Assembly (NCBI RefSeq): GCF_907165195.1 | Contig: NZ_OU015584.1 | Location: forward strand, 434,001 to 498,000 | Source of the DNA: Parvicella tangerina | GTDB taxonomy: Bacteria; Bacteroidota; Bacteroidia; Flavobacteriales_D; Parvicellaceae | Reading direction: 5' to 3' | Length of the DNA stretch: 64,000 nucleotides | Part shown: positions 1-64,000 of the stretch, piece by piece | Layout: every line of letters starts with the position of its first letter | Position numbering within the stretch: position 1 is the stretch's first letter | The notes under the pieces: generated by a model | Databases searched by the model: none | Told to the model about the DNA's origin: nothing | Seen by the model: only the letters and a program-made list of their open reading frames with translations | Translations under genes and position numbers: made by a program

Positions 1-3000
1 TGTGGCCAGAAGTAAGAATAAGGAGCAGTTCCACCAATAGCTTCAACGAATGCAGTTCCATCATTATCTCCAGCACATGTCACATCTGTTGTAGTCAGAT
101 TTTCACCTGTTGGACCACCGTTATCGTTAATGGTTACATCTTGATTGACAGTACATCCATTTCCGTCCGTGATTTCAACCGTATAGATGCCCGCACACAG
201 ACCAGTAGTATTAGTGCCAGATGCACCATTAGACCAGAGGTATGATAAACCTCCCGTTCCACCAGTTCCTGACACTGTAGCCTCACCATTACAGATTCCG
301 CAAGTTGCATCCACTGAGACAGCCGTAGCTGATAATTCATCAGGGGAGTCGATATCAATTCCTGCAAGAGTTGTAATACAACCTGCATCGTCAGTTACTT
401 GAAGTGTATAAGTGTCAGCTGGAGCATTGGTTAAGTCTTCTTGCATTGAAATACCACTAGGGTTCCAGATGTAATTATAGGGAGCAGTTCCTCCTGATAC
501 AGTAACATCGATACTTCCATCTGCATCACCGAAACAAGTCACGTCAGAAACGTTATCTAATGTAATGGTTGGCGCATTGATGTTGTTAATGATCACAGTG
601 GTGTCTTCTTGACACATATTGTCGTCTGTAACGAAAAAGATGTAAGTACCTGCAGGCTGATTCGTTATATCGGCAGTTGTAGCGATTGAACTACCTCCAA
701 ACTCCCAGTCATAGGTGTAGTCTGGAGAAGTCAAGGTTCCACCACTAACGTTGCTCGTTGCACTTCCATCAGAGAACGTACAATTGGCGTCTGCAGTAGT
801 CACGTCAAAAATGATAGCAGCAGGCTCCGTTATTGTGAAGGTACTGTCTTCAGTACAAGTATTTCCATCAGTCACAGTTAAGGTATAGGTTCCAGCTCCT
901 AGGTTAGAAAGGTCTTCATTGGTTGATGGTAAGTCCCAGTTGTACTGATAAGGTAGCACTCCATTCGAAACGGTTACATCAATTGCTCCATTTGTTTCTC
1001 CATTACATAGGTTGTCCGTAACGATAGCTGCAATGCCAATTTGTGCTGGTTCTGTGAGTGTATACGAATCGATCGCGATACAACCATTTGCGTCAGTTAC
1101 TGTAACCTGATACGCACCTGAAGCTTGACCAGAAAGATCTTCGTTATCATCGTTATCACCAGTTCCATCATTATCCCAGTCAAATGTGTAGTTTGTTGTT
1201 CCACCCGTTACAGTAATGTCAATGGCTCCAGAACCATCACCAAAACATGCAAGATCGGTTCCTGTTCCTGTAACATCCAAAACATCCGGTTCTACGATCG
1301 TTGCAGTAGCAGATGAAATACATCCTGTGGGGTCCTCCAATACTTCCACGTTATAGGTCCCCGGAGCTAATCCACTTAAATCTTCTGGATCTGTATACAT
1401 ACCTGTACCATTGTTATCCCAATCGTACGTGTAGATATTTGTTCCGTTAACCGTAATGTCAATTGTACCGTCAGCATCACCATTACAGGTAACATCTGTT
1501 GCTACGACACTAATACTTGGAGCTTGATCATTGCTCACGGCAATTACATCTGTCGCTGTACAGCCATTATCATCTGTTATATCCAGTTGATAGTTTCCGG
1601 CTCCAATTCCTGTTATATCAGCATCAATATCTGGCATTACAGAAGGAACACCAAGATCTGTCCAAGTATATGTATAATCTACGGCTGCCGTTCCACCGAC
1701 CACTGTAGCCGATACTGTACCATCCGAAAGGCCACACGATGGATCGATCGTAACAAAAGTGATCTCAATAGAGTCAGGTTGAACTACATCAATTGTGTTT
1801 CCTAATAAAGTACAACCGTTATCATCTGTGATATCGACAGTATAAGTCCCTGCCTCTAGACTGTTTAGGTCTTCCGTTGTAGCGGTGAAGCCATTCGGAC
1901 CAGTCCAAGAGAATTGGTATGGTGAGGTTCCTCCCGCTGGGTTTAGATTAATAGCTCCTGAAAGATCTTCAAAACATGTTAGGTCAGTAGAGTCTAAAGT
2001 TGCCGATAAAGGAGCAATTGGCCCAGTAACATCAAATATCTCGTTGGTAATACATCCGTTGATATCCGTTGTTCCCAGGGTATAAGTTCCAGCTTCCAGT
2101 CCAGTGAGGTCTTCACTAGTGGAAGTAAATCCATTTGGACCAGTCCAAGCAAAATCGAAGGTAGGGTTTCCGGTCACAGTTACGTCTATTGTTCCGTTTG
2201 CATCTCCATAACAATTGACACTTGAGGCCGTTCCAACAACTGTTGGTCCGCCAACGTCTGAAACAGCTACTTGATCAGTAGAAGTACATCCATTGAGATC
2301 AGTAACAGTGACAGTGTAAGTTGCCGCAGCTAATCCAGTTTCTGTAGCGTTGTCATCATTATCTCCTGTTCCATCTATGTCCCAATCATAAGTGTATGTA
2401 ACCCCATCAGTTCCACCAGAGGCTGCTACAGAAACTTCACCATCTGCGTTTCCACATGAAGAACCTACACTATTCATAGTAAGGCTTATTGCAGATGGTT
2501 CGTTAAGTGTATACTGATCAGTAATTGTACACCCGTTAGCATCAGTAACAAATACGTCATAAGTTTGAGCAGATAAACCTGTAACAGTATTGATTCCTGT
2601 TCCGTCTGTAGTAGAACTTATTAAGTTGCCAGATTGTGCCCATTCGTAAGTATAGTTGGTTGTACCTCCAGTAACCGTTATCGTAACTTCACCAGTTGCA
2701 ACGCCATTACAGGTTAGGTCAGTTTGAACTCCAGAAATAGCTAGAGCAGCAGCCGGTTCAGCGATGGTGGCCCCGTCAACGTCAGAGCAACCTGCAGCAT
2801 CAGTAACCGTGATATTGTAAGTTCCTGCACTGACTCCAGTTAGATCTTCAGGATCATTTGCACCTGGCAAGTTGTCCCAATCAAATGTGTAATTTGGAGT
2901 TCCGCCCGATACGGTAATGAAGATATCACCGGTACTATTTCCAAAACAATCCACATCGTTAGTGGCATCTATTGTAATCGTTGGCGCTCCTGATTCGAAG

Positions 3001-6000
3001 ACCTCTTCAGAAGCACTTCCAGTACAGCCATTTAGGTCAGTCGCTTCAACATAATAAATTCCTGCAGCTAAACCTGTTTGTGTATCGCCCAGACCAATAC
3101 TGGTGGTTAATCCGGCATCACTAAACCATTCATAACTATAGCCAGGGTTCCCACCTGAAGCAACTGCGGATACTTGACCAGTTGGTGCGCTACAATCTGA
3201 ATCAACTGACGAGGTAGCGACAGAAACTCCTGTTGGAGCACTCAAGGTGATGCAGGTGTCTAAAGAACATGAATTCGCATCTTCTAAATGAAGACAGTAT
3301 TGTCCTACTTCCAAACCTGAGATATCTTCTGAAGATGAGGTAAAGCCATTTGGTCCAGTCCAAGAGACAACCGAAAATGGGGAATTCGCATCATTAACAG
3401 TGATGTCTATTGCACCGTCCATTGTACTCGCACAAAGCGGGTTAGTTACAACTGCGTCTATATTTACAGCATTTGGCTCCGTGATCACTATACTTAGTGC
3501 AGCGGTACATCCATTATTATCAGTTGCTGTTACAGCGTATTCATCAGCTGCCAAGCCGTTAATGTCTTCATCGTTTACAGTTGGGTTAATTGCACTACCC
3601 CCTAGTGCAGACCAGGTTACAGAAACTGGCAAAGCTGTTGAAGTGACCGTCAGATCAATATCACCATCAGCACCTCCATTACACGTTACATCTGTATGAA
3701 GCTCAGTTAACGTTGGACCAGGGTTGTCAGAAATACACTCAGTTGTGGTAGCTATACAGCCATTCGCATCTGTTACTTCAACATCGTAGCAACCCGAGAA
3801 TTGATTGGTTACGGTCGTGGAGTTTCCTATTTGAGTTCCTCCAGCATCTGTCCATATATAAGAATATTCATTGGGTGGGTTTCCTGGTGTTCCATCTGTT
3901 GCAACAACTGAAACAGATCCAGTAGCCTGTGTACAAGCCGAAACAGTGCTAGATGTGGTTAGTGAAATTGCAGTGGGCTCATTAATAGTGAAAGGGCCAG
4001 CAGATGCCGGACACCCATTATCATCAATGACATTTAGTGAGTAGGTTCCTGCAGGCTGAGTAGCATCTTCTGGATCGATATATGATCCCGAACCGTTATA
4101 GCTCCAGTCATAACCATAATCTACTGCTATTGTTCCACCTGAAACAGTCACATCTATTTCACCATTATCACCAAAGCATGTGGCATCCGTAACAGCGGCA
4201 GCGATTACTAGAGGGTCTGGTTCATCGATTACAATAACCTCCTGACTATTACAAAGAGCTCCGTCAGTCACGGTCACTACATAGGTTCCTCCAGATAGTC
4301 CTGTTTGGTCTTCATCTGTCGGCACTAGTCCAGATCCGTCAGCAGTAGTCCATGTGAAGGAAAGCGCTCCAGTACCACCAGATCCAGTTACCGAGATTGA
4401 ACCGTTATTTGAACCACTACAAGAAACATCGGTAGAGCCGTCTATAGTCACTGCTGGTCCGTTAGTTGGATTAACCGCAACTGTACCTGATACGGTACAG
4501 CCGTTATCATCTGAAACAATTACTGTGTAGGCGTTGTTAATTAATCCAGTAGCCGTTGATGTGGTTTGAGCAGCTCCGTCATCCCACAGATAACCGTAGT
4601 TACCTGAAACGGTCCCCCCGCTTGCTGTTACTGTTGCTGACCCGTTTGGTACTCCACATTGAGAATCAGTAGCGGTCAGTGCGTCAATCACTAATTCAGT
4701 TGGTTCAGTAATAGTAAAGCAGGAATCAGCTGCCATCGTACAACCATTGTCATCCTCGATGTTCACACAATAGTTCCCAGGCGCTAGAGAACTGATATCT
4801 TCTGATGAAGAAGTAAAGCTAATATCACTGGTCCAGGTGTAGGTATAGCCTCCTGAAACAGTACCTCCCACAGCGGTAATGTCAATTACACCATTATCTG
4901 CTCCAAAGCAGTTCACATCTGTCACCACAGAATTTGATAATTCCAGTGGAGAAGGTTCGCTGATCGTTACGGTCTCAACTGCAGAACAAAGATTGGCATC
5001 CGTAACGGTAAGTGAGTAATCACCAGCACATAGGTTAAAGAGATCGCCACTTGTTGAACTAAAAGTTGGGTCTGTTATTCCAACCCACTGAATATCATTG
5101 GGAGGGTTAGAAGAAGTTATGGTTGTTTGAATGGCGCCAGAGCAAACGCTATTACAGATTAGATCGGTTACGTTATCAATCGTAATGGTTGGGGGAGTGT
5201 CGGTGATCACCTCAATATTGTCAGTAGCAGTACATCCATTATCATCGGTTACCACAACGGTGTACGTATCTGGATCCAGACCAGTTTCTGTAAGGTTCGT
5301 ACCAATAAAGCCAGCAGTAGCGCCCGACCATGAAATACCATAACCTCCTGCAACAGTTCCTCCTGAAGGTGTTACTGATACTTCACCGTTACTCAAGCCA
5401 CAGCCAGCGTCTACGCTGTCCAGAACTAATGTTATTTGAGGTGGTTCAGTAACTGTAAAGGTCGTGTCGTTCGTACAACCGTTATCATCAATGGCTTGAA
5501 TTGTGTAAGATCCATCGCATAAACCAGATGCATTGTCCGTGTTCCCAGGGTTAGTAGCACATCCAGGAATTGGTCCCCAAATGAAATCGTAGGTTCCACT
5601 TTCAGTTCCACCAGAAACACTTAATGAAATAGCACCATTATCTGCACTAAAACAGTCCATGTCTGTGAAGGTAGAACCATCAAAGAAAATGGAGTCAGGC
5701 TCTATAATCGTGAAACACGAATCAGGTGTCAATACACATCCATTGTCATCAGTAATGTTCACACAATACGTACCAGCCAATAGGTTGGTTAAGTTTTGTT
5801 GGATTGAAGAGAAACCATTGGGTCCTGACCAGCTGTAATCATAATCAGTGGAAATAGTGCCCCCAGTGGGCACAATAGTAATGGTCCCATCTGGTACTCC
5901 GTTACAGGTAAGGTCAGTTCCAGAAATAGTCATACTCAAGGGTGGAGGAGTTGTAATTGTAATGTCTACAAATTCAGAACAGCCATTCGCATCGGTAACT

Positions 6001-8480
6001 GTAGCAGTATAGTCTCCCGGCTCTAGATTTGTTGGGTTTAAGTCATCAGCAACTGGGGTTGTGGTCGTAGTTGAGGTCCAAGTTACTGTAGTAGGAGCAA
6101 TACCTCCAGAGACGGTAATGTTGATGGAACCAGTATTTGCATCCGCACAGACAAGGTTTACATGGGTCTCGGATATCGTAAGCAGGTTAGGCTCGGTAAT
6201 CGTAAAAGTAGTATCATTAGTACACCCATTATCATCTGTAGCTACGATGTCATAAGTTCCTGGGCACAAGTTATTGGCATTGTCAACATTGCCAGGATCG
6301 GACTCACAGCCTGGAACGGTCCAGGTATAATCATATAATCCAGCTTCTGTTCCTCCAGAAACCGTTAAGCTAATCGTTCCATCATCATCTCCATTACAGG
6401 TAATATCTGTATGTAAACTTCCATTGAAGAATATGGAATCTGGTTCGATGATTGTTACACAAGAATCGGCCGCTAGTGTACACCCATTATCATCTTGAAT
6501 ATTCACACAATAAGTTCCAGCTAGAAGTGAGGAAATGTCTTCGGTATCGTCAAAATCACCACGAACATCGGTATCCCAATCATAGGTATATGAAGTTCCT
6601 AATGGTCCACCCGATGCAGTAATGTCAACTGAACCCGTAGCAACACCGTTACACGGCAAGTCTGACCCAACCATGTCAACATCTAGTGCCGCAGGCTCGA
6701 TAATGGTTATTGAAACGTTATCCGTACAACCATTGGCATCTGTAACAATCCCATCATAGGTTCCTGGTCCCAAGCCAGTAGGGTTGGTGTCATCATTTGG
6801 AATTGCTGTTGAGCCTCCTGACCATACGAGTGTAGTAGGGGCTGTTCCTCCAGAAATAGCAACATCAATTGTACCATCGTCAAAAGCAAAACAAGTGACA
6901 TCTGAGTGACTATTTTCTGTTAATGTCAATAATGGGGGCTCGTTGATCACAATTGAAGTATCTTTATCACACCCGTTATTATCTGTCAAAGTGATGTCGT
7001 ATGTATTAGCAGATAAGCCTGACTGAGATGTAGGTCCATTATTTTGATTGATGGGATTGCCCCAATCTATAATGTAGTTAGGTACACCATTGGCAGGATT
7101 AAGGGCTATCTGAGCGTCATTATCTCCAAAACAATCCATGTCCGTAACCACTGCATCAAAGAACAACTCACCTGGTTTGGTCAGGTCAAATATTGTATCG
7201 TAAGAACAGCCTAGTACATCTACAATGTTTAGGGAATAAACTGCGCTATCCAATCCTGTTTGATCTTCCAAAGAAGGATCAACTATGTTTCCATTTGGTG
7301 TTGATGTCCATGTCCAAACATAACCTCCATTTCCACCAGTAGTTGTTACATCGATTGCTCCATCCAAAAGGTCAAAGCAGGATACATTAGTTAAAACACC
7401 GTTTGTAAAAATAGGTTCTGGCTCAAGAATTTCTATATCGGCAGAATCAGTACAGCCAAGAGCGTCTTCGTATACTACTCTATAAACTCCGCCAGAAAGA
7501 CCGAATTGATCTTCGTTATTTACAACCAGTCCTGATCCTGGAATCAAGTAAGACCAAGTGAAATTGTAGTTAGGAGTGCCTCCAACAAGGGTTATGTCTA
7601 TGTCTCCATTGCCATCACCGTTACAAGTTACGTTGGTTGAATCAACGGTAAGCACAAGGGCTGTTGGAGCATTTACTGGGGTAAGTTGAAAAGATCTTGT
7701 ACATCCTTGGTCATCTGTAACCGTAACGAAATAGTCTGTATTAGGACAAAGATCATTCTGAGACAAGGAAGGACCAGCATCATGTGATCCAACTGGAGAA
7801 GCAATAGTTCCTTCAAACCATTCAATCTGTGTATAGTTTCCGGAGCCACCTGCTATACTTATTGTGATGCTCCCATCACAAGTGTTAAAACAAGTCGCAT
7901 CAGTTGTTGACACTTCTGTTAAGGTCATTGGAAGAACATCTGGAATCGTAATAGTAGTGTCAAAAGGACAACCATTAACATCCTCAAGCTCTAAAAGAAC
8001 CTGCTGATTTTCACATAACGCTCCCACTGTATGTGAAGGTAAGCCTGAAGCTCCTCCAAGTCCTCCACTTGTGCTCACGTCTGTCCATGTAAAGTTATAA
8101 GGGCCACCATTAGATCCTGAGGGAGTACTGGTTGCTTGAGCATCACAAATACCATCACAAGATACGTCCTGAACACTCATGCCAAAGTTAATTTGAATGG
8201 GGTCTTCCACCGTTACCGTATCATCAAACGCACAACCATTCCCATCACTTACCACAACATAGTTGGGACCTGTACATACCCCTGAAGGACTGTTTGCAGT
8301 AGATATTAAATTGTCGTTTATATCATACCATTCTACATTCAAAGGAGGAGTTCCCCCCCCAATATTGGCGAATATTTGACCATCACATGAATCAGGACAT
8401 GAAGGATTGGCAAAACCTAATACGTTAACATAAATTAGGTCTGGGTTCTGAATGTTGATTCCACCTCTCGTACATTCTTC
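1..8480 (-). repeat. Tandem array of about 34 diverged SprB-type coding repeats
   Basis: The anchor encoding N-G-C-T (plus-strand forms such as acaaccatt, acacccatt, acatccgtt) recurs at about 150, 380, 620, 860, 1080, 1320 and so on up to about 8234, at 235-265 bp intervals. The units are diverged in nucleotide sequence, so the array is old protein-level repetition rather than a fresh DNA minisatellite. The most N-terminal units (above about 7700) are the least regular. Confidence 0.8.
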
Positions 8481-8861
8481 AAAAATAGAACCAAAGATAA
8501 CTTGTGCACTATCTATAACCGTGACATTGTAGTTATCGGCACACAGTCCGCTGAATGTTGCAACGGTTCCTCCACCAGGTGTGTCAGCAGCCTGTGTTAT
8601 GGTACTTGAGCCATCGTAGAGCTCAAACCCATAAGGCCCACCGCCACCACCATTAACGGTAATTTCAATTGAAGCATCGCATGCTCCGTTACAGCTAATA
8701 CCCCAAGGAGCAAAGCTGGAGTCGACAACAGAAGTCACTTGAACTTCAAAGTCGATGGTAACTCCTCCATTGGTACAGTTTGAAGAATAAAATTCAGTTT
8801 GTTGTGCACGCACTAAAGCTGTCAATCCAAGAAGAGTGACTAAGGATAAAAGTACTTTCAT
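1..8861 (-). CDS. Giant SprB-repeat cell-surface adhesin (C-terminus outside window)
   Basis: An open frame runs from an ATG at 8861 to the left window edge, giving at least 2953 residues. It starts with a cleavable signal peptide (residues 1 to about 19, MKVLLSL...VRAQ). The rest is a tandem array of roughly 34 units spaced about 245 bp (about 82 residues). Each unit carries D-x-TC-x-G-DG, then VTVSGGT-PY-Y-W, then a Y-x-L-x-VTD-x-NGC close, which is the SprB repeat pattern of gliding and adhesion proteins of Bacteroidota. Such proteins are exported by the type IX secretion system and carried on the cell surface. The sorting domain expected at the C-terminus lies outside the window. A PorP/SprF gene and a CHU_C-domain gene lie directly upstream on the same strand, as in sprB loci. 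Family assignment is confident; a role in gliding rather than adhesion only is inference. Confidence 0.9.
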   Translation of the reverse strand, partial: MKVLLSLVTLLGLTALVRAQQTEFYSSNCTNGGVTIDFEVQVTSVVDSSFAPWGISCNGACDASIEITVNGGGGGPYGFELYDGSSTITQAADTPGGGTVATFSGLCADNYNVTVIDSAQVIFGSIFEECTRGGINIQNPDLIYVNVLGFANPSCPDSCDGQIFANIGGGTPPLNVEWYDINDNLISTANSPSGVCTGPNYVVVSDGNGCAFDDTVTVEDPIQINFGMSVQDVSCDGICDAQATSTPSGSNGGPYNFTWTDVSTSGGLGGASGLPSHTVGALCENQQVLLELEDVNGCPFDTTITIPDVLPMTLTEVSTTDATCFNTCDGSITISIAGGSGNYTQIEWFEGTIASPVGSHDAGPSLSQNDLCPNTDYFVTVTDDQGCTRSFQLTPVNAPTALVLTVDSTNVTCNGDGNGDIDITLVGGTPNYNFTWSYLIPGSGLVVNNEDQFGLSGGVYRVVYEDALGCTDSADIEILEPEPIFTNGVLTNVSCFDLLDGAIDVTTTGGNGGYVWTWTSTPNGNIVDPSLEDQTGLDSAVYSLNIVDVLGCSYDTIFDLTKPGELFFDAVVTDMDCFGDNDAQIALNPANGVPNYIIDWGNPINQNNGPTSQSGLSANTYDITLTDNNGCDKDTSIVINEPPLLTLTENSHSDVTCFAFDDGTIDVAISGGTAPTTLVWSGGSTAIPNDDTNPTGLGPGTYDGIVTDANGCTDNVSITIIEPAALDVDMVGSDLPCNGVATGSVDITASGGPLGTSYTYDWDTDVRGDFDDTEDISSLLAGTYCVNIQDDNGCTLAADSCVTIIEPDSIFFNGSLHTDITCNGDDDGTISLTVSGGTEAGLYDYTWTVPGCESDPGNVDNANNLCPGTYDIVATDDNGCTNDTTFTITEPNLLTISETHVNLVCADANTGSINITVSGGIAPTTVTWTSTTTTTPVADDLNPTNLEPGDYTATVTDANGCSEFVDITITTPPPLSMTISGTDLTCNGVPDGTITIVPTGGTISTDYDYSWSGPNGFSSIQQNLTNLLAGTYCVNITDDNGCVLTPDSCFTIIEPDSIFFDGSTFTDMDCFSADNGAISLSVSGGTESGTYDFIWGPIPGCATNPGNTDNASGLCDGSYTIQAIDDNGCTNDTTFTVTEPPQITLVLDSVDAGCGLSNGEVSVTPSGGTVAGGYGISWSGATAGFIGTNLTETGLDPDTYTVVVTDDNGCTATDNIEVITDTPPTITIDNVTDLICNSVCSGAIQTTITSSNPPNDIQWVGITDPTFSSTSGDLFNLCAGDYSLTVTDANLCSAVETVTISEPSPLELSNSVVTDVNCFGADNGVIDITAVGGTVSGGYTYTWTSDISFTSSSEDISSLAPGNYCVNIEDDNGCTMAADSCFTITEPTELVIDALTATDSQCGVPNGSATVTASGGTVSGNYGYLWDDGAAQTTSTATGLINNAYTVIVSDDNGCTVSGTVAVNPTNGPAVTIDGSTDVSCSGSNNGSISVTGSGGTGALSFTWTTADGSGLVPTDEDQTGLSGGTYVVTVTDGALCNSQEVIVIDEPDPLVIAAAVTDATCFGDNGEIDVTVSGGTIAVDYGYDWSYNGSGSYIDPEDATQPAGTYSLNVIDDNGCPASAGPFTINEPTAISLTTSSTVSACTQATGSVSVVATDGTPGNPPNEYSYIWTDAGGTQIGNSTTVTNQFSGCYDVEVTDANGCIATTTECISDNPGPTLTELHTDVTCNGGADGDIDLTVTSTALPVSVTWSALGGSAINPTVNDEDINGLAADEYAVTATDNNGCTAALSIVITEPNAVNIDAVVTNPLCASTMDGAIDITVNDANSPFSVVSWTGPNGFTSSSEDISGLEVGQYCLHLEDANSCSLDTCITLSAPTGVSVATSSVDSDCSAPTGQVSAVASGGNPGYSYEWFSDAGLTTSIGLGDTQTGLAAGIYYVEATDLNGCTGSASEEVFESGAPTITIDATNDVDCFGNSTGDIFITVSGGTPNYTFDWDNLPGANDPEDLTGVSAGTYNITVTDAAGCSDVDGATIAEPAAALAISGVQTDLTCNGVATGEVTITVTGGTTNYTYEWAQSGNLISSTTDGTGINTVTGLSAQTYDVFVTDANGCTITDQYTLNEPSAISLTMNSVGSSCGNADGEVSVAASGGTDGVTYTYDWDIDGTGDNDDNATETGLAAATYTVTVTDLNGCTSTDQVAVSDVGGPTVVGTASSVNCYGDANGTIDVTVTGNPTFDFAWTGPNGFTSTSEDLTGLEAGTYTLGTTDINGCITNEIFDVTGPIAPLSATLDSTDLTCFEDLSGAINLNPAGGTSPYQFSWTGPNGFTATTEDLNSLEAGTYTVDITDDNGCTLLGNTIDVVQPDSIEITFVTIDPSCGLSDGTVSATVVGGTAAVDYTYTWTDLGVPSVMPDIDADITGIGAGNYQLDITDDNGCTATDVIAVSNDQAPSISVVATDVTCNGDADGTIDITVNGTNIYTYDWDNNGTGMYTDPEDLSGLAPGTYNVEVLEDPTGCISSATATIVEPDVLDVTGTGTDLACFGDGSGAIDITVTGGTTNYTFDWDNDGTGDNDDNEDLSGQASGAYQVTVTDANGCIAIDSYTLTEPAQIGIAAIVTDNLCNGETNGAIDVTVSNGVLPYQYNWDLPSTNEDLSNLGAGTYTLTVTDGNTCTEDSTFTITEPAAIIFDVTTADANCTFSDGSATSNVSGGTLTSPDYTYDWEFGGSSIATTADITNQPAGTYIFFVTDDNMCQEDTTVIINNINAPTITLDNVSDVTCFGDADGSIDVTVSGGTAPYNYIWNPSGISMQEDLTNAPADTYTLQVTDDAGCITTLAGIDIDSPDELSATAVSVDATCGICNGEATVSGTGGTGGLSYLWSNGASGTNTTGLCAGIYTVEITDGNGCTVNQDVTINDNGGPTGENLTTTDVTCAGDNDGTAFVEAIGGTAPYSYFWP
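8353..8360. repeat. C8/G8 homopolymer inside the adhesin gene
   Basis: Eight C on the plus strand read as eight G in the coding strand, at about residues 167-169 of the giant adhesin (I-G-G-G-T context). The frame is intact as sequenced. A mononucleotide G run of this length is unusual in this AT-leaning sequence and could allow slipped-strand frame switching. Confidence 0.6.
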
Positions 8862-8909
8862 TAAAGTAGGTTTAATGTAAGGCATATTATAGTAAGGTTT
8901 CGTTATACT

Positions 8910-8917
8910 CAAAAATA
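8910..8917 (-). promoter_or_regulatory. Putative -7 box upstream of the adhesin gene
   Basis: The minus strand reads TATTTTTG, a match to the Bacteroidota -7 consensus TAnnTTTG, about 49 nt before the adhesin ATG. No well-spaced TTG -33 element was found, so this is tentative. Confidence 0.4.
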
Positions 8918-9028
8918 ACTGAAAAGGTTGCAAAAATCCCCTAATCTACACGAATATACATATACAGACGCAATCCAAAATTGATTCGTTGCATTAATTT
9001 GAACAATGAACTCGTAATAAAGATAGAA

Positions 9029-9967
9029 TTACTCAAACACAGGACAAATGAACGTGTCTCCAGAATTATGCGAGCAAGATGAAATGCCAATGATTACCTC
9101 ATGTGTATTTGAACTGACATGTCTTAGATTGGATGTCGTAAAATCAAATGCATAGGCTAAGGTGAAGAATCTCGCAAATTTGAATTTGGCCAATGCGGCT
9201 AAGGCGTCTTGATTCCTCCATAAAAGACCTAACTCAATCGCTGGAGTGATTTCAGCCATTAGGTTGAGTTCAATGGAAGGGGCTGAAAATCCTGCGTACT
9301 TGAGCATTCCAGAACCAACTAGATTGAAATTTTGATTGAGTCGTATCCTTTTTCCGCCAACTAAGGACCAATGAAATCGATTTCTCGCATCTAGTCCGAT
9401 TACCTTGCTCCATTTATTTCTAACAATCTGTCGAACTGCGAGTCCAGCGAACCAGTCATCATGATTCAGGAATATTCCTGGAGTTACATACGGCACTAAA
9501 ATAGCGCTATTGGCTTTGAATAGAGCTGGGTCGTTATTGTAGATGGCTACAATTTTAGCGCCATCAGCTTTGAACTGCTGAATACCTGCAAAAACACCTA
9601 CACTTGCAGTTACACTTCTTCCCATGGGAAAGTGATAGGCATAGGCTCCGTTTAGTGTTGTGGTCCCCAAGTATCCTACAACATCATTCTCGATATAAGC
9701 ACCTACACCATGGTGAGTTCTATTGGTTCTTGATTTTTTGAACTTTAGCCTCGTATGAAAAGAGGCAAAACCTGTTTCTGGATTTCCTTCAAAATTGACC
9801 CATTGGGTTCTGAACCCCAGCTTGAGTTGATAGCAGTCCTGACTTCCTGCCAAAGCTGGGTTATAAGCAAAATAATTATACATGTAGTTCGAGTACTGAG
9901 TAGTTTGCTGAGCTACTAGGAAACTCACCATCAAAACAAATGATATGAAGAGTATAACTTTTTTCAT
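9029..9967 (-). CDS. PorP/SprF family outer-membrane protein
   Basis: A 312-residue protein with an N-terminal signal peptide (MKKVILFISFVLMVSFLVAQ). The mature N-terminus begins with the family hallmark QYSNYMYN-F-YNPALAGS, followed by alternating beta-strand sequence, as expected for the PorP/SprF group of type IX secretion-associated outer-membrane barrels. In sprB loci the SprF partner is needed for surface delivery of the adjacent giant adhesin. Here the gene sits immediately upstream of the giant repeat gene (167-bp gap). Its start overlaps the stop of the CHU_C gene by 4 bp (ATGA), which implies translational coupling. Expected size and signature make the family call firm; specific pairing with this adhesin is inferred from position. 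Confidence 0.92.
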   Translation of the reverse strand: MKKVILFISFVLMVSFLVAQQTTQYSNYMYNYFAYNPALAGSQDCYQLKLGFRTQWVNFEGNPETGFASFHTRLKFKKSRTNRTHHGVGAYIENDVVGYLGTTTLNGAYAYHFPMGRSVTASVGVFAGIQQFKADGAKIVAIYNNDPALFKANSAILVPYVTPGIFLNHDDWFAGLAVRQIVRNKWSKVIGLDARNRFHWSLVGGKRIRLNQNFNLVGSGMLKYAGFSAPSIELNLMAEITPAIELGLLWRNQDALAALAKFKFARFFTLAYAFDFTTSNLRHVSSNTHEVIIGISSCSHNSGDTFICPVFE

Positions 9968-10983
9968 CTTACGATTGTCACGTACCCTGCATAAACATCT
10001 TCCTCATTACCCGTTTTCAGATCGATGTAATAATAATAAACTCCTTCTGGTAGACGAGCTCCTAAGAGCGTACCGTCCCAAACTTTCTCACCACCATAGC
10101 CAACACTGTGAAAGACTCGTTGCCCCCATCTATCATAAACATCAATATTTGCTGCTGGATAGTTTTCAATTGAACGAATGATCCATGTGTCATTGTAACC
10201 ATCATCATTAGGTGTGAGCGTGTTAGTAACGAGTAGCTCTGCCTGAACCATTACGACAATATCATCGCTATAAACACATCCATCAGCTGTTTCATAGGAA
10301 TAGTAGTATGTAGTAGTTCCATTAGGACTGGCGACAGGGCTTGGTATACTTGGATCACTTAATGAACTTTCAGGAGACCAGGTAGAGCTTGTTGGACCAT
10401 TGCCTTGAAGTTGTACTACTGAATTGTAACTAATTGTTGTGTCTTCTCCAGCATAAATGTTTTGTTCAACACCAGTTCCTGTTAGTAAAACGTTAAAACC
10501 ACATTCTGCAGGGTTGGTGTCCGCAGCTGTTGAGTCGCCATCGACCATAACATAATAGGTGGTGTTTGCAGCCAGTCCGACTGCCGATAGCGTAAAGTCA
10601 GAATCAGTTCCAGCTTGACAATTCGAAACAAGTGAATATGTGGATTCATCACATGGAGTGGAGGCAGAAATGATAGCTGCTTGCAAATTCGTGTTATAAC
10701 CAGCCGATGAGTTGCAATTTAGATTTGAAATGGTCAGATCAACGTCCCCGCCTGCATCATTGGTGGTAAAAGATAGCCAAATACTATTGTTGGGTGCAAA
10801 ACAGAAGTTGCCAGATGCACTTGATGCATCTTCACATCCCGGACAAACATCCGATGTTGCACCTTCATTACTCCCAAAGTAGGATTGACCATAGCAGACC
10901 ACTGCTGCATTCGAACAATTGTCACTCGTTTGTGCATAAATCGAAATGCACCAAAAAGACACTATGGTTAGGATCAATTTCAA
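9964..10983 (-). CDS. Secreted protein with T9SS type B (CHU_C, gliding motility-associated) C-terminal domain
   Basis: A 339-residue secreted protein. A signal peptide (about 17 residues, ending SIYAQ) is followed by a Cys-rich N-terminal region resembling a pre-peptidase/adhesion beta-sandwich (residues about 20-170). A PKD-like stretch with AGEDTTIS follows at about 180-250. The C-terminus (about 255-339) carries the CHU_C signature L-TPNDDGYNDTW, YDRWGQRVF, WDGTLLG-LPEGVYYY, which marks type IX secretion cargo. The start codon is TTG at 10983, because an in-frame TAG lies two codons upstream and no ATG is available. A well-formed promoter ends only about 7 bp before it. It overlaps the next gene, porP/sprF, by 4 bp. 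Confidence 0.85.
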   Translation of the reverse strand: MKLILTIVSFWCISIYAQTSDNCSNAAVVCYGQSYFGSNEGATSDVCPGCEDASSASGNFCFAPNNSIWLSFTTNDAGGDVDLTISNLNCNSSAGYNTNLQAAIISASTPCDESTYSLVSNCQAGTDSDFTLSAVGLAANTTYYVMVDGDSTAADTNPAECGFNVLLTGTGVEQNIYAGEDTTISYNSVVQLQGNGPTSSTWSPESSLSDPSIPSPVASPNGTTTYYYSYETADGCVYSDDIVVMVQAELLVTNTLTPNDDGYNDTWIIRSIENYPAANIDVYDRWGQRVFHSVGYGGEKVWDGTLLGARLPEGVYYYYIDLKTGNEEDVYAGYVTIVR

Positions 10984-10989
10984 AGTCTA

Positions 10990-11019
10990 CAAAATTAGGT
11001 AATAATTGGTTAACCTCAA
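10990..11019 (-). promoter_or_regulatory. Bacteroidota-type promoter of the adhesin locus
   Basis: On the minus strand, TTG (11019-11017), a 19-bp spacer, then TAATTTTG (10997-10990). The -7 box ends 7 bp before the TTG start codon at 10983, so the mRNA should be leaderless or nearly so. It probably drives the CHU_C gene and porP/sprF, and perhaps the giant adhesin. Confidence 0.65.
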
Positions 11020-11030
11020 TTCTGTGACTT

Positions 11031-11330
11031 TTATTTTCGATGTTGCTCAATAATTTGCTGAATTTGTTGTGCTTGTAATACACCAGACTGTCGCCAAACC
11101 TGCTGACCATTTTTAAATAACATGAGCGTTGGAACACCTCTGATTTGATACTTAGCTGCTAACTCCTGGTTTTTGTCAACGTCAATTTTAATGATGCTAA
11201 CGTCAGGAACCAGTTGTTTCACTTCTTTCAGTATTGGAGCGACCATTTTACAGGGACCACACCACTCTGCGAAGAAATCAATCAGCACCAACTGCTTTTT
11301 TGCTAGTATTTCAGAGAAACTTGCTTTCAT
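11031..11330 (-). CDS. trxA: Thioredoxin
   Basis: A 99-residue classical thioredoxin without a signal peptide, so cytoplasmic. It contains the active site [11 protein letters not shown] (Cys-Gly-Pro-Cys at residues 24-27) and the conserved cis-proline loop [11 protein letters not shown] near residue 75. It would reduce protein disulfides using thioredoxin reductase. It follows a small membrane-protein gene after only a few bases, and both follow a rhodanese gene, giving a compact sulfur/redox operon (rhodanese, membrane protein, thioredoxin). Length is slightly short for the family but complete. Confidence 0.93.
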
Positions 11331-11335
11331 AATAT

Positions 11336-11518
11336 CTAATCAATTGGACAGTTTCCAGCCGCACAACCATATCCAAAAACTGCTTGGCTTAAAATAAAAG
11401 TACTAAAAATAATTCCAATGAGTGTAAAGTCGAAGATTGAAAAAAATAAATACGTAAGACCTAAAATCAGCATCAACAAACGCTGAAAGTGCCATCCCAT
11501 AAATATTCTTCTTATCAT
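11336..11518 (-). CDS. Small two-helix membrane protein, DUF2892-like
   Basis: A 60-residue protein with two hydrophobic helices (about residues 10-27 and 29-47) and a Cys-containing C-terminus ([12 protein letters not shown]). It resembles the YgaP-type inner-membrane segment (DUF2892) often found fused to or beside rhodanese domains. An in-frame ATG exists at 11545, but the ATG at 11518 forms an ATGA overlap with the rhodanese stop, so 11518 is preferred. The adjacent separate rhodanese gene suggests a split YgaP-like pair. Function beyond membrane association with sulfur transfer is not known. Confidence 0.7.
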
Positions 11519-11838
11519 CCTATTTTGGATTGTAGTCTTGCCCATCCTTTACCGTTATAGACTTCTTTAAAACCGTTTGACTCTAGAATATTCTTCGCTG
11601 ACGCACTTCTTACACCAGAAGCACAACAAGTGATGATTGTCTGGTTTTTATTGAGTTTTTTATGTTTACGATTGAGCTCTTGCAACGGAATATTAATACT
11701 TCCTTTGATGTGCCCCATTCTGTACTCTGAAGGTGTTCGTACATCAACAATTTTTGCTCCATTCTGAATCAGTTCGTAGTAGTTCACTGGATCTTCCAGT
11801 CCCAACATAGATTTTAATTTTCCCAGCATTGCTAACAT
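11515..11838 (-). CDS. Rhodanese-like sulfurtransferase
   Basis: A 107-residue single rhodanese domain. The features are the DVRTPSEYRMGHIKGSINIPL block (residues about 32-52) and the active-site loop C-C-A-S-G-V-R-S-A (residues about 70-78), with the catalytic Cys-x4-Arg geometry intact. It should bind a persulfide and transfer sulfur. There is no signal peptide. It is the first gene of an apparent three-gene run with a DUF2892-like membrane protein and thioredoxin, a sensible pairing for persulfide relay and reduction. Confidence 0.88.
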   Translation of the reverse strand: MLAMLGKLKSMLGLEDPVNYYELIQNGAKIVDVRTPSEYRMGHIKGSINIPLQELNRKHKKLNKNQTIITCCASGVRSASAKNILESNGFKEVYNGKGWARLQSKIG

Positions 11839-11905
11839 GTTTTAAGGTTAGTACGACAAAGTTAGCGTTTGTGAGTAGGTGTGTTCGTAACATAAGTTAC
11901 AAAAA

Positions 11906-11933
11906 AAGCCTTTTGAAAATGAACAAAAGGCTT
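11906..11933 (-). terminator. Rho-independent terminator
   Basis: AAGCCTTTTG (11906-11915) pairs with CAAAAGGCTT (11924-11933) across an 8-nt loop. On the minus strand the stem is followed by a run of seven or more T (A run 11901-11907 on plus). It closes transcription of the 58-residue gene upstream of it. Confidence 0.85.
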
Positions 11934-11956
11934 CTTTAATGTGGTTGGTCTCAGAA

Positions 11957-12133
11957 TTACTGAAAAACCTCGTTAATAATGTCTGAATACATGGCAAAAG
12001 AAGCTAAACACCAAATTTTAAGTTGATGATATTCATCTTTTGCTAGCCATGTTGTAGCTTTCCTCAACTCCTTTTTAAACAAGGATTTATCAAAACTTAC
12101 ATTCTTCAAAACGTTCTTCGTTAGTTCTAACAT
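11957..12133 (-). CDS. Conserved 58-residue Bacteroidota small protein
   Basis: A 58-codon frame from ATG 12133 to TAA 11957. It begins MLELTKNVLKNVSFDKSLF and ends with a WCLASFAMYSDIINEVF stretch. It is basic and helical in character, with no signal peptide or membrane segment. I recognise the pattern (L-x-K-x-VL-x-x-VSFD...F-KEL...K-WCL-x-F...I-EVF) as a short conserved hypothetical protein common in Flavobacteriia; its function is unknown to me. A strong terminator follows immediately, which supports it being a real, separately transcribed gene. Confidence 0.65.
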   Translation of the reverse strand: MLELTKNVLKNVSFDKSLFKKELRKATTWLAKDEYHQLKIWCLASFAMYSDIINEVFQ

Positions 12134-12295
12134 CTCTGTAAATTTTTTCGTTGAATTGTTGTTATTAGTAGATTAGTGAGTATCAAATATAGACTAATTT
12201 ACAATATAAGTCAAATCAACTTATTAACAATAAGTGAATAACCAACGATAAAACTACTCCAGATATTTCTGCCGAGATGTTAAAAAATGCTAATA
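12134..12295. other. Intergenic region, no gene seen
   Basis: AT-rich spacer between the Omp28 lipoprotein gene and the 58-residue gene. No frame, strong hairpin or convincing promoter match was seen. Confidence 0.5.
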
Positions 12296-13210
12296 CTAAG
12301 GTCCTAATGGTGTTTTTATGACCTGAAGTACCTCATAATCATCAAGATCACAAACAAAGGAAATTACAGATAAATTCTTAATACGATAGGTTGTGTCTGT
12401 GACTGGATCAGGGAGCTCAAAACTGTAATGGTTATAAATCTTCTCACCAGATGAGATATCGCCTGAAATGATCGGAGTTCCCCAGGTACCGTTTATATCA
12501 TCTGAAAGAACACTGTGATGATCATAGTCTTCATGGACTACACCTCCCTGATCTTTTTGAGGAGCCACGACTGTGTCTCTAACCAGCAAATTGATTAGAC
12601 TGTAATTACCAGTGAGGTTATTGAGAGCTTCTACTTCAGTGTGAAAGAAAAGACCATTGGTGGATTCGTAATAGTTGTATTGTGCCTGTATGTTAAAGTC
12701 AGGAGATTTTACAAGTTCGTTGTCTACCTCAGTTTGCCAGCTTGGAGAAAGGTAATAATAGACACCTGTGTTACTTTTGCGGTTAATGGTGCCAAGTGGA
12801 TTGCTTGTAATGTTCATGGCATTGGCATATTCATTACCTGCCTCGGTTGTATGGTCCAAAGGTAGCTCTGGGGGTTCGGGAGCTTGAAACCCTCCAGTTG
12901 TACTTGCATGAACGGACATGACGATTACCTTCCCGCCATTTGCATCTTCAATATTCTTGGCAATGGCACCAGCCGATGGACAATTGACGCAAGTGTGGCC
13001 AGTGTAGTCTTCGAGTAGAACTTGTCTTACGGTATTCGCATTATTGGTCCATACGGGCCAAGGGTAGGTAGATGTGTCTGCATCGGGGTAAAGCTCCCAA
13101 TTAAGTATGGACTCATTATTTACAACGGGGTTTTCTATTCTATCACATGAAATGGATAGGACTCCAAGAATGATGAAAACAACAAGAGCTAGGTATCGTT
13201 TAGGCTGCAT
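12296..13210 (-). CDS. Omp28-family lipoprotein with thioredoxin-like CxxC
   Basis: A 304-residue protein. A lipoprotein signal ends in the lipobox L-S-I-S-C (Cys at about residue 22). An Omp28-type segment, QVLLEDYTGHTCVNCP, begins around residue 65; its CVNC is a thioredoxin-like CxxC. A downstream loop, NPLGTINRK, recalls the cis-Pro strand of thioredoxin folds, and the C-terminal part is beta-rich. It is probably an outer-membrane-anchored periplasmic or surface protein. It lies 4 bp after the DUF6029 barrel gene and in a run with a secreted TlpA-like protein, so the three probably form an operon. Redox activity is inferred from CxxC only. Confidence 0.78.
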   Translation of the reverse strand: MQPKRYLALVVFIILGVLSISCDRIENPVVNNESILNWELYPDADTSTYPWPVWTNNANTVRQVLLEDYTGHTCVNCPSAGAIAKNIEDANGGKVIVMSVHASTTGGFQAPEPPELPLDHTTEAGNEYANAMNITSNPLGTINRKSNTGVYYYLSPSWQTEVDNELVKSPDFNIQAQYNYYESTNGLFFHTEVEALNNLTGNYSLINLLVRDTVVAPQKDQGGVVHEDYDHHSVLSDDINGTWGTPIISGDISSGEKIYNHYSFELPDPVTDTTYRIKNLSVISFVCDLDDYEVLQVIKTPLGP

Positions 13211-13214
13211 AATA

Positions 13215-14912
13215 TTAGAAGCTTGAGGTAAATGTAAAAGTTAATCCGTTAGAAGCGGGCACTACACGGCAGACACCTCCAACACAGAAAACGCCAGCGC
13301 GCTGTCTACCATAAGATATCGTAAATCGATGAGAGTCTTTGATATAGCCAGCGGTTCCAAGAATATAGTGAACACGTTGATCTTCGCGTGGGTTACCATA
13401 ATTATACTGGTCTAGGACAGCCACAAACCAATGAGGGCTAAACGTATACTCAACCAATCCGTAAGCCCAATCTCCTTGATCTTGTTCTGTCCATAGGCCC
13501 TGAGCCTCAAAACGAAGTGTATGCTTCCTTTTAACTTTCCAGGTAAGGTCAGCTACGGCAATATCAGCAAAAATCAACTCATGTTCTTTAGCAACCAGTA
13601 CCGCTCGATCATCAAACAAGAAATTAAAATACTGCAACTTCAACTTGAGCTTCTTGTTCAATTTTTTGGTAACCTTAAAATTAATGTCTCTGAAGAAAAT
13701 GCTATCCGACATTTTAAAAGGTGTTGTTTCATAACCCAATCTTGAAGTTGAATCATCTCCAAGAAATGTTCTTTCTGGTGCATAGGCAGTGGCAACGTTT
13801 AAGGCTAGGTCCATACCATATTTTCCTCCAAGAAGTGATTTTCTTGGAACCTTATAGAGTACATCTAATTGAAACGCTACTTCTCCTCTTGCATTTGGAG
13901 CGTAAGGATAAAGCGTTCCAGCCAGCGCATAAGTGTGTTGCGTTGAAAGTGCAGGGAGGTAACCAATCATAAGCTCTGTGGGCTGTGTTGATACATTCGT
14001 GCTTCTCCACAGCATGTTATCCATGTGTTTAGCAGTAAGATCTACCGCAAAACCTTTTGTAGAGTAACCAAGATTTAGTAGAACCCCTTCTCCCTTTTTA
14101 TAGATGTAATTGAAGTTTTCATTAGTTGGATCGGGGTATGGGTCGTTTTCTTTGATGATGTATTCACCAGAGAATCTAACTTTGCCGTATTTTAGGGCAA
14201 TCCTACCACCATAGGCTGCAACATTTTTAGGTAGAATAAAGTCTGGCGTATTATTTTCATCATTAAACTTACTTACAAAACTACCTCCAATAGTAACCAT
14301 TAGTTTACTATTGGCCATTGCACTGTCAAAAAATTCATTCAGCATGATTTCACCATCAACACCTCTCACAATACCAGTGCCGTTATTCACTCTACCAGTG
14401 AATGTATGCCTTTGCTTTCCAATTAATCCTTTGAGATAGACTCCTTTATAGGGGTTAAATTTGATTTTAAGTCCATCCAACATGTTATCAATACCTAATT
14501 GTCTTGACTCCCATAGTTGAAGGATCATTCCACTTCCAAAACGTTCATAGAAGTTACCAATGGTAACATCAAGTCCATCATCGTTATAGTTGACATATCT
14601 ATACCCTAGGCCTGTTCCCTCAAATCCAGTAGGGTATCCTTCCACTGGGTTGAGATAGGATTCAAATCGAATTCCAGCGTTGAAGTTCCCATAATTGAAA
14701 TTGATGTTAGCAAATGAGTTCGATCCAAGCTTATGGTCTGGCAGTGCTGCGTCAATTAGGGTGTCCTCGTTGTAGAGTTGAGCCGTTGACGAGACATTTC
14801 CAGAGACTTTGAGTTCTTTCTTGTCTTCCGTGTCTTGAGCAAAACTGCTGTATGAGCAAAGAACAATACCAATAAATGACAACAACTGGTGTCGCAAAAA
14901 CGATAGGTTCAT
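13215..14912 (-). CDS. DUF6029-type outer-membrane beta-barrel protein
   Basis: A 565-residue protein with a signal peptide (cleavage near SSFAQ, residue about 26). It has many amphipathic strands rich in aromatic residues and ends in F-x-F-TSSF with a terminal Phe, typical of outer-membrane barrels. The N-terminal stretch (GNVSSTAQLYNED, FANINFNYGNF, GLGYRYVNYNDDGLDVTIGNFYERFGSGM) matches the uncharacterised DUF6029 family of Bacteroidota. No transport substrate can be assigned. It lies between a TlpA-like gene and an Omp28 lipoprotein gene on the same strand, a recurring type of association in this window. Confidence 0.75.
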   Translation of the reverse strand: MNLSFLRHQLLSFIGIVLCSYSSFAQDTEDKKELKVSGNVSSTAQLYNEDTLIDAALPDHKLGSNSFANINFNYGNFNAGIRFESYLNPVEGYPTGFEGTGLGYRYVNYNDDGLDVTIGNFYERFGSGMILQLWESRQLGIDNMLDGLKIKFNPYKGVYLKGLIGKQRHTFTGRVNNGTGIVRGVDGEIMLNEFFDSAMANSKLMVTIGGSFVSKFNDENNTPDFILPKNVAAYGGRIALKYGKVRFSGEYIIKENDPYPDPTNENFNYIYKKGEGVLLNLGYSTKGFAVDLTAKHMDNMLWRSTNVSTQPTELMIGYLPALSTQHTYALAGTLYPYAPNARGEVAFQLDVLYKVPRKSLLGGKYGMDLALNVATAYAPERTFLGDDSTSRLGYETTPFKMSDSIFFRDINFKVTKKLNKKLKLKLQYFNFLFDDRAVLVAKEHELIFADIAVADLTWKVKRKHTLRFEAQGLWTEQDQGDWAYGLVEYTFSPHWFVAVLDQYNYGNPREDQRVHYILGTAGYIKDSHRFTISYGRQRAGVFCVGGVCRVVPASNGLTFTFTSSF

Positions 14913-14960
14913 GTTGGTAAGTTGTAGATTAAAAAAGGTTGGGTTCGGCTAATCTGAGGC

Positions 14961-15446
14961 TTATTTGGCTACTTTGAGCAATTCTTCATAAAGTTCCTCT
15001 TCATCGCCAGCAGCGTAATTATTATGGTCCCACACGATATTTCCTTTACCGTCAAGCAGGAAAGTGTGCGGCACATTGTTAACGTTTAGTCCTCTTTTGA
15101 AATCACCATTTGGGTCCAGAAGAATGGTGTAGTCCCATCCTTTTGAATTTACCAACGGCTCTACCTTGCCTGTGCTTCTTGCATCGTCAATAGATACCGC
15201 AATCAACTCTACTCCTGTTTCGTCTACCCAGTCTGGATATTCATCTGCAATCGTATTCAGTTCTTCCATGCAAGGCTTACACCAGGTAGCCCAGAAACTA
15301 ATTATTATTGGTTTTCCGTTGTTGCTGATATCAGCAACGGAAACATTTTTACCGTCTAGATCTTTGACAGTAACGTTATTAGGTAATTGAGCCAACATTG
15401 TGGTGGCAATAAAAAGTCCGAGTGTAAGGCTGATAATCTTTTTCAT
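14961..15446 (-). CDS. Secreted TlpA-like thioredoxin-fold protein
   Basis: A 161-residue protein with a signal peptide (MKKIISLTLGLFIATTMLAQ). A TlpA/ResA-like domain follows, with FWATWCKPCMEEL (CKPC around residue 56-59) and the cis-Pro motif NNVPHTFLLD near residue 125. It is predicted to act as a periplasmic disulfide reductase or isomerase. It is first in a run with the DUF6029 barrel and an Omp28 protein that has its own CxxC, so these envelope proteins are candidate partners or substrates (inference). Confidence 0.85.
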   Translation of the reverse strand: MKKIISLTLGLFIATTMLAQLPNNVTVKDLDGKNVSVADISNNGKPIIISFWATWCKPCMEELNTIADEYPDWVDETGVELIAVSIDDARSTGKVEPLVNSKGWDYTILLDPNGDFKRGLNVNNVPHTFLLDGKGNIVWDHNNYAAGDEEELYEELLKVAK

Positions 15447-15670
15447 GTTTACTATTGTTTAAAGGATTGATTCGGTTTAAAACAAAAACTTTACCAAAGT
15501 CATACAAACTTAAATCTAATATTGAAATCATCAGCAACTCTTGGAGCTAAACTTTTAGGTTCTACTGTGTTATTATTGGAATCCTAATTATTCATGAAAA
15601 TGTTATTGTAGACATTTAGCAAATAGATAGGAGTGGTTTTAGGACTCCAATAATGGATAAGCTAATCGTA

Positions 15671-15700
15671 TTTGTTTTGACGTGGTATTGGGTACATTTG
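15671..15700 (+). promoter_or_regulatory. Bacteroidota-type promoter for the Omp28/T9SS gene
   Basis: TTTG (15671-15674), an 18-bp spacer, then TACATTTG (15693-15700). The -7 box ends 21 bp before the ATG at 15722. The in-frame ATG at 15653 lies upstream of this promoter and so cannot be the normal start. Confidence 0.65.
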
Positions 15701-15721
15701 TGTAAACATAAATCAAAATCA

Positions 15722-17746
15722 ATGAAAAAAATTTACTCAACACTCGCAGTTCTTGGTACTAGTTCGCTGGCACTGGCTCAGCTACCGGTAAGTACAACTC
15801 CGGACACTAAGAATGCGGTACTGGAAGAGTTCACAGGGATCTATTGTACTTTCTGCCCTGATGGACACAAAAGAGCACAGGATTTTGCTGATGCAAACCC
15901 TGGTGACGTGGTATTAATTAACATTCACACGGGAGGATACGCTAATCCAGATCCAGGAGACCCTGATTTTAGAACTTCTTTTGGTAGTGCTATTGCTAAT
16001 CAGTCAAACCTTCAAGGATATCCAGCAGGTACGATTAACAGAAGAAATTTCCCAGGATATGAACAGACTGATCAGAACGGTAATCCTGTTTCTGGTATTA
16101 CTGCTCAGGGGCGTGCTAATTGGGCAACGACTGGAGCGACAGTAATTGGAGAAAACTCTTATGCTAATATCGCTCTTGAGGGTGATATTGATTTGGCAAC
16201 GAGAGAGTTGACAGTTGATGTGGAGGTTTACTTTACAGGAACGACAGCTCCATCTTCTATGAAATTGAACGTAGCGTTACTTCAAAGTGGTATTGAGGGT
16301 CCTCAAACAGGTAGTTCTGCCAATCCAGCGCAAGTTTTGCCTAATGGGAATTACGAGCACAATCACATGCTAAGACACCTATTAACTGGGCAGTGGGGTG
16401 ATGATATTACTACTACTACTCAAGGAACACTTTTCACGCAACAGTACACGTATACAATCCCAGCAGATTTGAATGGTGTAGACCTAGAGTTGGGTAATCT
16501 TGAGCTTGCAGCTTTTATTGCTGAAGGACAGCAAACAATTGAAACTGGAGCTACGGGACCAATTACGTTTACGGTTCCTTCTGGAGGTCAAATCGTAGAT
16601 ATGTCATCTGTTACAAATATGTCGGTACCTTCTACTTATTGCGATGGAAACGTTACTCCAGAAATTACGGTGACCAACGAAGATGCAACAACTGTTAACG
16701 AATATGAAGTGTCTTATTCAGTAAATGGAGGGACGCCAGTTACTCAGACAGTATCCACGCCATTGTCAGCGGGTGCGTCTGCAACTACTTCATTCCCTGC
16801 AATCACTTTACCAAGTGGGGTGAACACAATTGAGTACACCGTTACAGCAACTGGAGCAAATGATTATGAGACCGTTTTAGGAAATAATAATTCGAGCGTA
16901 GTAATCAATGTTTTATCTTCTACTGCATTTGCAACTGATCATGAAGAGGGATTCGAATCTTACAGTCCTTTTGATGAAGTAATTGATCATGCATTAATGG
17001 ATAATCCTGACGATGTTCAGGTGATCGTAGTTGACAACTCTGCATTCCAAAGTGCTACACAAGCAGTAGGTGGTTTTGGGAACTCAGACAACAGCTTAAT
17101 GTGGAACTTCTACAGCGCACAAAGTGGAGATATGGCTACATTGATTTTTGAGAAGGTTGATTTCTCTTCGGGTACGGGTCATGGGTTGAGATTCAACCAT
17201 GCTTATGCTCAGTATACTTCTGAGAACGATCGATTAAAAGTGAAAGTGTCAACTGACTGCGGAGTTACTTGGTCTACAGTATTTAACAAAGCAGGAGATG
17301 ACTTAGAAACAGCTAGCTCATCAACTAGTCTATTTGTTCCAGCTACTTCTGAGTGGACTGCTGATACGGTTGATTTATCTGCGTATGATGGAAACTCAGA
17401 AGTGATGGTTGCTTTTGAAGGAACTTCTGCATACGGTAACTGTTTGTTTGTTGATGACATTCAATTGTTGAATGGAACAGCACTTTCAATCGCAGATGCT
17501 GATATCGAAATGTCCGTTTATCCTAATCCATCAAATGGTTTAATCAGCTTGGATCTTGAAGCATTTACGGGAGTTGTTGAGGTAGAGATCTTGAATGAGT
17601 TGGGTCAGAAAATCAACAAGAACATTGTTGTAACTGCAGGACAGATTAATATGATTGATTTGTCAGACTTAAGTAGTGGACTTTACATGTTGAACGTTAT
17701 CTCTGACGGGAAAGCGTTTACAGAAAGAGTCACAATTCTTAAGTAA
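15722..17746 (+). CDS. Omp28-related protein with T9SS type A sorting domain
   Basis: A 674-residue secreted protein. Signal peptide MKKIYSTLAVLG...LALAQ; Omp28-type domain with VLEEFTGIYCTFCPDGH (CTFC) near residues 30-45 and GYPAGTINRR further on. Beta-sandwich regions follow, including a MAM/discoidin-like stretch around 440-590. The C-terminal sorting domain starts at about 600: SVYPNPSNGLISLDL, then GLYMLNV, ending RVTILK. The sorting domain marks it as type IX secretion cargo. The ATG at 15722 is chosen because it starts the signal peptide and lies just after a promoter. A terminator follows the stop. Confidence 0.85.
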   Translation: MKKIYSTLAVLGTSSLALAQLPVSTTPDTKNAVLEEFTGIYCTFCPDGHKRAQDFADANPGDVVLINIHTGGYANPDPGDPDFRTSFGSAIANQSNLQGYPAGTINRRNFPGYEQTDQNGNPVSGITAQGRANWATTGATVIGENSYANIALEGDIDLATRELTVDVEVYFTGTTAPSSMKLNVALLQSGIEGPQTGSSANPAQVLPNGNYEHNHMLRHLLTGQWGDDITTTTQGTLFTQQYTYTIPADLNGVDLELGNLELAAFIAEGQQTIETGATGPITFTVPSGGQIVDMSSVTNMSVPSTYCDGNVTPEITVTNEDATTVNEYEVSYSVNGGTPVTQTVSTPLSAGASATTSFPAITLPSGVNTIEYTVTATGANDYETVLGNNNSSVVINVLSSTAFATDHEEGFESYSPFDEVIDHALMDNPDDVQVIVVDNSAFQSATQAVGGFGNSDNSLMWNFYSAQSGDMATLIFEKVDFSSGTGHGLRFNHAYAQYTSENDRLKVKVSTDCGVTWSTVFNKAGDDLETASSSTSLFVPATSEWTADTVDLSAYDGNSEVMVAFEGTSAYGNCLFVDDIQLLNGTALSIADADIEMSVYPNPSNGLISLDLEAFTGVVEVEILNELGQKINKNIVVTAGQINMIDLSDLSSGLYMLNVISDGKAFTERVTILK

Positions 17747-17767
17747 GATTATATTTTAGTATATTTA

Positions 17768-17799
17768 CAAGGGGGAAGCAATTCCCCCTTTGTTTTCTT
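17768..17799 (+). terminator. Rho-independent terminator
   Basis: CAAGGGGGAA (17768-17777) pairs with TTCCCCCTTTG (17782-17792) across a short GCAA-type loop, followed by TTTTCTTT. It separates the Omp28/T9SS gene from the next T9SS cargo gene, whose ATG is only about 14 bp further on. Confidence 0.85.
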
Positions 17800-17812
17800 T
17801 AAAAGTTGAATT

Positions 17813-18562
17813 ATGAAAAAGATACTCTTACCCGTTTTATTGGTTTTAATTGCCCATTTTGTATCAGCGCAAGTTAAGATCGTTGAATTTGGTAAAAATG
17901 GTGATATTAACGGAGCAACAATTGGTTTAAATGGTTTAGCTACGGATAATGAAATAGCTTTCTATGTAGAGACGATTAATGAAGGCTCATCAAGTCTTGA
18001 TATCAAAGTTTTACGAACGGAAGTAGATGCGCTAACAGGCTCTGAAAATGCTACTTGCTGGGCTGTTTGTCCGCCTGAAGAGTTAGCTGGAGTTCAGCCA
18101 GTTTTGTTGTCGGCATTTTCACAGACGATTGCTCCAGGTGATACCAACTCAACTTTTTCAGCACATTATTATCCAAACAACCTTGATGGATGCTCTTTGT
18201 TGAAGTATGACTGGGTAGACACGCAAGATACGTCTATTGTTTATGCTACTCTTTATATCAGGTTCATGCATGGTACAGGAGCTTGTACTGCATCAACTTC
18301 ATTGGAAGAATTAATTGATTTTGATATTTACCCTAATCCAGCTAATGATAACTTGAACGTTCAGTTGAGTACACCTTCGGACGAGACAATTACCATGAGA
18401 ATGGTCGATGTGCTTGGGAAAGTAGTTTCGACACAAACGCTTGGTTCAGGAAGTGTTTATTCTTCCATTACGACTTCAAATTTGGTGAATGGAGTTTACT
18501 TCGTTACGTTTGAAGCTGGAACGAAGACGTTGTTGACTAAAAAGGTCGTGGTAAGACACTAA
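17813..18562 (+). CDS. Small secreted protein with T9SS type A sorting domain
   Basis: A 249-residue protein with a signal peptide (MKKILLPVLLVLIAHFVSAQ). A beta-sandwich of about 130 residues has three Cys in the middle (T-C-W-A-V-C-P and DGCSL). The C-terminal sorting domain, from about residue 165, carries FDIYPNPANDNLNVQL, VDVLGKVV, NGVYFVTF and LLTKKVVVRH. The N-terminal domain is not recognised beyond its fold-like pattern. The gene ends head-on into the sirtuin gene with a 4-bp overlap of stop codons. Confidence 0.8.
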   Translation: MKKILLPVLLVLIAHFVSAQVKIVEFGKNGDINGATIGLNGLATDNEIAFYVETINEGSSSLDIKVLRTEVDALTGSENATCWAVCPPEELAGVQPVLLSAFSQTIAPGDTNSTFSAHYYPNNLDGCSLLKYDWVDTQDTSIVYATLYIRFMHGTGACTASTSLEELIDFDIYPNPANDNLNVQLSTPSDETITMRMVDVLGKVVSTQTLGSGSVYSSITTSNLVNGVYFVTFEAGTKTLLTKKVVVRH

Positions 18563-19248
18563 CCTAATAATTCAATCAGACTATTAGCCGCAATTGGGAC
18601 ACCAATTGTGGCTTTTTCATTGATTATTTTTAGACGTTTTATGTTTCCAACCCTACTGAGGTTCGGGTCAACTAAATACTTCAATGAGTTTTCAGGAGCA
18701 ACGTGTACTAAGCCCGCTGCTGGATAAACGTTAAGTGATGTTCCTACGATTAACATGGCGTCTGCCTCTCTGATCAAATCCGCGGCAATTGGTATGTTTG
18801 GCACCTCTTCCCCAAACCATACAATATCAGGTCTCAATTGATGTCCTTCAGAGCAAACATCTCCAATCGATATGTCTTTACCATTTAAACAGATCTGTTC
18901 TCCTGTTACGTCACTCTTCGCCATATCAATCATGCCGTGTAAGTGTAAAACCTTGGTGCTGCCAGCTCTTTCATGGAGGTTGTCAATGTTTTGAGTAACT
19001 ACTTGGACATCAAAATAATCTTCTAATTGTCCAATTACTTCATGAGCCTTATTCGGTTGTGCCTCTAGGGCATTGTGACGCCTTTTGTTGTAAAAATCAA
19101 GAACCAAAGCAGGATTTTTGTGCCAGGCCTGAATAGACGCCACTTCTTCTATGTCATATTCTTCCCATAGACCGTCAGCATCTCGAAAGGTCTTAATGCC
19201 ACTTTCCTGACTAATTCCTGCACCGGTAAATACGACTAGCTTTTTCAT
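18559..19248 (-). CDS. cobB: Sir2-family NAD-dependent protein deacylase (CobB-like)
   Basis: A 229-residue sirtuin covering the whole family length. It starts MKKLVVFTGAGISQESGI (NAD-binding GAGIS), then TFRDADGLW, TQNIDNLH, the catalytic His in HLHG, VVWFGE-like DIVWFGEEVP, and GTSLNVYPAAG. The segment DFYNKRR carries the Tyr-x-x-Arg pair that class III sirtuins use for succinyl and malonyl lysines. Only two Cys are seen where a four-Cys zinc site would be (ICLNG and DVCSEG), so the zinc site looks reduced. An ATG seven codons upstream (19269) is less likely because the core starts directly at 19248. It overlaps the convergent T9SS gene by 4 bp. Confidence 0.9.
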   Translation of the reverse strand: MKKLVVFTGAGISQESGIKTFRDADGLWEEYDIEEVASIQAWHKNPALVLDFYNKRRHNALEAQPNKAHEVIGQLEDYFDVQVVTQNIDNLHERAGSTKVLHLHGMIDMAKSDVTGEQICLNGKDISIGDVCSEGHQLRPDIVWFGEEVPNIPIAADLIREADAMLIVGTSLNVYPAAGLVHVAPENSLKYLVDPNLSRVGNIKRLKIINEKATIGVPIAANSLIELLG

Positions 19249-19316
19249 GTTAATTGTGAGAGGTCGCAATTTATGAATATTCTTTGAATGCTAAGTAGCT
19301 TTATGACGAGATGATT

Positions 19317-20975
19317 TTATTTAGACCCCAGTAATTCTTCTGCGTTTCTTATTGCTGCCTCAGAAAGGTCTGACCCGCTCATGAGCTCAGCGATCTCTTT
19401 TACTCTTTCGGATCTACTGAGTTGTTCAATGTTGGTGTGTGTTTGTCCTTCTTTCTCTTTTTTATACACCTTGAAGTGGTGAGTTCCTTTCGAGGCAATT
19501 TGAGGTAGGTGAGTGATACTTATTACCTGCATTTTTGTGCCGAGATCAGACATTATCGTACCCATCCTATTCGCAACTTCACCACTTACACCTGTGTCGA
19601 TCTCATCAAAGATGATAGTAGGTAGTGATCTGCTTTTGGATTGCAGAGATTTGATGGCCAACATGATTCTCGAGGTCTCACCACCTGAAGCTATTTTTTT
19701 CAAGGGTTCAAAAGTTCCACCTAAGTTGGTTTTAACGTAAAGTTGAATCTGATCTACTCCGTTCTTGCCAAAGTTATTAAGTTCCTGAAATCTAAAGTCG
19801 ATCTCAGCGTTTTTCATATTCATTTGCTGCAAAAGCTCTCTTGCTTCTTTTTGCAGATGGCTTGCAATACCCCTTCTGTTTTTACTGATCACTTTTGCAA
19901 GTTCACTGAGTTCTTTACTTAAGTGGGTTGTGTCTTTCTGGAGAACTTTAATTTCTTCTGACAAGTTGTCAATTTGATCGAGCTCTGATTTTAGCTGATG
20001 ATATTTTTCCAGCAGTTCTTGTGGGGTCGAAAGTTGATGTTTGTGCATCAATCTATTCAGGAAGGAAATCTTTTCTTCCATTTCTGATAGTTTGCGTTCG
20101 TCTAGCTCTGTGGAATCTGCCAGCTGTGCGCATTCATTTGCAATGTCTTGCAGCTCGATCAAAGAGGACGTAATACGAGTAGCGAGATCACTTAATTGAT
20201 CGCTGATTGAGCTAAGTCCATTTAGTTCTTGTTGTACTTGTTTGAGGTTGCTCAAAATATCTGCCTGTCCCCCGTTCAATAGCTCTGAAGAATAATCTAG
20301 TTTTCTTTTAATCTCTTCAGCGTTTGAAAGAAGTTTGTACTCGTCCTCTATATCTTCTTGAACTAATTTTTCCAGATCATACTCTTCAAATTCCTTAATG
20401 AGGAAGTCGGTAAAATCTTTTTGATTTTGAGCCGCTGTTTCTTGCTGTACTAAAGAGTTTAATTGTTCTACTTTAAGAGAGTAATCTTCATAAAGCACAC
20501 GGTACTGATCAAGTTCCTTTAACCCATCAAGTTGAGAGTCAATCAAGTCAATAATGAACTTCGGGTTGTTGATCATGAGCGTTTCGTGCTGACTGTGAAT
20601 GTCAACCAACAGTGTGGCAATATCTTTCAACATAGAAAGGCTAACTGGTGAGTCATTTATAAATGCTCGAGACTTTCCAGAGGTATTAATCTCTCTTCTA
20701 ATAATGGTTTCTTTGTCGAAGTCCAGATCAAACTTTTTAAAATAAGCCAAGTGATCTTTTTCAGAAACTTGGAAAACTCCTTCAATGATGCACTTCTTAT
20801 TGCTGTCTCTAATGGATGAATGATCAAATCGATCTCCAAGAATAAGACCTAGCGCACCGAGGAGAATGGATTTTCCTGAGCCTGTTTCTCCCGTAATGAC
20901 TGAAAAACCATCTCCAAACTCCATTTGAAGATGGTCAATCAGTGCAAAGTTTTGTATCAGTAGTTTTTGTAGCAA
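19317..20975 (-). CDS. recN: DNA repair protein RecN
   Basis: A 552-residue SMC-like ATPase. Walker A GETGSGKS at residues 29-36; an extended coiled-coil middle (about 150-370); the ABC signature KKIASGGETSRIMLA; and Walker B TIIFDEIDTGVSG near 455-466, followed by QVISITHLPQIAS. RecN gathers double-strand break ends for recombination. The start is TTG at 20975; the reading MLQKLLIQNFALIDHL matches the usual RecN N-terminus and no ATG is available. Upstream on the same strand, after 30 bp, are the PorE-like genes. Confidence 0.95.
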   Translation of the reverse strand: MLQKLLIQNFALIDHLQMEFGDGFSVITGETGSGKSILLGALGLILGDRFDHSSIRDSNKKCIIEGVFQVSEKDHLAYFKKFDLDFDKETIIRREINTSGKSRAFINDSPVSLSMLKDIATLLVDIHSQHETLMINNPKFIIDLIDSQLDGLKELDQYRVLYEDYSLKVEQLNSLVQQETAAQNQKDFTDFLIKEFEEYDLEKLVQEDIEDEYKLLSNAEEIKRKLDYSSELLNGGQADILSNLKQVQQELNGLSSISDQLSDLATRITSSLIELQDIANECAQLADSTELDERKLSEMEEKISFLNRLMHKHQLSTPQELLEKYHQLKSELDQIDNLSEEIKVLQKDTTHLSKELSELAKVISKNRRGIASHLQKEARELLQQMNMKNAEIDFRFQELNNFGKNGVDQIQLYVKTNLGGTFEPLKKIASGGETSRIMLAIKSLQSKSRSLPTIIFDEIDTGVSGEVANRMGTIMSDLGTKMQVISITHLPQIASKGTHHFKVYKKEKEGQTHTNIEQLSRSERVKEIAELMSGSDLSEAAIRNAEELLGSK

Positions 20976-21005
20976 TTCAAAATAGGTTTGCTACAAAATT
21001 AGATT

Positions 21006-23594
21006 TTATTGATTTACAGCAGCATCGTTTTCGATGGTAATTCCATTCTCAGTTGGATAAAGTAATGCTACTTCCTCCTGCGTAAGACGTTTTCCATCTT
21101 GAAAATATACTAAGAAAGCACCTTCGTAACCCGCATCAATCATCCTTAAACGATGTTCAAGTGCCAGATTTTTGTTGATGAAGGCTCCTGATAAATACTT
21201 ATAAAGACCATCTCCATCTTTATAGAAAGCTACCTCCAGCGGAGCATCCGTAAACTTCTCGTTGTCTAATTTCTCAGAAAATGCGCCCAGCTGAACCATG
21301 CATATTACTTCTTGAGAGATGTCAACCGTTGCAACTTCGTAATTGTCGTTTACTATTTCGTCTGCTGGTTTGTCTTGAAGAACGAACTCATCATTGGCGG
21401 TGTCAATTTCACCCTTATTTGCTGGTTCCTTTTGAGATGGTTCTGCAGAAGCAACTGGTTGATCGAGTACAAAGTGTACTCTTCTGTTCTTCTGTCGGCC
21501 TTCAGGATTGTCTGTGCCGTCATTGTTTTTGTTAGGTGCAATCGGTTTATCTTCACCATAACCTCTGGTCTTCATTCTTCCCCATGCGATGCCATCGTCA
21601 TAAAGCCTGTTTCTGATCTTGTTCGCTCGAGCACTTGATAACCACCAATTATAATCAGAACTTCCGTGTGAATCTGTATGTCCTTCGATCATTACCTTAG
21701 CATCTGGGTTTTCTTTTAAGTACTTCAGTGTTGCGTCATAGTCTATTTCGGATTCATCAATCAATACTACTTTGTCATAAATGAAGTAGAGATCATTTAA
21801 GAATTCTCCTTGACTCTCATACTCTGTAACGTTTGTAGGTTCTGTTATGGTTGGGTCCTGCGTTGATACAGAGTCTTTATTGTTGGGGTTTTCAAAGTCG
21901 AGATTCACTTCAGTGATCTCAACGTTGGTAGGATCCTCTTCTTCAACGAGAGAAATTATATCATTATCATCAACTTCTCCAGTAGCTACCTTCATGGTGT
22001 TACCCTCTTTTACAATTACTTTGATCATCTCATGAATACCACCCGTTTCCGGAACTTCTACATTGTCAAGTGCGTACACCCCTCCAGACTCGAATTCAAT
22101 TTCGTATCGCTGACCAGGTTGCAATATGAAAAGGAACCTTCCAGTTGTAGAGTTAGGCCTGTAAATACCTGTTTTTTCTCCAGTCTCTTCATCAAAAATG
22201 GTTATGACCATATCGTCAATAATCTCACCGTCACTATACTTGGCAATACCTTTATAAACAGCTATAGTTTTTGGTTCGAAATTGGGCAGCTCAAGTAAAT
22301 AAATGTCTTGTTCTCCTTTTCCTCCTTTTCTGTGTGAAGAGAAATAGGCTCTAAGACCATCGTTAGTTGGAAAGTAGAATACATCATCACCTGTGGTGTT
22401 GATAGGGTATCCAATATTTTCTGGTGCCCCCCAGGATCCATCTGCCTGGCGCTCGGATTTAAAAACGTCAAACCCTCCCATTGTTTTATGCCCCTTAGAC
22501 GAAAAGTAAAGGGTTTTTCCGTCTGGGTGAAGGTATGGGGCTTCTTCATCATATTCAGTATTCAGCACAGGTCCCATGTTTTGTACACTTGCCCACTCTC
22601 CGCCTGGCAATCTACGCATCATCCAAATGTCTCTACCACCTGATCCACCAGGTCGGTCAGAGGTAAAAAACATCTCAGTCCCATCTGCACTTAGACTAAC
22701 GTCTGTTTCCCAATAATTAGAGTTGATATCGGCTTGTAGCAAGGTGGGTTCTGTCCAATTTTCTCCCTCTAGTTTCGTTTCATAAATACCACCTTCGGTC
22801 AAAGCAGCAGAACTCGCACGGAAGATGAGCATATACTGACCATCTGGTGAAACGTAAAGTACCGCATCATGACTGGGCTTGTTGATTGTCTCATCTAGCA
22901 TTTTTGGCTCTTGCCAAACACCAAATTTCTTAGTAGAAACATAAATGTCTTCATAAGGTAATCCACTCTCATCTGTTCCTGTATAGTGAGGGTTTTCTCT
23001 TCTTGATGTGAAATACATCATTTTTTCGTCTCCGGTAACTTTAGGACGATATTCAGGGAATTCGGTGTTGATATTTGCAAGACCTTTAACAGACATTTCA
23101 ACAGGACTCTGCTCCAGCTCAATAGCGTTATTAGTGATTTCAATATCCCGATTGACTTTCTTTAAATACTCTTTGTTGTTGGGGTCTAGCACATCTTTGT
23201 ACTCACCGTATTTAGCCAGTGCTTCATCAAATTGATAGTTAAAATGATATGCACGACCAAGGTAATGCAAGGTCTCAACTGGCGCCTTTTTTTCTTTCGG
23301 ATCACCTACCTTGTAGTGAATAGTCATGTTCTTATAGTTCTCCAGAATTCTTTCGTAATAAGGAATTGCCTTAGCCTTGTCATAAATGGTGTGCATGTAG
23401 CAATTGCCTATAGAGAACAAAGTGTTTGCGTTATCTGGTTTCATTTGTTCCATTTCAAGAAGTATCGGAAGTGCTTTTGTGTAGCTCTCGTTACTGAGGT
23501 GAATGAAAGCCTGTTCAAACTTCTCCTTAAAACTATCCTGAGCATTCAGGACGCTCCCTATGAGGAGTAAGGTGAGAAACAAGTAATTTTTCAT
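21006..23594 (-). CDS. PorE-like OmpA-family protein with TPR, WD40-like repeats and SPOR-like tail
   Basis: An 862-residue envelope protein. In order: signal peptide (about 1-18), TPR region (about 20-150), PD40/WD40-like beta-propeller (about 180-430, with repeated LSADGTEMFFTSDRPGG-type motifs), a carboxypeptidase-regulatory-like stretch (about 445-530), an OmpA C-terminal peptidoglycan-binding domain (GHTDSHGSSDYN around 660-680), and a C-terminal part resembling SPOR (MVQLGAFS...YLSGAF...GYEGAFLVYF). This order matches PorE, the T9SS component that links the machinery to peptidoglycan. It is followed closely by recN and preceded by a paralogue lacking the SPOR-like tail. Identity with PorE itself, rather than a paralogue, is unproven. 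Confidence 0.82.
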   Translation of the reverse strand: MKNYLFLTLLLIGSVLNAQDSFKEKFEQAFIHLSNESYTKALPILLEMEQMKPDNANTLFSIGNCYMHTIYDKAKAIPYYERILENYKNMTIHYKVGDPKEKKAPVETLHYLGRAYHFNYQFDEALAKYGEYKDVLDPNNKEYLKKVNRDIEITNNAIELEQSPVEMSVKGLANINTEFPEYRPKVTGDEKMMYFTSRRENPHYTGTDESGLPYEDIYVSTKKFGVWQEPKMLDETINKPSHDAVLYVSPDGQYMLIFRASSAALTEGGIYETKLEGENWTEPTLLQADINSNYWETDVSLSADGTEMFFTSDRPGGSGGRDIWMMRRLPGGEWASVQNMGPVLNTEYDEEAPYLHPDGKTLYFSSKGHKTMGGFDVFKSERQADGSWGAPENIGYPINTTGDDVFYFPTNDGLRAYFSSHRKGGKGEQDIYLLELPNFEPKTIAVYKGIAKYSDGEIIDDMVITIFDEETGEKTGIYRPNSTTGRFLFILQPGQRYEIEFESGGVYALDNVEVPETGGIHEMIKVIVKEGNTMKVATGEVDDNDIISLVEEEDPTNVEITEVNLDFENPNNKDSVSTQDPTITEPTNVTEYESQGEFLNDLYFIYDKVVLIDESEIDYDATLKYLKENPDAKVMIEGHTDSHGSSDYNWWLSSARANKIRNRLYDDGIAWGRMKTRGYGEDKPIAPNKNNDGTDNPEGRQKNRRVHFVLDQPVASAEPSQKEPANKGEIDTANDEFVLQDKPADEIVNDNYEVATVDISQEVICMVQLGAFSEKLDNEKFTDAPLEVAFYKDGDGLYKYLSGAFINKNLALEHRLRMIDAGYEGAFLVYFQDGKRLTQEEVALLYPTENGITIENDAAVNQ

Positions 23595-23642
23595 GACTAT
23601 GCGGTTTAGTGTAATTCGTTTTTGTTTGTTGTTGTTGTTGTG

Positions 23643-25715
23643 CTATTTTTGAATCTTTACCTCAACTCTTCTGTTTTTCTGACGTCCCTCTGGGTTATCA
23701 CTACCGTCTGGGTTTGTATTGTTCGCAATTGGTTTAGATTCTCCATAACCTTTAGTTGCGATCCTGCTTGAAGAGACACCTGCTTCGATCAGTTTCTTCT
23801 TCACCCGTGCACTTCGTTTTTCGGATAAGTTTTGGTTATAATCTTCGGCTCCCTTAAAGTCTGTATGTCCTTCCAACACGATTTTAACATCGGGGTTGTC
23901 TTTCATGTATTTGATCAATTTGGAAAGATCTGGTTTACTGTCACTGATCAGACGGTCCTTGTCGTAAATAAAATAGAGATCATTCAGAACAATTGGTTTT
24001 CCTGAGTTGAGTGTTTCCGTTACTTCGTTTTCAGTAAGGTCTGTCATGTTTTCGGCTTCTATTGCCACCAGCTCACCGTCTACGATCTCAGCGTCCTGAA
24101 GAACAAGTTGGTCATCAATGACCGTAACGATTTTCAGAATATCATAAACACCTCCCTCATTAGGAACAACTATGGTGTCACGCAATGTCATTTCTTGCAG
24201 TTTATAGTCCACAAAGAAGGTCTCTCCAGGTTGCAGGATAAAAAGGAATTTACCGTTTAAGTTGTTCGGTCTATATGTACCATGTTCCTCATTACTTGTT
24301 TTGGTGATATCAATTTGTAGTTCTTTAATTACTTCTCCAGTAGTGTACTTGGCCAGCCCTTTGTAAACAGCAAGTGTTTTAAGGTCATAAGAAGGGATCT
24401 CAATCATGTAAATGTCTTGCTTGCCCTTTCCACCCTCTCGATAGGAAGAGAAGTAAGCTCGTTTTCCATCGTTAGTTGGAAAGTAAAAAACATCATCACC
24501 TGTCGTATTGATCGGGTAACCTAGGTTTTTGGGCTCAGTCCATGTGCCATCATTATTCAGTGTGCTTGAGTAAACATCAAAACCGCCCATTGTGCTGTGA
24601 CTTTTTGATGAGAAGTAAAGGGTTTTTCCATCTGGATGTAAATAAGGAGCTTCTTCATCAATGTCTGAGTTTACAGGATAACCAAGGTTTTGTACTTTAG
24701 CCCATTCACCCGTTGGTAATTTTTTCATCTGCCAAATATCTCTACCTCCCTGGCCGCCAGGTTTATCACTGGTGTAAAATAACGTATTCCCATCAGCGCT
24801 GATATTAGCATCTGTTTCCCAATAGCTGGAGTTAACCTCTGCAATCATTAGTTTTGGTTCGCTCCACTTGCCATCAATCAGTTGAGATTGATAAATACCA
24901 CCTTCGTTATTATTTTCGATATGAGTTCTGTAAATGATCATGTTTAGACCATCGGGAGACAAATAGAGACAGGCATCATGACTATCTGAATTAATGGCTC
25001 CCTCCACTCTGACGGGTTTTGTCCACTCGCCATTTTTCTTTTTTGAGTAGTAAATATCCTCATAATAAAGACCATCTTCGTCCAACAGCGGGTTGTCTCC
25101 ATGTGGTCGCCTTGATGTGAAATACATTTCTGTTTCATCACCGTTGATTTTAGGTCGGTACTCTGAATATTCAGTGTTGATGACATCAAAATCATTGATA
25201 GTAACATCTACAGGGTGTTCTTTGTAGGCAATGGCATTTCGAGTTATTCTGATGTCTGTTTTTACTTCAGCAAGCATTTCTTCATTATCTGGATCGAGTA
25301 AATCTTTGTATTCGTTAAACTTCTCTAGTGCTTCGTCAAACTGATAATTGAAGTGGTAGGCCTTTCCAATCCAGTGAATGGTTTCAACTGGAGCGTTCTT
25401 TTCTTTGTGGTTGTCCACCTGATAGGCAATAGACAGTCTTTTGTAGTCCTCTAAAACACGCTCGAAATACGGAATTGCCTTAGCTTTATCAAAAGTGGTT
25501 TGCAGGTAACAATAACCAATTGAAGAAAGCGTGTTCCAATTCTTATCGTCCATCTTCTCCATTTCCAAAAGTATGGGAAGAGCTTTATTGTATTCTTCTT
25601 CAAATAGTAAGTCTGAAGCTTCATAGTAAAGCTCTTTGAAGCTTTTATCCTGAGCAAAACTGAAACTGTTGATTAGCACAAATGCTAAAGTAAATATTTG
25701 GGTTAACCTGTTCAT
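23643..25715 (-). CDS. PorE-like OmpA-family protein with TPR and WD40-like repeats
   Basis: A 690-residue paralogue of its downstream neighbour. Signal peptide (about 1-21), TPR region with KALPILLEMEKMDDKN and AIPYFERVLEDYK, PD40-type propeller (ISADGNTLFYTSDKPGGQGGRD, LHPDGKTLYFSSKSH), a regulatory-like beta domain, then an OmpA domain ending the protein (GHTDFKGAEDYNQNLSEKR, GYGESKPIA). It is predicted to be anchored to the outer membrane side and to bind peptidoglycan. The two genes are 48 bp apart and clearly arose by duplication. The thioesterase gene lies 1 bp upstream, so they are probably cotranscribed. Confidence 0.82.
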   Translation of the reverse strand: MNRLTQIFTLAFVLINSFSFAQDKSFKELYYEASDLLFEEEYNKALPILLEMEKMDDKNWNTLSSIGYCYLQTTFDKAKAIPYFERVLEDYKRLSIAYQVDNHKEKNAPVETIHWIGKAYHFNYQFDEALEKFNEYKDLLDPDNEEMLAEVKTDIRITRNAIAYKEHPVDVTINDFDVINTEYSEYRPKINGDETEMYFTSRRPHGDNPLLDEDGLYYEDIYYSKKKNGEWTKPVRVEGAINSDSHDACLYLSPDGLNMIIYRTHIENNNEGGIYQSQLIDGKWSEPKLMIAEVNSSYWETDANISADGNTLFYTSDKPGGQGGRDIWQMKKLPTGEWAKVQNLGYPVNSDIDEEAPYLHPDGKTLYFSSKSHSTMGGFDVYSSTLNNDGTWTEPKNLGYPINTTGDDVFYFPTNDGKRAYFSSYREGGKGKQDIYMIEIPSYDLKTLAVYKGLAKYTTGEVIKELQIDITKTSNEEHGTYRPNNLNGKFLFILQPGETFFVDYKLQEMTLRDTIVVPNEGGVYDILKIVTVIDDQLVLQDAEIVDGELVAIEAENMTDLTENEVTETLNSGKPIVLNDLYFIYDKDRLISDSKPDLSKLIKYMKDNPDVKIVLEGHTDFKGAEDYNQNLSEKRSARVKKKLIEAGVSSSRIATKGYGESKPIANNTNPDGSDNPEGRQKNRRVEVKIQK

Positions 25716-25716
25716 G

Positions 25717-26121
25717 CTAGTTGTAATATGGGGTGAATTTGGTTAATAATTCGTTGGGTATCCTCATGGGTTTATTATCCGTACTCTTGACAAAAACCAG
25801 GGTGGTTGAAGCCTCATTCAACAGGGTTTCATCACGAAAGGTCTTATAGTCAAAAGTGATCTTGACCCCTGGCAATTCGCGGACATCACATTTGATGATC
25901 AATTCATCGTCATAATAAGCAGGGCTTTTGTAGTCAATATGAAAACTAACAACAGGAAGCAAGATCCCTTCGTCTTCGAGCATCTTATAACTGATGCCTA
26001 AAGCGCGTAAAGCTTCAACTCTGGCAACCTCAAAATACTGAGCATAATTGCCATAGTAACAGAAGCCCATTCGGTCTGTTTCTGCATATCTGACTCTTAT
26101 TGCCGTTTCTGTTGAATACAT
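25717..26121 (-). CDS. Acyl-CoA thioesterase, YbgC/4HBT hotdog family
   Basis: A 134-residue hotdog-fold protein. The family signature RYAETDRMGFCYYGNYAQYFEVAR places the catalytic Asp at residue 16, followed by the helix and strand pattern of YbgC-type thioesterases. YbgC enzymes cleave acyl-CoA and in many bacteria sit with tol-pal envelope genes. Here the gene is 1 bp from two OmpA/PorE-like genes, which keeps that envelope link. It is divergent from the 5'-nucleotidase C-domain gene. Confidence 0.88.
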   Translation of the reverse strand: MYSTETAIRVRYAETDRMGFCYYGNYAQYFEVARVEALRALGISYKMLEDEGILLPVVSFHIDYKSPAYYDDELIIKCDVRELPGVKITFDYKTFRDETLLNEASTTLVFVKSTDNKPMRIPNELLTKFTPYYN

Positions 26122-26125
26122 TTGT

Positions 26126-26133
26126 TACCTTTG
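26126..26133 (+). promoter_or_regulatory. Putative -7 box before the nucleotidase pair
   Basis: TACCTTTG matches TAnnTTTG and ends 20 bp before the ATG at 26154. A clear -33 TTG at proper spacing is not evident. Confidence 0.45.
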
Positions 26134-26153
26134 CCTTTCATCAAAAAATAAGG

Positions 26154-26930
26154 ATGAATAACACGTCTTTTAAAGGGTTTTTACTTTTGTTCCTTACTGC
26201 CTTATGTCTAGGTAGTTGTACGAACAGTTACAAAGTAATTGAAACAAGTAGCGAGAATAACACGGTAATTTCGGAATTATCAACAACTGATTCTTTGTAT
26301 GTGATTGCCAAGCCCTATAAAATGGAGCTTGAAGCTAGCATGTCTGAAGTGTTGAATGTTGCTAGTGTAAACCTCGAAAGAGAGGTTCCAGAAGGTCTGT
26401 TAAACAATTTTGTGGCAGATTTAACGCTGTCCACTGCTCGAAGTAGAAGTGCTGAATTTGTGGATGTTTGTTTATTAAACAATGGTGGTCTAAGGGTGCC
26501 TATAATGAAGGGTGAGGTGACCAGAGGGATGATTTTTGAGCTAATGCCTTTCGAGAATGAGCTGCTCGTGCTCGATTTAGCAGGTGAAGAAATGATTGAT
26601 CTAATCAATTATGTGGTTTTGCGAAGCACCAATGAAAATGCCAAGACGGGAGTGGCTCTTAGTGGAATGAGAGTGACTATTTCGAATGGAAAGGCTTCAC
26701 ATGTGATGATTGGAACATCAACTTTTGATCCAGAGAAAACCTATCGTGTAGTGACTTCTGATTACCTTGCAGGCGGTGGGGATGATATGACTTTTTTCGC
26801 TGGGGCTGTTGATTCAGAGAAGTTAGATGTAAAATTGAGAGATGCTATACTGGACTACATATCTGGTTTGGCAGAAAAGAATATTAAAATTGATGCTGAA
26901 CTAGATGGGAGAGTTTACATTGCAGAATAG
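26154..26930 (+). CDS. 5'-nucleotidase C-terminal domain lipoprotein
   Basis: A 258-residue protein. The signal peptide ends in the lipobox L-G-S-C (Cys at about residue 21). The remainder matches the 5'-nucleotidase C-terminal (substrate-binding) domain: LLNNGGLRVPIMKGEVTRG, LMPFENELLVLDL, and YRVVTSDYLAGGGDDMTFF. This domain normally follows a metallophosphatase domain within one chain. Here it is separate, comes first, and its end overlaps the start of the metallophosphatase gene by about 26 bp. Start at 26154 is chosen because the signal peptide begins there and the longer frame would cross the promoter box. Confidence 0.88.
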   Translation: MNNTSFKGFLLLFLTALCLGSCTNSYKVIETSSENNTVISELSTTDSLYVIAKPYKMELEASMSEVLNVASVNLEREVPEGLLNNFVADLTLSTARSRSAEFVDVCLLNNGGLRVPIMKGEVTRGMIFELMPFENELLVLDLAGEEMIDLINYVVLRSTNENAKTGVALSGMRVTISNGKASHVMIGTSTFDPEKTYRVVTSDYLAGGGDDMTFFAGAVDSEKLDVKLRDAILDYISGLAEKNIKIDAELDGRVYIAE

Positions 26931-27873
26931 AAGAGACTTTGTAAAAAGGTTAGGTCTTGGTGCTTTTGGAGTGGCAACCTTGTCGAGTTTTGACTGGTTG
27001 TCTGTTCTCGATGATCTTTCGAAGCGAGATTTAGTTCATCTTACCGTTTTGCATACTAACGATATGCATAGCAGAATAGAGTCTTTTCCTTCTGATCACA
27101 AGAAGTACCCTGGGCAGGGAGGGATACTAGCCATGGGTAATATGGTGAATAAAGTTAGAGATGAAGTGGGAGATTTACTTCTGTTGGATGCTGGAGATAT
27201 TTTTCAGGGAACTCCATATTTTAACGAGTTTGGAGGTGAGTTGGAGTTTAAGTTGATGAGTCAACTGAAGTATGATTGTTCTACCATGGGAAATCACGAC
27301 TTTGACAATGGGCTTGAAGGGTTTGATCGCATGTTGAAACATGCTGATTTCCCTTTTGTGACATCCAATTACGATTTTAGTGATACAATCTTGAATGGTA
27401 AAACACTTCCGCATACGATTCTATTTAAGAAAGGTTTGAAAATTGGAGTTTTTGGGGTAGGAGTAGCTTTTGATGGACTGGTAAGTGAGAAAAATTATGG
27501 AACTACGAAGTATCTGGATCCAATAAAAGTAGCCAATGAAAAAGCTGCATTTCTGAAGCAGGAGTTGAAGTGTAACATGGTTATATGCCTATCTCACCTT
27601 GGGTATGATTACAAGAATACAAAGGTTTGTGATAAGGATTTGGCGCAACAAACAGATCATATTAGCCTGATCATTGGTGGCCATACGCATACTTTTTTAC
27701 CAAAAGCTGAAACCTATTCGAATAAATCAGGTAAAAAAGTACTAGTCAACCAAGCAGGATGGTCTGCATTAAGTTTAGGAAGAGTCGACTTTGTTTTTAG
27801 CAAGGAATCTGGCGAAATCGTTGAGAATGAGTATGCTGAAGTTTACAGTAAAAACTATGCCAATTTTTCGTAA
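26905..27873 (+). CDS. 5'-nucleotidase metallophosphatase domain protein (split enzyme partner)
   Basis: A 322-residue protein containing the N-terminal catalytic domain of UshA-type 5'-nucleotidases. Metal ligand motifs are LHTNDMHSRIE, DAGDIFQG, STMGNHDFDNG, CLSHLGYD and GGHTHTF. The N-terminus NRRDFVKRLGLGAFG looks like a twin-arginine (Tat) signal, consistent with periplasmic export of a metal-loaded fold. It lacks the C-terminal substrate domain, which is encoded by the preceding overlapping gene, so the two products probably form one enzyme. A TTG at 26920 is an alternative start that would put the RR motif nearer the N-terminus. Confidence 0.9.
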   Translation: MGEFTLQNRRDFVKRLGLGAFGVATLSSFDWLSVLDDLSKRDLVHLTVLHTNDMHSRIESFPSDHKKYPGQGGILAMGNMVNKVRDEVGDLLLLDAGDIFQGTPYFNEFGGELEFKLMSQLKYDCSTMGNHDFDNGLEGFDRMLKHADFPFVTSNYDFSDTILNGKTLPHTILFKKGLKIGVFGVGVAFDGLVSEKNYGTTKYLDPIKVANEKAAFLKQELKCNMVICLSHLGYDYKNTKVCDKDLAQQTDHISLIIGGHTHTFLPKAETYSNKSGKKVLVNQAGWSALSLGRVDFVFSKESGEIVENEYAEVYSKNYANFS

Positions 27874-28033
27874 CTTGCGGAAGTAAAACTTTTTAAAAAA
27901 ACAAGGGGTAAACCACTTTTTTTTTAACTTTTTTATGTAAATATTTGTACTCCTCAAAGGTGTGGCAAGTATTTGCGACCTATTGAAATTTTGCAAGGAA
28001 AGAATAATTAATCTATTTATAAACAAAAAAACT

Positions 28034-29464
28034 ATGAGTAAGAACCTGGAAAAAGTTTGGAACAATTGCATGGCGGTGATCAAAGACAATGTTCCATTGC
28101 AGGCTTACAAAACTTGGTTTGAGCCCATTCAGGCGGTAAAGCTGAAAGGAAATGTGCTTGTTATCCAAGTCCCTTCACAGTTTTTTTATGAGTGGTTAGA
28201 AGAGCACTATGTTGAATTGTTGAAAAAGACAATTCGAAAGGAAATAGGGCCAGATGCTAAATTAGAGTATAGCATCGTGATGGAGAACAAACAAGGATCA
28301 GCGAGTCCATACACTGTTAAAATCCCAACCTCTGATAAAAGAGCTGTTAAAAATCCAGCTGTGGCGATGCCTTTGGATATTAGTTCTAATCCAATTAGAA
28401 ATCCATTCATCATCCCAGGTCTAAGAAAAGTAAATGTAGATTCTAATTTGAATCCTAATTACTCTTTTGAGAATTTTGTAGAAGGAGACTGTAACAGATT
28501 AGCACGTTCCGCAGGTTATGCAGTGGCGGAAAAACCAGGTGGTACAGCCTTTAATCCCCTATTAATTTATGGTGGCGTAGGGTTAGGAAAAACACACCTA
28601 GCACACGCAATCGGAATTTCGATTAAAAACAGATTTCCCGGAAAAACGGTATTGTACGTTTCTTCAGAGAAGTTTACGAATCAGTTCATTGATGCAGTAA
28701 AGAATAACAACACGAATGACTTTGTTCATTTCTATCAAATGATCGATGTGTTGATCATTGATGATGTACAGTTCTTTGCTGGAAAGGAAAAAACGCAAGA
28801 AGCTTTCTTCCACATATTTAACCACCTCCACCAATCAGGAAAACAGTTGGTATTAACTTCGGATAAACCACCTGTTGAGTTGCAAGGAATGGAACAGAGA
28901 TTATTGTCTCGTTTCAAGTGGGGACTTTCGGCAGATCTTCAAGTTCCAGATTTGGAAACAAGAATTGCTATCCTACAGAAGAAAATGTACACCGATGGTA
29001 TCGAACTACCAAAGGAAGTTGTAGAATATTTAGCATATAGTATTTCAAGCAATATTAGAGAAATGGAAGGAGCTTTGATCTCGTTGATCGCTCAGTCTTC
29101 TCTAAACAAAAAATCGATCACACTAGATCTTGCGAGACAGATGATCGACAAATTTGTGAAAAATACTGCTAGAGAGGTTTCAATTGAATACATCCAGAAA
29201 GTAGTATGTGATTATTTCGATCTTCCAATCGAATTGATGAAGTCTAAGACGCGTAAGAGAGAGGTGGTTCAAGCTAGACAGATTGCAATGTACTTCTCTA
29301 AGAAAATGACGAAGTCTTCATTGGCAAATATCGGAATGCATTGTGGTGGTAAAGATCACGCAACAGTGCTTCACGCTTGCCGTACGGTCAATAACTTAGC
29401 TGAAACGGATAAGAACTTTAGAGTTTATCTAGAGGATCTAGAGAAGAAGCTAAGCGTACAATAA
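28034..29464 (+). CDS. dnaA: Chromosomal replication initiator DnaA
   Basis: A 476-residue full-length DnaA. Domain I (MSKNLEKVWNNCMAVIKDNV, residues about 1-90), linker, AAA+ domain with Walker A GGVGLGKTHLAHA (about 178-190) and Walker B VLIIDDVQFF (about 238-247), and the C-terminal DNA-binding domain with the DnaA signature CGGKDHATVLHA near 437. The ATG at 28034 matches the family N-terminus; an in-frame ATG at 27962 adds an unlikely leader. A terminator follows the stop. I saw no cluster of consensus DnaA boxes on either side, so oriC cannot be placed here. Confidence 0.97.
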   Translation: MSKNLEKVWNNCMAVIKDNVPLQAYKTWFEPIQAVKLKGNVLVIQVPSQFFYEWLEEHYVELLKKTIRKEIGPDAKLEYSIVMENKQGSASPYTVKIPTSDKRAVKNPAVAMPLDISSNPIRNPFIIPGLRKVNVDSNLNPNYSFENFVEGDCNRLARSAGYAVAEKPGGTAFNPLLIYGGVGLGKTHLAHAIGISIKNRFPGKTVLYVSSEKFTNQFIDAVKNNNTNDFVHFYQMIDVLIIDDVQFFAGKEKTQEAFFHIFNHLHQSGKQLVLTSDKPPVELQGMEQRLLSRFKWGLSADLQVPDLETRIAILQKKMYTDGIELPKEVVEYLAYSISSNIREMEGALISLIAQSSLNKKSITLDLARQMIDKFVKNTAREVSIEYIQKVVCDYFDLPIELMKSKTRKREVVQARQIAMYFSKKMTKSSLANIGMHCGGKDHATVLHACRTVNNLAETDKNFRVYLEDLEKKLSVQ

Positions 29465-29488
29465 GAATTACAAAGACTCAGATAAAAG

Positions 29489-29520
29489 AAAAGGCTTCTC
29501 AATTATGGGGAGCCTTTTTA
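29489..29520 (+). terminator. Rho-independent terminator after dnaA
   Basis: AAAAGGCT (29489-29496) pairs with AGCCTTTT (29511-29518), followed by T-rich sequence into ATTTATAAT. The A-rich 5' side also allows some function for the convergent gene. Confidence 0.75.
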
Positions 29521-29540
29521 TTTATAATCAGGTAGAAAAA

Positions 29541-29936
29541 TTAATTAACCTCAATGTAAAGACAGCTATTCGTTGAGGTATTTATATTGCCGGAGCAAAT
29601 TGTTGAGTCTGATTGAATACACTCATAATAATGAGAGCCATCTTCCAGGTATGCTACATTTTCTACTGGAGCATACCCTGTATTACAGGATGGCTCGTGA
29701 TCAACGGTATAAATACCTTCCATTTTGATGACATAAACACTGTCAATGTAAATCAGTATGTCACCATTTTGATATCCTTTCTTCGTGTAGAAGGAAACAA
29801 AACCATTATAATTGCAACAACAACTTACCTTATCATTTGGATTGTAGTTAAGAGCTTTAGTGTCCGTACATCCTTCCTTTTTAGCACAGGAGATTAATAG
29901 AAAGGAGAAGAAAAAGACAAAGACAGAAAGTTTCAT
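29541..29936 (-). CDS. Small lipoprotein with GCTD-ALNY motif
   Basis: A 131-residue lipoprotein: signal MKLSVFVFFFSFLLISC, with the lipid-modified Cys at residue 17. It begins the mature region with K-K-EGCTDTKALNYNPND, a short Cys-containing motif common in Bacteroidota secreted proteins, then a CCC cluster and further Cys, so disulfides are likely. The body looks like a small beta domain. The same motif opens the lipoprotein at 33483. No function can be assigned. Confidence 0.7.
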   Translation of the reverse strand: MKLSVFVFFFSFLLISCAKKEGCTDTKALNYNPNDKVSCCCNYNGFVSFYTKKGYQNGDILIYIDSVYVIKMEGIYTVDHEPSCNTGYAPVENVAYLEDGSHYYECIQSDSTICSGNINTSTNSCLYIEVN

Positions 29937-29984
29937 AAGTTCAACGATTTGAACTATTTAACGAATGTTTATAAAGCATATTGC

Positions 29985-30245
29985 CTAAACGATTTCCCAG
30001 TACTCATAATACAGGTTTTGACACATGGGAAGTGTTTTGATAATATCATTCAATTCTTCCTCCTGAATAATTCGAAACTCCAGCCAGATGTTGTCCATGG
30101 CTTTATTCATCTTTACGTTGGTGACAACTCCTTCTCTCATTAGGTCTGATATTCGCTGTTGCTCACGCATCAAAACTTCAGGAGTAAAAGTCATGATCGC
30201 ATTTCTCTTAAAATGAACAAAGAATTTTCTTTTTGGTGTACTCAT
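29985..30245 (-). CDS. Small protein resembling muconolactone isomerase-like ferredoxin-fold domain
   Basis: An 86-residue protein without a signal peptide. It opens KRKFFVHFKRNAIMTFTPEVLMREQQRISDLMREG and ends YYEYWEIV, a pattern like the dimeric alpha/beta-barrel domains of muconolactone isomerase or YCII-like proteins. The first 4 bp overlap the stop of the cyclase-family gene upstream, so they are translationally coupled and probably act together. Enzyme activity cannot be judged. Confidence 0.6.
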   Translation of the reverse strand: MSTPKRKFFVHFKRNAIMTFTPEVLMREQQRISDLMREGVVTNVKMNKAMDNIWLEFRIIQEEELNDIIKTLPMCQNLYYEYWEIV

Positions 30246-31018
30246 TGGTTTAGAATTTTATAGATGACAGGTTTGCAAGGAGACGCATCGTTAACAAAAC
30301 TTGCCGGCTGTAAATTTAACATATACAGACCGTCTTTAACATCATCAGGTACATAGATCATTTCAGTAATGGTCGCTCCCAACCTTGGGTTTTCTGGGTA
30401 ATTCCAAAACGCTCGGTGAGCGAGTAGTCGACCACCATCATGCTCCCTGTCAACTGAAGGAAGGTCAATGAGTAAGTGATGTATGTTATTAGAAGCAATA
30501 TATTTTGCAGCTTCGGGCAATAAGTAGGGCCAATTCGTGTCTGACCACTGCATTTTTCTTTTGTCAGTGTTGTTGGGTAGCGTTCGGATGATAATGGCGT
30601 CTATACGTTCCGCAATGCGATGCTCAAAAGCCTTAGATGAGATAATCTTATCACCTTTTTTTACCCACTCAGATTCCTCTCCAATGTAATCTTCGGGAGT
30701 TATGGTGATTACCTGAGCCTTCATGAAGTAATGAGTTAGACATTTTTGGATGTCTATGATTTCCTCAGCGATGTGACCAACGGATTCGGTATGAGTAGTG
30801 TTGCCGTGTGGATTGAAAGTAATATTCCTAAAGTTGACGGCTCCACCTTCTTTCACACTTCCTAAAAAAGCATCGCTCCTCACAGGTTCAATAGAAACGG
30901 GGTCAACATACCATGCTTTAGCATCAGAATCCTTGTTAGAAGTGTGGATTGAGATGTCAATGGGTTGTGAAAAGTCGATTTCCAAATTACCCGTGGTATG
31001 AGCTATTACAGCCTTCAT
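30242..31018 (-). CDS. Cyclase-family (kynurenine formamidase-like) metal-dependent hydrolase
   Basis: A 258-residue member of the cyclase family. The diagnostic metal motif appears as NPHGNTTHTESVGHI (usual form HxGTHxDxPxH). Conserved downstream elements include LIDLPSVDREHDGGRLLAH and a C-terminal LQPASFVNDASPCKPVIYKI. Members hydrolyse formylkynurenine or related amides; the substrate here is unknown and no tryptophan-degradation genes are nearby. It is coupled by overlap to the small ferredoxin-fold-like gene downstream. Confidence 0.8.
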   Translation of the reverse strand: MKAVIAHTTGNLEIDFSQPIDISIHTSNKDSDAKAWYVDPVSIEPVRSDAFLGSVKEGGAVNFRNITFNPHGNTTHTESVGHIAEEIIDIQKCLTHYFMKAQVITITPEDYIGEESEWVKKGDKIISSKAFEHRIAERIDAIIIRTLPNNTDKRKMQWSDTNWPYLLPEAAKYIASNNIHHLLIDLPSVDREHDGGRLLAHRAFWNYPENPRLGATITEMIYVPDDVKDGLYMLNLQPASFVNDASPCKPVIYKILNQ

Positions 31019-31063
31019 GAATCACGAAGATAACGAAATTGATTCGTAAACAGGACTTGGTGT

Positions 31064-31567
31064 TCAATACTTATGAAGGTAAACTTTTAGAGCCACCTTA
31101 GAATCGATGGTTGCTTTGTAGTCGATGTAGAACTGGTTTTCATTGATGAGGTCTCCTACATATTTAAATGTTCCGTACATCGAGTTTCTGGGTTGAGTAG
31201 TAAGGTAGATTACGCCATATCTGGTAATTTCTAATGAGCCATATTCCTCTGTAAATTTATCTGGACTTTTGGTGAACTTATGATATAGTTTCTTTACTGG
31301 TTTAGTTGAGTGAAACACATAAACACTACCGTAGGAGTCAATGTAAATAAGCATTCGTCTGAAGTCCGTTGGAGGTTCGCCCGGTCTACCCGTGCTGAGA
31401 GTAAAAGGTTCGGAATAGAAAAAGCCCGATATCTGAGGAGCCGCTTCATTAACCATCACTTCATCTTCACCGGGCATCAAATTTTTGTCAGGTTTTACGA
31501 CTTCACTCGTATCTACTTTCTTTTTGATGGAGATAACATTCTGAGCATGAGAAGAGACGACTTGCAA
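31064..31567 (-). CDS. Exported protein of unknown function, start region apparently frameshifted
   Basis: Read from a TTG at 31567 this gives 167 residues with a truncated signal (MQVVSSHAQN). The same frame upstream encodes a good hydrophobic signal segment (CCFTLIILLQVVSSHAQ) but has no ATG, GTG or TTG before it. An ATG at 31592 lies one base out of frame; removing one T from the TTTT run just after it would give M-L-F-T-L-I-I-L-L-Q-VVSSHAQ, a perfect signal peptide. So either a 1-bp frameshift, a sequencing error or an unusual start (ATT at 31609) is present. The mature protein is beta-rich, with a proline/acid-rich N-terminal part. No family is recognised. It lies downstream of the sigma/anti-sigma-like pair. 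Confidence 0.6.
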   Translation of the reverse strand: MQVVSSHAQNVISIKKKVDTSEVVKPDKNLMPGEDEVMVNEAAPQISGFFYSEPFTLSTGRPGEPPTDFRRMLIYIDSYGSVYVFHSTKPVKKLYHKFTKSPDKFTEEYGSLEITRYGVIYLTTQPRNSMYGTFKYVGDLINENQFYIDYKATIDSKVALKVYLHKY

Positions 31568-31665
31568 TAGTATGATAAGCGTAAAACAACATTTCGAAAG
31601 TGATGCAATGTCTATAAAAGGCAGAGATCCCTTCCGAAATGAAGCAAGGAAATTGTTGAATATGT

Positions 31666-32592
31666 CTAGTTCGTTTTTGATAGGTTCACCTCTTTATTTT
31701 CGATTTCTTTAAGGTTGTAAAGGCTCTGCTCATAGAGGGTTTTAAGATGAGCTTCCTCATCTAACTTTTTTTGAAGTTCGGTTGTGTAAGCGTCAAGGTT
31801 TTGATTGTATTTTTCTATTGCTACGTCATAGTTGTTGCCCTGGTAAACTGGAAATACTGAAAATGTTTTAGAGATGTTTCCGCTGTAGAGAGTTAGGTAA
31901 TAGGTTTTTCCTGGCTCCTTGGTTTTGAGCTGAATATCTTCCCATTCTTCTTCATAAACGGTAGGGGAGAAGTTAGGGTCGTTTGCCTCAACTTCAAATA
32001 GAAGATTCTTGTAAGATGCCAGTTCAGGAAAATCTTTTGGGTTCGCATCTAACACGAATTGTCTATCAGGGTTTCCTTTTTGTATTGGTTTGCTCGGCTC
32101 ATTTTCTTCGAAAGCAATCCTAGTTTTTGAAGCTTCTTCGTAGGCTTTTTGGGCTGCAACCATCTCGGCTTGATACATTTCTATTTGTTGCTTAGCTTGT
32201 TCATCGACATACTCATCAGATGATTTTTCGCTTTTTTCGCTATGGTCAATGATCATCGTTTCTTTTTCGCTAACAAACGTAACTGATAAGTCACTCTCGC
32301 TAGGAGCGTTTTGATCGATCAATTCAGTTGAGTTTTTACTCGGAGGAGTTGCTGTAGGTGCCGATGTGGCTAATTCTTGGTTCGGTGTAGATGTATTGTC
32401 ATTCATTATAAAATTAGTGGTGATTACTAAGATTCCTGTTACGGAAGCTACGGTTGTGATGAACCATCCAGTTTTGTAGAATGGAGGTTTCGTGACCTTC
32501 GGAAGTTGTTTGATTAGACTGGTGAAGTCTTGTCGGGAGGCTATCTCCTGGGAGCTTAAACTTGGTCGGTCGATGTTAATTTTTCGCTTCAT
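31666..32592 (-). CDS. Single-pass membrane protein, candidate anti-sigma factor
   Basis: A 308-residue protein with a cytoplasmic N-terminus of about 42 residues, one transmembrane segment (about 43-62, WFITTVASVTGILVITTNFI), and a large periplasmic region. The region has a Ser/Thr/Pro-rich linker, a coiled-coil-like stretch (about 130-160) and a Lys/Glu-rich C-terminal coil. It starts 12 bp after the sigma-factor gene. The topology and position fit an anti-sigma factor or signal transducer, but no recognised anti-sigma domain (for example zinc-binding ASD) is seen, so this is inference from context. Confidence 0.6.
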   Translation of the reverse strand: MKRKINIDRPSLSSQEIASRQDFTSLIKQLPKVTKPPFYKTGWFITTVASVTGILVITTNFIMNDNTSTPNQELATSAPTATPPSKNSTELIDQNAPSESDLSVTFVSEKETMIIDHSEKSEKSSDEYVDEQAKQQIEMYQAEMVAAQKAYEEASKTRIAFEENEPSKPIQKGNPDRQFVLDANPKDFPELASYKNLLFEVEANDPNFSPTVYEEEWEDIQLKTKEPGKTYYLTLYSGNISKTFSVFPVYQGNNYDVAIEKYNQNLDAYTTELQKKLDEEAHLKTLYEQSLYNLKEIENKEVNLSKTN

Positions 32593-32604
32593 AATTTTTC
32601 ATCT

Positions 32605-33180
32605 TTACTGTTGTTGGAATGCTTTTCTTAATTTTCCAACAATTCGAAAAGACTTTACTTTCGCATTGTTCTCAGCAATGCCAAGAATTTCCCCGATTTC
32701 GCGATAAGAACGCTTTTCAAAATACCTCATTTCAATTATTTGTAATTCTACATCTGGAAGTTCTCCTATCAATTTGATCAATTTCTTCTTGTCTGCAATG
32801 CGCTCCTCATCTTCCATGTCATCAATTATTTCTGACAATCCTGATGTGTCTACATTTACAGTCCGTTCAGAAGAACGATCTTTTAAATATTGGTAAACTT
32901 CACTCATTGCAATGCGGTACAGCCAAGATGAGAAAGGAACTCCCCTAAACTCATATTTATGCAACTTCGTAATGGCTTTCAGAAAGATCTGAGAAGTCAC
33001 GTCAAAAGCTTGATCCTTGCTATCCATTCGCTGATATACGTATCTGAAGATTTGCTCGTGATACTTCTTATAGATGGGCTCGAATCTTTCCGGATTCTTT
33101 TTTGCCGCCTCTATAATTTCGTTTTCACGGAGCAATTGCTCAGAGGTTTGGTGATACTTACTGGTTTTGTTCACTTGCAT
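32605..33180 (-). CDS. ECF-type RNA polymerase sigma factor
   Basis: A 191-residue sigma-70-family protein with region 2 (FEPIYKKYHEQIFRYVYQRMDSKDQAFDVTSQIFLKAI, about 33-72), then FSSWLYRIAMSEVYQYLKD, and region 4 (LPDVELQIIEMRYFEKRSYREIGEILGIAENNAKVKSFRIVGKLRKAF, about 140-188). The two regions are intact, so it should direct RNA polymerase to a specific promoter set. It is cotranscribed with a membrane protein likely to control it. Confidence 0.88.
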   Translation of the reverse strand: MQVNKTSKYHQTSEQLLRENEIIEAAKKNPERFEPIYKKYHEQIFRYVYQRMDSKDQAFDVTSQIFLKAITKLHKYEFRGVPFSSWLYRIAMSEVYQYLKDRSSERTVNVDTSGLSEIIDDMEDEERIADKKKLIKLIGELPDVELQIIEMRYFEKRSYREIGEILGIAENNAKVKSFRIVGKLRKAFQQQ

Positions 33181-33482
33181 ATTTGCGAATGTCTAACTGG
33201 TTAATACTCTAGTTTACGTTCAAACGGCCACTTCTCGATCGTTTTCAAGAATTGCTACGTGGTCAATAAGAGTGTAAACAAACTGTACTGCAGTTGCTTA
33301 ATGTAGTTTTGGTTGTATAACTGTAACGAAGCATTTGGTTACAGTATCAAGGAAATTAATTTGGGTAGGGTATCTAACGTAATGAAGTGTAGAATGTTAC
33401 GATGAGTTATTAACAGTTGTTGAAAACCTCGTTCTTGAAAGTGTCAACTGGTTTTTCACTATGTTTGTGTAAATGTTTGATC
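33181..33482. other. Divergent intergenic region
   Basis: A 302-bp spacer between the divergent sigma-factor and lipoprotein genes. It holds one good plus-strand promoter (33435-33467) and AT-rich sequence; no gene or strong hairpin was seen. Confidence 0.5.
33435..33467 (+). promoter_or_regulatory. Bacteroidota-type promoter before the GCTD lipoprotein
   Basis: TTG (33435-33437), a 22-bp spacer, then TATGTTTG (33460-33467). The -7 box ends 15 bp before the ATG at 33483. An in-frame ATG at 33417 lies upstream of it and is therefore rejected. Confidence 0.55.
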
Positions 33483-34601
33483 ATGAAAAAAAGCAATTAC
33501 CTACTTCTTTTCCTTACTGTATTTTTGACAATTGTTTCTTGCAACCGAAAAGGTTGTACAGATGATGATGCACTTAACTATGAAGAGAACGCCAGAAAAG
33601 ATGACGGATCTTGTGAATATGAGGAGTTGCCTCCAATAGATGAAAACTCAGAAGTTGAAGGGTATGGAATTTTAGAAAAACTACCGGGAATTTGGAACGG
33701 ACCAGTTTCTTCGCCCACTCCTTTGGGAAGCTTTCCTGAGTGGATTGTAGATTTTCGTCCAATATCAGCTTCGCAGGTAAGTGCAAAGAATGAATTGGAT
33801 TCTGTGAACGATATCTTCATGAGTTTCTTTATTTGTAAGTATGATCATGCCTATAAAATAGCATTTAGAAATGGTGGCGGTTTCGCGGGAAACGTCAGAA
33901 ACTCCTATATGATCATTGACAGTGTAAACGAATCCTCGTCTCAATCATTTTACCGATTTGTTGATCCTGTGGCGGGAGGAGACAGGGTCTACACGGATGT
34001 AACTTTTAAGGGGGACAGCCTTCTAATGCATACTTATACGAACCAGTATAATACATTGTCTGAACCTGTAACCCACATGATCTGGAGAGCAGATCTTCGA
34101 GACACAACTTCTACTCTGGATGCGTTGACTTTGTTTGATTTCCCGCAGAAGGAGTTGACTAGAGATTTTTCAACTACATTTGATAATGAAGCAGAGGCGG
34201 TATATTATTCAGCAGCTGCGGATCCATATCCAGAGGAAGAGCAGCCTTATCTTGGTGAATGCAATGTTTCCGTTTCTATTTCAAATCCGGCAACTGTTGA
34301 CCCGTCTAAGAAGGTGTTGATTATTATCACTACACAACCACTATTCAATGGGTTTAATTTTAATCCTGCAAATCTCGATTATCGATCAAGGTATGTTTTT
34401 GTGGGAGCTCAAAGTACTACTGGGTATGATTTTAACTACATGCATCCTGGAGAATATTACGTAAATGCGATTTACGATAATAACGGAGACTATAGTTTTT
34501 CAAGTGGTGATTTTATGAATAGTCAATTTGATCAACCTTTTACCCTATCTCCAAACAGTAATGAGAATGTAGGTGTGACCATAAACTTCCAAATTCCATA
34601 G
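33483..34601 (+). CDS. Lipoprotein with GCTD-ALNY motif, unknown function
   Basis: A 372-residue lipoprotein. The signal ends L-T-I-V-S-C (Cys at about 20). The mature N-terminus GCTDDDALNYEENARKDDGSCEY is the same Cys-framed motif as in the lipoprotein at 29541. A beta-rich domain follows (about 60-230; WNGPVSSPTPLGSFPEWIVDF, SYMIIDSVNE) and a C-terminal beta-sandwich-like part (about 275-372, with HPGEYYVNAIYDNNGDYSFSSGDF, resembling a calcium-binding loop). No enzyme signature is seen. It faces the fused PAP2 gene head-on with 1 bp between them. Confidence 0.7.
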   Translation: MKKSNYLLLFLTVFLTIVSCNRKGCTDDDALNYEENARKDDGSCEYEELPPIDENSEVEGYGILEKLPGIWNGPVSSPTPLGSFPEWIVDFRPISASQVSAKNELDSVNDIFMSFFICKYDHAYKIAFRNGGGFAGNVRNSYMIIDSVNESSSQSFYRFVDPVAGGDRVYTDVTFKGDSLLMHTYTNQYNTLSEPVTHMIWRADLRDTTSTLDALTLFDFPQKELTRDFSTTFDNEAEAVYYSAAADPYPEEEQPYLGECNVSVSISNPATVDPSKKVLIIITTQPLFNGFNFNPANLDYRSRYVFVGAQSTTGYDFNYMHPGEYYVNAIYDNNGDYSFSSGDFMNSQFDQPFTLSPNSNENVGVTINFQIP

Positions 34602-34602
34602 G

Positions 34603-35847
34603 TCATCTGAATATCCCGAAGAATGTTTTTAAAACCAATTTTAGGTCGAGTAGAAATGATTGGTTTTGAATATACTTTTGGTTGAGTTGAAGCTTAGCTG
34701 GCATGACCTCTTCAATATACGTTTTTTCTGGATCATCAGATTTGCCCAGAAGTTCATTTTCATCGATATACTCAATGGAAGCAAAGTCCGTTAATCCTGG
34801 TTTGACGGATAAAACCTTTAGTTGTTCCTGGTTGTAGAGTTCAACATATTTTCTGACCTCTGGACGAGGACCAACCACGCTCATTTCTCCTTTTAAGATA
34901 TTGATCAATTGAGGAAATTCATCCAGCTTGAACTTTCTCAGGAAATATCCTATTTTGGTTATTCTGGGGTCTCTCCCTCCAACCGTAATTTGTCCTTTAG
35001 ATTCAGCATTCGGCTTCATAGTTCTAAACTTAAATAAGTCAAACGGTTGCTGATGAAGACCTATTCGTTCCTGCTTGAAAAAGACGCCTCCTTTACTTGT
35101 TAAAAGGATCAAAAGCGCAATTAGGATAAAGAAAGGAAGTCCCAAAGTCAAAATAATTAAGGAGAACAGGATGTCGAAGGTTCGTTTCAAAGAAATCCCA
35201 TTATCAAATTGATTAAGTTTTGGGTTTAACCAGTGGTAGGTCAGTAAGGTGCCTAGTGTTCCAATGATTGTCCCTAAGAAGACATCCTCAACAAAGTGTT
35301 GGGATAAATATACACGGGAGAAGGAAGCGAGAATTGCAAGGCCAGCAAAAAGAACTCCTGTCCATTGAAGTCGTTTATTGAATATTAAAGAGAGCAAACA
35401 GAAGATGCTCATGGCGGAAGTCGTATGTCCACTCGGAAAAGAATGGTCACTTTTCATACTCTCAAAGGGTAATACATGGTGTCCGCCTTCGTAATGAAAG
35501 TAGTCCCATAGCACCAGCAACGGTCTTTCGGCATCAGCGAAAACGAAAAGCTTCAGACCATGAGTAACTCCAGAAGTGATCAAAAAAGCAAATAAGGCAA
35601 TGTAGCCGTATTTCTCTTTCCAGATGAAAAGAACAATAATGATAAGCACAGCGGTGAGTCCATCCCCGATATGGGTGATATAAGGGAATAAACGATCCCA
35701 GAAATCACTGTGAAATTGATTAATGTAGATGTGTCCTTCTATTTGATCAAGCTGAATAAGAAAAAGCCCTGAGATAAGCAAAAACAAGCTGATTATTCCG
35801 AAGAATACCCAACTGTTTTTTATGGTTGTTAAAAGGTCTTTTTGCAT
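34603..35847 (-). CDS. PAP2 phosphatase fused to a polyprenyl-phosphate sugar-phosphate transferase
   Basis: A 414-residue membrane protein made of two enzymes (residues counted from the ATG at 35847). Residues 1-205 form a PAP2 phosphatase with several transmembrane helices and the motifs KLFVFADAERP (99-109), FPSGHTT (137-143) and SRVYLSQHFVED (177-188). Residues about 221-414 form a WcaJ/PglC-type phosphoglycosyl transferase: KRTFD at the membrane helix, KFRTMK (273-278), the catalytic Asp-Glu in KLDEFPQL (309-310) and VVGPRPE (325-331). The transferase starts glycan assembly on undecaprenyl phosphate; PAP2 enzymes recycle undecaprenyl diphosphate. A GTG at 35853 is possible but the ATG fits the promoter. 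Confidence 0.88.
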   Translation of the reverse strand: MQKDLLTTIKNSWVFFGIISLFLLISGLFLIQLDQIEGHIYINQFHSDFWDRLFPYITHIGDGLTAVLIIIVLFIWKEKYGYIALFAFLITSGVTHGLKLFVFADAERPLLVLWDYFHYEGGHHVLPFESMKSDHSFPSGHTTSAMSIFCLLSLIFNKRLQWTGVLFAGLAILASFSRVYLSQHFVEDVFLGTIIGTLGTLLTYHWLNPKLNQFDNGISLKRTFDILFSLIILTLGLPFFILIALLILLTSKGGVFFKQERIGLHQQPFDLFKFRTMKPNAESKGQITVGGRDPRITKIGYFLRKFKLDEFPQLINILKGEMSVVGPRPEVRKYVELYNQEQLKVLSVKPGLTDFASIEYIDENELLGKSDDPEKTYIEEVMPAKLQLNQKYIQNQSFLLDLKLVLKTFFGIFR

Positions 35848-35852
35848 GCCCA

Positions 35853-35880
35853 CAAATGTAAGGTTTTAATCACTTCGCAA
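35853..35880 (-). promoter_or_regulatory. Promoter of the PAP2-transferase fusion gene
   Basis: Minus strand TTG (35880-35878), a 17-bp spacer, TACATTTG (35860-35853). The -7 box ends 5 bp before the ATG at 35847, so the transcript should be leaderless. Confidence 0.6.
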
Positions 35881-35911
35881 CTTTGGATACACACAACAAC
35901 GTAAAATGCCC

Positions 35912-35919
35912 TACTTTTG
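35912..35919 (+). promoter_or_regulatory. Putative -7 box before the TlpA-like gene
   Basis: TACTTTTG matches TAnnTTTG and ends 5 bp before the ATG at 35925, again pointing to a leaderless transcript. The nearest TTTG (35882-35885) is 26 bp upstream, longer than usual. Confidence 0.4.
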
Positions 35920-35924
35920 TATCA

Positions 35925-36506
35925 ATGAAAAAGAAAAATCCAGCTAAAAAGAAAAGTGACTTGATTTTCTGGGGTGTAGCTCTGGGTTTTCTGGCGTTTT
36001 TATTCCTTACACCATGGGGGTTTAAATTTCAGTCTTATTTAAGATCTTGGATGCTGTGGTCTCCAGACACTGAAGAAAGCGCAATTCTTGATCAAAAAGA
36101 TCAAGTGATAGGGTACGACTGGATGATGATCTCTGATCAGGGAGAGGAAGTTTATATTAGTGATTTCGATAAGCCGATTTTTTTAAATTTCTGGGCAACC
36201 TGGTGTGCTCCGTGCAGAGGGGAAATGCCTTCAATTGTAGCTTTGAGAGAGAAATATGAGGGAAAAGTAGATTTTGTTTTGGTGAGTCCATCGGACAATC
36301 TTGAGAAAATTCTATCAGCTAAAAAAGAGGAAGGTTGGGATTTTACGGTATATCAAAACGGAAGTCAAATTCCAGAGAATTTAGGGTTTGAGGTATATCC
36401 TACTACCTATATCATTGACAAGAATAAGCAGATCAGGTATAAGTTTGAAGGGGCTTATGACTGGGATTCTGAAGATGTTCATATGATGTTGGATGAATTA
36501 CTTTAA
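35925..36506 (+). CDS. Membrane-anchored TlpA-like thiol-disulfide protein
   Basis: A 193-residue protein with a Lys-rich N-terminus, one transmembrane segment (about residues 13-31, LIFWGVALGFLAFLFLTPWG) and a thioredoxin-fold domain facing the periplasm. Active site NFWATWCAPCRGEMPS (CAPC at about 103-106); cis-Pro strand EVYPTTYIID. It is probably a reductant for envelope thiols or cytochrome maturation. The start at 35925 directly follows a -7 box. It is divergent from the PAP2-transferase gene. Confidence 0.85.
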   Translation: MKKKNPAKKKSDLIFWGVALGFLAFLFLTPWGFKFQSYLRSWMLWSPDTEESAILDQKDQVIGYDWMMISDQGEEVYISDFDKPIFLNFWATWCAPCRGEMPSIVALREKYEGKVDFVLVSPSDNLEKILSAKKEEGWDFTVYQNGSQIPENLGFEVYPTTYIIDKNKQIRYKFEGAYDWDSEDVHMMLDELL

Positions 36507-36620
36507 GTGGTTGCAAATTAAAATGAATATCAGTTCAGAGTAGGGTAGTCTTGTCCATTTGTGAAAGCCGATTTCTCTAAAATGCAGTAACCTTAGTTAG
36601 GTTATGAAATCACAGTTTTC

Positions 36621-37421
36621 CTATTCACATGTTCCATCAGCACGACAAACCTTACCATCAATTATTTCAAGTTCTTTGACTGGGGTATGTTTTAACCAAT
36701 CTTCAAATGCTTGGTTTAATGTTGCAAGGAAATTACTGGGCGATTGAGCTCCAGACACTACGAATTTCCGATTCATAACAAAAAAAGGAACCCCCTGCAG
36801 TCCTAGCTGAACCCCTTCGTTAATGTCTTGCTGGACTTGCTGTCCAAACTTATTCATAATCAAAATTTCTCTTGCGACAGAGGTGTCAAGTCCGACATCA
36901 CTAGCCATTTGAACGAGAATGTTCGTGTCGTCCAAATTTAGAGTTTCAACGAAATATCCTTTCATGAGTCTTTCTTTGAGTTCACGCTGTTTACCAATAG
37001 TTTTTGCATAGTGCAATAATCCGTGTGCTTGAAGTGTGTTGATTGGAATCGCATTATTGAGATCATAATCAAGACCGACAGATGTGGCTACTTCTGATAC
37101 ATGATCTATCATTTGTTGAGCATATGAAATGCTAATGCCTTTTGAGTTGCTTAAATATTCAGTGATAGATACGCTGGTATCTGTCTGCATACTTGGATCA
37201 AGCTGATAGCTTTTATATTCTATTATCAGAAAGTCGTTGTATTCAAATCTACTTAATGCTTTCTCAAAATTGCGTTTTCCAATATAACACCATGGGCAAA
37301 CAATATCACTCCAAATTTCTATTTTCATTTGTTCAATCTTTTGCTTGGATGAGGTTTCCTTTTGTCCAAAACTGCTCAGAAAAGAGGGTAAGACTATTAG
37401 TAAAAGGAATTGCTTTTTCAT
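36621..37421 (-). CDS. FrnE/DsbA-family thiol oxidoreductase with signal peptide
   Basis: A 266-residue protein. The signal peptide (MKKQFLLLIVLPSFLSSFGQ) precedes the FrnE-like DsbA fold. The fold has MKIEIWSDIVCPWCYIGKRNFE with the CPWC active site, the inserted helical domain (about 85-185), and the cis-Pro segment GVQLGLQGVPFFVMNRKFVVSGAQ. Two further Cys sit near the end (KVCRADGTCE). FrnE homologues are usually cytoplasmic and start at the internal MKIEIW; here the longer start gives a clear export signal, so a periplasmic oxidoreductase is more likely. Upstream ATGs (37481) would add non-signal sequence. Confidence 0.82.
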   Translation of the reverse strand: MKKQFLLLIVLPSFLSSFGQKETSSKQKIEQMKIEIWSDIVCPWCYIGKRNFEKALSRFEYNDFLIIEYKSYQLDPSMQTDTSVSITEYLSNSKGISISYAQQMIDHVSEVATSVGLDYDLNNAIPINTLQAHGLLHYAKTIGKQRELKERLMKGYFVETLNLDDTNILVQMASDVGLDTSVAREILIMNKFGQQVQQDINEGVQLGLQGVPFFVMNRKFVVSGAQSPSNFLATLNQAFEDWLKHTPVKELEIIDGKVCRADGTCE

Positions 37422-37586
37422 CAGAAATTTTAAGTTTGTATTTGGCGAAGATACAGGATATTCCATCGTAGTGCAGCCCATTAATTAAAGGTAGAGTTTT
37501 CTTTTTTATGCATAGTTCAACTATTCTGGTTGCAGTGCGTATATACATGAATTAAATTTGATGACAGAATCAAGCTTAAAATATTA

Positions 37587-38489
37587 ATGCTCAAAGTAAG
37601 TTGGGACGAAAGATATATTCTTCCATTGCCAGAGAAGCATCGCTTTCCGATGGAAAAGTACGACCTCTTGCCAAAGCAATTGCTCTATGAAGGAACGATT
37701 GTGGAAGAGAATATATTTAGTCCTAGGCGAGCAACTGTGGATGAGGTACTAGCTTGCCATACAATTGAGTACTTGGAGAAGCTGCAAACACTTTCCTTGG
37801 ATAAGAATGAGATTAGAAGAACAGGATTTCCGTTGACCAGAGAACTAGTGGAAAGGGAATTGTTGATACTTGGAGGAACGATTTCCTGCGCTGATTATGC
37901 TTTAGAAAATAAAGTGTCTATGAATATTGCAGGAGGCACACATCACGCCTACTCAGATAGAGGTGAAGGATTTTGTTTGCTAAATGATCAGGCGGTAGCA
38001 GCGATGCATTTGATCAAGAACAGCCTTGCTAAAAGAGTTCTTATTGTAGATCTTGATGTTCATCAAGGAAATGGTACTGCTCAGATTTTTGAAAAGAATC
38101 CAGCTGTTTTTACACTAAGCATGCACGGTGCTTCAAACTACCCGATGAAAAAGGAAAGTTCTGATTTAGATATTCCTTTACCAGACGGAATTCAAGATGC
38201 CGAATACTTGAGCTTGATGGAATATCATATCAAAGAGACGATGGACACTTTTCAGCCCGACTTTATTTTCTATCAATCAGGGGTTGATGTTCTGGCTACT
38301 GATAAATTAGGAAGATTAAGCTTAACTAGAGAAGGGTGTAAAGAAAGAGACCGTTTCGTCTTATCCTTGGCTAAGGAATACGATTTGCCGATTGTTTGCT
38401 CAATGGGAGGTGGATATTCAGAGCATATCAAGGATATCGTAGAGGCTCATTCTAATACCTACAGATTAGCTCAAGAAATATTTTTCTAA
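37587..38489 (+). CDS. Histone deacetylase-family protein
   Basis: A 300-residue single-domain arginase/deacetylase-fold enzyme. The general-base His pair is in GGTHHAY (residues 119-120). The zinc ligands are in VDLDVHQGNGT (Asp157, His159) and SGVD (Asp234), and CSMGGGYSEH closes the pocket. Bacterial members deacetylate small acetylated amines or acetoin-related molecules; the substrate here is unknown. The final bases overlap queA tail-to-tail by 4 bp. Confidence 0.88.
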   Translation: MLKVSWDERYILPLPEKHRFPMEKYDLLPKQLLYEGTIVEENIFSPRRATVDEVLACHTIEYLEKLQTLSLDKNEIRRTGFPLTRELVERELLILGGTISCADYALENKVSMNIAGGTHHAYSDRGEGFCLLNDQAVAAMHLIKNSLAKRVLIVDLDVHQGNGTAQIFEKNPAVFTLSMHGASNYPMKKESSDLDIPLPDGIQDAEYLSLMEYHIKETMDTFQPDFIFYQSGVDVLATDKLGRLSLTREGCKERDRFVLSLAKEYDLPIVCSMGGGYSEHIKDIVEAHSNTYRLAQEIFF

Positions 38490-39637
38490 GGAATTAACAA
38501 AGAACTGTCGCCATAGCTCAAAAAACGATAGTCGTTGTTCAGTGCTTCTTGATAGATATTTTTCCAATCATTCCCAACAAAAGCTGCGATCAAAAGAATG
38601 AGTGTGGAGCCAGGCATATGAAAATTCGTGATTATACCATCACACATTTTGAATTGATAGCCAGGATAGAGAAAAATCTCAGTCTGTCCACCTAATTGCT
38701 TCAGCTGGTTCCTGTCCATAAAACTTAGCACATTTCTTAAGGCTGTTTGCTTGTTTATAGCATCAAACTGATAAGGATCCTCTTTCCGAATAAAAAAATC
38801 TTCCAATCCGTTATCTAGGCGAACGCCAAACCAATATAAGCTTTCTAATGTTCGCATCGAGGTTGTTCCTACAGCAACGGTAGATTCAGTATTGAGTAGA
38901 GCCTCTACCGTGTGGCGTTGAATCCAAATTTGTTCATTATGCATTAAATGCTGTTTGATGTTTTCCGTCTTTATAGGCTGAAATGTTCCTGCGGATACAT
39001 GCAGCGTGACGTATTCAATTGGAAACTTTCTAGTTTGTAAATCCTCAATAATTTCTTGAGTGAAATGGAGTCCTGCGGTAGGGGCCGCAACAGCACCATC
39101 TAACTTAGAATAAACCGTTTGATAACGATCCTTGTCTTCTTGTTCAATCTCACGATGTATGTAAGGAGGAAGCGGTATTTTACCAATCTCCGTTAGCAAC
39201 TGACTAAAGGTCATGCCTTCCCATTCAAAAGTTACCTTGTCTTGTCCAGTTCTGATCGCTTTGAAGTTAAGGTGTTCACTCTCCAGAGAAGATCCTATTT
39301 TCCACTTTTTTGCATTTCCAATCATACATTTCCATGTGCATTGCGACTTTGTCATCATGACTTCTTCGTGCACAGAAGAAGGAGCAATGGGTTCTAACAA
39401 GAAAATCTCGATACGGGCGCCTGTGGGTTTGTTTAGAATAATCCTTGCAGGAATAACCTTGGTGTCGTTAAAAACTAGCGTAGTGTTTGAAGGAAGTTGA
39501 TCTGCAATCGATTCAAAATTGTGATGCTCAATCGATCCTTTTCGGTATACCAATAACTTCGATGAGCCCCTCTCTTTGGCAGGATGCTTTGCAATTCTAG
39601 ATTCAGGTAGTTCGTAATGAAAGTCTTTTAAGTTCAA
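38486..39637 (-). CDS. queA: S-adenosylmethionine:tRNA ribosyltransferase-isomerase (QueA)
   Basis: A 383-residue QueA. Family blocks are MNLKDFHYELPESRIAKHPAKERGSSKLLVY, LVFNDTKVIPARI, DGAVAAPTAGLHFT, LHVSAGTFQPIKTENIKQHLMHNE, GTTSMRTLES and NFHMPGSTLILLIAAFVG. It transfers the ribosyl group of SAM to preQ1 in tRNA to make epoxyqueuosine. The start is TTG at 39637: an in-frame stop lies upstream and no ATG or GTG intervenes. Length is near the family norm. Confidence 0.95.
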   Translation of the reverse strand: MNLKDFHYELPESRIAKHPAKERGSSKLLVYRKGSIEHHNFESIADQLPSNTTLVFNDTKVIPARIILNKPTGARIEIFLLEPIAPSSVHEEVMMTKSQCTWKCMIGNAKKWKIGSSLESEHLNFKAIRTGQDKVTFEWEGMTFSQLLTEIGKIPLPPYIHREIEQEDKDRYQTVYSKLDGAVAAPTAGLHFTQEIIEDLQTRKFPIEYVTLHVSAGTFQPIKTENIKQHLMHNEQIWIQRHTVEALLNTESTVAVGTTSMRTLESLYWFGVRLDNGLEDFFIRKEDPYQFDAINKQTALRNVLSFMDRNQLKQLGGQTEIFLYPGYQFKMCDGIITNFHMPGSTLILLIAAFVGNDWKNIYQEALNNDYRFLSYGDSSLLIP

Positions 39638-39726
39638 TGTTGGTTCGTTTGGCTCCTGCTCTTTAGTTTAGGACACAAAATTAAACAGGGAATCTTTGCA
39701 GACAATATTGACGGGATTGTTTTTAT

Positions 39727-39873
39727 AAAAAACTCCCAACTTCGTGACAAGTCAGAATTAGTTTGTGATAGAGAGGAGGAAGCCTTCTCTAAAACGATTG
39801 TGACATAAAAAAGCTTCAGTGCATAGCTGAAGTTTTTTTCGTACCCGCAATGATTGCATTGTCGAATCAGATT
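39727..39873. repeat. Direct repeat copy A flanking the MarR/ABM cassette
   Basis: About 147 bp, nearly identical (roughly nine in ten bases by eye) to copy B at 41336-41483 in the same orientation. It contains an imperfect ACTTC/GAAGT hairpin (damaged here), the shared block GATAGAGAGG-GGAAGCCTTCTCTAAAACG, a CTTCAG/CTGAAG terminator stem (39814-39832), then GTACCCGCAATGATTGCATTGTCGAA. It starts 89 bp upstream of the queA start and ends at the MarR stop codon. Confidence 0.85.
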
Positions 39874-40426
39874 AAGAACGAATAAGTTTGTTCATGGCTG
39901 CTACTAAGCTCAGTTTATCATTGAGCGGTAGAGCTTGAGCAAAGCTTTTAAACTTAGCATCTACTAATGGCTTCAATCTCTCCAGTTCAGCTTTTCCAGC
40001 ATCAGTCATTTTTACTCTTTTTGCTCGTTTATCTTCTGAATCATTATACTCTTGAATGAGTCCCTTTGAAAGCAATCGCTTTATGATTTCGATGCCAGTT
40101 GGAGCTTCAAGGTTGTGCATTTCTATTAACTCCATTTTTCTGAAAGAATCAGCCTGGTCTAAATGGAGTAAAAAACTGTATCCATCTAAAGACGAAAGAG
40201 AAGATTCTGATATGACCTCCTTCGTTTGCCTTTTAATTAACTTGTTCAACATAGAGATTTGAAACGCCAGCATTAGGTCCAATTGTTCTTGGTGTTCTTC
40301 AGATTCTTCGGACTTAAAATACTTGCCACTCAACCAAACTACAAAGTCTTCCATAGTGCCAGAAGCATTGTTTTTATTGAACTCTTCTACTAAGTCGATA
40401 AGGTTATGTAATAGTTCAGCTTTCAT
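39872..40426 (-). CDS. MarR-family transcriptional regulator
   Basis: A 184-residue protein with an N-terminal dimerisation helix region and a winged helix. The core is FRKMELIEMHNLEAPTGIEIIKRLLSKGLIQEYNDSEDKRAKRVKMTDAGKAELERL (about 95-155), the standard MarR recognition helix and wing with the D-x-R tip. It is divergent from the two ABM-fold genes with a 100-bp intergenic region, so it most likely represses them in response to a small molecule (inference). Its stop codon lies inside repeat copy A. Confidence 0.85.
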   Translation of the reverse strand: MKAELLHNLIDLVEEFNKNNASGTMEDFVVWLSGKYFKSEESEEHQEQLDLMLAFQISMLNKLIKRQTKEVISESSLSSLDGYSFLLHLDQADSFRKMELIEMHNLEAPTGIEIIKRLLSKGLIQEYNDSEDKRAKRVKMTDAGKAELERLKPLVDAKFKSFAQALPLNDKLSLVAAMNKLIRS

Positions 40427-40526
40427 GTTTAAATGATGTTATTGAACAAATTTAATTCTTTTTATTGTGTTTTTGAAATAAATACATACTTTTACATCAG
40501 AAACATAGTAATAAATTAAAAATACA

Positions 40527-40859
40527 ATGAAAATGAAAGAAGCAACGTACACGTTTGTATCTGTTTCAACAGCGAAACAAGGTATGCTTGACGAATTAAT
40601 CGAAATTGCATCAGGACCAACACGAAAAATGGATGACAAGGTTCCTGGATTATTGGCCTACCAAGTGAGTGTGGATAAGGACAGAAATTCAGTAATTGTC
40701 TGGGCCACTTTTGACACAAAGGAGTCTCTTTACAATTTCTTAGAGACAGAGCAAGGAAAAGATGACCACGGTGAAAATGAAAGCATGGAAAGTATTGCCA
40801 CTTTTCAAATGTATGACTGTGAGCCAGTATCCGCACGTTTAGAACTAAAGGAAAATTAA
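40527..40859 (+). CDS. Antibiotic biosynthesis monooxygenase (ABM)-fold protein, cytoplasmic
   Basis: A 110-residue ferredoxin-like dimeric alpha/beta-barrel protein. Pattern YTFVSVSTAKQGMLDELIEIASGPTRKMDDKVPGLLAYQVSVDKDRNSVIVWATFDTKESLYNFLETEQGK fits ABM/quinol monooxygenase-like domains. It has no signal peptide. A paralogue with a lipoprotein signal follows after 2 bp. Such proteins oxidise quinols or bind reactive ligands without cofactors; the substrate is unknown. Control by the divergent MarR gene is likely. Confidence 0.75.
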   Translation: MKMKEATYTFVSVSTAKQGMLDELIEIASGPTRKMDDKVPGLLAYQVSVDKDRNSVIVWATFDTKESLYNFLETEQGKDDHGENESMESIATFQMYDCEPVSARLELKEN

Positions 40860-40861
40860 TC

Positions 40862-41314
40862 ATGAAGAAACTATTAATCGGAATCATTGCTTTGTCAGCA
40901 ATTGTAACATCTTGTTCTCAAGCTTCTAATGGAGAACACAATGAAGAAATTGCAAATGCTCAACATGATGCACATCATGACAATATTGATATGAATTCTA
41001 CCTATACTTTCATGTCAATATCCACTGCTAAACCTGGCAAGCTGGATGATTTAGTTAGAATCGCCTCAGAACCAAGTGAATTGATGGATGAGCATCTGGA
41101 TGGTTTAATAGCAAGACAAGTAAGTGTAGATACTTCCCGAAACTCAGTTGTTGTATGGGTGGCATTTGATAACAAGGAAACTCTATACAATCATTTAGAG
41201 ACGGAGCAAGGTAAGAAAGAGCATGGCGACCAAGCAGAAATGGACTCGATAATTGAAACATTCACTATGTACGACTTGTCACCACAGTCGCAAAGACTGA
41301 TACCTAAACATTAG
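40862..41314 (+). CDS. ABM-fold lipoprotein, paralogue of the preceding gene
   Basis: A 150-residue protein. The lipoprotein signal MKKLLIGIIALSAIVTSC (Cys at residue 18) is followed by a His/Asp-rich linker (HNEE...HDAHHDN) and a domain plainly homologous to the preceding protein: YTFMSISTAKPGKLDDLVRIASEPSELMDEHLDGLIARQVSVD, then NKETLYNHLETEQGKKEHGD. It looks like a tandem duplicate retargeted to the envelope, so the pair would treat the same compound on both sides of the membrane (inference). The His-rich linker might bind metal. Confidence 0.75.
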   Translation: MKKLLIGIIALSAIVTSCSQASNGEHNEEIANAQHDAHHDNIDMNSTYTFMSISTAKPGKLDDLVRIASEPSELMDEHLDGLIARQVSVDTSRNSVVVWVAFDNKETLYNHLETEQGKKEHGDQAEMDSIIETFTMYDLSPQSQRLIPKH

Positions 41315-41335
41315 TTCTTTTGTAAGGTTATCAAA

Positions 41336-41483
41336 CAAAAAATCCCAACTTCGTGAGAAGTCAGGATTAGTTTGTGATAGAGAGGTGGAAGCCTTCTCTA
41401 AAACGGTTGTAACATAAAAAAAGCTTCAGTGCATAGCTGAAGCTTTTTTTGTACCCGCAATGATTGCATTGTCGAACCAGATT
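41336..41483. repeat. Direct repeat copy B flanking the MarR/ABM cassette
   Basis: Second copy of the 147-bp repeat. Here both hairpins are intact: ACTTC-GTGA-GAAGT with outer TCC/GGA (about 41343-41366), and AAGCTTCAG (41421-41429) with CTGAAGCTT (41437-41445) followed by T7. It lies between the convergent ABM lipoprotein and SDR genes. Both copies end with the plus-strand string GTACCCGCAATGATTGCATTGTCGAA. Confidence 0.85.
41421..41450 (+). terminator. Terminator within repeat copy B
   Basis: A 9-bp stem AAGCTTCAG/CTGAAGCTT with a 7-nt loop and a T run on the plus strand, and an A run on the other side, so it can work in both directions between convergent genes. Confidence 0.85.
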
Positions 41484-41518
41484 GAATCGAAATAAACTGG
41501 TGCGAATTTAAGTTTTGA

Positions 41519-42328
41519 TTATTGCTTCAGAGGAATGTTGAAAGTTTTTAAAACTGTTTTTTGAAACATTCCCTCTGGTACAATAGAATTCAAGAATGTC
41601 AACTGTTTGGCCATTTTCCCAATTTTATACCTAAACTTAGGTTTATCTGAATTGATTATTTGTTGGATATATTTATGAATAGTTTTAAGAGGAATTCCTT
41701 TCAATGAGTCTTTCTTCATTTTTTCATGCATAGCAATCCTGTATTTACTGAACATGGCGTGATTTGATTTAGGAGCTATTATCGAATAGTCAATAGTGCC
41801 TGTATTTATATAGGCCGCCTCTAAATTCGAAACATAAATACCAAGTGGCAATAATTCAAGTCTTAGAGCTTCAGAATAACCCTCAAGGGCGAATTTGCTT
41901 GCATTATATGCACTTGTGTACGGCAGTGAAAGTAAACCGCCAAGCGAGCTCATATTAATGATTTTTCCAGATTTCTGCTCTAAAAACACAGGAGTGACTG
42001 CCTTAATCATGTGCACCGCTCCATAGAAGTTTAACTTCATTTGTCCATCAATTTCTTCTAAACTTGTTTCTTCAGAAGCACCAGTTAAATGACTTCCTGC
42101 GTTATTAAATAGAACATCAATCTGTCCCTGTTCTGCAATAATTTTTTGAATTGCTCTGGAGCATGATTCAGGATTCGTTACATCCAATTTAATGTGCAGT
42201 TTATCCAAAGGGTCTTCTTTTCTTGAAGAACCATAAACCACAAAAGAAGGGTCCTTTCTTAATTCTGTTAAAATGTGTTTCCCTATGCCTCTGGATGTTC
42301 CTGTGATTAAAATTATTTTCTTCTTCAT
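41519..42328 (-). CDS. Short-chain dehydrogenase/reductase (SDR)
   Basis: A 269-residue classical SDR. NAD(P)-binding motif ITGTSRGIGKH (residues about 7-17), NNAGSH, catalytic Ser in INMSSLGGLLSLP, and Tyr-x3-Lys in SAYNASKFALEGYSEALRLEL. The C-terminal extension resembles fatty-aldehyde or retinol-type SDRs. The substrate cannot be named. The preceding Crp/Fnr regulator on the same strand (62 bp away) may control it. Confidence 0.88.
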   Translation of the reverse strand: MKKKIILITGTSRGIGKHILTELRKDPSFVVYGSSRKEDPLDKLHIKLDVTNPESCSRAIQKIIAEQGQIDVLFNNAGSHLTGASEETSLEEIDGQMKLNFYGAVHMIKAVTPVFLEQKSGKIINMSSLGGLLSLPYTSAYNASKFALEGYSEALRLELLPLGIYVSNLEAAYINTGTIDYSIIAPKSNHAMFSKYRIAMHEKMKKDSLKGIPLKTIHKYIQQIINSDKPKFRYKIGKMAKQLTFLNSIVPEGMFQKTVLKTFNIPLKQ

Positions 42329-42390
42329 ATCTATTTTTTTACAAAGTTCAGATATGAATACTTCCTTACACTTATCAAATGATAAGTTCG

Positions 42391-42975
42391 TTATTTTCTT
42401 TCCATTCGATATTTTCTCAATCTACTCAGCGATACAGGAGTTATTCCGATATAAGTTGCAATATCTTTTAATTGATACAACTGAAAGACTTCAGGTTGAT
42501 TCGCCTCTAAATACTCGTATCGCTGCAAAGCATCCATATTAAGTAGCATTCGCCTTCGATTCATTTCTCCAATAAATTGAAATTCTGCCATGATACGACC
42601 TACACTTTCGAGAGAATGGCTCCTCTCATATAATGCTTTTAACTCATGATATGGTAAGACTTCTAATTTTAAATCAGTGGTAGCTTCAATACTAAGTTCT
42701 GAAGGTTCTCCAGTGAGTATACTTTGATATACTGTGAACATAGCAGGTGCCTGAAAAAAATGAGTTGTTCTATACTCACCATGAACATTTTCAAAGAATC
42801 GAACTGCACCATTCGATAAGTACCAAATCTGAGTACATCTCTGACCTTGTTCTAAGAGGCTGTCACCTTTTGTGAATTCCTGAACTGAGGAGATTTCATG
42901 AAGCATTGCTAAATCCTCCTTTGGCAAGGATTTTCCAATAATGCTTTCAATGTAATCTTTCATTGACGGTTCCAT
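42391..42975 (-). CDS. Crp/Fnr-family transcriptional regulator
   Basis: A 194-residue protein: cyclic-nucleotide-binding-like beta-roll (about 1-120, FTKGDSLLEQGQRCTQIWYLSNGAVRFF) and a C-terminal winged helix (EVFQLYQLKDIATYIGITPVSLSRLRKYRM). It is the common Bacteroidota type acting on a neighbouring oxidoreductase gene. The frame is open upstream to 43119, but that extension runs through a terminator and the element junction. The ATG at 42975 follows a TAACTTTG -7 box directly; 42963 is also possible. The inferred target is the SDR gene. Confidence 0.82.
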   Translation of the reverse strand: MEPSMKDYIESIIGKSLPKEDLAMLHEISSVQEFTKGDSLLEQGQRCTQIWYLSNGAVRFFENVHGEYRTTHFFQAPAMFTVYQSILTGEPSELSIEATTDLKLEVLPYHELKALYERSHSLESVGRIMAEFQFIGEMNRRRMLLNMDALQRYEYLEANQPEVFQLYQLKDIATYIGITPVSLSRLRKYRMERK

Positions 42976-42981
42976 CTGTTG

Positions 42982-42989
42982 CAAAGTTA
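42982..42989 (-). promoter_or_regulatory. Putative -7 box of the Crp/Fnr gene
   Basis: Minus strand TAACTTTG matches TAnnTTTG and ends 6 bp before the ATG at 42975, consistent with a leaderless or very short leader. No clear TTG -33 element. Confidence 0.4.
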
Positions 42990-43046
42990 CTGGTACTTCA
43001 TTAAAATTTTGAATTGTCGAACCGTTTTCTGTAAATGTCGAACCAA

Positions 43047-43085
43047 AAAAGCCCCGTATCTCTATGATACAGGGCTTTCTTTTTA
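43047..43085. terminator. Bidirectional terminator at the chromosome-element junction
   Basis: AAAGCCC-GTATC pairs with GATAC-GGGCTTT with single mismatches and a short loop, followed by CTTTTT on plus and preceded by an A run (T run on minus). On the minus strand it directly follows the tRNA-like fragment at 43089-43104, where a tRNA terminator belongs. Confidence 0.75.
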
Positions 43086-43088
43086 AAT

Positions 43089-43104
43089 GTACCCGAGGCG
43101 GGAG
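43089..43104 (-). other. Putative attachment site: tRNA-Leu 3'-end remnant
   Basis: The minus strand reads CTCCCGCCTCGGGTAC, which fits the 3' T-stem half (CCCGC), acceptor strand and discriminator of a bacterial tRNA-Leu. No remainder of the tRNA is present: sequence beyond 43105 does not fold into a tRNA. A terminator follows on the minus strand and a tyrosine integrase gene lies 190 bp to the right, the arrangement left when an element integrates into a tRNA 3' end. The intact tRNA would lie at the far end, outside the window. Confidence 0.5.
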
Positions 43105-43295
43105 CGACCTAAATGCCAACGGATTTGATGAACTTTATACAGTTTCAGTTTGAAACACGCTCTTAACAACAGATTTACAAAAGAGCCAAATATAAAACTG
43201 TATAAAATCGACTAAATCTCTCCCTACGAATCTCCTACGAGAGGGGTGAAAATGGCTTCTGGTTAGATCGAAATTGAAACCTGAACCCTGAATCC
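43105..43295. other. Element end region with inverted repeats
   Basis: Noncoding. It contains a perfect 12-bp inverted repeat TTTATACAGTTT (43134-43145) and AAACTGTATAAA (43195-43206), a short GTTTC-AGTTT-GAAAC hairpin (43142-43156), and two CTACGA motifs near 43225-43240. These are plausible integrase/excisionase arm sites. Confidence 0.45.
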
Positions 43296-44660
43296 ATGAT
43301 GTTACAAATGTCAAACAAAAACATTATGGTTATGAAGTACAAAATGAATTATCGGTTTTATCTCGAAAAGAGATTCAAAAAAGGAACGAACACAGTTGAA
43401 GCAAAACGACTTGAAAAGCAAGGAAAGCCAATCGGCAAATATCTGAATCCAAATGAAACAGCTATCAATATTGGTATTACTTACAATGAAAGATACCTGA
43501 AGGTTGGTACTGGAATCAGGGTTTTGGCTAAGCATTTTAACGTTGACAAACAAAGGGTACTGTCCTCGCACCCGGATTGTGTTGAAATCAACAACAAGCT
43601 GGAACACATCAAATCAAGCATTAAGAATCGCCATTACTCACTGGTGCTTAAGGGAAAGACCCCTTCCATAGCTACTATTAAAAGCATCATGGAAGAAGAA
43701 GCGAAAGGAATTGCAGCTAGACTGGACACCACTGACTTCTTTAAGATTTTTGATAAGTACATGGAAGAAAAATCCAAAATGATAAAACACCAGACTTTCA
43801 AAAACTATCAAACATTTAGGACTTGTATGGTGGATTTTGTGAAAGCCGGATACAAACTGAATATAGATGCAATTGATGAAGTCTTTTGGAATCAGTTCTA
43901 CACCTTCTGTGCTGAGGAAAAGAACTACCTCAACAACACCACTGCAAAACAAGTAAGATGTCTCAAGACCTTTTGCAACTGGATGTATGAAAAAAACTAT
44001 ATCGACCATCAGGAATATAAAAAGATTCCAGACCGTGAAGAAGATGGGGAAATCATTTACCTAACATGGGATGAAATTGAAGCAATAAAGAATTATGATT
44101 TTGACTTTAAACCCAGACTCGGAGTTGTTCGTGACCAGTTCATATTCCAAATCCATACAGGGCAGCGTATTGGTGACATTCTTAAATGCAAAATATCTGA
44201 TATCATGTTTGATGCAGATACCAAACAACACTATTGGAAGAACTACCAAGAGAAAGGAAGCAGAACCAAAGCTACATACATTCCATTGTCAGAAACTGCA
44301 ATGCAGATAGTAAACAAATATGCAGAAGACAGACCCACCGATTCTTACCTTTTCCCATCAAAAAGTAGACAGGCTATTAACGGTGACATCAAAGAGATAT
44401 GTCGGTACGCTGGATTAGACAGTGAAATTACCATCACTCGATATAGCGGCAAGAAAAAAGTAAGCATAACCAAAGAAAAGTGGGAAATGATTACTAGCCA
44501 TATAGCGCGCAAAACATTCATTTCTCAAGGACTAAGAAATGGTATCCCGAAGGACATAATCATGAAGATTACAGGCCATAAAGATGAACGGTCAGTACGT
44601 CATTATCTTAATTTGGATAAAGAGTTTATTTCGAAAGAGGCATTAAGAGTCTGGAAGTGA
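43296..44660 (+). CDS. Tyrosine recombinase/integrase
   Basis: A 454-residue phage-type integrase. N-terminal arm-binding region (about 15-110), SAM-like core-binding domain (about 145-245) and catalytic domain with Arg291 (HTGQRIGD), His402 and Arg405 (HIARKTFIS), His428 (GHKD) and the nucleophile Tyr437 (VRHYLNLD). All catalytic residues are present, so it should be active. The start is uncertain: ATGs at 43296, 43335 and 43344 are all in frame, and homologous proteins usually begin close to YRFYL. It overlaps the zinc-ribbon HTH gene tail-to-tail by 18 bp. Confidence 0.93.
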   Translation: MMLQMSNKNIMVMKYKMNYRFYLEKRFKKGTNTVEAKRLEKQGKPIGKYLNPNETAINIGITYNERYLKVGTGIRVLAKHFNVDKQRVLSSHPDCVEINNKLEHIKSSIKNRHYSLVLKGKTPSIATIKSIMEEEAKGIAARLDTTDFFKIFDKYMEEKSKMIKHQTFKNYQTFRTCMVDFVKAGYKLNIDAIDEVFWNQFYTFCAEEKNYLNNTTAKQVRCLKTFCNWMYEKNYIDHQEYKKIPDREEDGEIIYLTWDEIEAIKNYDFDFKPRLGVVRDQFIFQIHTGQRIGDILKCKISDIMFDADTKQHYWKNYQEKGSRTKATYIPLSETAMQIVNKYAEDRPTDSYLFPSKSRQAINGDIKEICRYAGLDSEITITRYSGKKKVSITKEKWEMITSHIARKTFISQGLRNGIPKDIIMKITGHKDERSVRHYLNLDKEFISKEALRVWK

Positions 44661-45098
44661 TATACTTCTGGTTATGCCCCAAATAAAAGATTCTCCAATA
44701 TTTTCGCCATCAATAATAATCCCTCGTGGACGCTGGAATCTATCTTTAATTTTATACAATTCTTCATCATTTAGTGGTACAGGGTTTCCTTTCATTGATT
44801 TATCAAGTCTGACCTCCTCAAGCCCTGTTCCATATCTTTTAATCCAATATGCTATAGTTTGCTTTGGTGCGTCTAATATTCTTGCGATAGTGTCGCTACC
44901 GATACCTTCAATATACAGCTGAAGTGCCTTTGCTTTGTAATATCTTTTGGCTGTCCCAAGTTGACTTAGGTTGTATTCATAACGGCAAACAGGGTTTTTA
45001 CATCTAACCCTCTTTAACTCTCCATTCTCGTCTGCCTCATGATACCTCCACCTGTTATCTCCACAATCGGGACATTCATAACTCAATAATTTACCCAT
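44643..45098 (-). CDS. InsA-like zinc-ribbon and helix-turn-helix protein
   Basis: A 151-residue protein. A zinc ribbon (YECPDCGDNRWRYH...VRCKNPVCRYEYN, four Cys in CxxC and CxnC form, residues about 7-40) is followed by a helix-turn-helix (ALQLYIEGIGSDTIARILDAPKQTIAYWIKRYG, about 55-90) and a short C-terminal part. It resembles InsA of IS1-type elements and related transposase N-termini, but no catalytic transposase gene follows, so it is a stand-alone DNA-binding protein, possibly a domesticated regulator of the divergent excisionase gene. An ATG at 45104 is equally possible. Confidence 0.65.
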   Translation of the reverse strand: MGKLLSYECPDCGDNRWRYHEADENGELKRVRCKNPVCRYEYNLSQLGTAKRYYKAKALQLYIEGIGSDTIARILDAPKQTIAYWIKRYGTGLEEVRLDKSMKGNPVPLNDEELYKIKDRFQRPRGIIIDGENIGESFIWGITRSISLPDS

Positions 45099-45183
45099 TT
45101 TCATACGTTTTAAATTATTACAAATATACATATCAATATTCATAGGCATGTAACTTTTGACAAAAGGGGACTGGACACAGGTC

Positions 45184-45486
45184 ATGAAAAGAAAAATAAT
45201 TACAGAAATTCCACTTGAGGAATTCAGAGCTCTGATGAAGACAGTAGTCAGAGAAGAGTTGACACAACTCCATGGAACCCCACATGCTCAAGATGGGGAA
45301 TTGTTAAAAGCCAAAGATGTCGCACGTCTCTTAAAATGCTCTGTCCAGACAGTGTATAACTATAGACGCAGAGGTATCATCAAAAGTTGCAAGAAAGCTG
45401 GCCGTTCGTTGTACTTCAGTCGTCAACATATCGATGAAGCGCTTAAAACTATTGTTCACCCAAAACACTTAACTAAAAAGTCATAA
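45184..45486 (+). CDS. Helix-turn-helix (excisionase/MerR-like) DNA-binding protein
   Basis: A 100-residue protein. The N-terminal part (ITEIPLEEFRALMKTVVREEL) is typical of element-borne regulators. The HTH_17 motif follows: LLKAKDVARLLKCSVQTVYNYRRRGIIKSCKKAGRSLYFSRQHIDEAL (about 38-85). These proteins act as excisionases or transcriptional regulators for neighbouring integrase and replication genes. It precedes a 128-residue unknown gene by 2 bp. Confidence 0.8.
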   Translation: MKRKIITEIPLEEFRALMKTVVREELTQLHGTPHAQDGELLKAKDVARLLKCSVQTVYNYRRRGIIKSCKKAGRSLYFSRQHIDEALKTIVHPKHLTKKS

Positions 45487-45488
45487 TC

Positions 45489-45875
45489 ATGGAAAATCAA
45501 GTAGAACTAGGGATAATGTTTAATGTACAGCATGTTGATCCCACTATCTGGCGGTCTGATTTAGGTTTTGATTATCAGAGCATGCTTCTGATCCATCTGC
45601 AATCTGACCCCCATGTAATCTTAGCAATTAGAGGTGATCTATTGGCACCGAAGCAGGTAGTTGTTGCAGTTGATCCAACTCACTATGACTCTGATGACCC
45701 AACAGCCGCTCAGTTGTTTCGGGAGATTCAGATTTATATGTGGGACAAACATGGCCTAGAGGTATCTGGTGAGCATGTGCTGTTAGAGGGAGACGCATTA
45801 ACTGAGATATGGCAACAGGATCCCCCCTTTCATTTTGCTACACCTTTTGCCATCAAAACTTTTATTAACAATTAA
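45489..45875 (+). CDS. Element protein of unknown function
   Basis: A 128-residue acidic soluble protein with no signal, membrane segment or recognised motif. It has a mixed alpha/beta look (SMLLIHLQSDPHVILAIRGDLL, KQVVVAVDP) and two short Asp-rich stretches. It starts 2 bp after the HTH gene and ends 10 bp before the primase-like gene, so it belongs to the replication and maintenance operon of the element. Confidence 0.55.
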   Translation: MENQVELGIMFNVQHVDPTIWRSDLGFDYQSMLLIHLQSDPHVILAIRGDLLAPKQVVVAVDPTHYDSDDPTAAQLFREIQIYMWDKHGLEVSGEHVLLEGDALTEIWQQDPPFHFATPFAIKTFINN

Positions 45876-45885
45876 AACACTCATT

Positions 45886-48156
45886 ATGAAACGAAATTTA
45901 CACAACATAAAATTCCTGTATGTAGATAATGCTTGGGATAAAAAATCTGATAAACTAATTACTTTGTTAAACCTTGATAGCGCCATAATTAGTGGTGCTA
46001 TCAAAGGGATTATTTTCCGGAGGATAATTCAAGATGTCAGGGATGCAAATTCTGAACAAGAAAGAAAAGCTATTAAACCAAAAATACCAGCTGCTGTTGT
46101 TGCAATGGCAGATTCTAAGGGTGATATATCCCGCGGTAATTTCAAAACCCATTCCGGTCTAATTGTCATCGATATTGATTGTGATGATAACCCTGAATTA
46201 CTGAAAGGTGACCTAAACTCAGCTGAGGAATTGAAGGCTACTCTACAGGGTGATGTTTACATCTTCCGGATGTTTATTTCTCCTTCGTATGGTCTAAAGC
46301 TATTGGTTAAAATAGACTGTAGGGATGAGGATACCCACGAAAGATATTTTATTGCGATAAAGAGACACTTTGAAAATCAATACGGATTAAAGATTGACGA
46401 ATCCGGCAAAGATGTTTCACGATTGTGTTTTCTGTCATATGACCCAGAACTATACATCAACAACGATTCAAAGGTTTTCCCTGAAGAATCGATTAAGGAT
46501 ATCGTGATTGAGAAACCAAAAACTGTTCATCACGAGATTAATGAACAAACTCTCAAAGGTGTCGAATTCTTGGTTCAACAGATTGAAGAAAACAAGCTGG
46601 ATATCACGGGAAATTATGATTCTTGGGTGCGAATAGCATTTGCTCTAAATATGCTAGGTGAACAAGGAGAAGAATTTTTTGTCCGTGTTTCGCAATTCCA
46701 CAAGGGATTCAACGAAAGAAAGTGCCGTAAAAAGTTTAAACAGTGCACTAATAATCGGTCTTCTGGTGTTTCATTAGGAACGTTTTTCCATGCTTGCCAA
46801 CAAGCAGGGCTAAAGCTCCCAAGGTCTGGAACCCAGTACCTCAAAACACCACTTTTCCCAGATGAGGTTTTTCTAAATCTCCCTCCTCACGCTGCAGAAG
46901 CAGTAAAACACAGCAAAAAGAATCGTGAACGCGATATTAGCTTATTGAGTTTTATCACAATAGTTTCTGCATTAAATCCAGATATCTTCGGCTTATATAG
47001 GGGGAAACAGCTATATATGAATTTAGCAACTTTGATTGTTGCCCCACATGCTGCGGGAAAGGGTGAGATGAATACACCATCTCCTATTCTCCATCCATTT
47101 GAATTTGAAAAGCAAAAAGAACAGGAAAGTTTGTATGAAGCCTACTACAAAGCCCTTAAAAAGTGGAAAGAAAGCAAAAAGAATGGAGAGGAAATTCCTA
47201 AACCTAAAAAACCCGGTCGAAAGATGATTAGGTTACCTAAAACCTCTTATGCGGCTGTTGTTAAGCTAATGTTCTATAACGCAAGCATGTTGTTTTTTTC
47301 ATCAGAAGCTGATACCTTAAACAACCTGTTTGCTCAAGCATGGGGTGATTGGAGTGCGCTGTTGAGGCAAGCGGCACATCATGAACGACACCCGTACTAC
47401 AACAAGACGAATGATGAGCACTATGACCTGGTACAACCAAAGTTGTCAACTTTGTTATCTGGTACTCCCAGTCAAATTAAGACCCTTGTTGATAGTGTTG
47501 AAAATGGTTTGTTCTCAAGATTCATATTCTACTACTTTACTGAGAGGTCTGAATTCGAGAATCCTTTCACCCAGCAAATTAATCTTACAGAGTATTATGA
47601 AAACTTGGGTAAAGAAATTATGGAACATTTCGAATTACTCCACTCCAATATGCCACATGTTGGTGAAATAGAGTTTCGATTTACCATAGAACAGCAAGAG
47701 GATTTTTATGAGTTCTTTTGCAGCCAACAAAAAGAACTCCGTGAAACCGTAGGAGACCAAACCGAAGGTTCTTTGTTCAGGTTGGGTAATTCTTTTTTTC
47801 GGATAGCAATGATTCTTACGGCATTGAGGAAGACTGAAACTGATAACGGAATTCTCATTTGTGAGGATGTAGATTATCACACGGCTAAACTGATGACCAA
47901 GGTGTTTATTGAGCATGTAGTTTGCGTTTCAGGGTTACTCCCAAAGACCCAAAAAGATACGAAAATTACTGACAGGGTGAACCCAGCATTCATCAAAGAT
48001 TTACCTGATGAATTCCAGACAAAAGAAGCTTTTAAACTGGCTAAAAATTATAATATAAGCCGACGTACGGTCTATCGGGTGCTAAATGACTTGGAACGTG
48101 CAGGTGTGCTATCCAAGCCTAAGCAAGGCCATTACAAAAAGATAAACGTGGCATAA
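45886..48156 (+). CDS. BT4734-like primase/DUF3987 replication protein
   Basis: A 756-residue multidomain protein. An N-terminal BT4734/VirE-type domain (about 60-210) carries GLIVIDIDCDDNPE, whose Asp-x-Asp resembles the metal site of archaeo-eukaryotic primases. A small helical PriCT-like segment (YDSWVRIAFALNMLGEQGEEFF, CRKKFKQC) comes next, then a DUF3987 helicase-like ATPase region (about 310-660) with a P-loop-like LIVAPHAAGKGEMNTP. A C-terminal winged helix (FKLAKNYNISRRTVYRVLNDLERAGVL) ends it. It probably starts replication of the excised element. The ATG at 45886 follows the preceding stop, whereas the upstream ATG at 45835 lies inside that gene. Confidence 0.8.
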   Translation: MKRNLHNIKFLYVDNAWDKKSDKLITLLNLDSAIISGAIKGIIFRRIIQDVRDANSEQERKAIKPKIPAAVVAMADSKGDISRGNFKTHSGLIVIDIDCDDNPELLKGDLNSAEELKATLQGDVYIFRMFISPSYGLKLLVKIDCRDEDTHERYFIAIKRHFENQYGLKIDESGKDVSRLCFLSYDPELYINNDSKVFPEESIKDIVIEKPKTVHHEINEQTLKGVEFLVQQIEENKLDITGNYDSWVRIAFALNMLGEQGEEFFVRVSQFHKGFNERKCRKKFKQCTNNRSSGVSLGTFFHACQQAGLKLPRSGTQYLKTPLFPDEVFLNLPPHAAEAVKHSKKNRERDISLLSFITIVSALNPDIFGLYRGKQLYMNLATLIVAPHAAGKGEMNTPSPILHPFEFEKQKEQESLYEAYYKALKKWKESKKNGEEIPKPKKPGRKMIRLPKTSYAAVVKLMFYNASMLFFSSEADTLNNLFAQAWGDWSALLRQAAHHERHPYYNKTNDEHYDLVQPKLSTLLSGTPSQIKTLVDSVENGLFSRFIFYYFTERSEFENPFTQQINLTEYYENLGKEIMEHFELLHSNMPHVGEIEFRFTIEQQEDFYEFFCSQQKELRETVGDQTEGSLFRLGNSFFRIAMILTALRKTETDNGILICEDVDYHTAKLMTKVFIEHVVCVSGLLPKTQKDTKITDRVNPAFIKDLPDEFQTKEAFKLAKNYNISRRTVYRVLNDLERAGVLSKPKQGHYKKINVA

Positions 48157-48166
48157 TTGGCAGATT

Positions 48167-48196
48167 TGGCAGAGCTGTCATGGCTCTGCCATTTTT
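48167..48196 (+). terminator. Rho-independent terminator
   Basis: TGGCAGAG (48167-48174) pairs with CTCTGCCA (48184-48191) around a GCTGTCATG loop region, followed by TTTTTAATAAAT. It ends the integrase-side replication operon. Confidence 0.85.
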
Positions 48197-48223
48197 AATA
48201 AATAAGATCAAAATCATTAGAAC

Positions 48224-48613
48224 ATGGAAAAACCAATAACAGGAATAGTAATAAACTGCTCGTATGAAGCAGGTCAATCACTTTCACTAATCAAAGGTGG
48301 CAACCTTCAGACAGGGCTGTCCATTTTCAGAAAACCACCTTACACTTTGCATGGCAACTCTAGTATTAACATGACCGAGTACATTGCTCTATTAATGGCT
48401 GCATGGTATAGGTATCAACGTAACCCAGATGACATCATTTATTCCAACAATGATGCAGCGATTAAATGGTTCCTCAGCGGAGAGGTCAAGTCAAAAATTG
48501 AATTAGGCAGTGAGGTAGAAAAAGTAAAAAAAGAGTTCGAGAGTAAGATTGAACGTAAAATGAGGACTGGCGTTGAGAAGTGGCGGAAAGAATGGGGGGC
48601 AATACCTGTTTAG
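48224..48613 (+). CDS. RNase H-like fold protein lacking catalytic aspartates
   Basis: A 129-residue protein that I align by eye with the Bacteroidota RNase HI type. GIVINCSYEAGQSL corresponds to the first strand (normally D-x-S/A-x-x-G-NPG), NMTEYIALLMAAWYRYQ to the helix with the catalytic Glu (Glu52 present), and DIIYSNNDAAIKWF to the strand normally reading YSDS. The first Asp is Asn11 and the second is Asn75, so RNase activity is unlikely. A charged coiled-coil tail follows (about 95-125). It could bind RNA-DNA hybrids or a partner protein. The alignment is by pattern only. Confidence 0.5.
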   Translation: MEKPITGIVINCSYEAGQSLSLIKGGNLQTGLSIFRKPPYTLHGNSSINMTEYIALLMAAWYRYQRNPDDIIYSNNDAAIKWFLSGEVKSKIELGSEVEKVKKEFESKIERKMRTGVEKWRKEWGAIPV

Positions 48614-48774
48614 CAATCTATACAATTCTATTCGAATAGATAGAAGGTTTGCTTCTCAAAACAGCGTTCTTGATAAGGCTTGAGGCAGATCGAACCTATC
48701 TCTATCTGTAGGTATATCCAGAAGGGCTTTATAGCACATGTAAAAAACCTTCAGAAACTCATTGGCAAACTACC
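48614..48774. other. Intergenic region with a 14-bp palindrome
   Basis: Contains the perfect palindrome TCTATTCGAATAGA (48627-48640) just after the RNase H-like gene and a CAGAT/ATCTG hairpin around 48685-48707. No gene is seen. Either could be a protein-binding site of the element. Confidence 0.45.
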
Positions 48775-49404
48775 ATGAAACCAAGATCTGAATTAACCAA
48801 TACTATCAAAAAAATAATCAATATGGGAACATCAAAGAAAAGACAAGTACACAACTTAAGGGGCGAAAACGAAAGGGCTACATTAGACCGTTACCCCTCT
48901 CCAAGAATCTCACTAGAGTTGCTCAAAGGCACGGGTGAATTGGATGACCTAAAAAATGAAAAAATAGTTGAACCAGCATCCGGGATGGGGCATATATCAA
49001 AGTTCCTTGAAGCAAACGGATTCAAGGTTGAATCTAGTGACTTGGGTGATGATTCAGAAACATATGGTACTGGTGGATTGGATTTCTTGGCTAGAACTGA
49101 ACGTTGTGAGAATATCATCACTAACCCTCCTTACAGACAAGCAATTGAATTCTTGAAGCATGCCATATCCATTACAGACCACAAGGTAATTATGCTATTA
49201 AGACTCAACTTCCTAGAATCACAAAGCAGGTTTGAGTTCTTCAAACAATTTCCTCCTGCCAAGGTTTATGTTATTTCCAAAAGACTACCCCACTATGATC
49301 CAGTTCATAAAGAATGGAAATCAGATGCCAGCTTCTCACATATGTGGATGGTATTCAATAATCGAGATAGAATTGGCGCAACACAGTTAGAGTGGGTCAT
49401 GTAA
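48775..49404 (+). CDS. Orphan adenine-type DNA methyltransferase
   Basis: A 209-residue class I SAM-dependent methyltransferase. Motif I IVEPASGMGHISKFLEANGFKVESSDLG (about 63-90) is followed by the catalytic NPPY in IITNPPYRQAIEFL (about 114-127) and LRLNFLESQSRFEFF. The D/N-PP-Y tetrad points to N6-adenine or N4-cytosine methylation. No restriction gene is adjacent, so it is an orphan of the sort carried by phages and integrative elements, often for protection. An internal ATG at 48823 is an alternative start. It ends in the left arm of a long inverted repeat. Confidence 0.8.
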   Translation: MKPRSELTNTIKKIINMGTSKKRQVHNLRGENERATLDRYPSPRISLELLKGTGELDDLKNEKIVEPASGMGHISKFLEANGFKVESSDLGDDSETYGTGGLDFLARTERCENIITNPPYRQAIEFLKHAISITDHKVIMLLRLNFLESQSRFEFFKQFPPAKVYVISKRLPHYDPVHKEWKSDASFSHMWMVFNNRDRIGATQLEWVM

Positions 49405-49530
49405 TTCCGTAATATATCTCCGAACCACAGGAAGGCATCTTCCTTTAACTCGAAAAGGTTCTACGGTATAGTTAGGGTTCCGGAATTACTCAGAGACTCT
49501 CCCGTGGCCTCTCCTGAGCTCTTGATCCTG
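49401..49530. other. Strongly structured noncoding segment
   Basis: GTAATTCCG (49401-49409) and GAACC (49422-49426) pair with the contiguous right arm GGTTC-CGGAATTAC (49476-49489). Inside is the hairpin AGGAAG-GCAT-CTTCCT (49429-49444), and an alternative GGTTC (49457-49461). A second hairpin follows: CTCAG-AGA with TCT-C-CTGAG (about 49488-49525). The left arm overlaps the stop codon of the methyltransferase gene. No RNA family is recognised; possibilities include a structured 3' UTR, a small RNA or an element processing site. Confidence 0.5.
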
Positions 49531-49600
49531 AAGTGCCAGGGTTATATAATTAGAAGAATATCAAATGAAATTTGATTTTCTTCAATAATATAAGGGTCAA

Positions 49601-50122
49601 CTAGCTATTTAAATCCTTTAACTTGTCGGAATAGATCCGGTAGTTCTCTTCATCAAAACAGACGAATTGCAACAAATTAATTTTGTCTTTGTCCGGAAAG
49701 TTAACAACTGAGTCTATGGCAATTTCAGCCGCTGCATTTTTGGGGAATCGATAAATTCCTGTGCTTATGTTTGTAAAAGCTATTGTATCAACATTATTCT
49801 CGACTGCAAGATCCAAGGAATTGATATAGCAGTTCTTTAAGAGATTGGCTTCATTGCTTTTACCATCATTCCATCTGGGTCCAACAGTATGAATAACGAA
49901 TTTGGCTGGGAGTTTACCTGCTGTTGTGATAACAGCCTCACCGACTTTACAGCCTCCTTGTTTGGCTCGAATAGCTTGACATTCTTCAAGGATTCGTCTA
50001 CCGCCTTTACGGTGAATTGCTCCATCTACTCCACCACCTCCAAGTAAAGTGGTGTTGGCTGCATTGACTACTGCGTCAACCCATTGTTCTGTTATGTCTC
50101 CTTTAATAAGCTCTATTCTCAT
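49601..50122 (-). CDS. Macro-domain ADP-ribose hydrolase
   Basis: A 173-residue single macro domain of the YmdB/MacroD type. [34 protein letters not shown] (about 8-41), then [24 protein letters not shown], and [18 protein letters not shown]. These enzymes remove ADP-ribose from proteins or hydrolyse O-acetyl-ADP-ribose. It is last in the defence operon, 3 bp after the 5-TM protein gene. ADP-ribose removal could limit self-damage or counter a phage ADP-ribosyltransferase (inference); no ADP-ribosyltransferase gene is seen here. Confidence 0.92.
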
Positions 50123-50125
50123 CTA

Positions 50126-50854
50126 TCAATTCACCTTTTTGGTTTTTACAACCTTGTCAAAGTTGATGATTATGTTCTCCCCAGTAACTTCGTCTTTTAG
50201 GAAGACATATCCTCCAACCTTACCAAGGTTTATCAAATTGTCTCTTGTATCTAAAACCGACTTATCATCTAGGTATAAAACCATGTCTTTATCATTGCTT
50301 TCGGTTTCTCTAATCTCTTTAAAAGAAAGCATTGGTACAATTGCGATTACAACTAAAAAAGATATAAGCTCATATACTCTCTCCATTCTCATGCCAACTA
50401 TCTCCCATTCACCATTTTGGTCTTTCCCTGTTTTCATAAAGAGAAATGTGATGAAATTAAATGCTAGAAAGGTTGTTGAATAAATTACGAAATCATTTAA
50501 TGGAACCTGATTATAGCTTATTAAAGCAATCATAGTAGATGTAGTCAACAAAAAGAAAATCAAATAACCACGTCTAAATCTTGCAATTATTTGCTCAAAA
50601 AAATTGTTTCCTATTTTACTGTCTATTTTTTCAATGAAATTCTCGGATAAATTAAGATGTATGAATCCCATGACAAACAGTACAATGAATGTTCTATAAT
50701 CATCTAAGAATAAGGTTAAGGCACTTGGTGTATCAATATAATGAGTAATTGAAACACCAAAATAATCAAAGTAAATTGCTTGTTTCAACACCCCAAGAAA
50801 TACCAACAAAGCACCTCCTAACGGCAAATATTTTATAAGTTTTTCTAATGTCAT
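50126..50854 (-). CDS. Five-TM membrane protein of unknown function in the defence operon
   Basis: A 242-residue protein with hydrophobic segments at about 8-25, 53-69, 97-114, 121-140 and 162-178. A soluble C-terminal tail of about 60 residues follows (DKDMVLYLDDKSVLDTRDNLINLGKVGGYVFLKDEVTGENI), which looks like a small beta domain. The ATG at 50854 overlaps the stop of the peptidase gene as ATGA; the longer frame is only a shadow of that gene. No family recognised. Position makes a membrane-located defence or immunity role possible. Confidence 0.65.
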   Translation of the reverse strand: MTLEKLIKYLPLGGALLVFLGVLKQAIYFDYFGVSITHYIDTPSALTLFLDDYRTFIVLFVMGFIHLNLSENFIEKIDSKIGNNFFEQIIARFRRGYLIFFLLTTSTMIALISYNQVPLNDFVIYSTTFLAFNFITFLFMKTGKDQNGEWEIVGMRMERVYELISFLVVIAIVPMLSFKEIRETESNDKDMVLYLDDKSVLDTRDNLINLGKVGGYVFLKDEVTGENIIINFDKVVKTKKVN

Positions 50855-51558
50855 ATCATTATCTTTTCTAATCGTTCCTTCCACCTTCTCCAGTCTGGCA
50901 TTATCTTCTCTTGAAGCTCGTAGAAATCTTTGCCATGATGATGGTGAACCAAATGGCACAACTCATGAATTACTACGTAATCAATACATTTTGATGGAGC
51001 CTTGATAATTTCGGGGTTAAGAATAATTTTCCCTTTTGACGTACAACTGCCCCAGCGCTTAGCCATGCGTTTGATTTCCAGAGGCGGATTTCCAATGTCG
51101 TGTTTCTTGAAAAAGCGCTTATTCTCCTTAATCGCATTCTCGAATCGTTTTTCAGCATGTGATTTATACCACCCGCTTAACAACTGCTTTACAAAATCTG
51201 GATTTTTGGGAGAGGTACATTCAACAATAATTCTTCCTGCAATGAGCTTTACTGAGTTTATCTTTGAGTCCTCTACTTTCAGTCTATACTGCCGACCCAA
51301 ATAAAGATGGGTCTCACCAGAGACGTACTCCCGTTTGGGTGTAGCTGGAAGAAAATTCTCAAAAAACCGCTGCTGTTTGGTAATCCAACGTGCTTTTTGT
51401 TCCACCTTCTTCTTGACCTTTTCTAATTCTGCTTCTTTGGGTGCAGTAACCTGAACTGTGGTGTCAGGCTGTACAGTAATACTCATGGTTTTTCTGTCCG
51501 AACGCTTGAGAGCGAATGGAATTATCGTACTTCCGTATGAGATTTCGACTTGTTCCAT
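50851..51558 (-). CDS. YgjP-type M48-like metallopeptidase
   Basis: A 235-residue protein of the YgjP/WLM group. Its zinc-binding signature VVIHELCHLVHHHHGKDF (His198, Glu199, His202, with a further His) sits near the C-terminus, after a beta-rich N-terminal region (ISYGSTIIPFALKRSDRKTMSITV) and the MAKRWGSCTSKGKIILN motif. Genes of this family are frequently found beside hsdR in type I restriction loci. The start overlaps the HsdR stop (TAATG). The substrate is unknown. Confidence 0.88.
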   Translation of the reverse strand: MEQVEISYGSTIIPFALKRSDRKTMSITVQPDTTVQVTAPKEAELEKVKKKVEQKARWITKQQRFFENFLPATPKREYVSGETHLYLGRQYRLKVEDSKINSVKLIAGRIIVECTSPKNPDFVKQLLSGWYKSHAEKRFENAIKENKRFFKKHDIGNPPLEIKRMAKRWGSCTSKGKIILNPEIIKAPSKCIDYVVIHELCHLVHHHHGKDFYELQEKIMPDWRRWKERLEKIMI

Positions 51559-54500
51559 TAGTATCGCTTTAACGCTACCTCCATCACGGTTTCTATGATT
51601 GAATCAATTGTGTCAAATGGCAATTCTATTCCCTCATTCCGTAAATCATATAGGTAGTCCTCCATAGTCTGCTTCATCCTGTTTTGGATATCTACCTTTC
51701 TGTCCCAATCAACTATTTTATTGGCGTTAATGATGTCGTCCAAGCGAATTCCTATCTCAGCACTTTTTTCATCAGTTGCTTTGATTTCTTCATTTACAAT
51801 CCTGTAAAAAGCCTTGGCAACATCTCTGTTCTTAAGAATTTCTGGTTCCTTATCATCTGAACGAGTTTGAACCTTCTGCATGATATCCGTCACAGACTTT
51901 AAGTATTCTGCTTCTGAAAGCCTCTTTTCTTTGAAGGCATCTATGGCCTCCTGAAGCAGCTTGGAAAACTTCTTGTAGAATACTGGATCTTCCTCCATGT
52001 TGGCTGTAATGGTTTTGGCAGTTCTACTGGCAATCATATCCGCACGAGCAGCTTTACCTTCCACCTTCTCAACCTCCTTTTGAAATTCTTCTTGATTGAA
52101 TATATCTACCTGTTCCGTTACCTGAATTACTTCATCAGAAGATATATGGGTATCTATAAGCTTCTGTATCTGTTTTTCATACTGTTTATAATCTATTTCC
52201 TCTGAGTAACGTTGCTTCACCGAGACCCTTAGCTTTAAGAAGAATTTAACGTCTTCCTTGTATTGATTGATTTTCTTTTCTGGTGTGTCTCTCGCAAATT
52301 CCAATGTAGACAGAGCCAGTTTTAAAGTTCTGGCAAATGCAGATAGGCGGTCATAGAAATCATCCCGGACATCTTTCTCTCCAAGCAGCAGTTCGTAAGC
52401 TTCTTCATCCCTTCTGTTTTCAATTGTTTTGAATAAATCCCAAAGGTGTGAATGTCGTTCAGCCAGCTTTTCTACCTCTTCTTTTACGTTTATCATTGTC
52501 CCAGCCAAATCTTCTTCATCAAATTCAGAAAGAGAGCTGTAGGTAGTTAGCGCTTTGTCAAGGTCACCGAGGATACCATAGTAATCAATGATGTAGCCGA
52601 AATCTTTTCCTTCAAACAATCTGTTCACCCTGGCTATTGCTTGAAGCAAGGTGTGTTCTCTGAGTGAACGACAGATGTACAGAACTGTATTTCTTGGCGC
52701 ATCAAAACCCGTAAGTAGTTTGTCAACCACGATAATAACCTCAGGGTGGTCATCATTCTTAAAAGAGTTGATAATACTCTTGTTGTACTGCCTTTCTGTG
52801 CCGTACTTCTTCATCATAATGTCCCAAAACTCCTGAACCTTATCATTGGTCTTTTTGTAGATGTCCTCATGTCCTTCCCGGGTATCTGGGGGAGAAATAA
52901 TAACTTCACTGGTGATGAGTCCAATATCATCCAAATAGCTTTTGTACTTTAATGCCGCTTCTTTGGATGGTGCTGTGACCTGCCCCTTATATGGCGTTCC
53001 TTGCCAGTTTTCTTTATAATGCAATGAAATATCCCATGCTGTTCGAAGAATCTTCTGGTCAGCTTCATTCAATTGGTCGGCTCTACTGAATTTCTTTTTG
53101 AGGTCAGCTCTTTGGTAATCGTTGAGTGGCTCAGACACCATATCAAAATAGGTGTCAATGGTCTTTTGGTTTACCTCTTGAACTACGTGCCTTCCTTCAT
53201 AAAGAAGTGGGACAACTGCTTTGTCATCTACTGCCTGATCAATTGTGTACTTATCTATAATGCCTCCGAATTTGGCCGCAGTGTTCTTGTCCTTTTTCAT
53301 CAAAGGAGTACCTGTTAAACCAATGTAACAAGCATTTGGAAAGGCTTTTTGCATTTTAATATTTGCCTCACCATAGTGACTCCGGTGGCTTTCGTCTACC
53401 AGAACAAAAATTTCTGTGGACTCATCTTCTGCTTTACTTCTTTTTACCGCAGCTTCAAATTTTTGAACTAATGTGGTAATAATGGAAGCTTTATCTTCCT
53501 TGATAAGTTCGGTAAGATGCTTTCCGGTCTTGGCCTGAACGGGTTCCATATCACAAGCATCAAATGTCTTGTAGATTTGGTCGTCAAGGTCAATTCTGTC
53601 TGTAACAAGCACTATGCGTGGGTTTCGAATCGACTCCTCTAAAGCAATGGCTTTGGCCAGCATTACCATGGTTAAAGATTTTCCGCTTCCTTGTGTGTGC
53701 CAAATAACCCCGCCTTGTCTCTTGCCGTCTTCGAAATGACGTACACGGTGGAGGGCATTTTTCACCGCAAAATATTGCTGATACCTAGCTACCTTTTTAG
53801 TGCCATTATCGAAAAGCGTAAACTGATAAATGAGCTCTAGAAGTCTTTCTTTGTTACAAAGAGAGTAGAGCAACTTGTCTTGTTCAGTTATCTTCAAATG
53901 CGCCTTCTCAAGCTCGTCAAAGTAACCACGAACATACTTAAATCGACCAGCAAATAATCGTTCCTTCCAATGACCATTCAGTGGTGTATTTTTTAGTCCT
54001 TCCAATTCGTTGTAGTCGTCATTTTGCTCTTTCCATTTAGACCAGAACTCTGCAGGAGTTCCCGTAGTTCCATACCATGCATCATTTGTGGCCAATGATA
54101 GTAATAGCTGTGAATAGATGAATAAGCCCGGTATTTCATCTTCATGTTGATTACGTAACTGCTGAGAAATAGCCTGTTCAAAAGGCTTCTTATTGTCACC
54201 TGATTTTAGGTCTGGCCTTTTGCATTCAATAACAACCAAAGGAATTCCGTTTACAAACAATACAATATCCGGCCTCCTTGTTTGGTGGCTTGATGACCTT
54301 TCAACCGGGAATTCTTCAGCTACGTGAAATACATTGTTGTGCGGATTCTTCCAATCAATATAATCTAAAGTGAAACTCTTTTTGTCCCCTCCAATGGTTT
54401 CTTCAAAACTCTTACCAAGAGATAACAGCTCGTACACCTTCTCATTGGTAATAATCAACCCATCCTTTAATGGAAAGTCCTTGAGTGCTTGAATAGCATG

Positions 54501-54725
54501 GAATACATTGTTCGTGCTGAATTTATATTCTTGTCCTCTGAAATCAATTGTATTGATCTTGTGTAACTGTTTTTCTAAAACATCTTCAAGAATGACATTG
54601 GAGAGCCTCTCTCTTCTTTCTACCTCCAACTGTTCAGGAGAAAGGTATTCAAACCCCATTTTAATGAGCAACTGTAGTGCTGGGATTTGAGATATATGGT
54701 CTTCTAAAAATGATGGTGTCTTCAT
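51558..54725 (-). CDS. hsdR: Type I restriction enzyme R subunit (HsdR)
   Basis: A 1055-residue HsdR of normal length. The nuclease domain has Asp153 and the E-x-K pair in VVIECKRPD (167-169). The superfamily 2 translocase motor has Walker A HTQGSGKS (about 344-351), the DExH-type box LVDESHRSHYG and ITGTP-like GLTGTPLMKKD, plus later motifs GFDAPRNTVLYICRSLREHTLLQAIARVNR. It cuts DNA after ATP-driven translocation when HsdM/HsdS find an unmodified site. All core motifs are intact. Its ATG overlaps the stop of the SMODS nucleotidyltransferase by 4 bp, so it is translationally coupled to CBASS-like genes. Confidence 0.95.
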   Translation of the reverse strand: MKTPSFLEDHISQIPALQLLIKMGFEYLSPEQLEVERRERLSNVILEDVLEKQLHKINTIDFRGQEYKFSTNNVFHAIQALKDFPLKDGLIITNEKVYELLSLGKSFEETIGGDKKSFTLDYIDWKNPHNNVFHVAEEFPVERSSSHQTRRPDIVLFVNGIPLVVIECKRPDLKSGDNKKPFEQAISQQLRNQHEDEIPGLFIYSQLLLSLATNDAWYGTTGTPAEFWSKWKEQNDDYNELEGLKNTPLNGHWKERLFAGRFKYVRGYFDELEKAHLKITEQDKLLYSLCNKERLLELIYQFTLFDNGTKKVARYQQYFAVKNALHRVRHFEDGKRQGGVIWHTQGSGKSLTMVMLAKAIALEESIRNPRIVLVTDRIDLDDQIYKTFDACDMEPVQAKTGKHLTELIKEDKASIITTLVQKFEAAVKRSKAEDESTEIFVLVDESHRSHYGEANIKMQKAFPNACYIGLTGTPLMKKDKNTAAKFGGIIDKYTIDQAVDDKAVVPLLYEGRHVVQEVNQKTIDTYFDMVSEPLNDYQRADLKKKFSRADQLNEADQKILRTAWDISLHYKENWQGTPYKGQVTAPSKEAALKYKSYLDDIGLITSEVIISPPDTREGHEDIYKKTNDKVQEFWDIMMKKYGTERQYNKSIINSFKNDDHPEVIIVVDKLLTGFDAPRNTVLYICRSLREHTLLQAIARVNRLFEGKDFGYIIDYYGILGDLDKALTTYSSLSEFDEEDLAGTMINVKEEVEKLAERHSHLWDLFKTIENRRDEEAYELLLGEKDVRDDFYDRLSAFARTLKLALSTLEFARDTPEKKINQYKEDVKFFLKLRVSVKQRYSEEIDYKQYEKQIQKLIDTHISSDEVIQVTEQVDIFNQEEFQKEVEKVEGKAARADMIASRTAKTITANMEEDPVFYKKFSKLLQEAIDAFKEKRLSEAEYLKSVTDIMQKVQTRSDDKEPEILKNRDVAKAFYRIVNEEIKATDEKSAEIGIRLDDIINANKIVDWDRKVDIQNRMKQTMEDYLYDLRNEGIELPFDTIDSIIETVMEVALKRY

Positions 54726-55516
54726 ATTGGTAATATTTTGTGAAGACGTTGTTTAGCTTTCGATAAATCATTGCGTCTCTGATACTCTCGCACCCAATCG
54801 ACATTATTATGAAGCGTTTGGACTTTGGAGTTTTGGAAGGTTGTTCCTCCCCAAGAGCTTAATGATTTACATGCAGCAAAAAACGCATCTTCAATCGAGT
54901 TGTTAAAAAACCACCAAACATTTTCTATCACATGCTTTTCTAATAAATAAGAATCAAATGGTTGTCCATTATTAGCGTTCCAACATTTAATTAACCTTAA
55001 TACCGGCTTGACAATACTACCGTGAGTGGTATTCTTGGAGACAACCGTATTTGTAAATGAATGGGGTTCAGTGGACATCCAGTTGTTATTTATATCAGGG
55101 ATATAATAGCTTGTTATTAGGAAGGATGTTTTCTTCGTTGGAATTAAATCGAATGTGATATGTTTCATATCCACTCTTACCGTTGGAAAATCTTTTTGAA
55201 TTTGAGATCGACTATACTTTTTTTCAGCGAAACCCTTTAGCCATGTTCGATATGTTTCGGGTGTGTTTTGAAGTCGCTCATGATCAAATATTATCATGAT
55301 GTCGACATCTGAATTAGAATTATATTTTCTGGGTAAGGTAGTATCTCTATTCCATGATCCAAAAACCTCTACTTCCAGAATATCTTTTCCAAAATATTCG
55401 TTCAGCCATTTCTGAATCGTAATAACCGATCCATTGATAGCTGTTCGCTCGTAGCTCCCATGGCTTATGTAATAAGATGAAGCTAGACTGTTCATGTATG
55501 TATTGAGACTAACCAT
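54722..55516 (-). CDS. SMODS-family CD-NTase (oligonucleotide second-messenger synthase)
   Basis: A 264-residue nucleotidyltransferase of the SMODS group. The G-S motif is at residues 53-54 (EVFGSWNRDTTLP), metal-binding Asp70 and Asp72 lie in NSDVDIMIIF, and a third Asp123 in HITFDLIP. The C-terminal helical domain includes NIKPVLRLIK-like IVKPVLRLIKCWNANNG and FDSYLLEKHVIE. Catalytic residues are intact. Such enzymes make cyclic di- or trinucleotides that activate a partner effector. Its start overlaps the 4-TM gene by 8 bp and its stop overlaps hsdR by 4 bp. Confidence 0.87.
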   Translation of the reverse strand: MVSLNTYMNSLASSYYISHGSYERTAINGSVITIQKWLNEYFGKDILEVEVFGSWNRDTTLPRKYNSNSDVDIMIIFDHERLQNTPETYRTWLKGFAEKKYSRSQIQKDFPTVRVDMKHITFDLIPTKKTSFLITSYYIPDINNNWMSTEPHSFTNTVVSKNTTHGSIVKPVLRLIKCWNANNGQPFDSYLLEKHVIENVWWFFNNSIEDAFFAACKSLSSWGGTTFQNSKVQTLHNNVDWVREYQRRNDLSKAKQRLHKILPI

Positions 55517-56288
55517 TTTTTATAGCGTATTTTACCTTAATATCCTGCCATTCCTTCTCCAATCGTTTATTATTCCTTTTAAAGATTTTGTCATCTAATA
55601 GAATCATACCCCAAGCAAGGTTGGTTTCATATTCAGTGAAATTCTTCATTATTACTGAATCAGTCTGTCCGTCACTAGAAAAGAAGTTCTGCATGTTTTC
55701 TAGGATGCGTTCGTTTCTCTGAACAAACAATAAGAGTTTAATAAAATCGCCCAGTACATAGGCTGAAAACATGAACTGTAATATTGGGAGAGCAGCAGGA
55801 CTATTGTTCAAACCATAAATTGCCATTGATATGAACACCATTAAAAACACACCTGATTTAATAAGGTATTTCGGTCTCATTTTTCTAGAGACATTCGTTG
55901 TAAAAAACACATTTTGAAACAAATTCACCCCCAACTTAAAGATCCCAGGGTTAATCTCATCATTAGTATAGTATTCTTCCGAGTTCCTTATTGAGAATTG
56001 AGATCCAAATGAATTATCTATCAAATCTCTTCTTCTTTTGGTTTCGGCTAGGGGATACATGTAAAAATCCTTAATTGCTGTTATAACAAATCCAAGAATC
56101 AGAAGTATGATGTTGGCTATCTCAATTGGCTCTGAAACCGTTCTAGTAATTCCTTTATCCAATCCAGCTTGATCAAGTCCAAAAGGCGTTAATGACAAAG
56201 CAAAAACTATCCAGATTATAATAACGTTAGTCTTATCTAACCTTAACACCCATGTAAAGGCATCAAATTGTGGTGTGTATTTAGCCAT
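55509..56288 (-). CDS. Four-TM protein, candidate CBASS pore-forming effector
   Basis: A 259-residue membrane protein with segments at about 20-38, 58-76, 141-160 and 164-188. There is a cytoplasmic loop of about 65 residues between TM2 and TM3 (KRRRDLIDNSFGSQFSIRNSEEYY) and a soluble C-terminal region of about 70 residues. Topology and position next to a SMODS nucleotidyltransferase fit the SMODS-associated 4-TM (S-4TM) effector class, which is thought to permeabilise the membrane when it senses a cyclic nucleotide. The family match is by topology and a few motifs, not by alignment. ATG 56288 is preferred over GTG 56315. Confidence 0.65.
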   Translation of the reverse strand: MAKYTPQFDAFTWVLRLDKTNVIIIWIVFALSLTPFGLDQAGLDKGITRTVSEPIEIANIILLILGFVITAIKDFYMYPLAETKRRRDLIDNSFGSQFSIRNSEEYYTNDEINPGIFKLGVNLFQNVFFTTNVSRKMRPKYLIKSGVFLMVFISMAIYGLNNSPAALPILQFMFSAYVLGDFIKLLLFVQRNERILENMQNFFSSDGQTDSVIMKNFTEYETNLAWGMILLDDKIFKRNNKRLEKEWQDIKVKYAIKNG

Positions 56289-57471
56289 TTTGTGCTGATT
56301 TAAATCTATTTTCACCCTTGAATAACCTCTGCATCAAACCTTTTTTTTGTTTTTTAATCAGATTTAATTGTTCTTTTACAATTCTCAATTCAGTATTTAA
56401 TCCTGTCAAAATTTTTAAAATCTCTTTCTGCCTATTAAGATTTGGAATATTAAACTCAAATTCACTGTATTGCGAGATCCAATGTCGCCTATGAGCGATT
56501 GGCTTATAATTCTTTACCTGCATAGCTTCGTATATAAACTCCAAATCGACTAGGTCACTTTTAGGGTACAGAATTTTAGCAGCAGAAGATTTGAGTTTGA
56601 AAGGAAAGCTGACAAGTTTACTTGAAGTAGTAAAGTCATCAAATAAAATTATTTTGTTTTTGGGTGTGTAAACTCCCTCCTGTTCATCAGTATATCCAAG
56701 GATAAAGGTTTTACCTGCAGTCAACACAGGTGTTTTAAATTGATCGGAGTAATTAGTGTCAGAGACCAAATAATCATTTGGTTGTTCGTAACCCAAAACC
56801 TCTTTTAACTTAATAGTTCTCCAATCTTCCCTATTTCCCCAAGAATCAAAATCCTTGTTTATTAAATTCTCCGCTATGATTTTTTTTTGGGTTTCAAGTT
56901 TTGAAATAAGGCTTCTGTTTTTTCGTATTGCTTTATCCCAAGTCGTAAGCACCTCGGAAATTCTCACCTGTTCGTCATAACCTGGAACTGGAATCAGCAA
57001 TTCAGCAAAGTTCTTTCGTCCTAGTGTCTTGTTTCTACCAGCTCCTCCGGGAGAAGCAACGCCTAAAAGGTATTTGCCTCTCGGTGTATTGAAGTAATTT
57101 GTAATAAAATCAAGATTTAGAATTCCTCGTTTTGGTTGATACATTGGAAACCTATGAGAAGCAATAAACCCTGACTCGTTGAGGGTGGTTTTTGCAACAG
57201 CTTGTTCCCAAGCAAATACAATATTTACAATGAAACAGTGGGGCTCAACCTTAAAGACTCTTTTATTTCCTAAATCAGCACCTTTAATTGCATCCTTATA
57301 AAAGATTCCTTTCCCGTGCGACCTTACACCGATTTCACGATATTTTTCATTCGGTTTTGGATCAATAGGTTTTTTAATTGGTGTCATACAATCTTCAACC
57401 TTAAGTACCTTCCAATCCTCAGGAATATATCCGATTTTTGTCTTTTTATATCCTTTTTTATCTCCGATCAT
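56281..57471 (-). CDS. hsdS: Type I restriction specificity subunit (HsdS)
   Basis: A 396-residue HsdS with two target-recognition domains. TRD1 (about 10-165) begins KTKIGYIPEDWKVLKVEDC and ends at the conserved helix (EQVRISEVLTTWDKAIRKNRSLISKLETQKKIIAENL). TRD2 (about 215-365) begins WRTIKLKEVLGYEQP and ends with a second helix (RQKEILKILTGLNTELRIVKEQLNLIKKQKKGLMQRLF). It determines the recognition sequence for HsdM and HsdR. It is flanked on both sides by CBASS-like genes, overlapping the E2-like gene by 14 bp and the 4-TM gene by 8 bp. Confidence 0.93.
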   Translation of the reverse strand: MIGDKKGYKKTKIGYIPEDWKVLKVEDCMTPIKKPIDPKPNEKYREIGVRSHGKGIFYKDAIKGADLGNKRVFKVEPHCFIVNIVFAWEQAVAKTTLNESGFIASHRFPMYQPKRGILNLDFITNYFNTPRGKYLLGVASPGGAGRNKTLGRKNFAELLIPVPGYDEQVRISEVLTTWDKAIRKNRSLISKLETQKKIIAENLINKDFDSWGNREDWRTIKLKEVLGYEQPNDYLVSDTNYSDQFKTPVLTAGKTFILGYTDEQEGVYTPKNKIILFDDFTTSSKLVSFPFKLKSSAAKILYPKSDLVDLEFIYEAMQVKNYKPIAHRRHWISQYSEFEFNIPNLNRQKEILKILTGLNTELRIVKEQLNLIKKQKKGLMQRLFKGENRFKSAQNG

Positions 57472-57958
57472 GCTTTGGTTTCTTTTTGGCTTCGCCTAGA
57501 ATTTCATCATTTCCAGACTGTTTTTCCTTTAGTTTTTTTTCGGCAATATTTTCATGCTCAATTCCACCTCCTAGCCAATTTCCTGTTGCCACCCATAATT
57601 CATAATGAATCAACCATTCACATGCCCACGGGATTAACGTTTGAACATATAGCATACTTACATCCCATTCATTGTCTACGGGGTAATAGAGGCATAGTCG
57701 TTGTTCTGGAGTACTGTAAACATGTGGCAATCTGGTTTTTCCGGGAGCAAGAGGTAATGGTTTAGGTGAAAGCACATAAACCTTTGCTCCTTTATTCCTG
57801 ATGTAGTGTAATTTAAGGGTATAACTTCCACTCAACGGTGATGGCGTAATATTATGCTCCCAGACAATTTCATCCTCACCATAGCGAATAATCTTACACC
57901 CCGGAAAGTATGATTTAAGGGTTCCTTCTTGTATTATGAGCGAAGCCCTCTTAGCCAT
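57458..57958 (-). CDS. Prokaryotic E2-like (ubiquitin-conjugating fold) protein of CBASS type
   Basis: A 166-residue protein. The core LPHVYSTPEQRLCLYYPVDNEW...TLIPWACEWLIHYELWVATGNWLGGGIEH carries Cys89 in R-L-C-L-Y-Y-P, the position of the candidate E2 catalytic cysteine. It is the pattern of short E2-only partners encoded after CD-NTases in type II-short CBASS. These attach the CD-NTase C-terminus to other molecules and raise its activity. It overlaps the CD-NTase stop by 8 bp. The C-terminus is Lys/Glu-rich. No E1, JAB or HORMA gene is present. The call rests on motif recognition and neighbourhood. Confidence 0.78.
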   Translation of the reverse strand: MAKRASLIIQEGTLKSYFPGCKIIRYGEDEIVWEHNITPSPLSGSYTLKLHYIRNKGAKVYVLSPKPLPLAPGKTRLPHVYSTPEQRLCLYYPVDNEWDVSMLYVQTLIPWACEWLIHYELWVATGNWLGGGIEHENIAEKKLKEKQSGNDEILGEAKKKPKHDRR

Positions 57959-59171
57959 TTTTTTTTCCGAAATTTTGGTGTTGTTTCACACTTGTTCTCC
58001 CTGTTGACCCCAATAAGCCTGTGCCAGCTGCCATTTTCAGATTTCCGCTTTCTCTTTGCTCAAGTAATGAATCTCCATAATTGCTGAAAGCTTTTATGAC
58101 ATCTTTGTTTCCAAAGGATTTTTCAAGAGATTCTTGGATGTTGTGTAGACCAGATTTCGATATCGCATTGGTAATATCTACTTTGGCTTTTTCTAGCCAT
58201 TCGTAAAAAATTTCTTCCCTCTTAGGATACTCTGCCCACATGTCCGCAAAGTTTTCTTCAGGGTTCACTGGGTTTTCTACACACCTAATCAATCTATTAT
58301 GCTTTTCACTGTACTTTTCGGAGATATGAGATTTCATGTTATCAAGCACCTGAAGTAGCGCATCATAAATGTTGTCTTCCTGACTATATGCTTTCGCTGC
58401 CAATGTTGTAATTATGATTGATACAGGTTTGTTATCATCATTCATGAACATTATATCTCTATGTCGCTTTAGTATTTGTATAGCACGCTGTAGTGGTGTT
58501 TTGACTCTCCAGTCAGGAACTTCTTCAATTTTCATTTTTACACTTTCTGCAAACATTTTTCTTTTGTTCTCAAATGTTTGTATTTGAAGCTTGAACCATT
58601 CAGCATATCCTACAGGATTTGCTTTGGGCCAATTTTCGTGATCGTTAGAATCATAATATTCACTTTCATTGTCAGTTGTTCTTAAAGCGGACTGCCATAG
58701 GTTTTCTGCCATGTGCTCAGAAAACAATTTTCGTCTCATGCTATCTGGTACGGCTGGAATAATATCCATTAAGAATCTTGTTCCATCAGCATATTTAAGT
58801 GTCCAGCAAAATTGACTTTCTGGTTGAAGCATTCGCTTATAATCAGCATTGTTTTTCAAACGATTTCCAACCGAATGTTTGATGTTTCTTTGCGTATAAT
58901 GAGTTGGTGCTTCATTTAGTTTACACACCAGATCAATATCATAAGTGTCAGTATCGTCTAATGGACGTATCATTGTCCCTAATCGAAACGACCCTTGTGG
59001 AAGAACCTCAGGAGTATATGGCGCTAATGGAGATCCTTCTTTCTGAAGCCAATTTCCAACCGCCTTATATCGGTTTTCAGCTTCAGTATATTGTGATTCT
59101 GTCAAATCCAAAGTCTCAACTAAGTGGCCGAGTATGTCATTGTATTGATTTTTTGCTGCTTCTGTAATCAT
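57951..59171 (-). CDS. CD-NTase (CBASS cyclic nucleotide synthase)
   Basis: A 406-residue cGAS/DncV-like nucleotidyltransferase. The G-S motif is at residues 60-61 (LPQGSFRLGTMIRP), Asp78 and Asp80 lie in YDIDLVCKL, and a third Asp136 in FLMDIIPAVP, so all catalytic residues are present. A helical C-terminal domain follows. The tail (MAAGTGLLGSTGRTSVKQH to NFGKKNG) is flexible and ends in Gly, as expected for a CD-NTase modified at its C-terminus by a Cap2/E2-type enzyme. The E2-like gene overlaps its stop. It starts 9 bp after hsdM. The nucleotide product cannot be predicted from here. Confidence 0.88.
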   Translation of the reverse strand: MITEAAKNQYNDILGHLVETLDLTESQYTEAENRYKAVGNWLQKEGSPLAPYTPEVLPQGSFRLGTMIRPLDDTDTYDIDLVCKLNEAPTHYTQRNIKHSVGNRLKNNADYKRMLQPESQFCWTLKYADGTRFLMDIIPAVPDSMRRKLFSEHMAENLWQSALRTTDNESEYYDSNDHENWPKANPVGYAEWFKLQIQTFENKRKMFAESVKMKIEEVPDWRVKTPLQRAIQILKRHRDIMFMNDDNKPVSIIITTLAAKAYSQEDNIYDALLQVLDNMKSHISEKYSEKHNRLIRCVENPVNPEENFADMWAEYPKREEIFYEWLEKAKVDITNAISKSGLHNIQESLEKSFGNKDVIKAFSNYGDSLLEQRESGNLKMAAGTGLLGSTGRTSVKQHQNFGKKNG

Positions 59172-59180
59172 AATTTTGTT

Positions 59181-60671
59181 TTAAAACCCTAATTCATCCA
59201 AGTACATATCCATTTGCTTACGCACTTTTGAGAGCTCATCTTCCAGCTCTTTGATTTCACCTCTCAATGCGGAAACATCAATTTCTTCTTCTTCCTCAAA
59301 GGTGTCCACGTAACGCGGAATATTCAGGTTGAACTCATTCTCCTTAAGCTCGTCAAACGACACAACCTGGCTATACTTGTCAATTGATTTAAACCCTTCG
59401 TAGGTCTCCACAATCTTTTTGAGGTCTTCTTCACGTAAACGGTTTTGCTTCTTACCCTCTGCATACTCACTACTGGCGTCAATAAAGAGGACATCATTGG
59501 TTTGTTTACCACGATTAAAAATCAGAATAGCTGCCGGAATTCCCGTACCAAAAAACAGTTGTGCTGGAAGACCGATAACCGCCTCAAGCAGATTTTCTTC
59601 GATTAATTTCTGACGAATTCTGCCTTCGCTGCTCCCTCTAAATAATACACCATGAGGAACAATGACACCTACCTTACCAGTTCCTTCCACAGAACTCTCA
59701 ATCATGTGTGTAATGAAAGCATAGTCAGCCTTACTCTTTGGTGGAGCTCCACGCCAAAATCTGTTGTATCGGTCGTTTTCAGCATTCTCAGCTCCCCATT
59801 TATCCAGTGAAAATGGAGGGTTCGCAACAACCCGGTCAAACTTCATGAGATGGTCGCCTTCGGTTAGCTTAGGATTGTTCAGGGTGTCTCCCCATTCAAT
59901 TTGAGCATTATCCAACTCATGCAGGAACATGTTCATCTTACACAATGCCCATGTACTACCATTGCTCTCTTGTCCATATACAGAGAAATTGGTTGAATCA
60001 ATCTCGCGAGCTACTTTAATCAAAAGGGAGCCAGAACCACAGGCGGGGTCATAAATACGCATTCCTTCTTCGGGCTCTAATAATCGTGCAAGCAATTCGC
60101 TTACTTCTGCTGGCGTGTAAAACTCCCCACCACGCTTACCCGCATCACTGGCAAAATGAGAAATCAGGTATTCGTAGGTGTTACCAATGATGTCTTGATT
60201 CCCTACATGAGAGGGTCTAAAATCCAATTTTTCATTAGAGAAATCCTCTATCAGGTTTTTTAACCTTCTAGCCCTGTCTTTGGTCTCTCCAAGGTTAGAC
60301 TCACTGTTAAAGTCAATGTTTCTGAACACACCATCCAATTTCCCTTTGTTCGCTTCCTCAATGGCGTCAAGGGCTTTATTGATAATCTCGCCAATATTAC
60401 TCTCTCCGCGCTGCTCATAAATATCGTAGTACGTGCATCCATCAGGAATAATAAAACGCTCTCTACTCATGGCGCGGTTTACCCGCTGGTCATCACCATC
60501 ATACTTTTCCGCGTATTGTTCTTTCTTGTCCTTCCATACATCCGAGATGTATTTTAGAAACAAGAACACGAGAATGTAATTTTTATACTCCGCAGGATCT
60601 ACAACACCTCTAAAGGTGTCGCAAGCATTCCAAGCGAGTTGATTGATTTCTTGTTGTGTTACTTTGCTCAT
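59181..60671 (-). CDS. hsdM: Type I DNA methyltransferase subunit (HsdM)
   Basis: A 496-residue HsdM. N-terminal helical domain (about 5-150), SAM-binding motif I IYDPACGSGSLL (207-217) and catalytic NPPF (284-287, in VVANPPFSLDKWG) of N6-adenine methyltransferases, plus GEFYTPAEVSELLARLL before motif I. A C-terminal coiled coil (about 465-490) probably contacts HsdS. Together with HsdS it methylates the host recognition sites. Its start overlaps the preceding unknown gene by 1 bp (TAATG). Confidence 0.95.
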   Translation of the reverse strand: MSKVTQQEINQLAWNACDTFRGVVDPAEYKNYILVFLFLKYISDVWKDKKEQYAEKYDGDDQRVNRAMSRERFIIPDGCTYYDIYEQRGESNIGEIINKALDAIEEANKGKLDGVFRNIDFNSESNLGETKDRARRLKNLIEDFSNEKLDFRPSHVGNQDIIGNTYEYLISHFASDAGKRGGEFYTPAEVSELLARLLEPEEGMRIYDPACGSGSLLIKVAREIDSTNFSVYGQESNGSTWALCKMNMFLHELDNAQIEWGDTLNNPKLTEGDHLMKFDRVVANPPFSLDKWGAENAENDRYNRFWRGAPPKSKADYAFITHMIESSVEGTGKVGVIVPHGVLFRGSSEGRIRQKLIEENLLEAVIGLPAQLFFGTGIPAAILIFNRGKQTNDVLFIDASSEYAEGKKQNRLREEDLKKIVETYEGFKSIDKYSQVVSFDELKENEFNLNIPRYVDTFEEEEEIDVSALRGEIKELEDELSKVRKQMDMYLDELGF

Positions 60672-61243
60672 TATTGAATATTTCTGTTCCTATCTAAAAT
60701 TGTTTCTACTTCTTGTCTGGTTAGAAAAGGAGACTCAATGATTGAATTAAACTTATCAGCTGTAGCTGCAATCGTTATGTAGTGGGGGAATTTTGGAGCA
60801 ACTTGTTCCGCTATCAACTCCCTATCAGTAAAATGAACTCTCGTATGAAGCCTCTTATAGGTATTGTCAGTAGAATTAATTAACGTCAAGCGGTAATTGT
60901 CCCAGCCATATGCTGTATTACTGATTAGAGCCTTCTCCTTATCTTCGTTTAATTCCCAAAGCACATTTGTTTCTTTTGGAAATACACCTAAAAATTCTAT
61001 GTCATTAAACTGATTGAACCAATTCTCCAATCCCTTTTTAATAACATCATCTAATTCGTCATTATGTCCAGTAATGAAGCGCCAATCTCCGTAATCTGGA
61101 ATATTGATTATATCATACTCCGGATTTTGTACGTGACCCTCCCTTTCATAAAACACATAGTAATTAACCATGTACTCTCTTACCCCTTGGCCATTGTAAC
61201 ATTTTTGTCTCCACTTGCAGTTTAAAAGTTTCTGTACATTCAT
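60671..61243 (-). CDS. Unknown protein between half-HsdS and HsdM
   Basis: A 190-residue soluble protein with no signal or membrane segment. It has several Trp/Tyr-rich strands (VNYYVFYEREGHVQNPEYDIINIPDYGDWRFI) and a C-terminal helical part, and no motif I recognise. An internal ATG at 61171 is a possible start. It lies 13 bp after the half-HsdS gene and shares a TAATG overlap with hsdM, so it is a committed part of the operon. Possible roles include a restriction-modification accessory or control protein; nothing in the sequence decides this. Confidence 0.6.
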   Translation of the reverse strand: MNVQKLLNCKWRQKCYNGQGVREYMVNYYVFYEREGHVQNPEYDIINIPDYGDWRFITGHNDELDDVIKKGLENWFNQFNDIEFLGVFPKETNVLWELNEDKEKALISNTAYGWDNYRLTLINSTDNTYKRLHTRVHFTDRELIAEQVAPKFPHYITIAATADKFNSIIESPFLTRQEVETILDRNRNIQ

Positions 61244-61256
61244 TTCTTATACTTTT

Positions 61257-61802
61257 TTACAGATTCATTATTAATCGTTCTCTCTTTTCTTTTATCAATG
61301 CAGATATCCGTTGCTCATCTCTCAGCAAATAATGTAGCACAATCAATTTGTTTTGACGTTCCTTTGAAGGGATTTCTACCTCCAATTGATCGAACACCTT
61401 TTTACTAATGGTTTTTATGGTTGCCGTCTTCACGTTTCTTTCAAAATATCGGACTGCGTGAGTAGACATCAAATACCAAGCAAGATATCTCGGCAGGACT
61501 TCCTTTTTCTTCAATCGTATTACAAAGAAAGTGGCAGACGCAACGACCCTCATGTCGCTTCTCATCCAAACTACTGCATAATTACGCGAACCTTTGGCCG
61601 CAAAAAGTACGTCACCTTTTTGCAACCAATCCTTTTCACCACAATCTTCTTCAGGCACAAAGGTAATTCCTGTTTCATCCAGCTCTCCGAACTCATCAAA
61701 ATCCTTGCCCTGCAAACACGGGATTGTCCCATTTGGCACAGTTCGAGCGTTGATTCCAAATCGAATCTCTGCTAGTTCTTTTATTTTAAAATATTTTTTC
61801 AT
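61257..61802 (-). CDS. Half-size HsdS-like protein with one target-recognition domain
   Basis: A 181-residue protein made of a single TRD and its conserved helix. It begins KKYFKIKELAEIRFGINARTVPNGTIPCLQGKDF, a typical TRD opening, and ends SKKVFDQLEVEIPSKERQNKLIVLHYLLRDEQRISALIKEKRERLIMNL, the dimerising helix. Full HsdS proteins have two TRDs; half subunits can dimerise. A complete hsdS lies later in the same operon, so this may provide an alternative specificity or a regulatory decoy. It is the first gene of the operon, just after its promoter. Confidence 0.85.
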   Translation of the reverse strand: MKKYFKIKELAEIRFGINARTVPNGTIPCLQGKDFDEFGELDETGITFVPEEDCGEKDWLQKGDVLFAAKGSRNYAVVWMRSDMRVVASATFFVIRLKKKEVLPRYLAWYLMSTHAVRYFERNVKTATIKTISKKVFDQLEVEIPSKERQNKLIVLHYLLRDEQRISALIKEKRERLIMNL

Positions 61803-61818
61803 TCGCTATACAATGACG

Positions 61819-61848
61819 CAAATATATGAAAAAGGTTGCTTATTGCAA
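61819..61848 (-). promoter_or_regulatory. Promoter of the restriction/CBASS operon
   Basis: Minus strand TTG (61848-61846), a 19-bp spacer, TATATTTG (61826-61819), ending 16 bp before the ATG at 61802. The perfect 12-bp palindrome TTATTGCAATAA (61840-61851) covers the -33 element, and CATAACGAATG (61861-61871) is an inverted, one-mismatch partner of CATTCGCTAT (61800-61809). These are good candidate operators for the adjacent XRE regulator. Confidence 0.65.
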
Positions 61849-61898
61849 TAATTTATTTTTCATAACGAATGAAATATTTTATGAATGGTTAAATTTTT

Positions 61899-62123
61899 TT
61901 AGAACTTTAGTAACTCAAATGGCTCTACTTCCAGCGCCTTTGCCAAAGCATTCACGGTAGAAATAGTAGAATTTACCTCACCTCTTTCTATCAATCCAAT
62001 CTGATTTTTACCTACCTCCGCTTCTAACATAAGCTGCTCTTGGCTCATTCCTTTAGATATACGCAGCTGTTTCACTCGTTCTCCAAAATTCTTTATAAAT
62101 ATTTCGTCTCTCGTATTATTCAC
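61899..62123 (-). CDS. XRE-family helix-turn-helix regulator of the defence operon
   Basis: A 74-residue protein that is almost entirely an HTH_3 domain: NFGERVKQLRISKGMSQEQLMLEAEVGKNQIGLIERGEVNSTISTVNALAKALEVEPFELL. It is the size and type of a restriction controller protein. Start: GTG at 62123 gives the usual short N-terminus (NNTRDEIFIKNFG); a TTG at 62141 is also in frame. It lies 97 bp upstream of the operon on the same strand, and the operon has its own promoter, so it probably acts on it in trans. Confidence 0.85.
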   Translation of the reverse strand: MNNTRDEIFIKNFGERVKQLRISKGMSQEQLMLEAEVGKNQIGLIERGEVNSTISTVNALAKALEVEPFELLKF

Positions 62124-62159
62124 GAGACAATAATTCCGCAAAATATCCTGCTAAATCAA

Positions 62160-62173
62160 CCCTATATATAGGG
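62160..62173. promoter_or_regulatory. 14-bp perfect palindrome, candidate XRE operator
   Basis: CCCTATATATAGGG lies between the divergent XRE and DUF429 genes, 9 bp upstream of a TAATTTTG -7 box. A related imperfect site, CCCTATACATGGGG, occurs at about 62867-62880 before the next gene. Confidence 0.5.
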
Positions 62174-62181
62174 TCTTTTCT

Positions 62182-62189
62182 TAATTTTG
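62182..62189 (+). promoter_or_regulatory. Putative -7 box of the DUF429 gene
   Basis: TAATTTTG matches TAnnTTTG and ends 7 bp before the ATG at 62197, so the leader is very short. No TTG -33 match at the right distance; the palindrome occupies that zone. Confidence 0.45.
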
Positions 62190-62196
62190 CTTATCT

Positions 62197-62865
62197 ATGG
62201 AGTTAAATGCCAAATATTATTTGGGTGTTGATGTAGCAGGATCAAAGAACACGTGGTTTACCATAATTAAATATTCAAACGGAAAACTCCATCTACTCCA
62301 ACCGCCAGACATAACATCATTCAATGCTCTCCTAGATATAGGTAATAAACTTGGTGGGTTCCATGCAATAGCTATTGACGCTCCTTTATCAGAGGATGTT
62401 GTTTCTGAATCTGGAATGAGACCTTGTGAAAAAGCACTAAGGATAGAGCTTGAAAATGGAGGTAATCCAAATTGGATAATGTCCCAAAACAGTATGATGG
62501 CTGTTCCTACCAGAGGTCGCAGTATTGCGTCATTACTAGCCCTTTATTCAGGCACAATCATTGAAACACACCCCACAGTTTGTTTGCACAGGACTTTAGG
62601 CAACATTCCTAATTACAAAAAACCTTCTGAGCGTGTAGTGGTCTACCCCTTGGTTTTGAGATGGTTAGATTCTATAAACTTGATCATTGACACAGAACCA
62701 GGTTGGTTTGAGAAAGACGGCTGTTTAGATTCTCTCGTGTGCGCGTGCGTGTCCTTTTTATACATACAAAGCCCTGATTCACTGGAAAACCTTTCACTCA
62801 AAGATTTAGCGGATTCTGGTGTTTTGAATATGAGAGGACACCATCCATTTATCATAACTAAATAA
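62197..62865 (+). CDS. DUF429 family protein (RNase H-like fold)
   Basis: A 222-residue DUF429 protein. YLGVDVAGSKNTWFTII opens an RNase H-like fold with an Asp in the first strand. AIAIDAPLSEDV, MRPCEKALR, the later IETHPTVCLHR and the closing DSLVCACVSFLY helix match the family pattern. Members are predicted nucleases of unknown substrate and are often found in phage-defence or mobile neighbourhoods. It is divergent from the XRE regulator and its promoter adjoins the shared palindrome, so it may be under the same control. Confidence 0.82.
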   Translation: MELNAKYYLGVDVAGSKNTWFTIIKYSNGKLHLLQPPDITSFNALLDIGNKLGGFHAIAIDAPLSEDVVSESGMRPCEKALRIELENGGNPNWIMSQNSMMAVPTRGRSIASLLALYSGTIIETHPTVCLHRTLGNIPNYKKPSERVVVYPLVLRWLDSINLIIDTEPGWFEKDGCLDSLVCACVSFLYIQSPDSLENLSLKDLADSGVLNMRGHHPFIITK

Positions 62866-62866
62866 C

Positions 62867-62880
62867 CCTATACATGGGGT
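62867..62880. promoter_or_regulatory. Second operator-like site
   Basis: CCCTATACATGGGG, an imperfect palindrome sharing CCCTATA and GGG with the site at 62160-62173. It lies about 50 bp upstream of the ATG at 62930 and immediately after the DUF429 stop codon. Confidence 0.35.
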
Positions 62881-62929
62881 GTTTTTGGCATGATCTTTGT
62901 GATTGAATTCACGCCCTAAAATACACAAT

Positions 62930-64000
62930 ATGAAACAGTTAGCTTTTGCTTCAATTTTCTTGCTCGTTGGAGCAGTAAATTTATTCGCGCAATCAACAGA
63001 AACAGTAAAAAACTACTTTGATGTATACAAAACACAGTTATCTGAGAAGTACACCGTTATCTCAGGAACAAACACAATGCATGGCCTCTATCAATCATAC
63101 AACCAGAATGGTGACATCATCAAAACAGTTAATTATAAAAATGGAAAAAGACATGGTTCAGTTAAACACTACAACAGTGTAACGCTTGACTTGGAATACT
63201 CGGGAACATTCAATGAAGGTGAACCTGTTGAAGAAACAGGGTATTTCAGGAAAGGTCAAAAGAAATTCTACAAGAAAGCAGATGGAGTTTGGAAGATTTG
63301 GTATGAATCCGGACAACTAGCAGTTGAAGCATTTATTGGTCAGGGTAAATGGGGTGCAGGAAATGATTACAGTCCAAATTTGATGGACTACTATATGGTG
63401 AGCCCTTCTGGTGACTTAATCTACCCGAAATCAGTAAAATTCTTCCATAAAAACGGTAGTATTTCTGCAGAAAATTCGTTCGGGGCAGATGGTCTTTCAA
63501 GTTCATACGTTAGTTATGACATAGATGGCAGTGTTATTTACAAAAGAGAAAATCAAGGAGACAGGGGGTACACTGAAACCTACTTTCAAAATAGTTCTCC
63601 ATTGGTATCTAGGTCTCTATTATTAATTCCGTCAAAAGAAGAATATAGTCCTTTTGAATCTTTGCTAGACGGTGAATATGTCATCTACAATTCAATAGGA
63701 GAAAAAGTAGGTGGAGGCATTTATGTAAAAGGGAAACGTGAAGGGGAATGGAAATATTTTCTTGATGAAAAAGGAAACCTTTGTAGTCTACTAGATGAAA
63801 ATGGTGAACGATTTTTGGTTCATGATGAACCACACTATTATAGGACAGTCCAATACAAAAATGGCATTCCAGAAAAAGTAACTGTTTACACCATTCAAAA
63901 TGAAAAGACATGGGAAGGCAGTATGCTAACTGATTTTCCAGACAAATTACATGGAGAGTGTAAGACCTATCAAAACAACAAAGTAATTGCCATCAACAAC
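62930..64000 (+). CDS. Secreted MORN-like repeat protein (C-terminus outside window)
   Basis: At least 357 residues, open to the right edge. Signal peptide MKQLAFASIFLLVGAVNLFAQ. The rest is built of toxin-antitoxin YwqK-like/MORN-variant repeats: YQSYNQNGDIIKTVNYKNGKRHGSVKHYN, GVWKIWYESGQLAVEAFIGQGKW, KFFHKNGSISAENSF, and KVGGGIYVKGKREGEWKYFLDEKGN. Such secreted Bacteroidota proteins have no firmly known function. A weak -7-like GATCTTTG lies upstream. Whether it belongs to the element or to the chromosome beyond it cannot be seen. Confidence 0.8.
   Translation, partial: MKQLAFASIFLLVGAVNLFAQSTETVKNYFDVYKTQLSEKYTVISGTNTMHGLYQSYNQNGDIIKTVNYKNGKRHGSVKHYNSVTLDLEYSGTFNEGEPVEETGYFRKGQKKFYKKADGVWKIWYESGQLAVEAFIGQGKWGAGNDYSPNLMDYYMVSPSGDLIYPKSVKFFHKNGSISAENSFGADGLSSSYVSYDIDGSVIYKRENQGDRGYTETYFQNSSPLVSRSLLLIPSKEEYSPFESLLDGEYVIYNSIGEKVGGGIYVKGKREGEWKYFLDEKGNLCSLLDENGERFLVHDEPHYYRTVQYKNGIPEKVTVYTIQNEKTWEGSMLTDFPDKLHGECKTYQNNKVIAINN

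Follow-up and report, generated by a model that had tools for sequence, protein, structure and literature searches.

A gene joining a PAP2 phosphatase to a small monotopic phosphoglycosyl transferase in Parvicella tangerina

In the 64,000-nucleotide stretch of Parvicella tangerina DNA analysed here (the window, positions 434001-498000 of the one-contig, 3.98 Mb genome G000), a single minus-strand gene encodes a PAP2 phosphatase followed by an initiating phosphoglycosyl transferase (PGT), and the same full-length fusion occurs in two further genomes of the genus. The explanation preferred here is that of a real fusion in which a PGT initiating the glycan of a distant cluster is coupled by proximity to an extracytoplasmic PAP2 carrier phosphatase; taken as a whole, the case for it is evenly poised, and such confidence as it commands rests on function and not on a single origin of the pairing. 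Glycan pathways compete for a limited, common pool of undecaprenyl phosphate (Und-P), and the fusion, together with its unfused or differently placed relatives, would allow a direct test of whether one pathway is able to provide for its own carrier. Besides, the switch of partners from GT2 and GT-C to PGT offers a clue to the role of a Bacteroidota PAP2 family.

The fused gene and its conservation

The first-pass annotation had described one chain made of a PAP2 phosphatase and then an initiating PGT, and this is borne out by an open reading frame unbroken on the minus strand (34603-35847 with an ATG start, 34603-35853 with a GTG start) in which both Pfam domains score above their cut-offs. 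On the 416-aa reading, PAP2 matches residues 85-210 at 70.1 bits (cut-off 27.2), placing this half in the PAP2 superfamily, and Bac_transf matches residues 223-415 at 200.5 bits (cut-off 27). The features are as follows:

34603..35847, minus strand: fused gene, PAP2 phosphatase plus small monotopic PGT, 414 aa from the ATG (GTG at 35853 possible), with full-length relatives in G001 and G002
35224..35601, minus strand: PAP2 domain (PF01569 match), the whole helical fold covering about 35200-35847
35425..35433, minus strand: PAP2 motif 2, Ser139-Gly140-His141, invariant in 26/26 rows
35284..35319, minus strand: PAP2 motif 3, S177-R178-X5-H184-X3-D188, invariant in 26/26 rows
35191..35232, minus strand: linker (residues 206-219), without conservation of sequence, the frame being kept in the three fused genes
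34609..35187, minus strand: PGT domain (PF02397 match), with Asp309-Glu310 at 34918-34923 and Pro-Arg-Pro at 34861-34869
35925..36506, plus strand: TlpA-like thioredoxin-fold gene, divergent from the fusion, named by eye and found near PAP2 in several relatives too

The fused gene looks monocistronic, being flanked by the divergent TlpA-like gene and, at its other end, by a convergent plus-strand gene; the TlpA-like gene probably marks the older PAP2 locus.

Catalytic motifs had been reported as kept in both halves, and residue counts made on separate PAP2 and PGT alignments (26 and 32 rows, respectively) agree. In the numbering of the 414-aa protein, K99, R108-P109, S139-G140-H141, S177-R178, H184 and D188 of the PAP2 half are invariant in 26/26 rows, and D309-E310 and P327-R328-P329 of the PGT half in 32/32. 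PAP2 motifs 2 and 3 are PSGH and SR-X5-H-X3-D, both present in the fused protein (26/26 rows), and the canonical spacing of motif 1 is K-X6-RP. In the present set, the residues of motif 1 (K99, R108-P109) are invariant and spaced as K-X8-RP in 24 of the 26 rows, with X7 in the other two. The C-terminal half combines the Bac_transf profile, the Asp-Glu dyad and the Pro-Arg-Pro motif of the small monotopic PGTs. An alignment (A1) that pooled rows having PAP2 alone with rows having PGT alone was misaligned and therefore dropped.

The two other fused proteins, from G001 and G002, are 61 and 63% identical to that of the window. Among the three genes, pS reaches 0.80-0.85 in both halves, i.e. synonymous sites are saturated, while amino-acid identity is 47-56% for PAP2 and 69-72% for PGT; with a dN of 0.36-0.45 against 0.20-0.22, PAP2 is the faster-evolving half. 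The linker (14-16 aligned residues) is 12-21% identical, yet the frame is kept in all three genes, a combination that neither chance nor assembly error would produce. An artefact of assembly or gene calling, the outcome that would have overturned the first-pass annotation, could draw on the unconserved linker and on the occurrence of two separate genes in one sister genome. Against it, three separate genome records share the fusion at the divergence just given, the frame has been kept despite saturation, and G000 consists of a single contig, so that an artefactual junction deserves practically no credence.

Distribution of the architecture

Within the family, the fused gene was found in 3 of the 39 genomes searched, all belonging to the window's genus, for which four genomes were covered. 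In the order, 295 of 399 genomes (those of the family among them) gave matches at 1e-44, and of the matches listed only G000, G001 and G002 were fused; at the level of the phylum (395 genomes), 11 matched at 1e-50 and G000 alone was fused, with at most four candidates scored per genome in both searches. None of the 1005 matching plasmid records had a single place covering 80% of the protein, and no fused locus occurred among 13 loci from a set of genome contigs, L028 and L029 (below) included. The nearest named relative, a Cryomorphaceae MAG (L028), carries the two-gene form and is probably the same as G003, the fourth member of the genus. A long ORF ending in PAP2 in Hymenobacter (L029, 4744-6579) was considered as a second fusion and set aside as spurious, since it seems to result from reading through a frame that does not code. 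These searches reach close relatives, and fusions involving more distant PGTs or PAP2s would escape them. Within that scope, the architecture was not seen to be widespread, in line with the first-pass annotation, which had not taken it for a standard one.

A survey of the monotopic PGT superfamily was reportedly published by O'Toole et al. in PNAS in 2021, and a pairing with PAP2 may be listed there. That survey lay outside the literature searched, in the available parts of which no PAP2-PGT fusion was found (including PMC10942596, PMC10653937, PMC12550135, PMC12826051, PMC11127046, PMC3989065 and PMC6581854). PGTs fused to other functional domains form a recognised class, the Bi-PGTs, in which the functional domain is joined to the N- or C-terminus of the monotopic PGT core (PMC10942596, in the part available). 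The protein described here likewise carries a functional domain and a PGT core in one chain, as read from the sequence and with the activity of the added domain predicted; it differs in that the partner is a PAP2 integral-membrane phosphatase. PAP2 as a partner of PGT would thus be a new pairing within the known Bi-PGT class, seen in one genus only among the genomes searched.

Gene neighbourhoods in relatives

The surroundings of PGT orthologues were read at 22 loci, window included. The two domains are fused at three, and at five they are encoded by separate PAP2 and PGT genes whose overlap, stop codon included, ranges from 1 to about 20 bases, namely in G003 and in four genomes of a second genus (G010, G034, G023 and G030). 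A DegT aminotransferase gene adjoins the PGT gene at eight loci and stands two genes off at two more (G012 and G019), often together with flippase-like, Wzy/ligase and glycosyltransferase genes. The remaining four loci (G032, G059, G043 and G057) have neither neighbour. In the other listed relatives, PGT orthologues are single-domain. The link between PAP2 and PGT is not obligatory: two members of the second genus, G027 and G032, have a PGT without an adjoining PAP2 (the contig piece of G017 is too short to tell).

Several minor features accompany these loci. In L012 and L013 (from G027 and G032), the genes flanking PGT are, as judged by eye, adenosine-deaminase-like on one side and, on the other, polyprenyl-diphosphate-synthase-like and convergent. 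At three loci of the second genus (L066 8638-9581, L067 1604-2547 and L068 8841-9784), genes for 188 and 127 aa stand between a thioredoxin-like gene and PAP2-PGT, and by eye their products resemble SiaB/SiaC-like signalling proteins. In G108 (L078, 6030-7201), two different small PGT genes lie in tandem downstream of a DegT aminotransferase gene, their products being ~57% and 36% identical to the PGT of the window.

Around PAP2 orthologues, 9 of the 11 loci read show the strict order GT2 - PAP2 - ArnT-like GT-C; the genes are rearranged in G045 and both partners are missing in G006. The ten loci with the block (L082, 5124-8278, and nine similar ones) come from relatives within the order. The best NCBIfam match of the GT-C is the lipid IV(A) aminoarabinosyltransferase, under cut-off, and the block has the look of a module for polyprenyl-phosphate-linked sugars that encloses a putative lipid phosphatase. 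In the two genera bearing PAP2-PGT, no GT-C orthologue was found in any of the 11 genomes (ten of them 57-97% complete, G000 99.8%): two gave no match at E 0.001, and in the other nine the best hits reached 23-30% identity across 134-379 of 581 residues. At a threshold of E 1e-30, GT2 was found in one of these 11 genomes (G023). A thioredoxin-like and/or dihydroorotate dehydrogenase-like gene is found near several PAP2 loci and several PAP2-PGT loci alike; as these genes flank both, they suggest that PGT moved to PAP2 and not the reverse.

Phylogeny and origin of the pairing

The PAP2 tree gathers the fused proteins in one clade (99/96), joined by G003 (95/91) and then by the second genus (93/92). 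In the PGT tree, built on 34 rows and 197 columns, the PGT of G003 falls among those of g2 (94/82), that of the fused G002 protein joins the second genus, g8 (90/70), and G000 and G001 are unplaced. The two trees thus conflict, at nodes with support under 95, and a single origin of the pairing finds no support in the PGT tree. The PAP2 tree fits one fusion after G003 had split off, or later splitting in G003; the discord of the PGT tree could come from weak signal or from separate movement of PGT. The fusion most likely arose from a pair of neighbouring genes that already overlapped.

The PGT domain and the glycan it may initiate

A model computed from a PGT-rich alignment (A3; m3bafd3f6c3ba) has PglC (8e37) as its best match, with a TMt of 0.78, and thus adopts a PglC-like fold. 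The absence of a glycan cluster next to the fusion, pointed out from the start, holds for positions 24000-46000 of the window. In G000, the orthologue of the DegT aminotransferase (66% identity) lies at 636 kb, about 166 kb from the fusion, and this distance makes the lack of an adjoining cluster fit relocation. Its cluster comprises genes for a flippase-like protein, GT2, Wzy_C, GT4 and an ABC transporter; the flippase-like protein was named by eye and is 40% identical to that of a relative, and the piece of it compared with Pfam, clipped at the end of the stretch read, gave no match. No PGT was found in the 31 kb read around it. The aminotransferase is present in 10/10 genomes checked in the two genera (partial in G023), and seven aminotransferase regions read there, two of them contigs under 8 kb, gave no PGT match. 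Across the whole genome of G000, PF02397 has one other match over cut-off (a 466-aa frame) and a 35-residue match below it. Because the cluster lacks a PGT and there is only this one other match above cut-off, the fused PGT is probably its missing, WcfS-like initiator; alternatively, this role could fall to the 466-aa PGT or to one of the polytopic type.

Regarding the first sugar, similar pairs of PGT and aminotransferase occur in Parabacteroides (55.8 and 47.9% identical, respectively), Fusobacterium vincentii (55.4 and 50.3%) and on a Shigella sonnei plasmid (46.8 and 35.4%). In the available part of one report (PMC3989065), WcfS of Bacteroides fragilis is the Und-P FucNAc4N phosphotransferase, and a three-enzyme route to UndP-linked FucNAc4N is proposed for E. 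coli Sonnei. From the resemblance to these pairs and the role of WcfS, FucNAc4N would be the best guess; the best NCBIfam profile of the aminotransferase is PseC, under cut-off, and other aminated sugars are therefore possible. As in the WcfS type, relatives have a small PGT gene beside a DegT aminotransferase gene. In the window, by contrast, the PGT is fused to PAP2 and in G000 the aminotransferase gene is far off, the comparison with WcfS being drawn from gene neighbourhoods and from identity to the PGTs listed above.

The PAP2 domain and its likely substrate

The PAP2 half was modelled from alignment A2 (me1e460494d22) with ten-residue mean pLDDT values of 82-98 over residues 1-210. As no single model was good in both halves (PAP2 coming out well and PGT poorly from A2, and the other way round from A3), the placing of the domains relative to each other was not read. 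The model superimposes on LpxE (6ebu) with Z 19.9 and an rmsd of 2.1 over 162 residues, at 25% identity and a TMt of 0.84, ahead of the PgpB enzymes of Bacillus (Z 18.1) and E. coli (Z 16.9); by sequence too, the best solved-structure match is the LpxE of Aquifex (E 5.1e-8). The predicted fold resembles that of LpxE, and fold alone gives no specificity. LpxE and PgpB share with the fused protein the PAP2 fold and its motif residues, and differ from it by identities of at most 25%, by the C-terminal PGT of the latter and by its wider first-motif spacing. Among PAP2-type NCBIfam models, only YbjG, SepP and PgpB match, at 26-32 bits for cut-offs of 229-261, and the protein is therefore not filed as an equivalog of these undecaprenyl diphosphate (Und-PP) phosphatases. 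The functions first assigned to the two halves thus stand as domain identities, while the Und-PP substrate attributed to PAP2 is unproven, given these scores and LpxE as nearest fold.

In vitro, hydrolysis of C55-PP by Aquifex LpxE is about 1.8 times faster than that of lipid A, and the enzyme complements E. coli devoid of C55-PP phosphatases (PMC6581854, in the part available), so that likeness to LpxE fits carrier and lipid A alike. G000 has one BacA gene and three other PAP2 matches (one below cut-off); the fused PAP2 therefore need not be a main Und-PP phosphatase. Und-PP is nonetheless the favoured substrate: the old partner GT2 and the new partner PGT would both use Und-P at the inner leaflet, which favours carrier supply.

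Two other readings of the PAP2 half have to be weighed. It may be an LpxE/LpxF-like phosphatase of lipid A, stemming from a lipid-A-modification block (GT2 - PAP2 - ArnT-like), the fusion being a positional accident devoid of carrier coupling. LpxE is indeed the best solved match by both sequence and fold, PAP2 stands with GT2 and GT-C at 10 of the 11 PAP2 loci (nine in strict order, one rearranged), and the under-cut-off GT-C match points to lipid A; the chemistry suggested by old partners such as GT2 and ArnT-like GT-C would free Und-P, not Und-PP, and this agrees no less well with a lipid A phosphatase. On the other hand, in the two PAP2-PGT genera GT-C was not found in 11/11 genomes nor GT2 in 10/11, PAP2 persists beside or inside PGT at 8 of the 22 PGT loci, and the action of LpxE enzymes on C55-PP is compatible with carrier recycling, all of which leaves a lipid A phosphatase unlikely, though still a serious rival in view of the ArnT likeness of the old GT-C partner. 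Alternatively, PAP2 could mainly anchor or stabilise PGT in the membrane, its phosphatase activity being incidental: it is N-terminal to PGT like the four-helix bundle of large PGTs (PMC10942596, in part), which may have such a role there, it evolves faster than PGT by the dN values above, and the PGT orthologues of the other listed relatives are single-domain. A mere anchor would, however, be expected to lose some of the catalytic residues, all of which are kept in the three fused proteins, and this role is considered rather improbable.

Topology and proposed mechanism

Averaged over 26 PAP2s, Lys+Arg/Asp+Glu counts are 2.5/0.2 for the N-terminal segment, 1.7/0.1 for the second loop, 2.3/0.5 for the fourth and 2.3/1.2 for the C-terminal segment; the long active-site loop shows the reverse (2.8/4.5), and the first (1.2/1.1) and fifth (0/0) loops have no lean. 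By the positive-inside rule, these charges predict an extracytoplasmic PAP2 site with PGT joined on the cytoplasmic side. PAP2 and BacA sites are described as lying outside the cytoplasm, with Und-P flipped back by DedA or DUF368 proteins (PMC12826051, in part). Direct channelling between the two active sites was set aside, as they would lie on opposite faces of the membrane, and any coupling of recycling to re-use therefore needs a translocation step. The proposal that one chain couples carrier recycling to re-use accordingly survives in part: a functional link is backed by relatives with overlapping neighbouring genes and by PGTs located in glycan clusters, whereas direct hand-over is at odds with sites on opposite faces.

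In the preferred explanation, i.e. proximity coupling of the two enzymes, the PGT half would load a sugar phosphate onto Und-P at the inner leaflet, from a donor that is probably an aminated UDP-trideoxyhexose, e.g. UDP-FucNAc4N, and the partner functions (aminotransferase, flippase-like protein, glycosyltransferases and Wzy/ligase) would be supplied from the cluster about 166 kb away. Outside, the PAP2 half would most likely act on Und-PP freed by glycan polymerisation or ligation, and a translocase, for which one DedA-family gene is present, would flip the carrier between the PAP2 and PGT sites. The benefit of tethering would lie in proximity and 1:1 co-expression at one membrane spot and not in a common active site. 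What the analysis shows is the fusion itself, its conservation, the neighbourhoods, the modelled folds and the topology read from charges, whereas the substrate of PAP2, the identity of the sugar and the gain from tethering are inferred. A bolder version is a self-contained carrier shuttle, in which Und-P would cross the bilayer along a path formed jointly by the helix bundle of PAP2 and the membrane helix of PGT, one chain hydrolysing outside, moving the carrier in and recharging it; it is very improbable and, if true, would provide a private carrier pool for one glycan pathway.

Elsewhere in the window, two adjoining plus-strand ORFs of 110 and 150 aa (40527-41314) look like a tandem duplicate, sharing TYTFVSVSTAK / TYTFMSISTAK, and the second begins with a signal-peptide-like segment.
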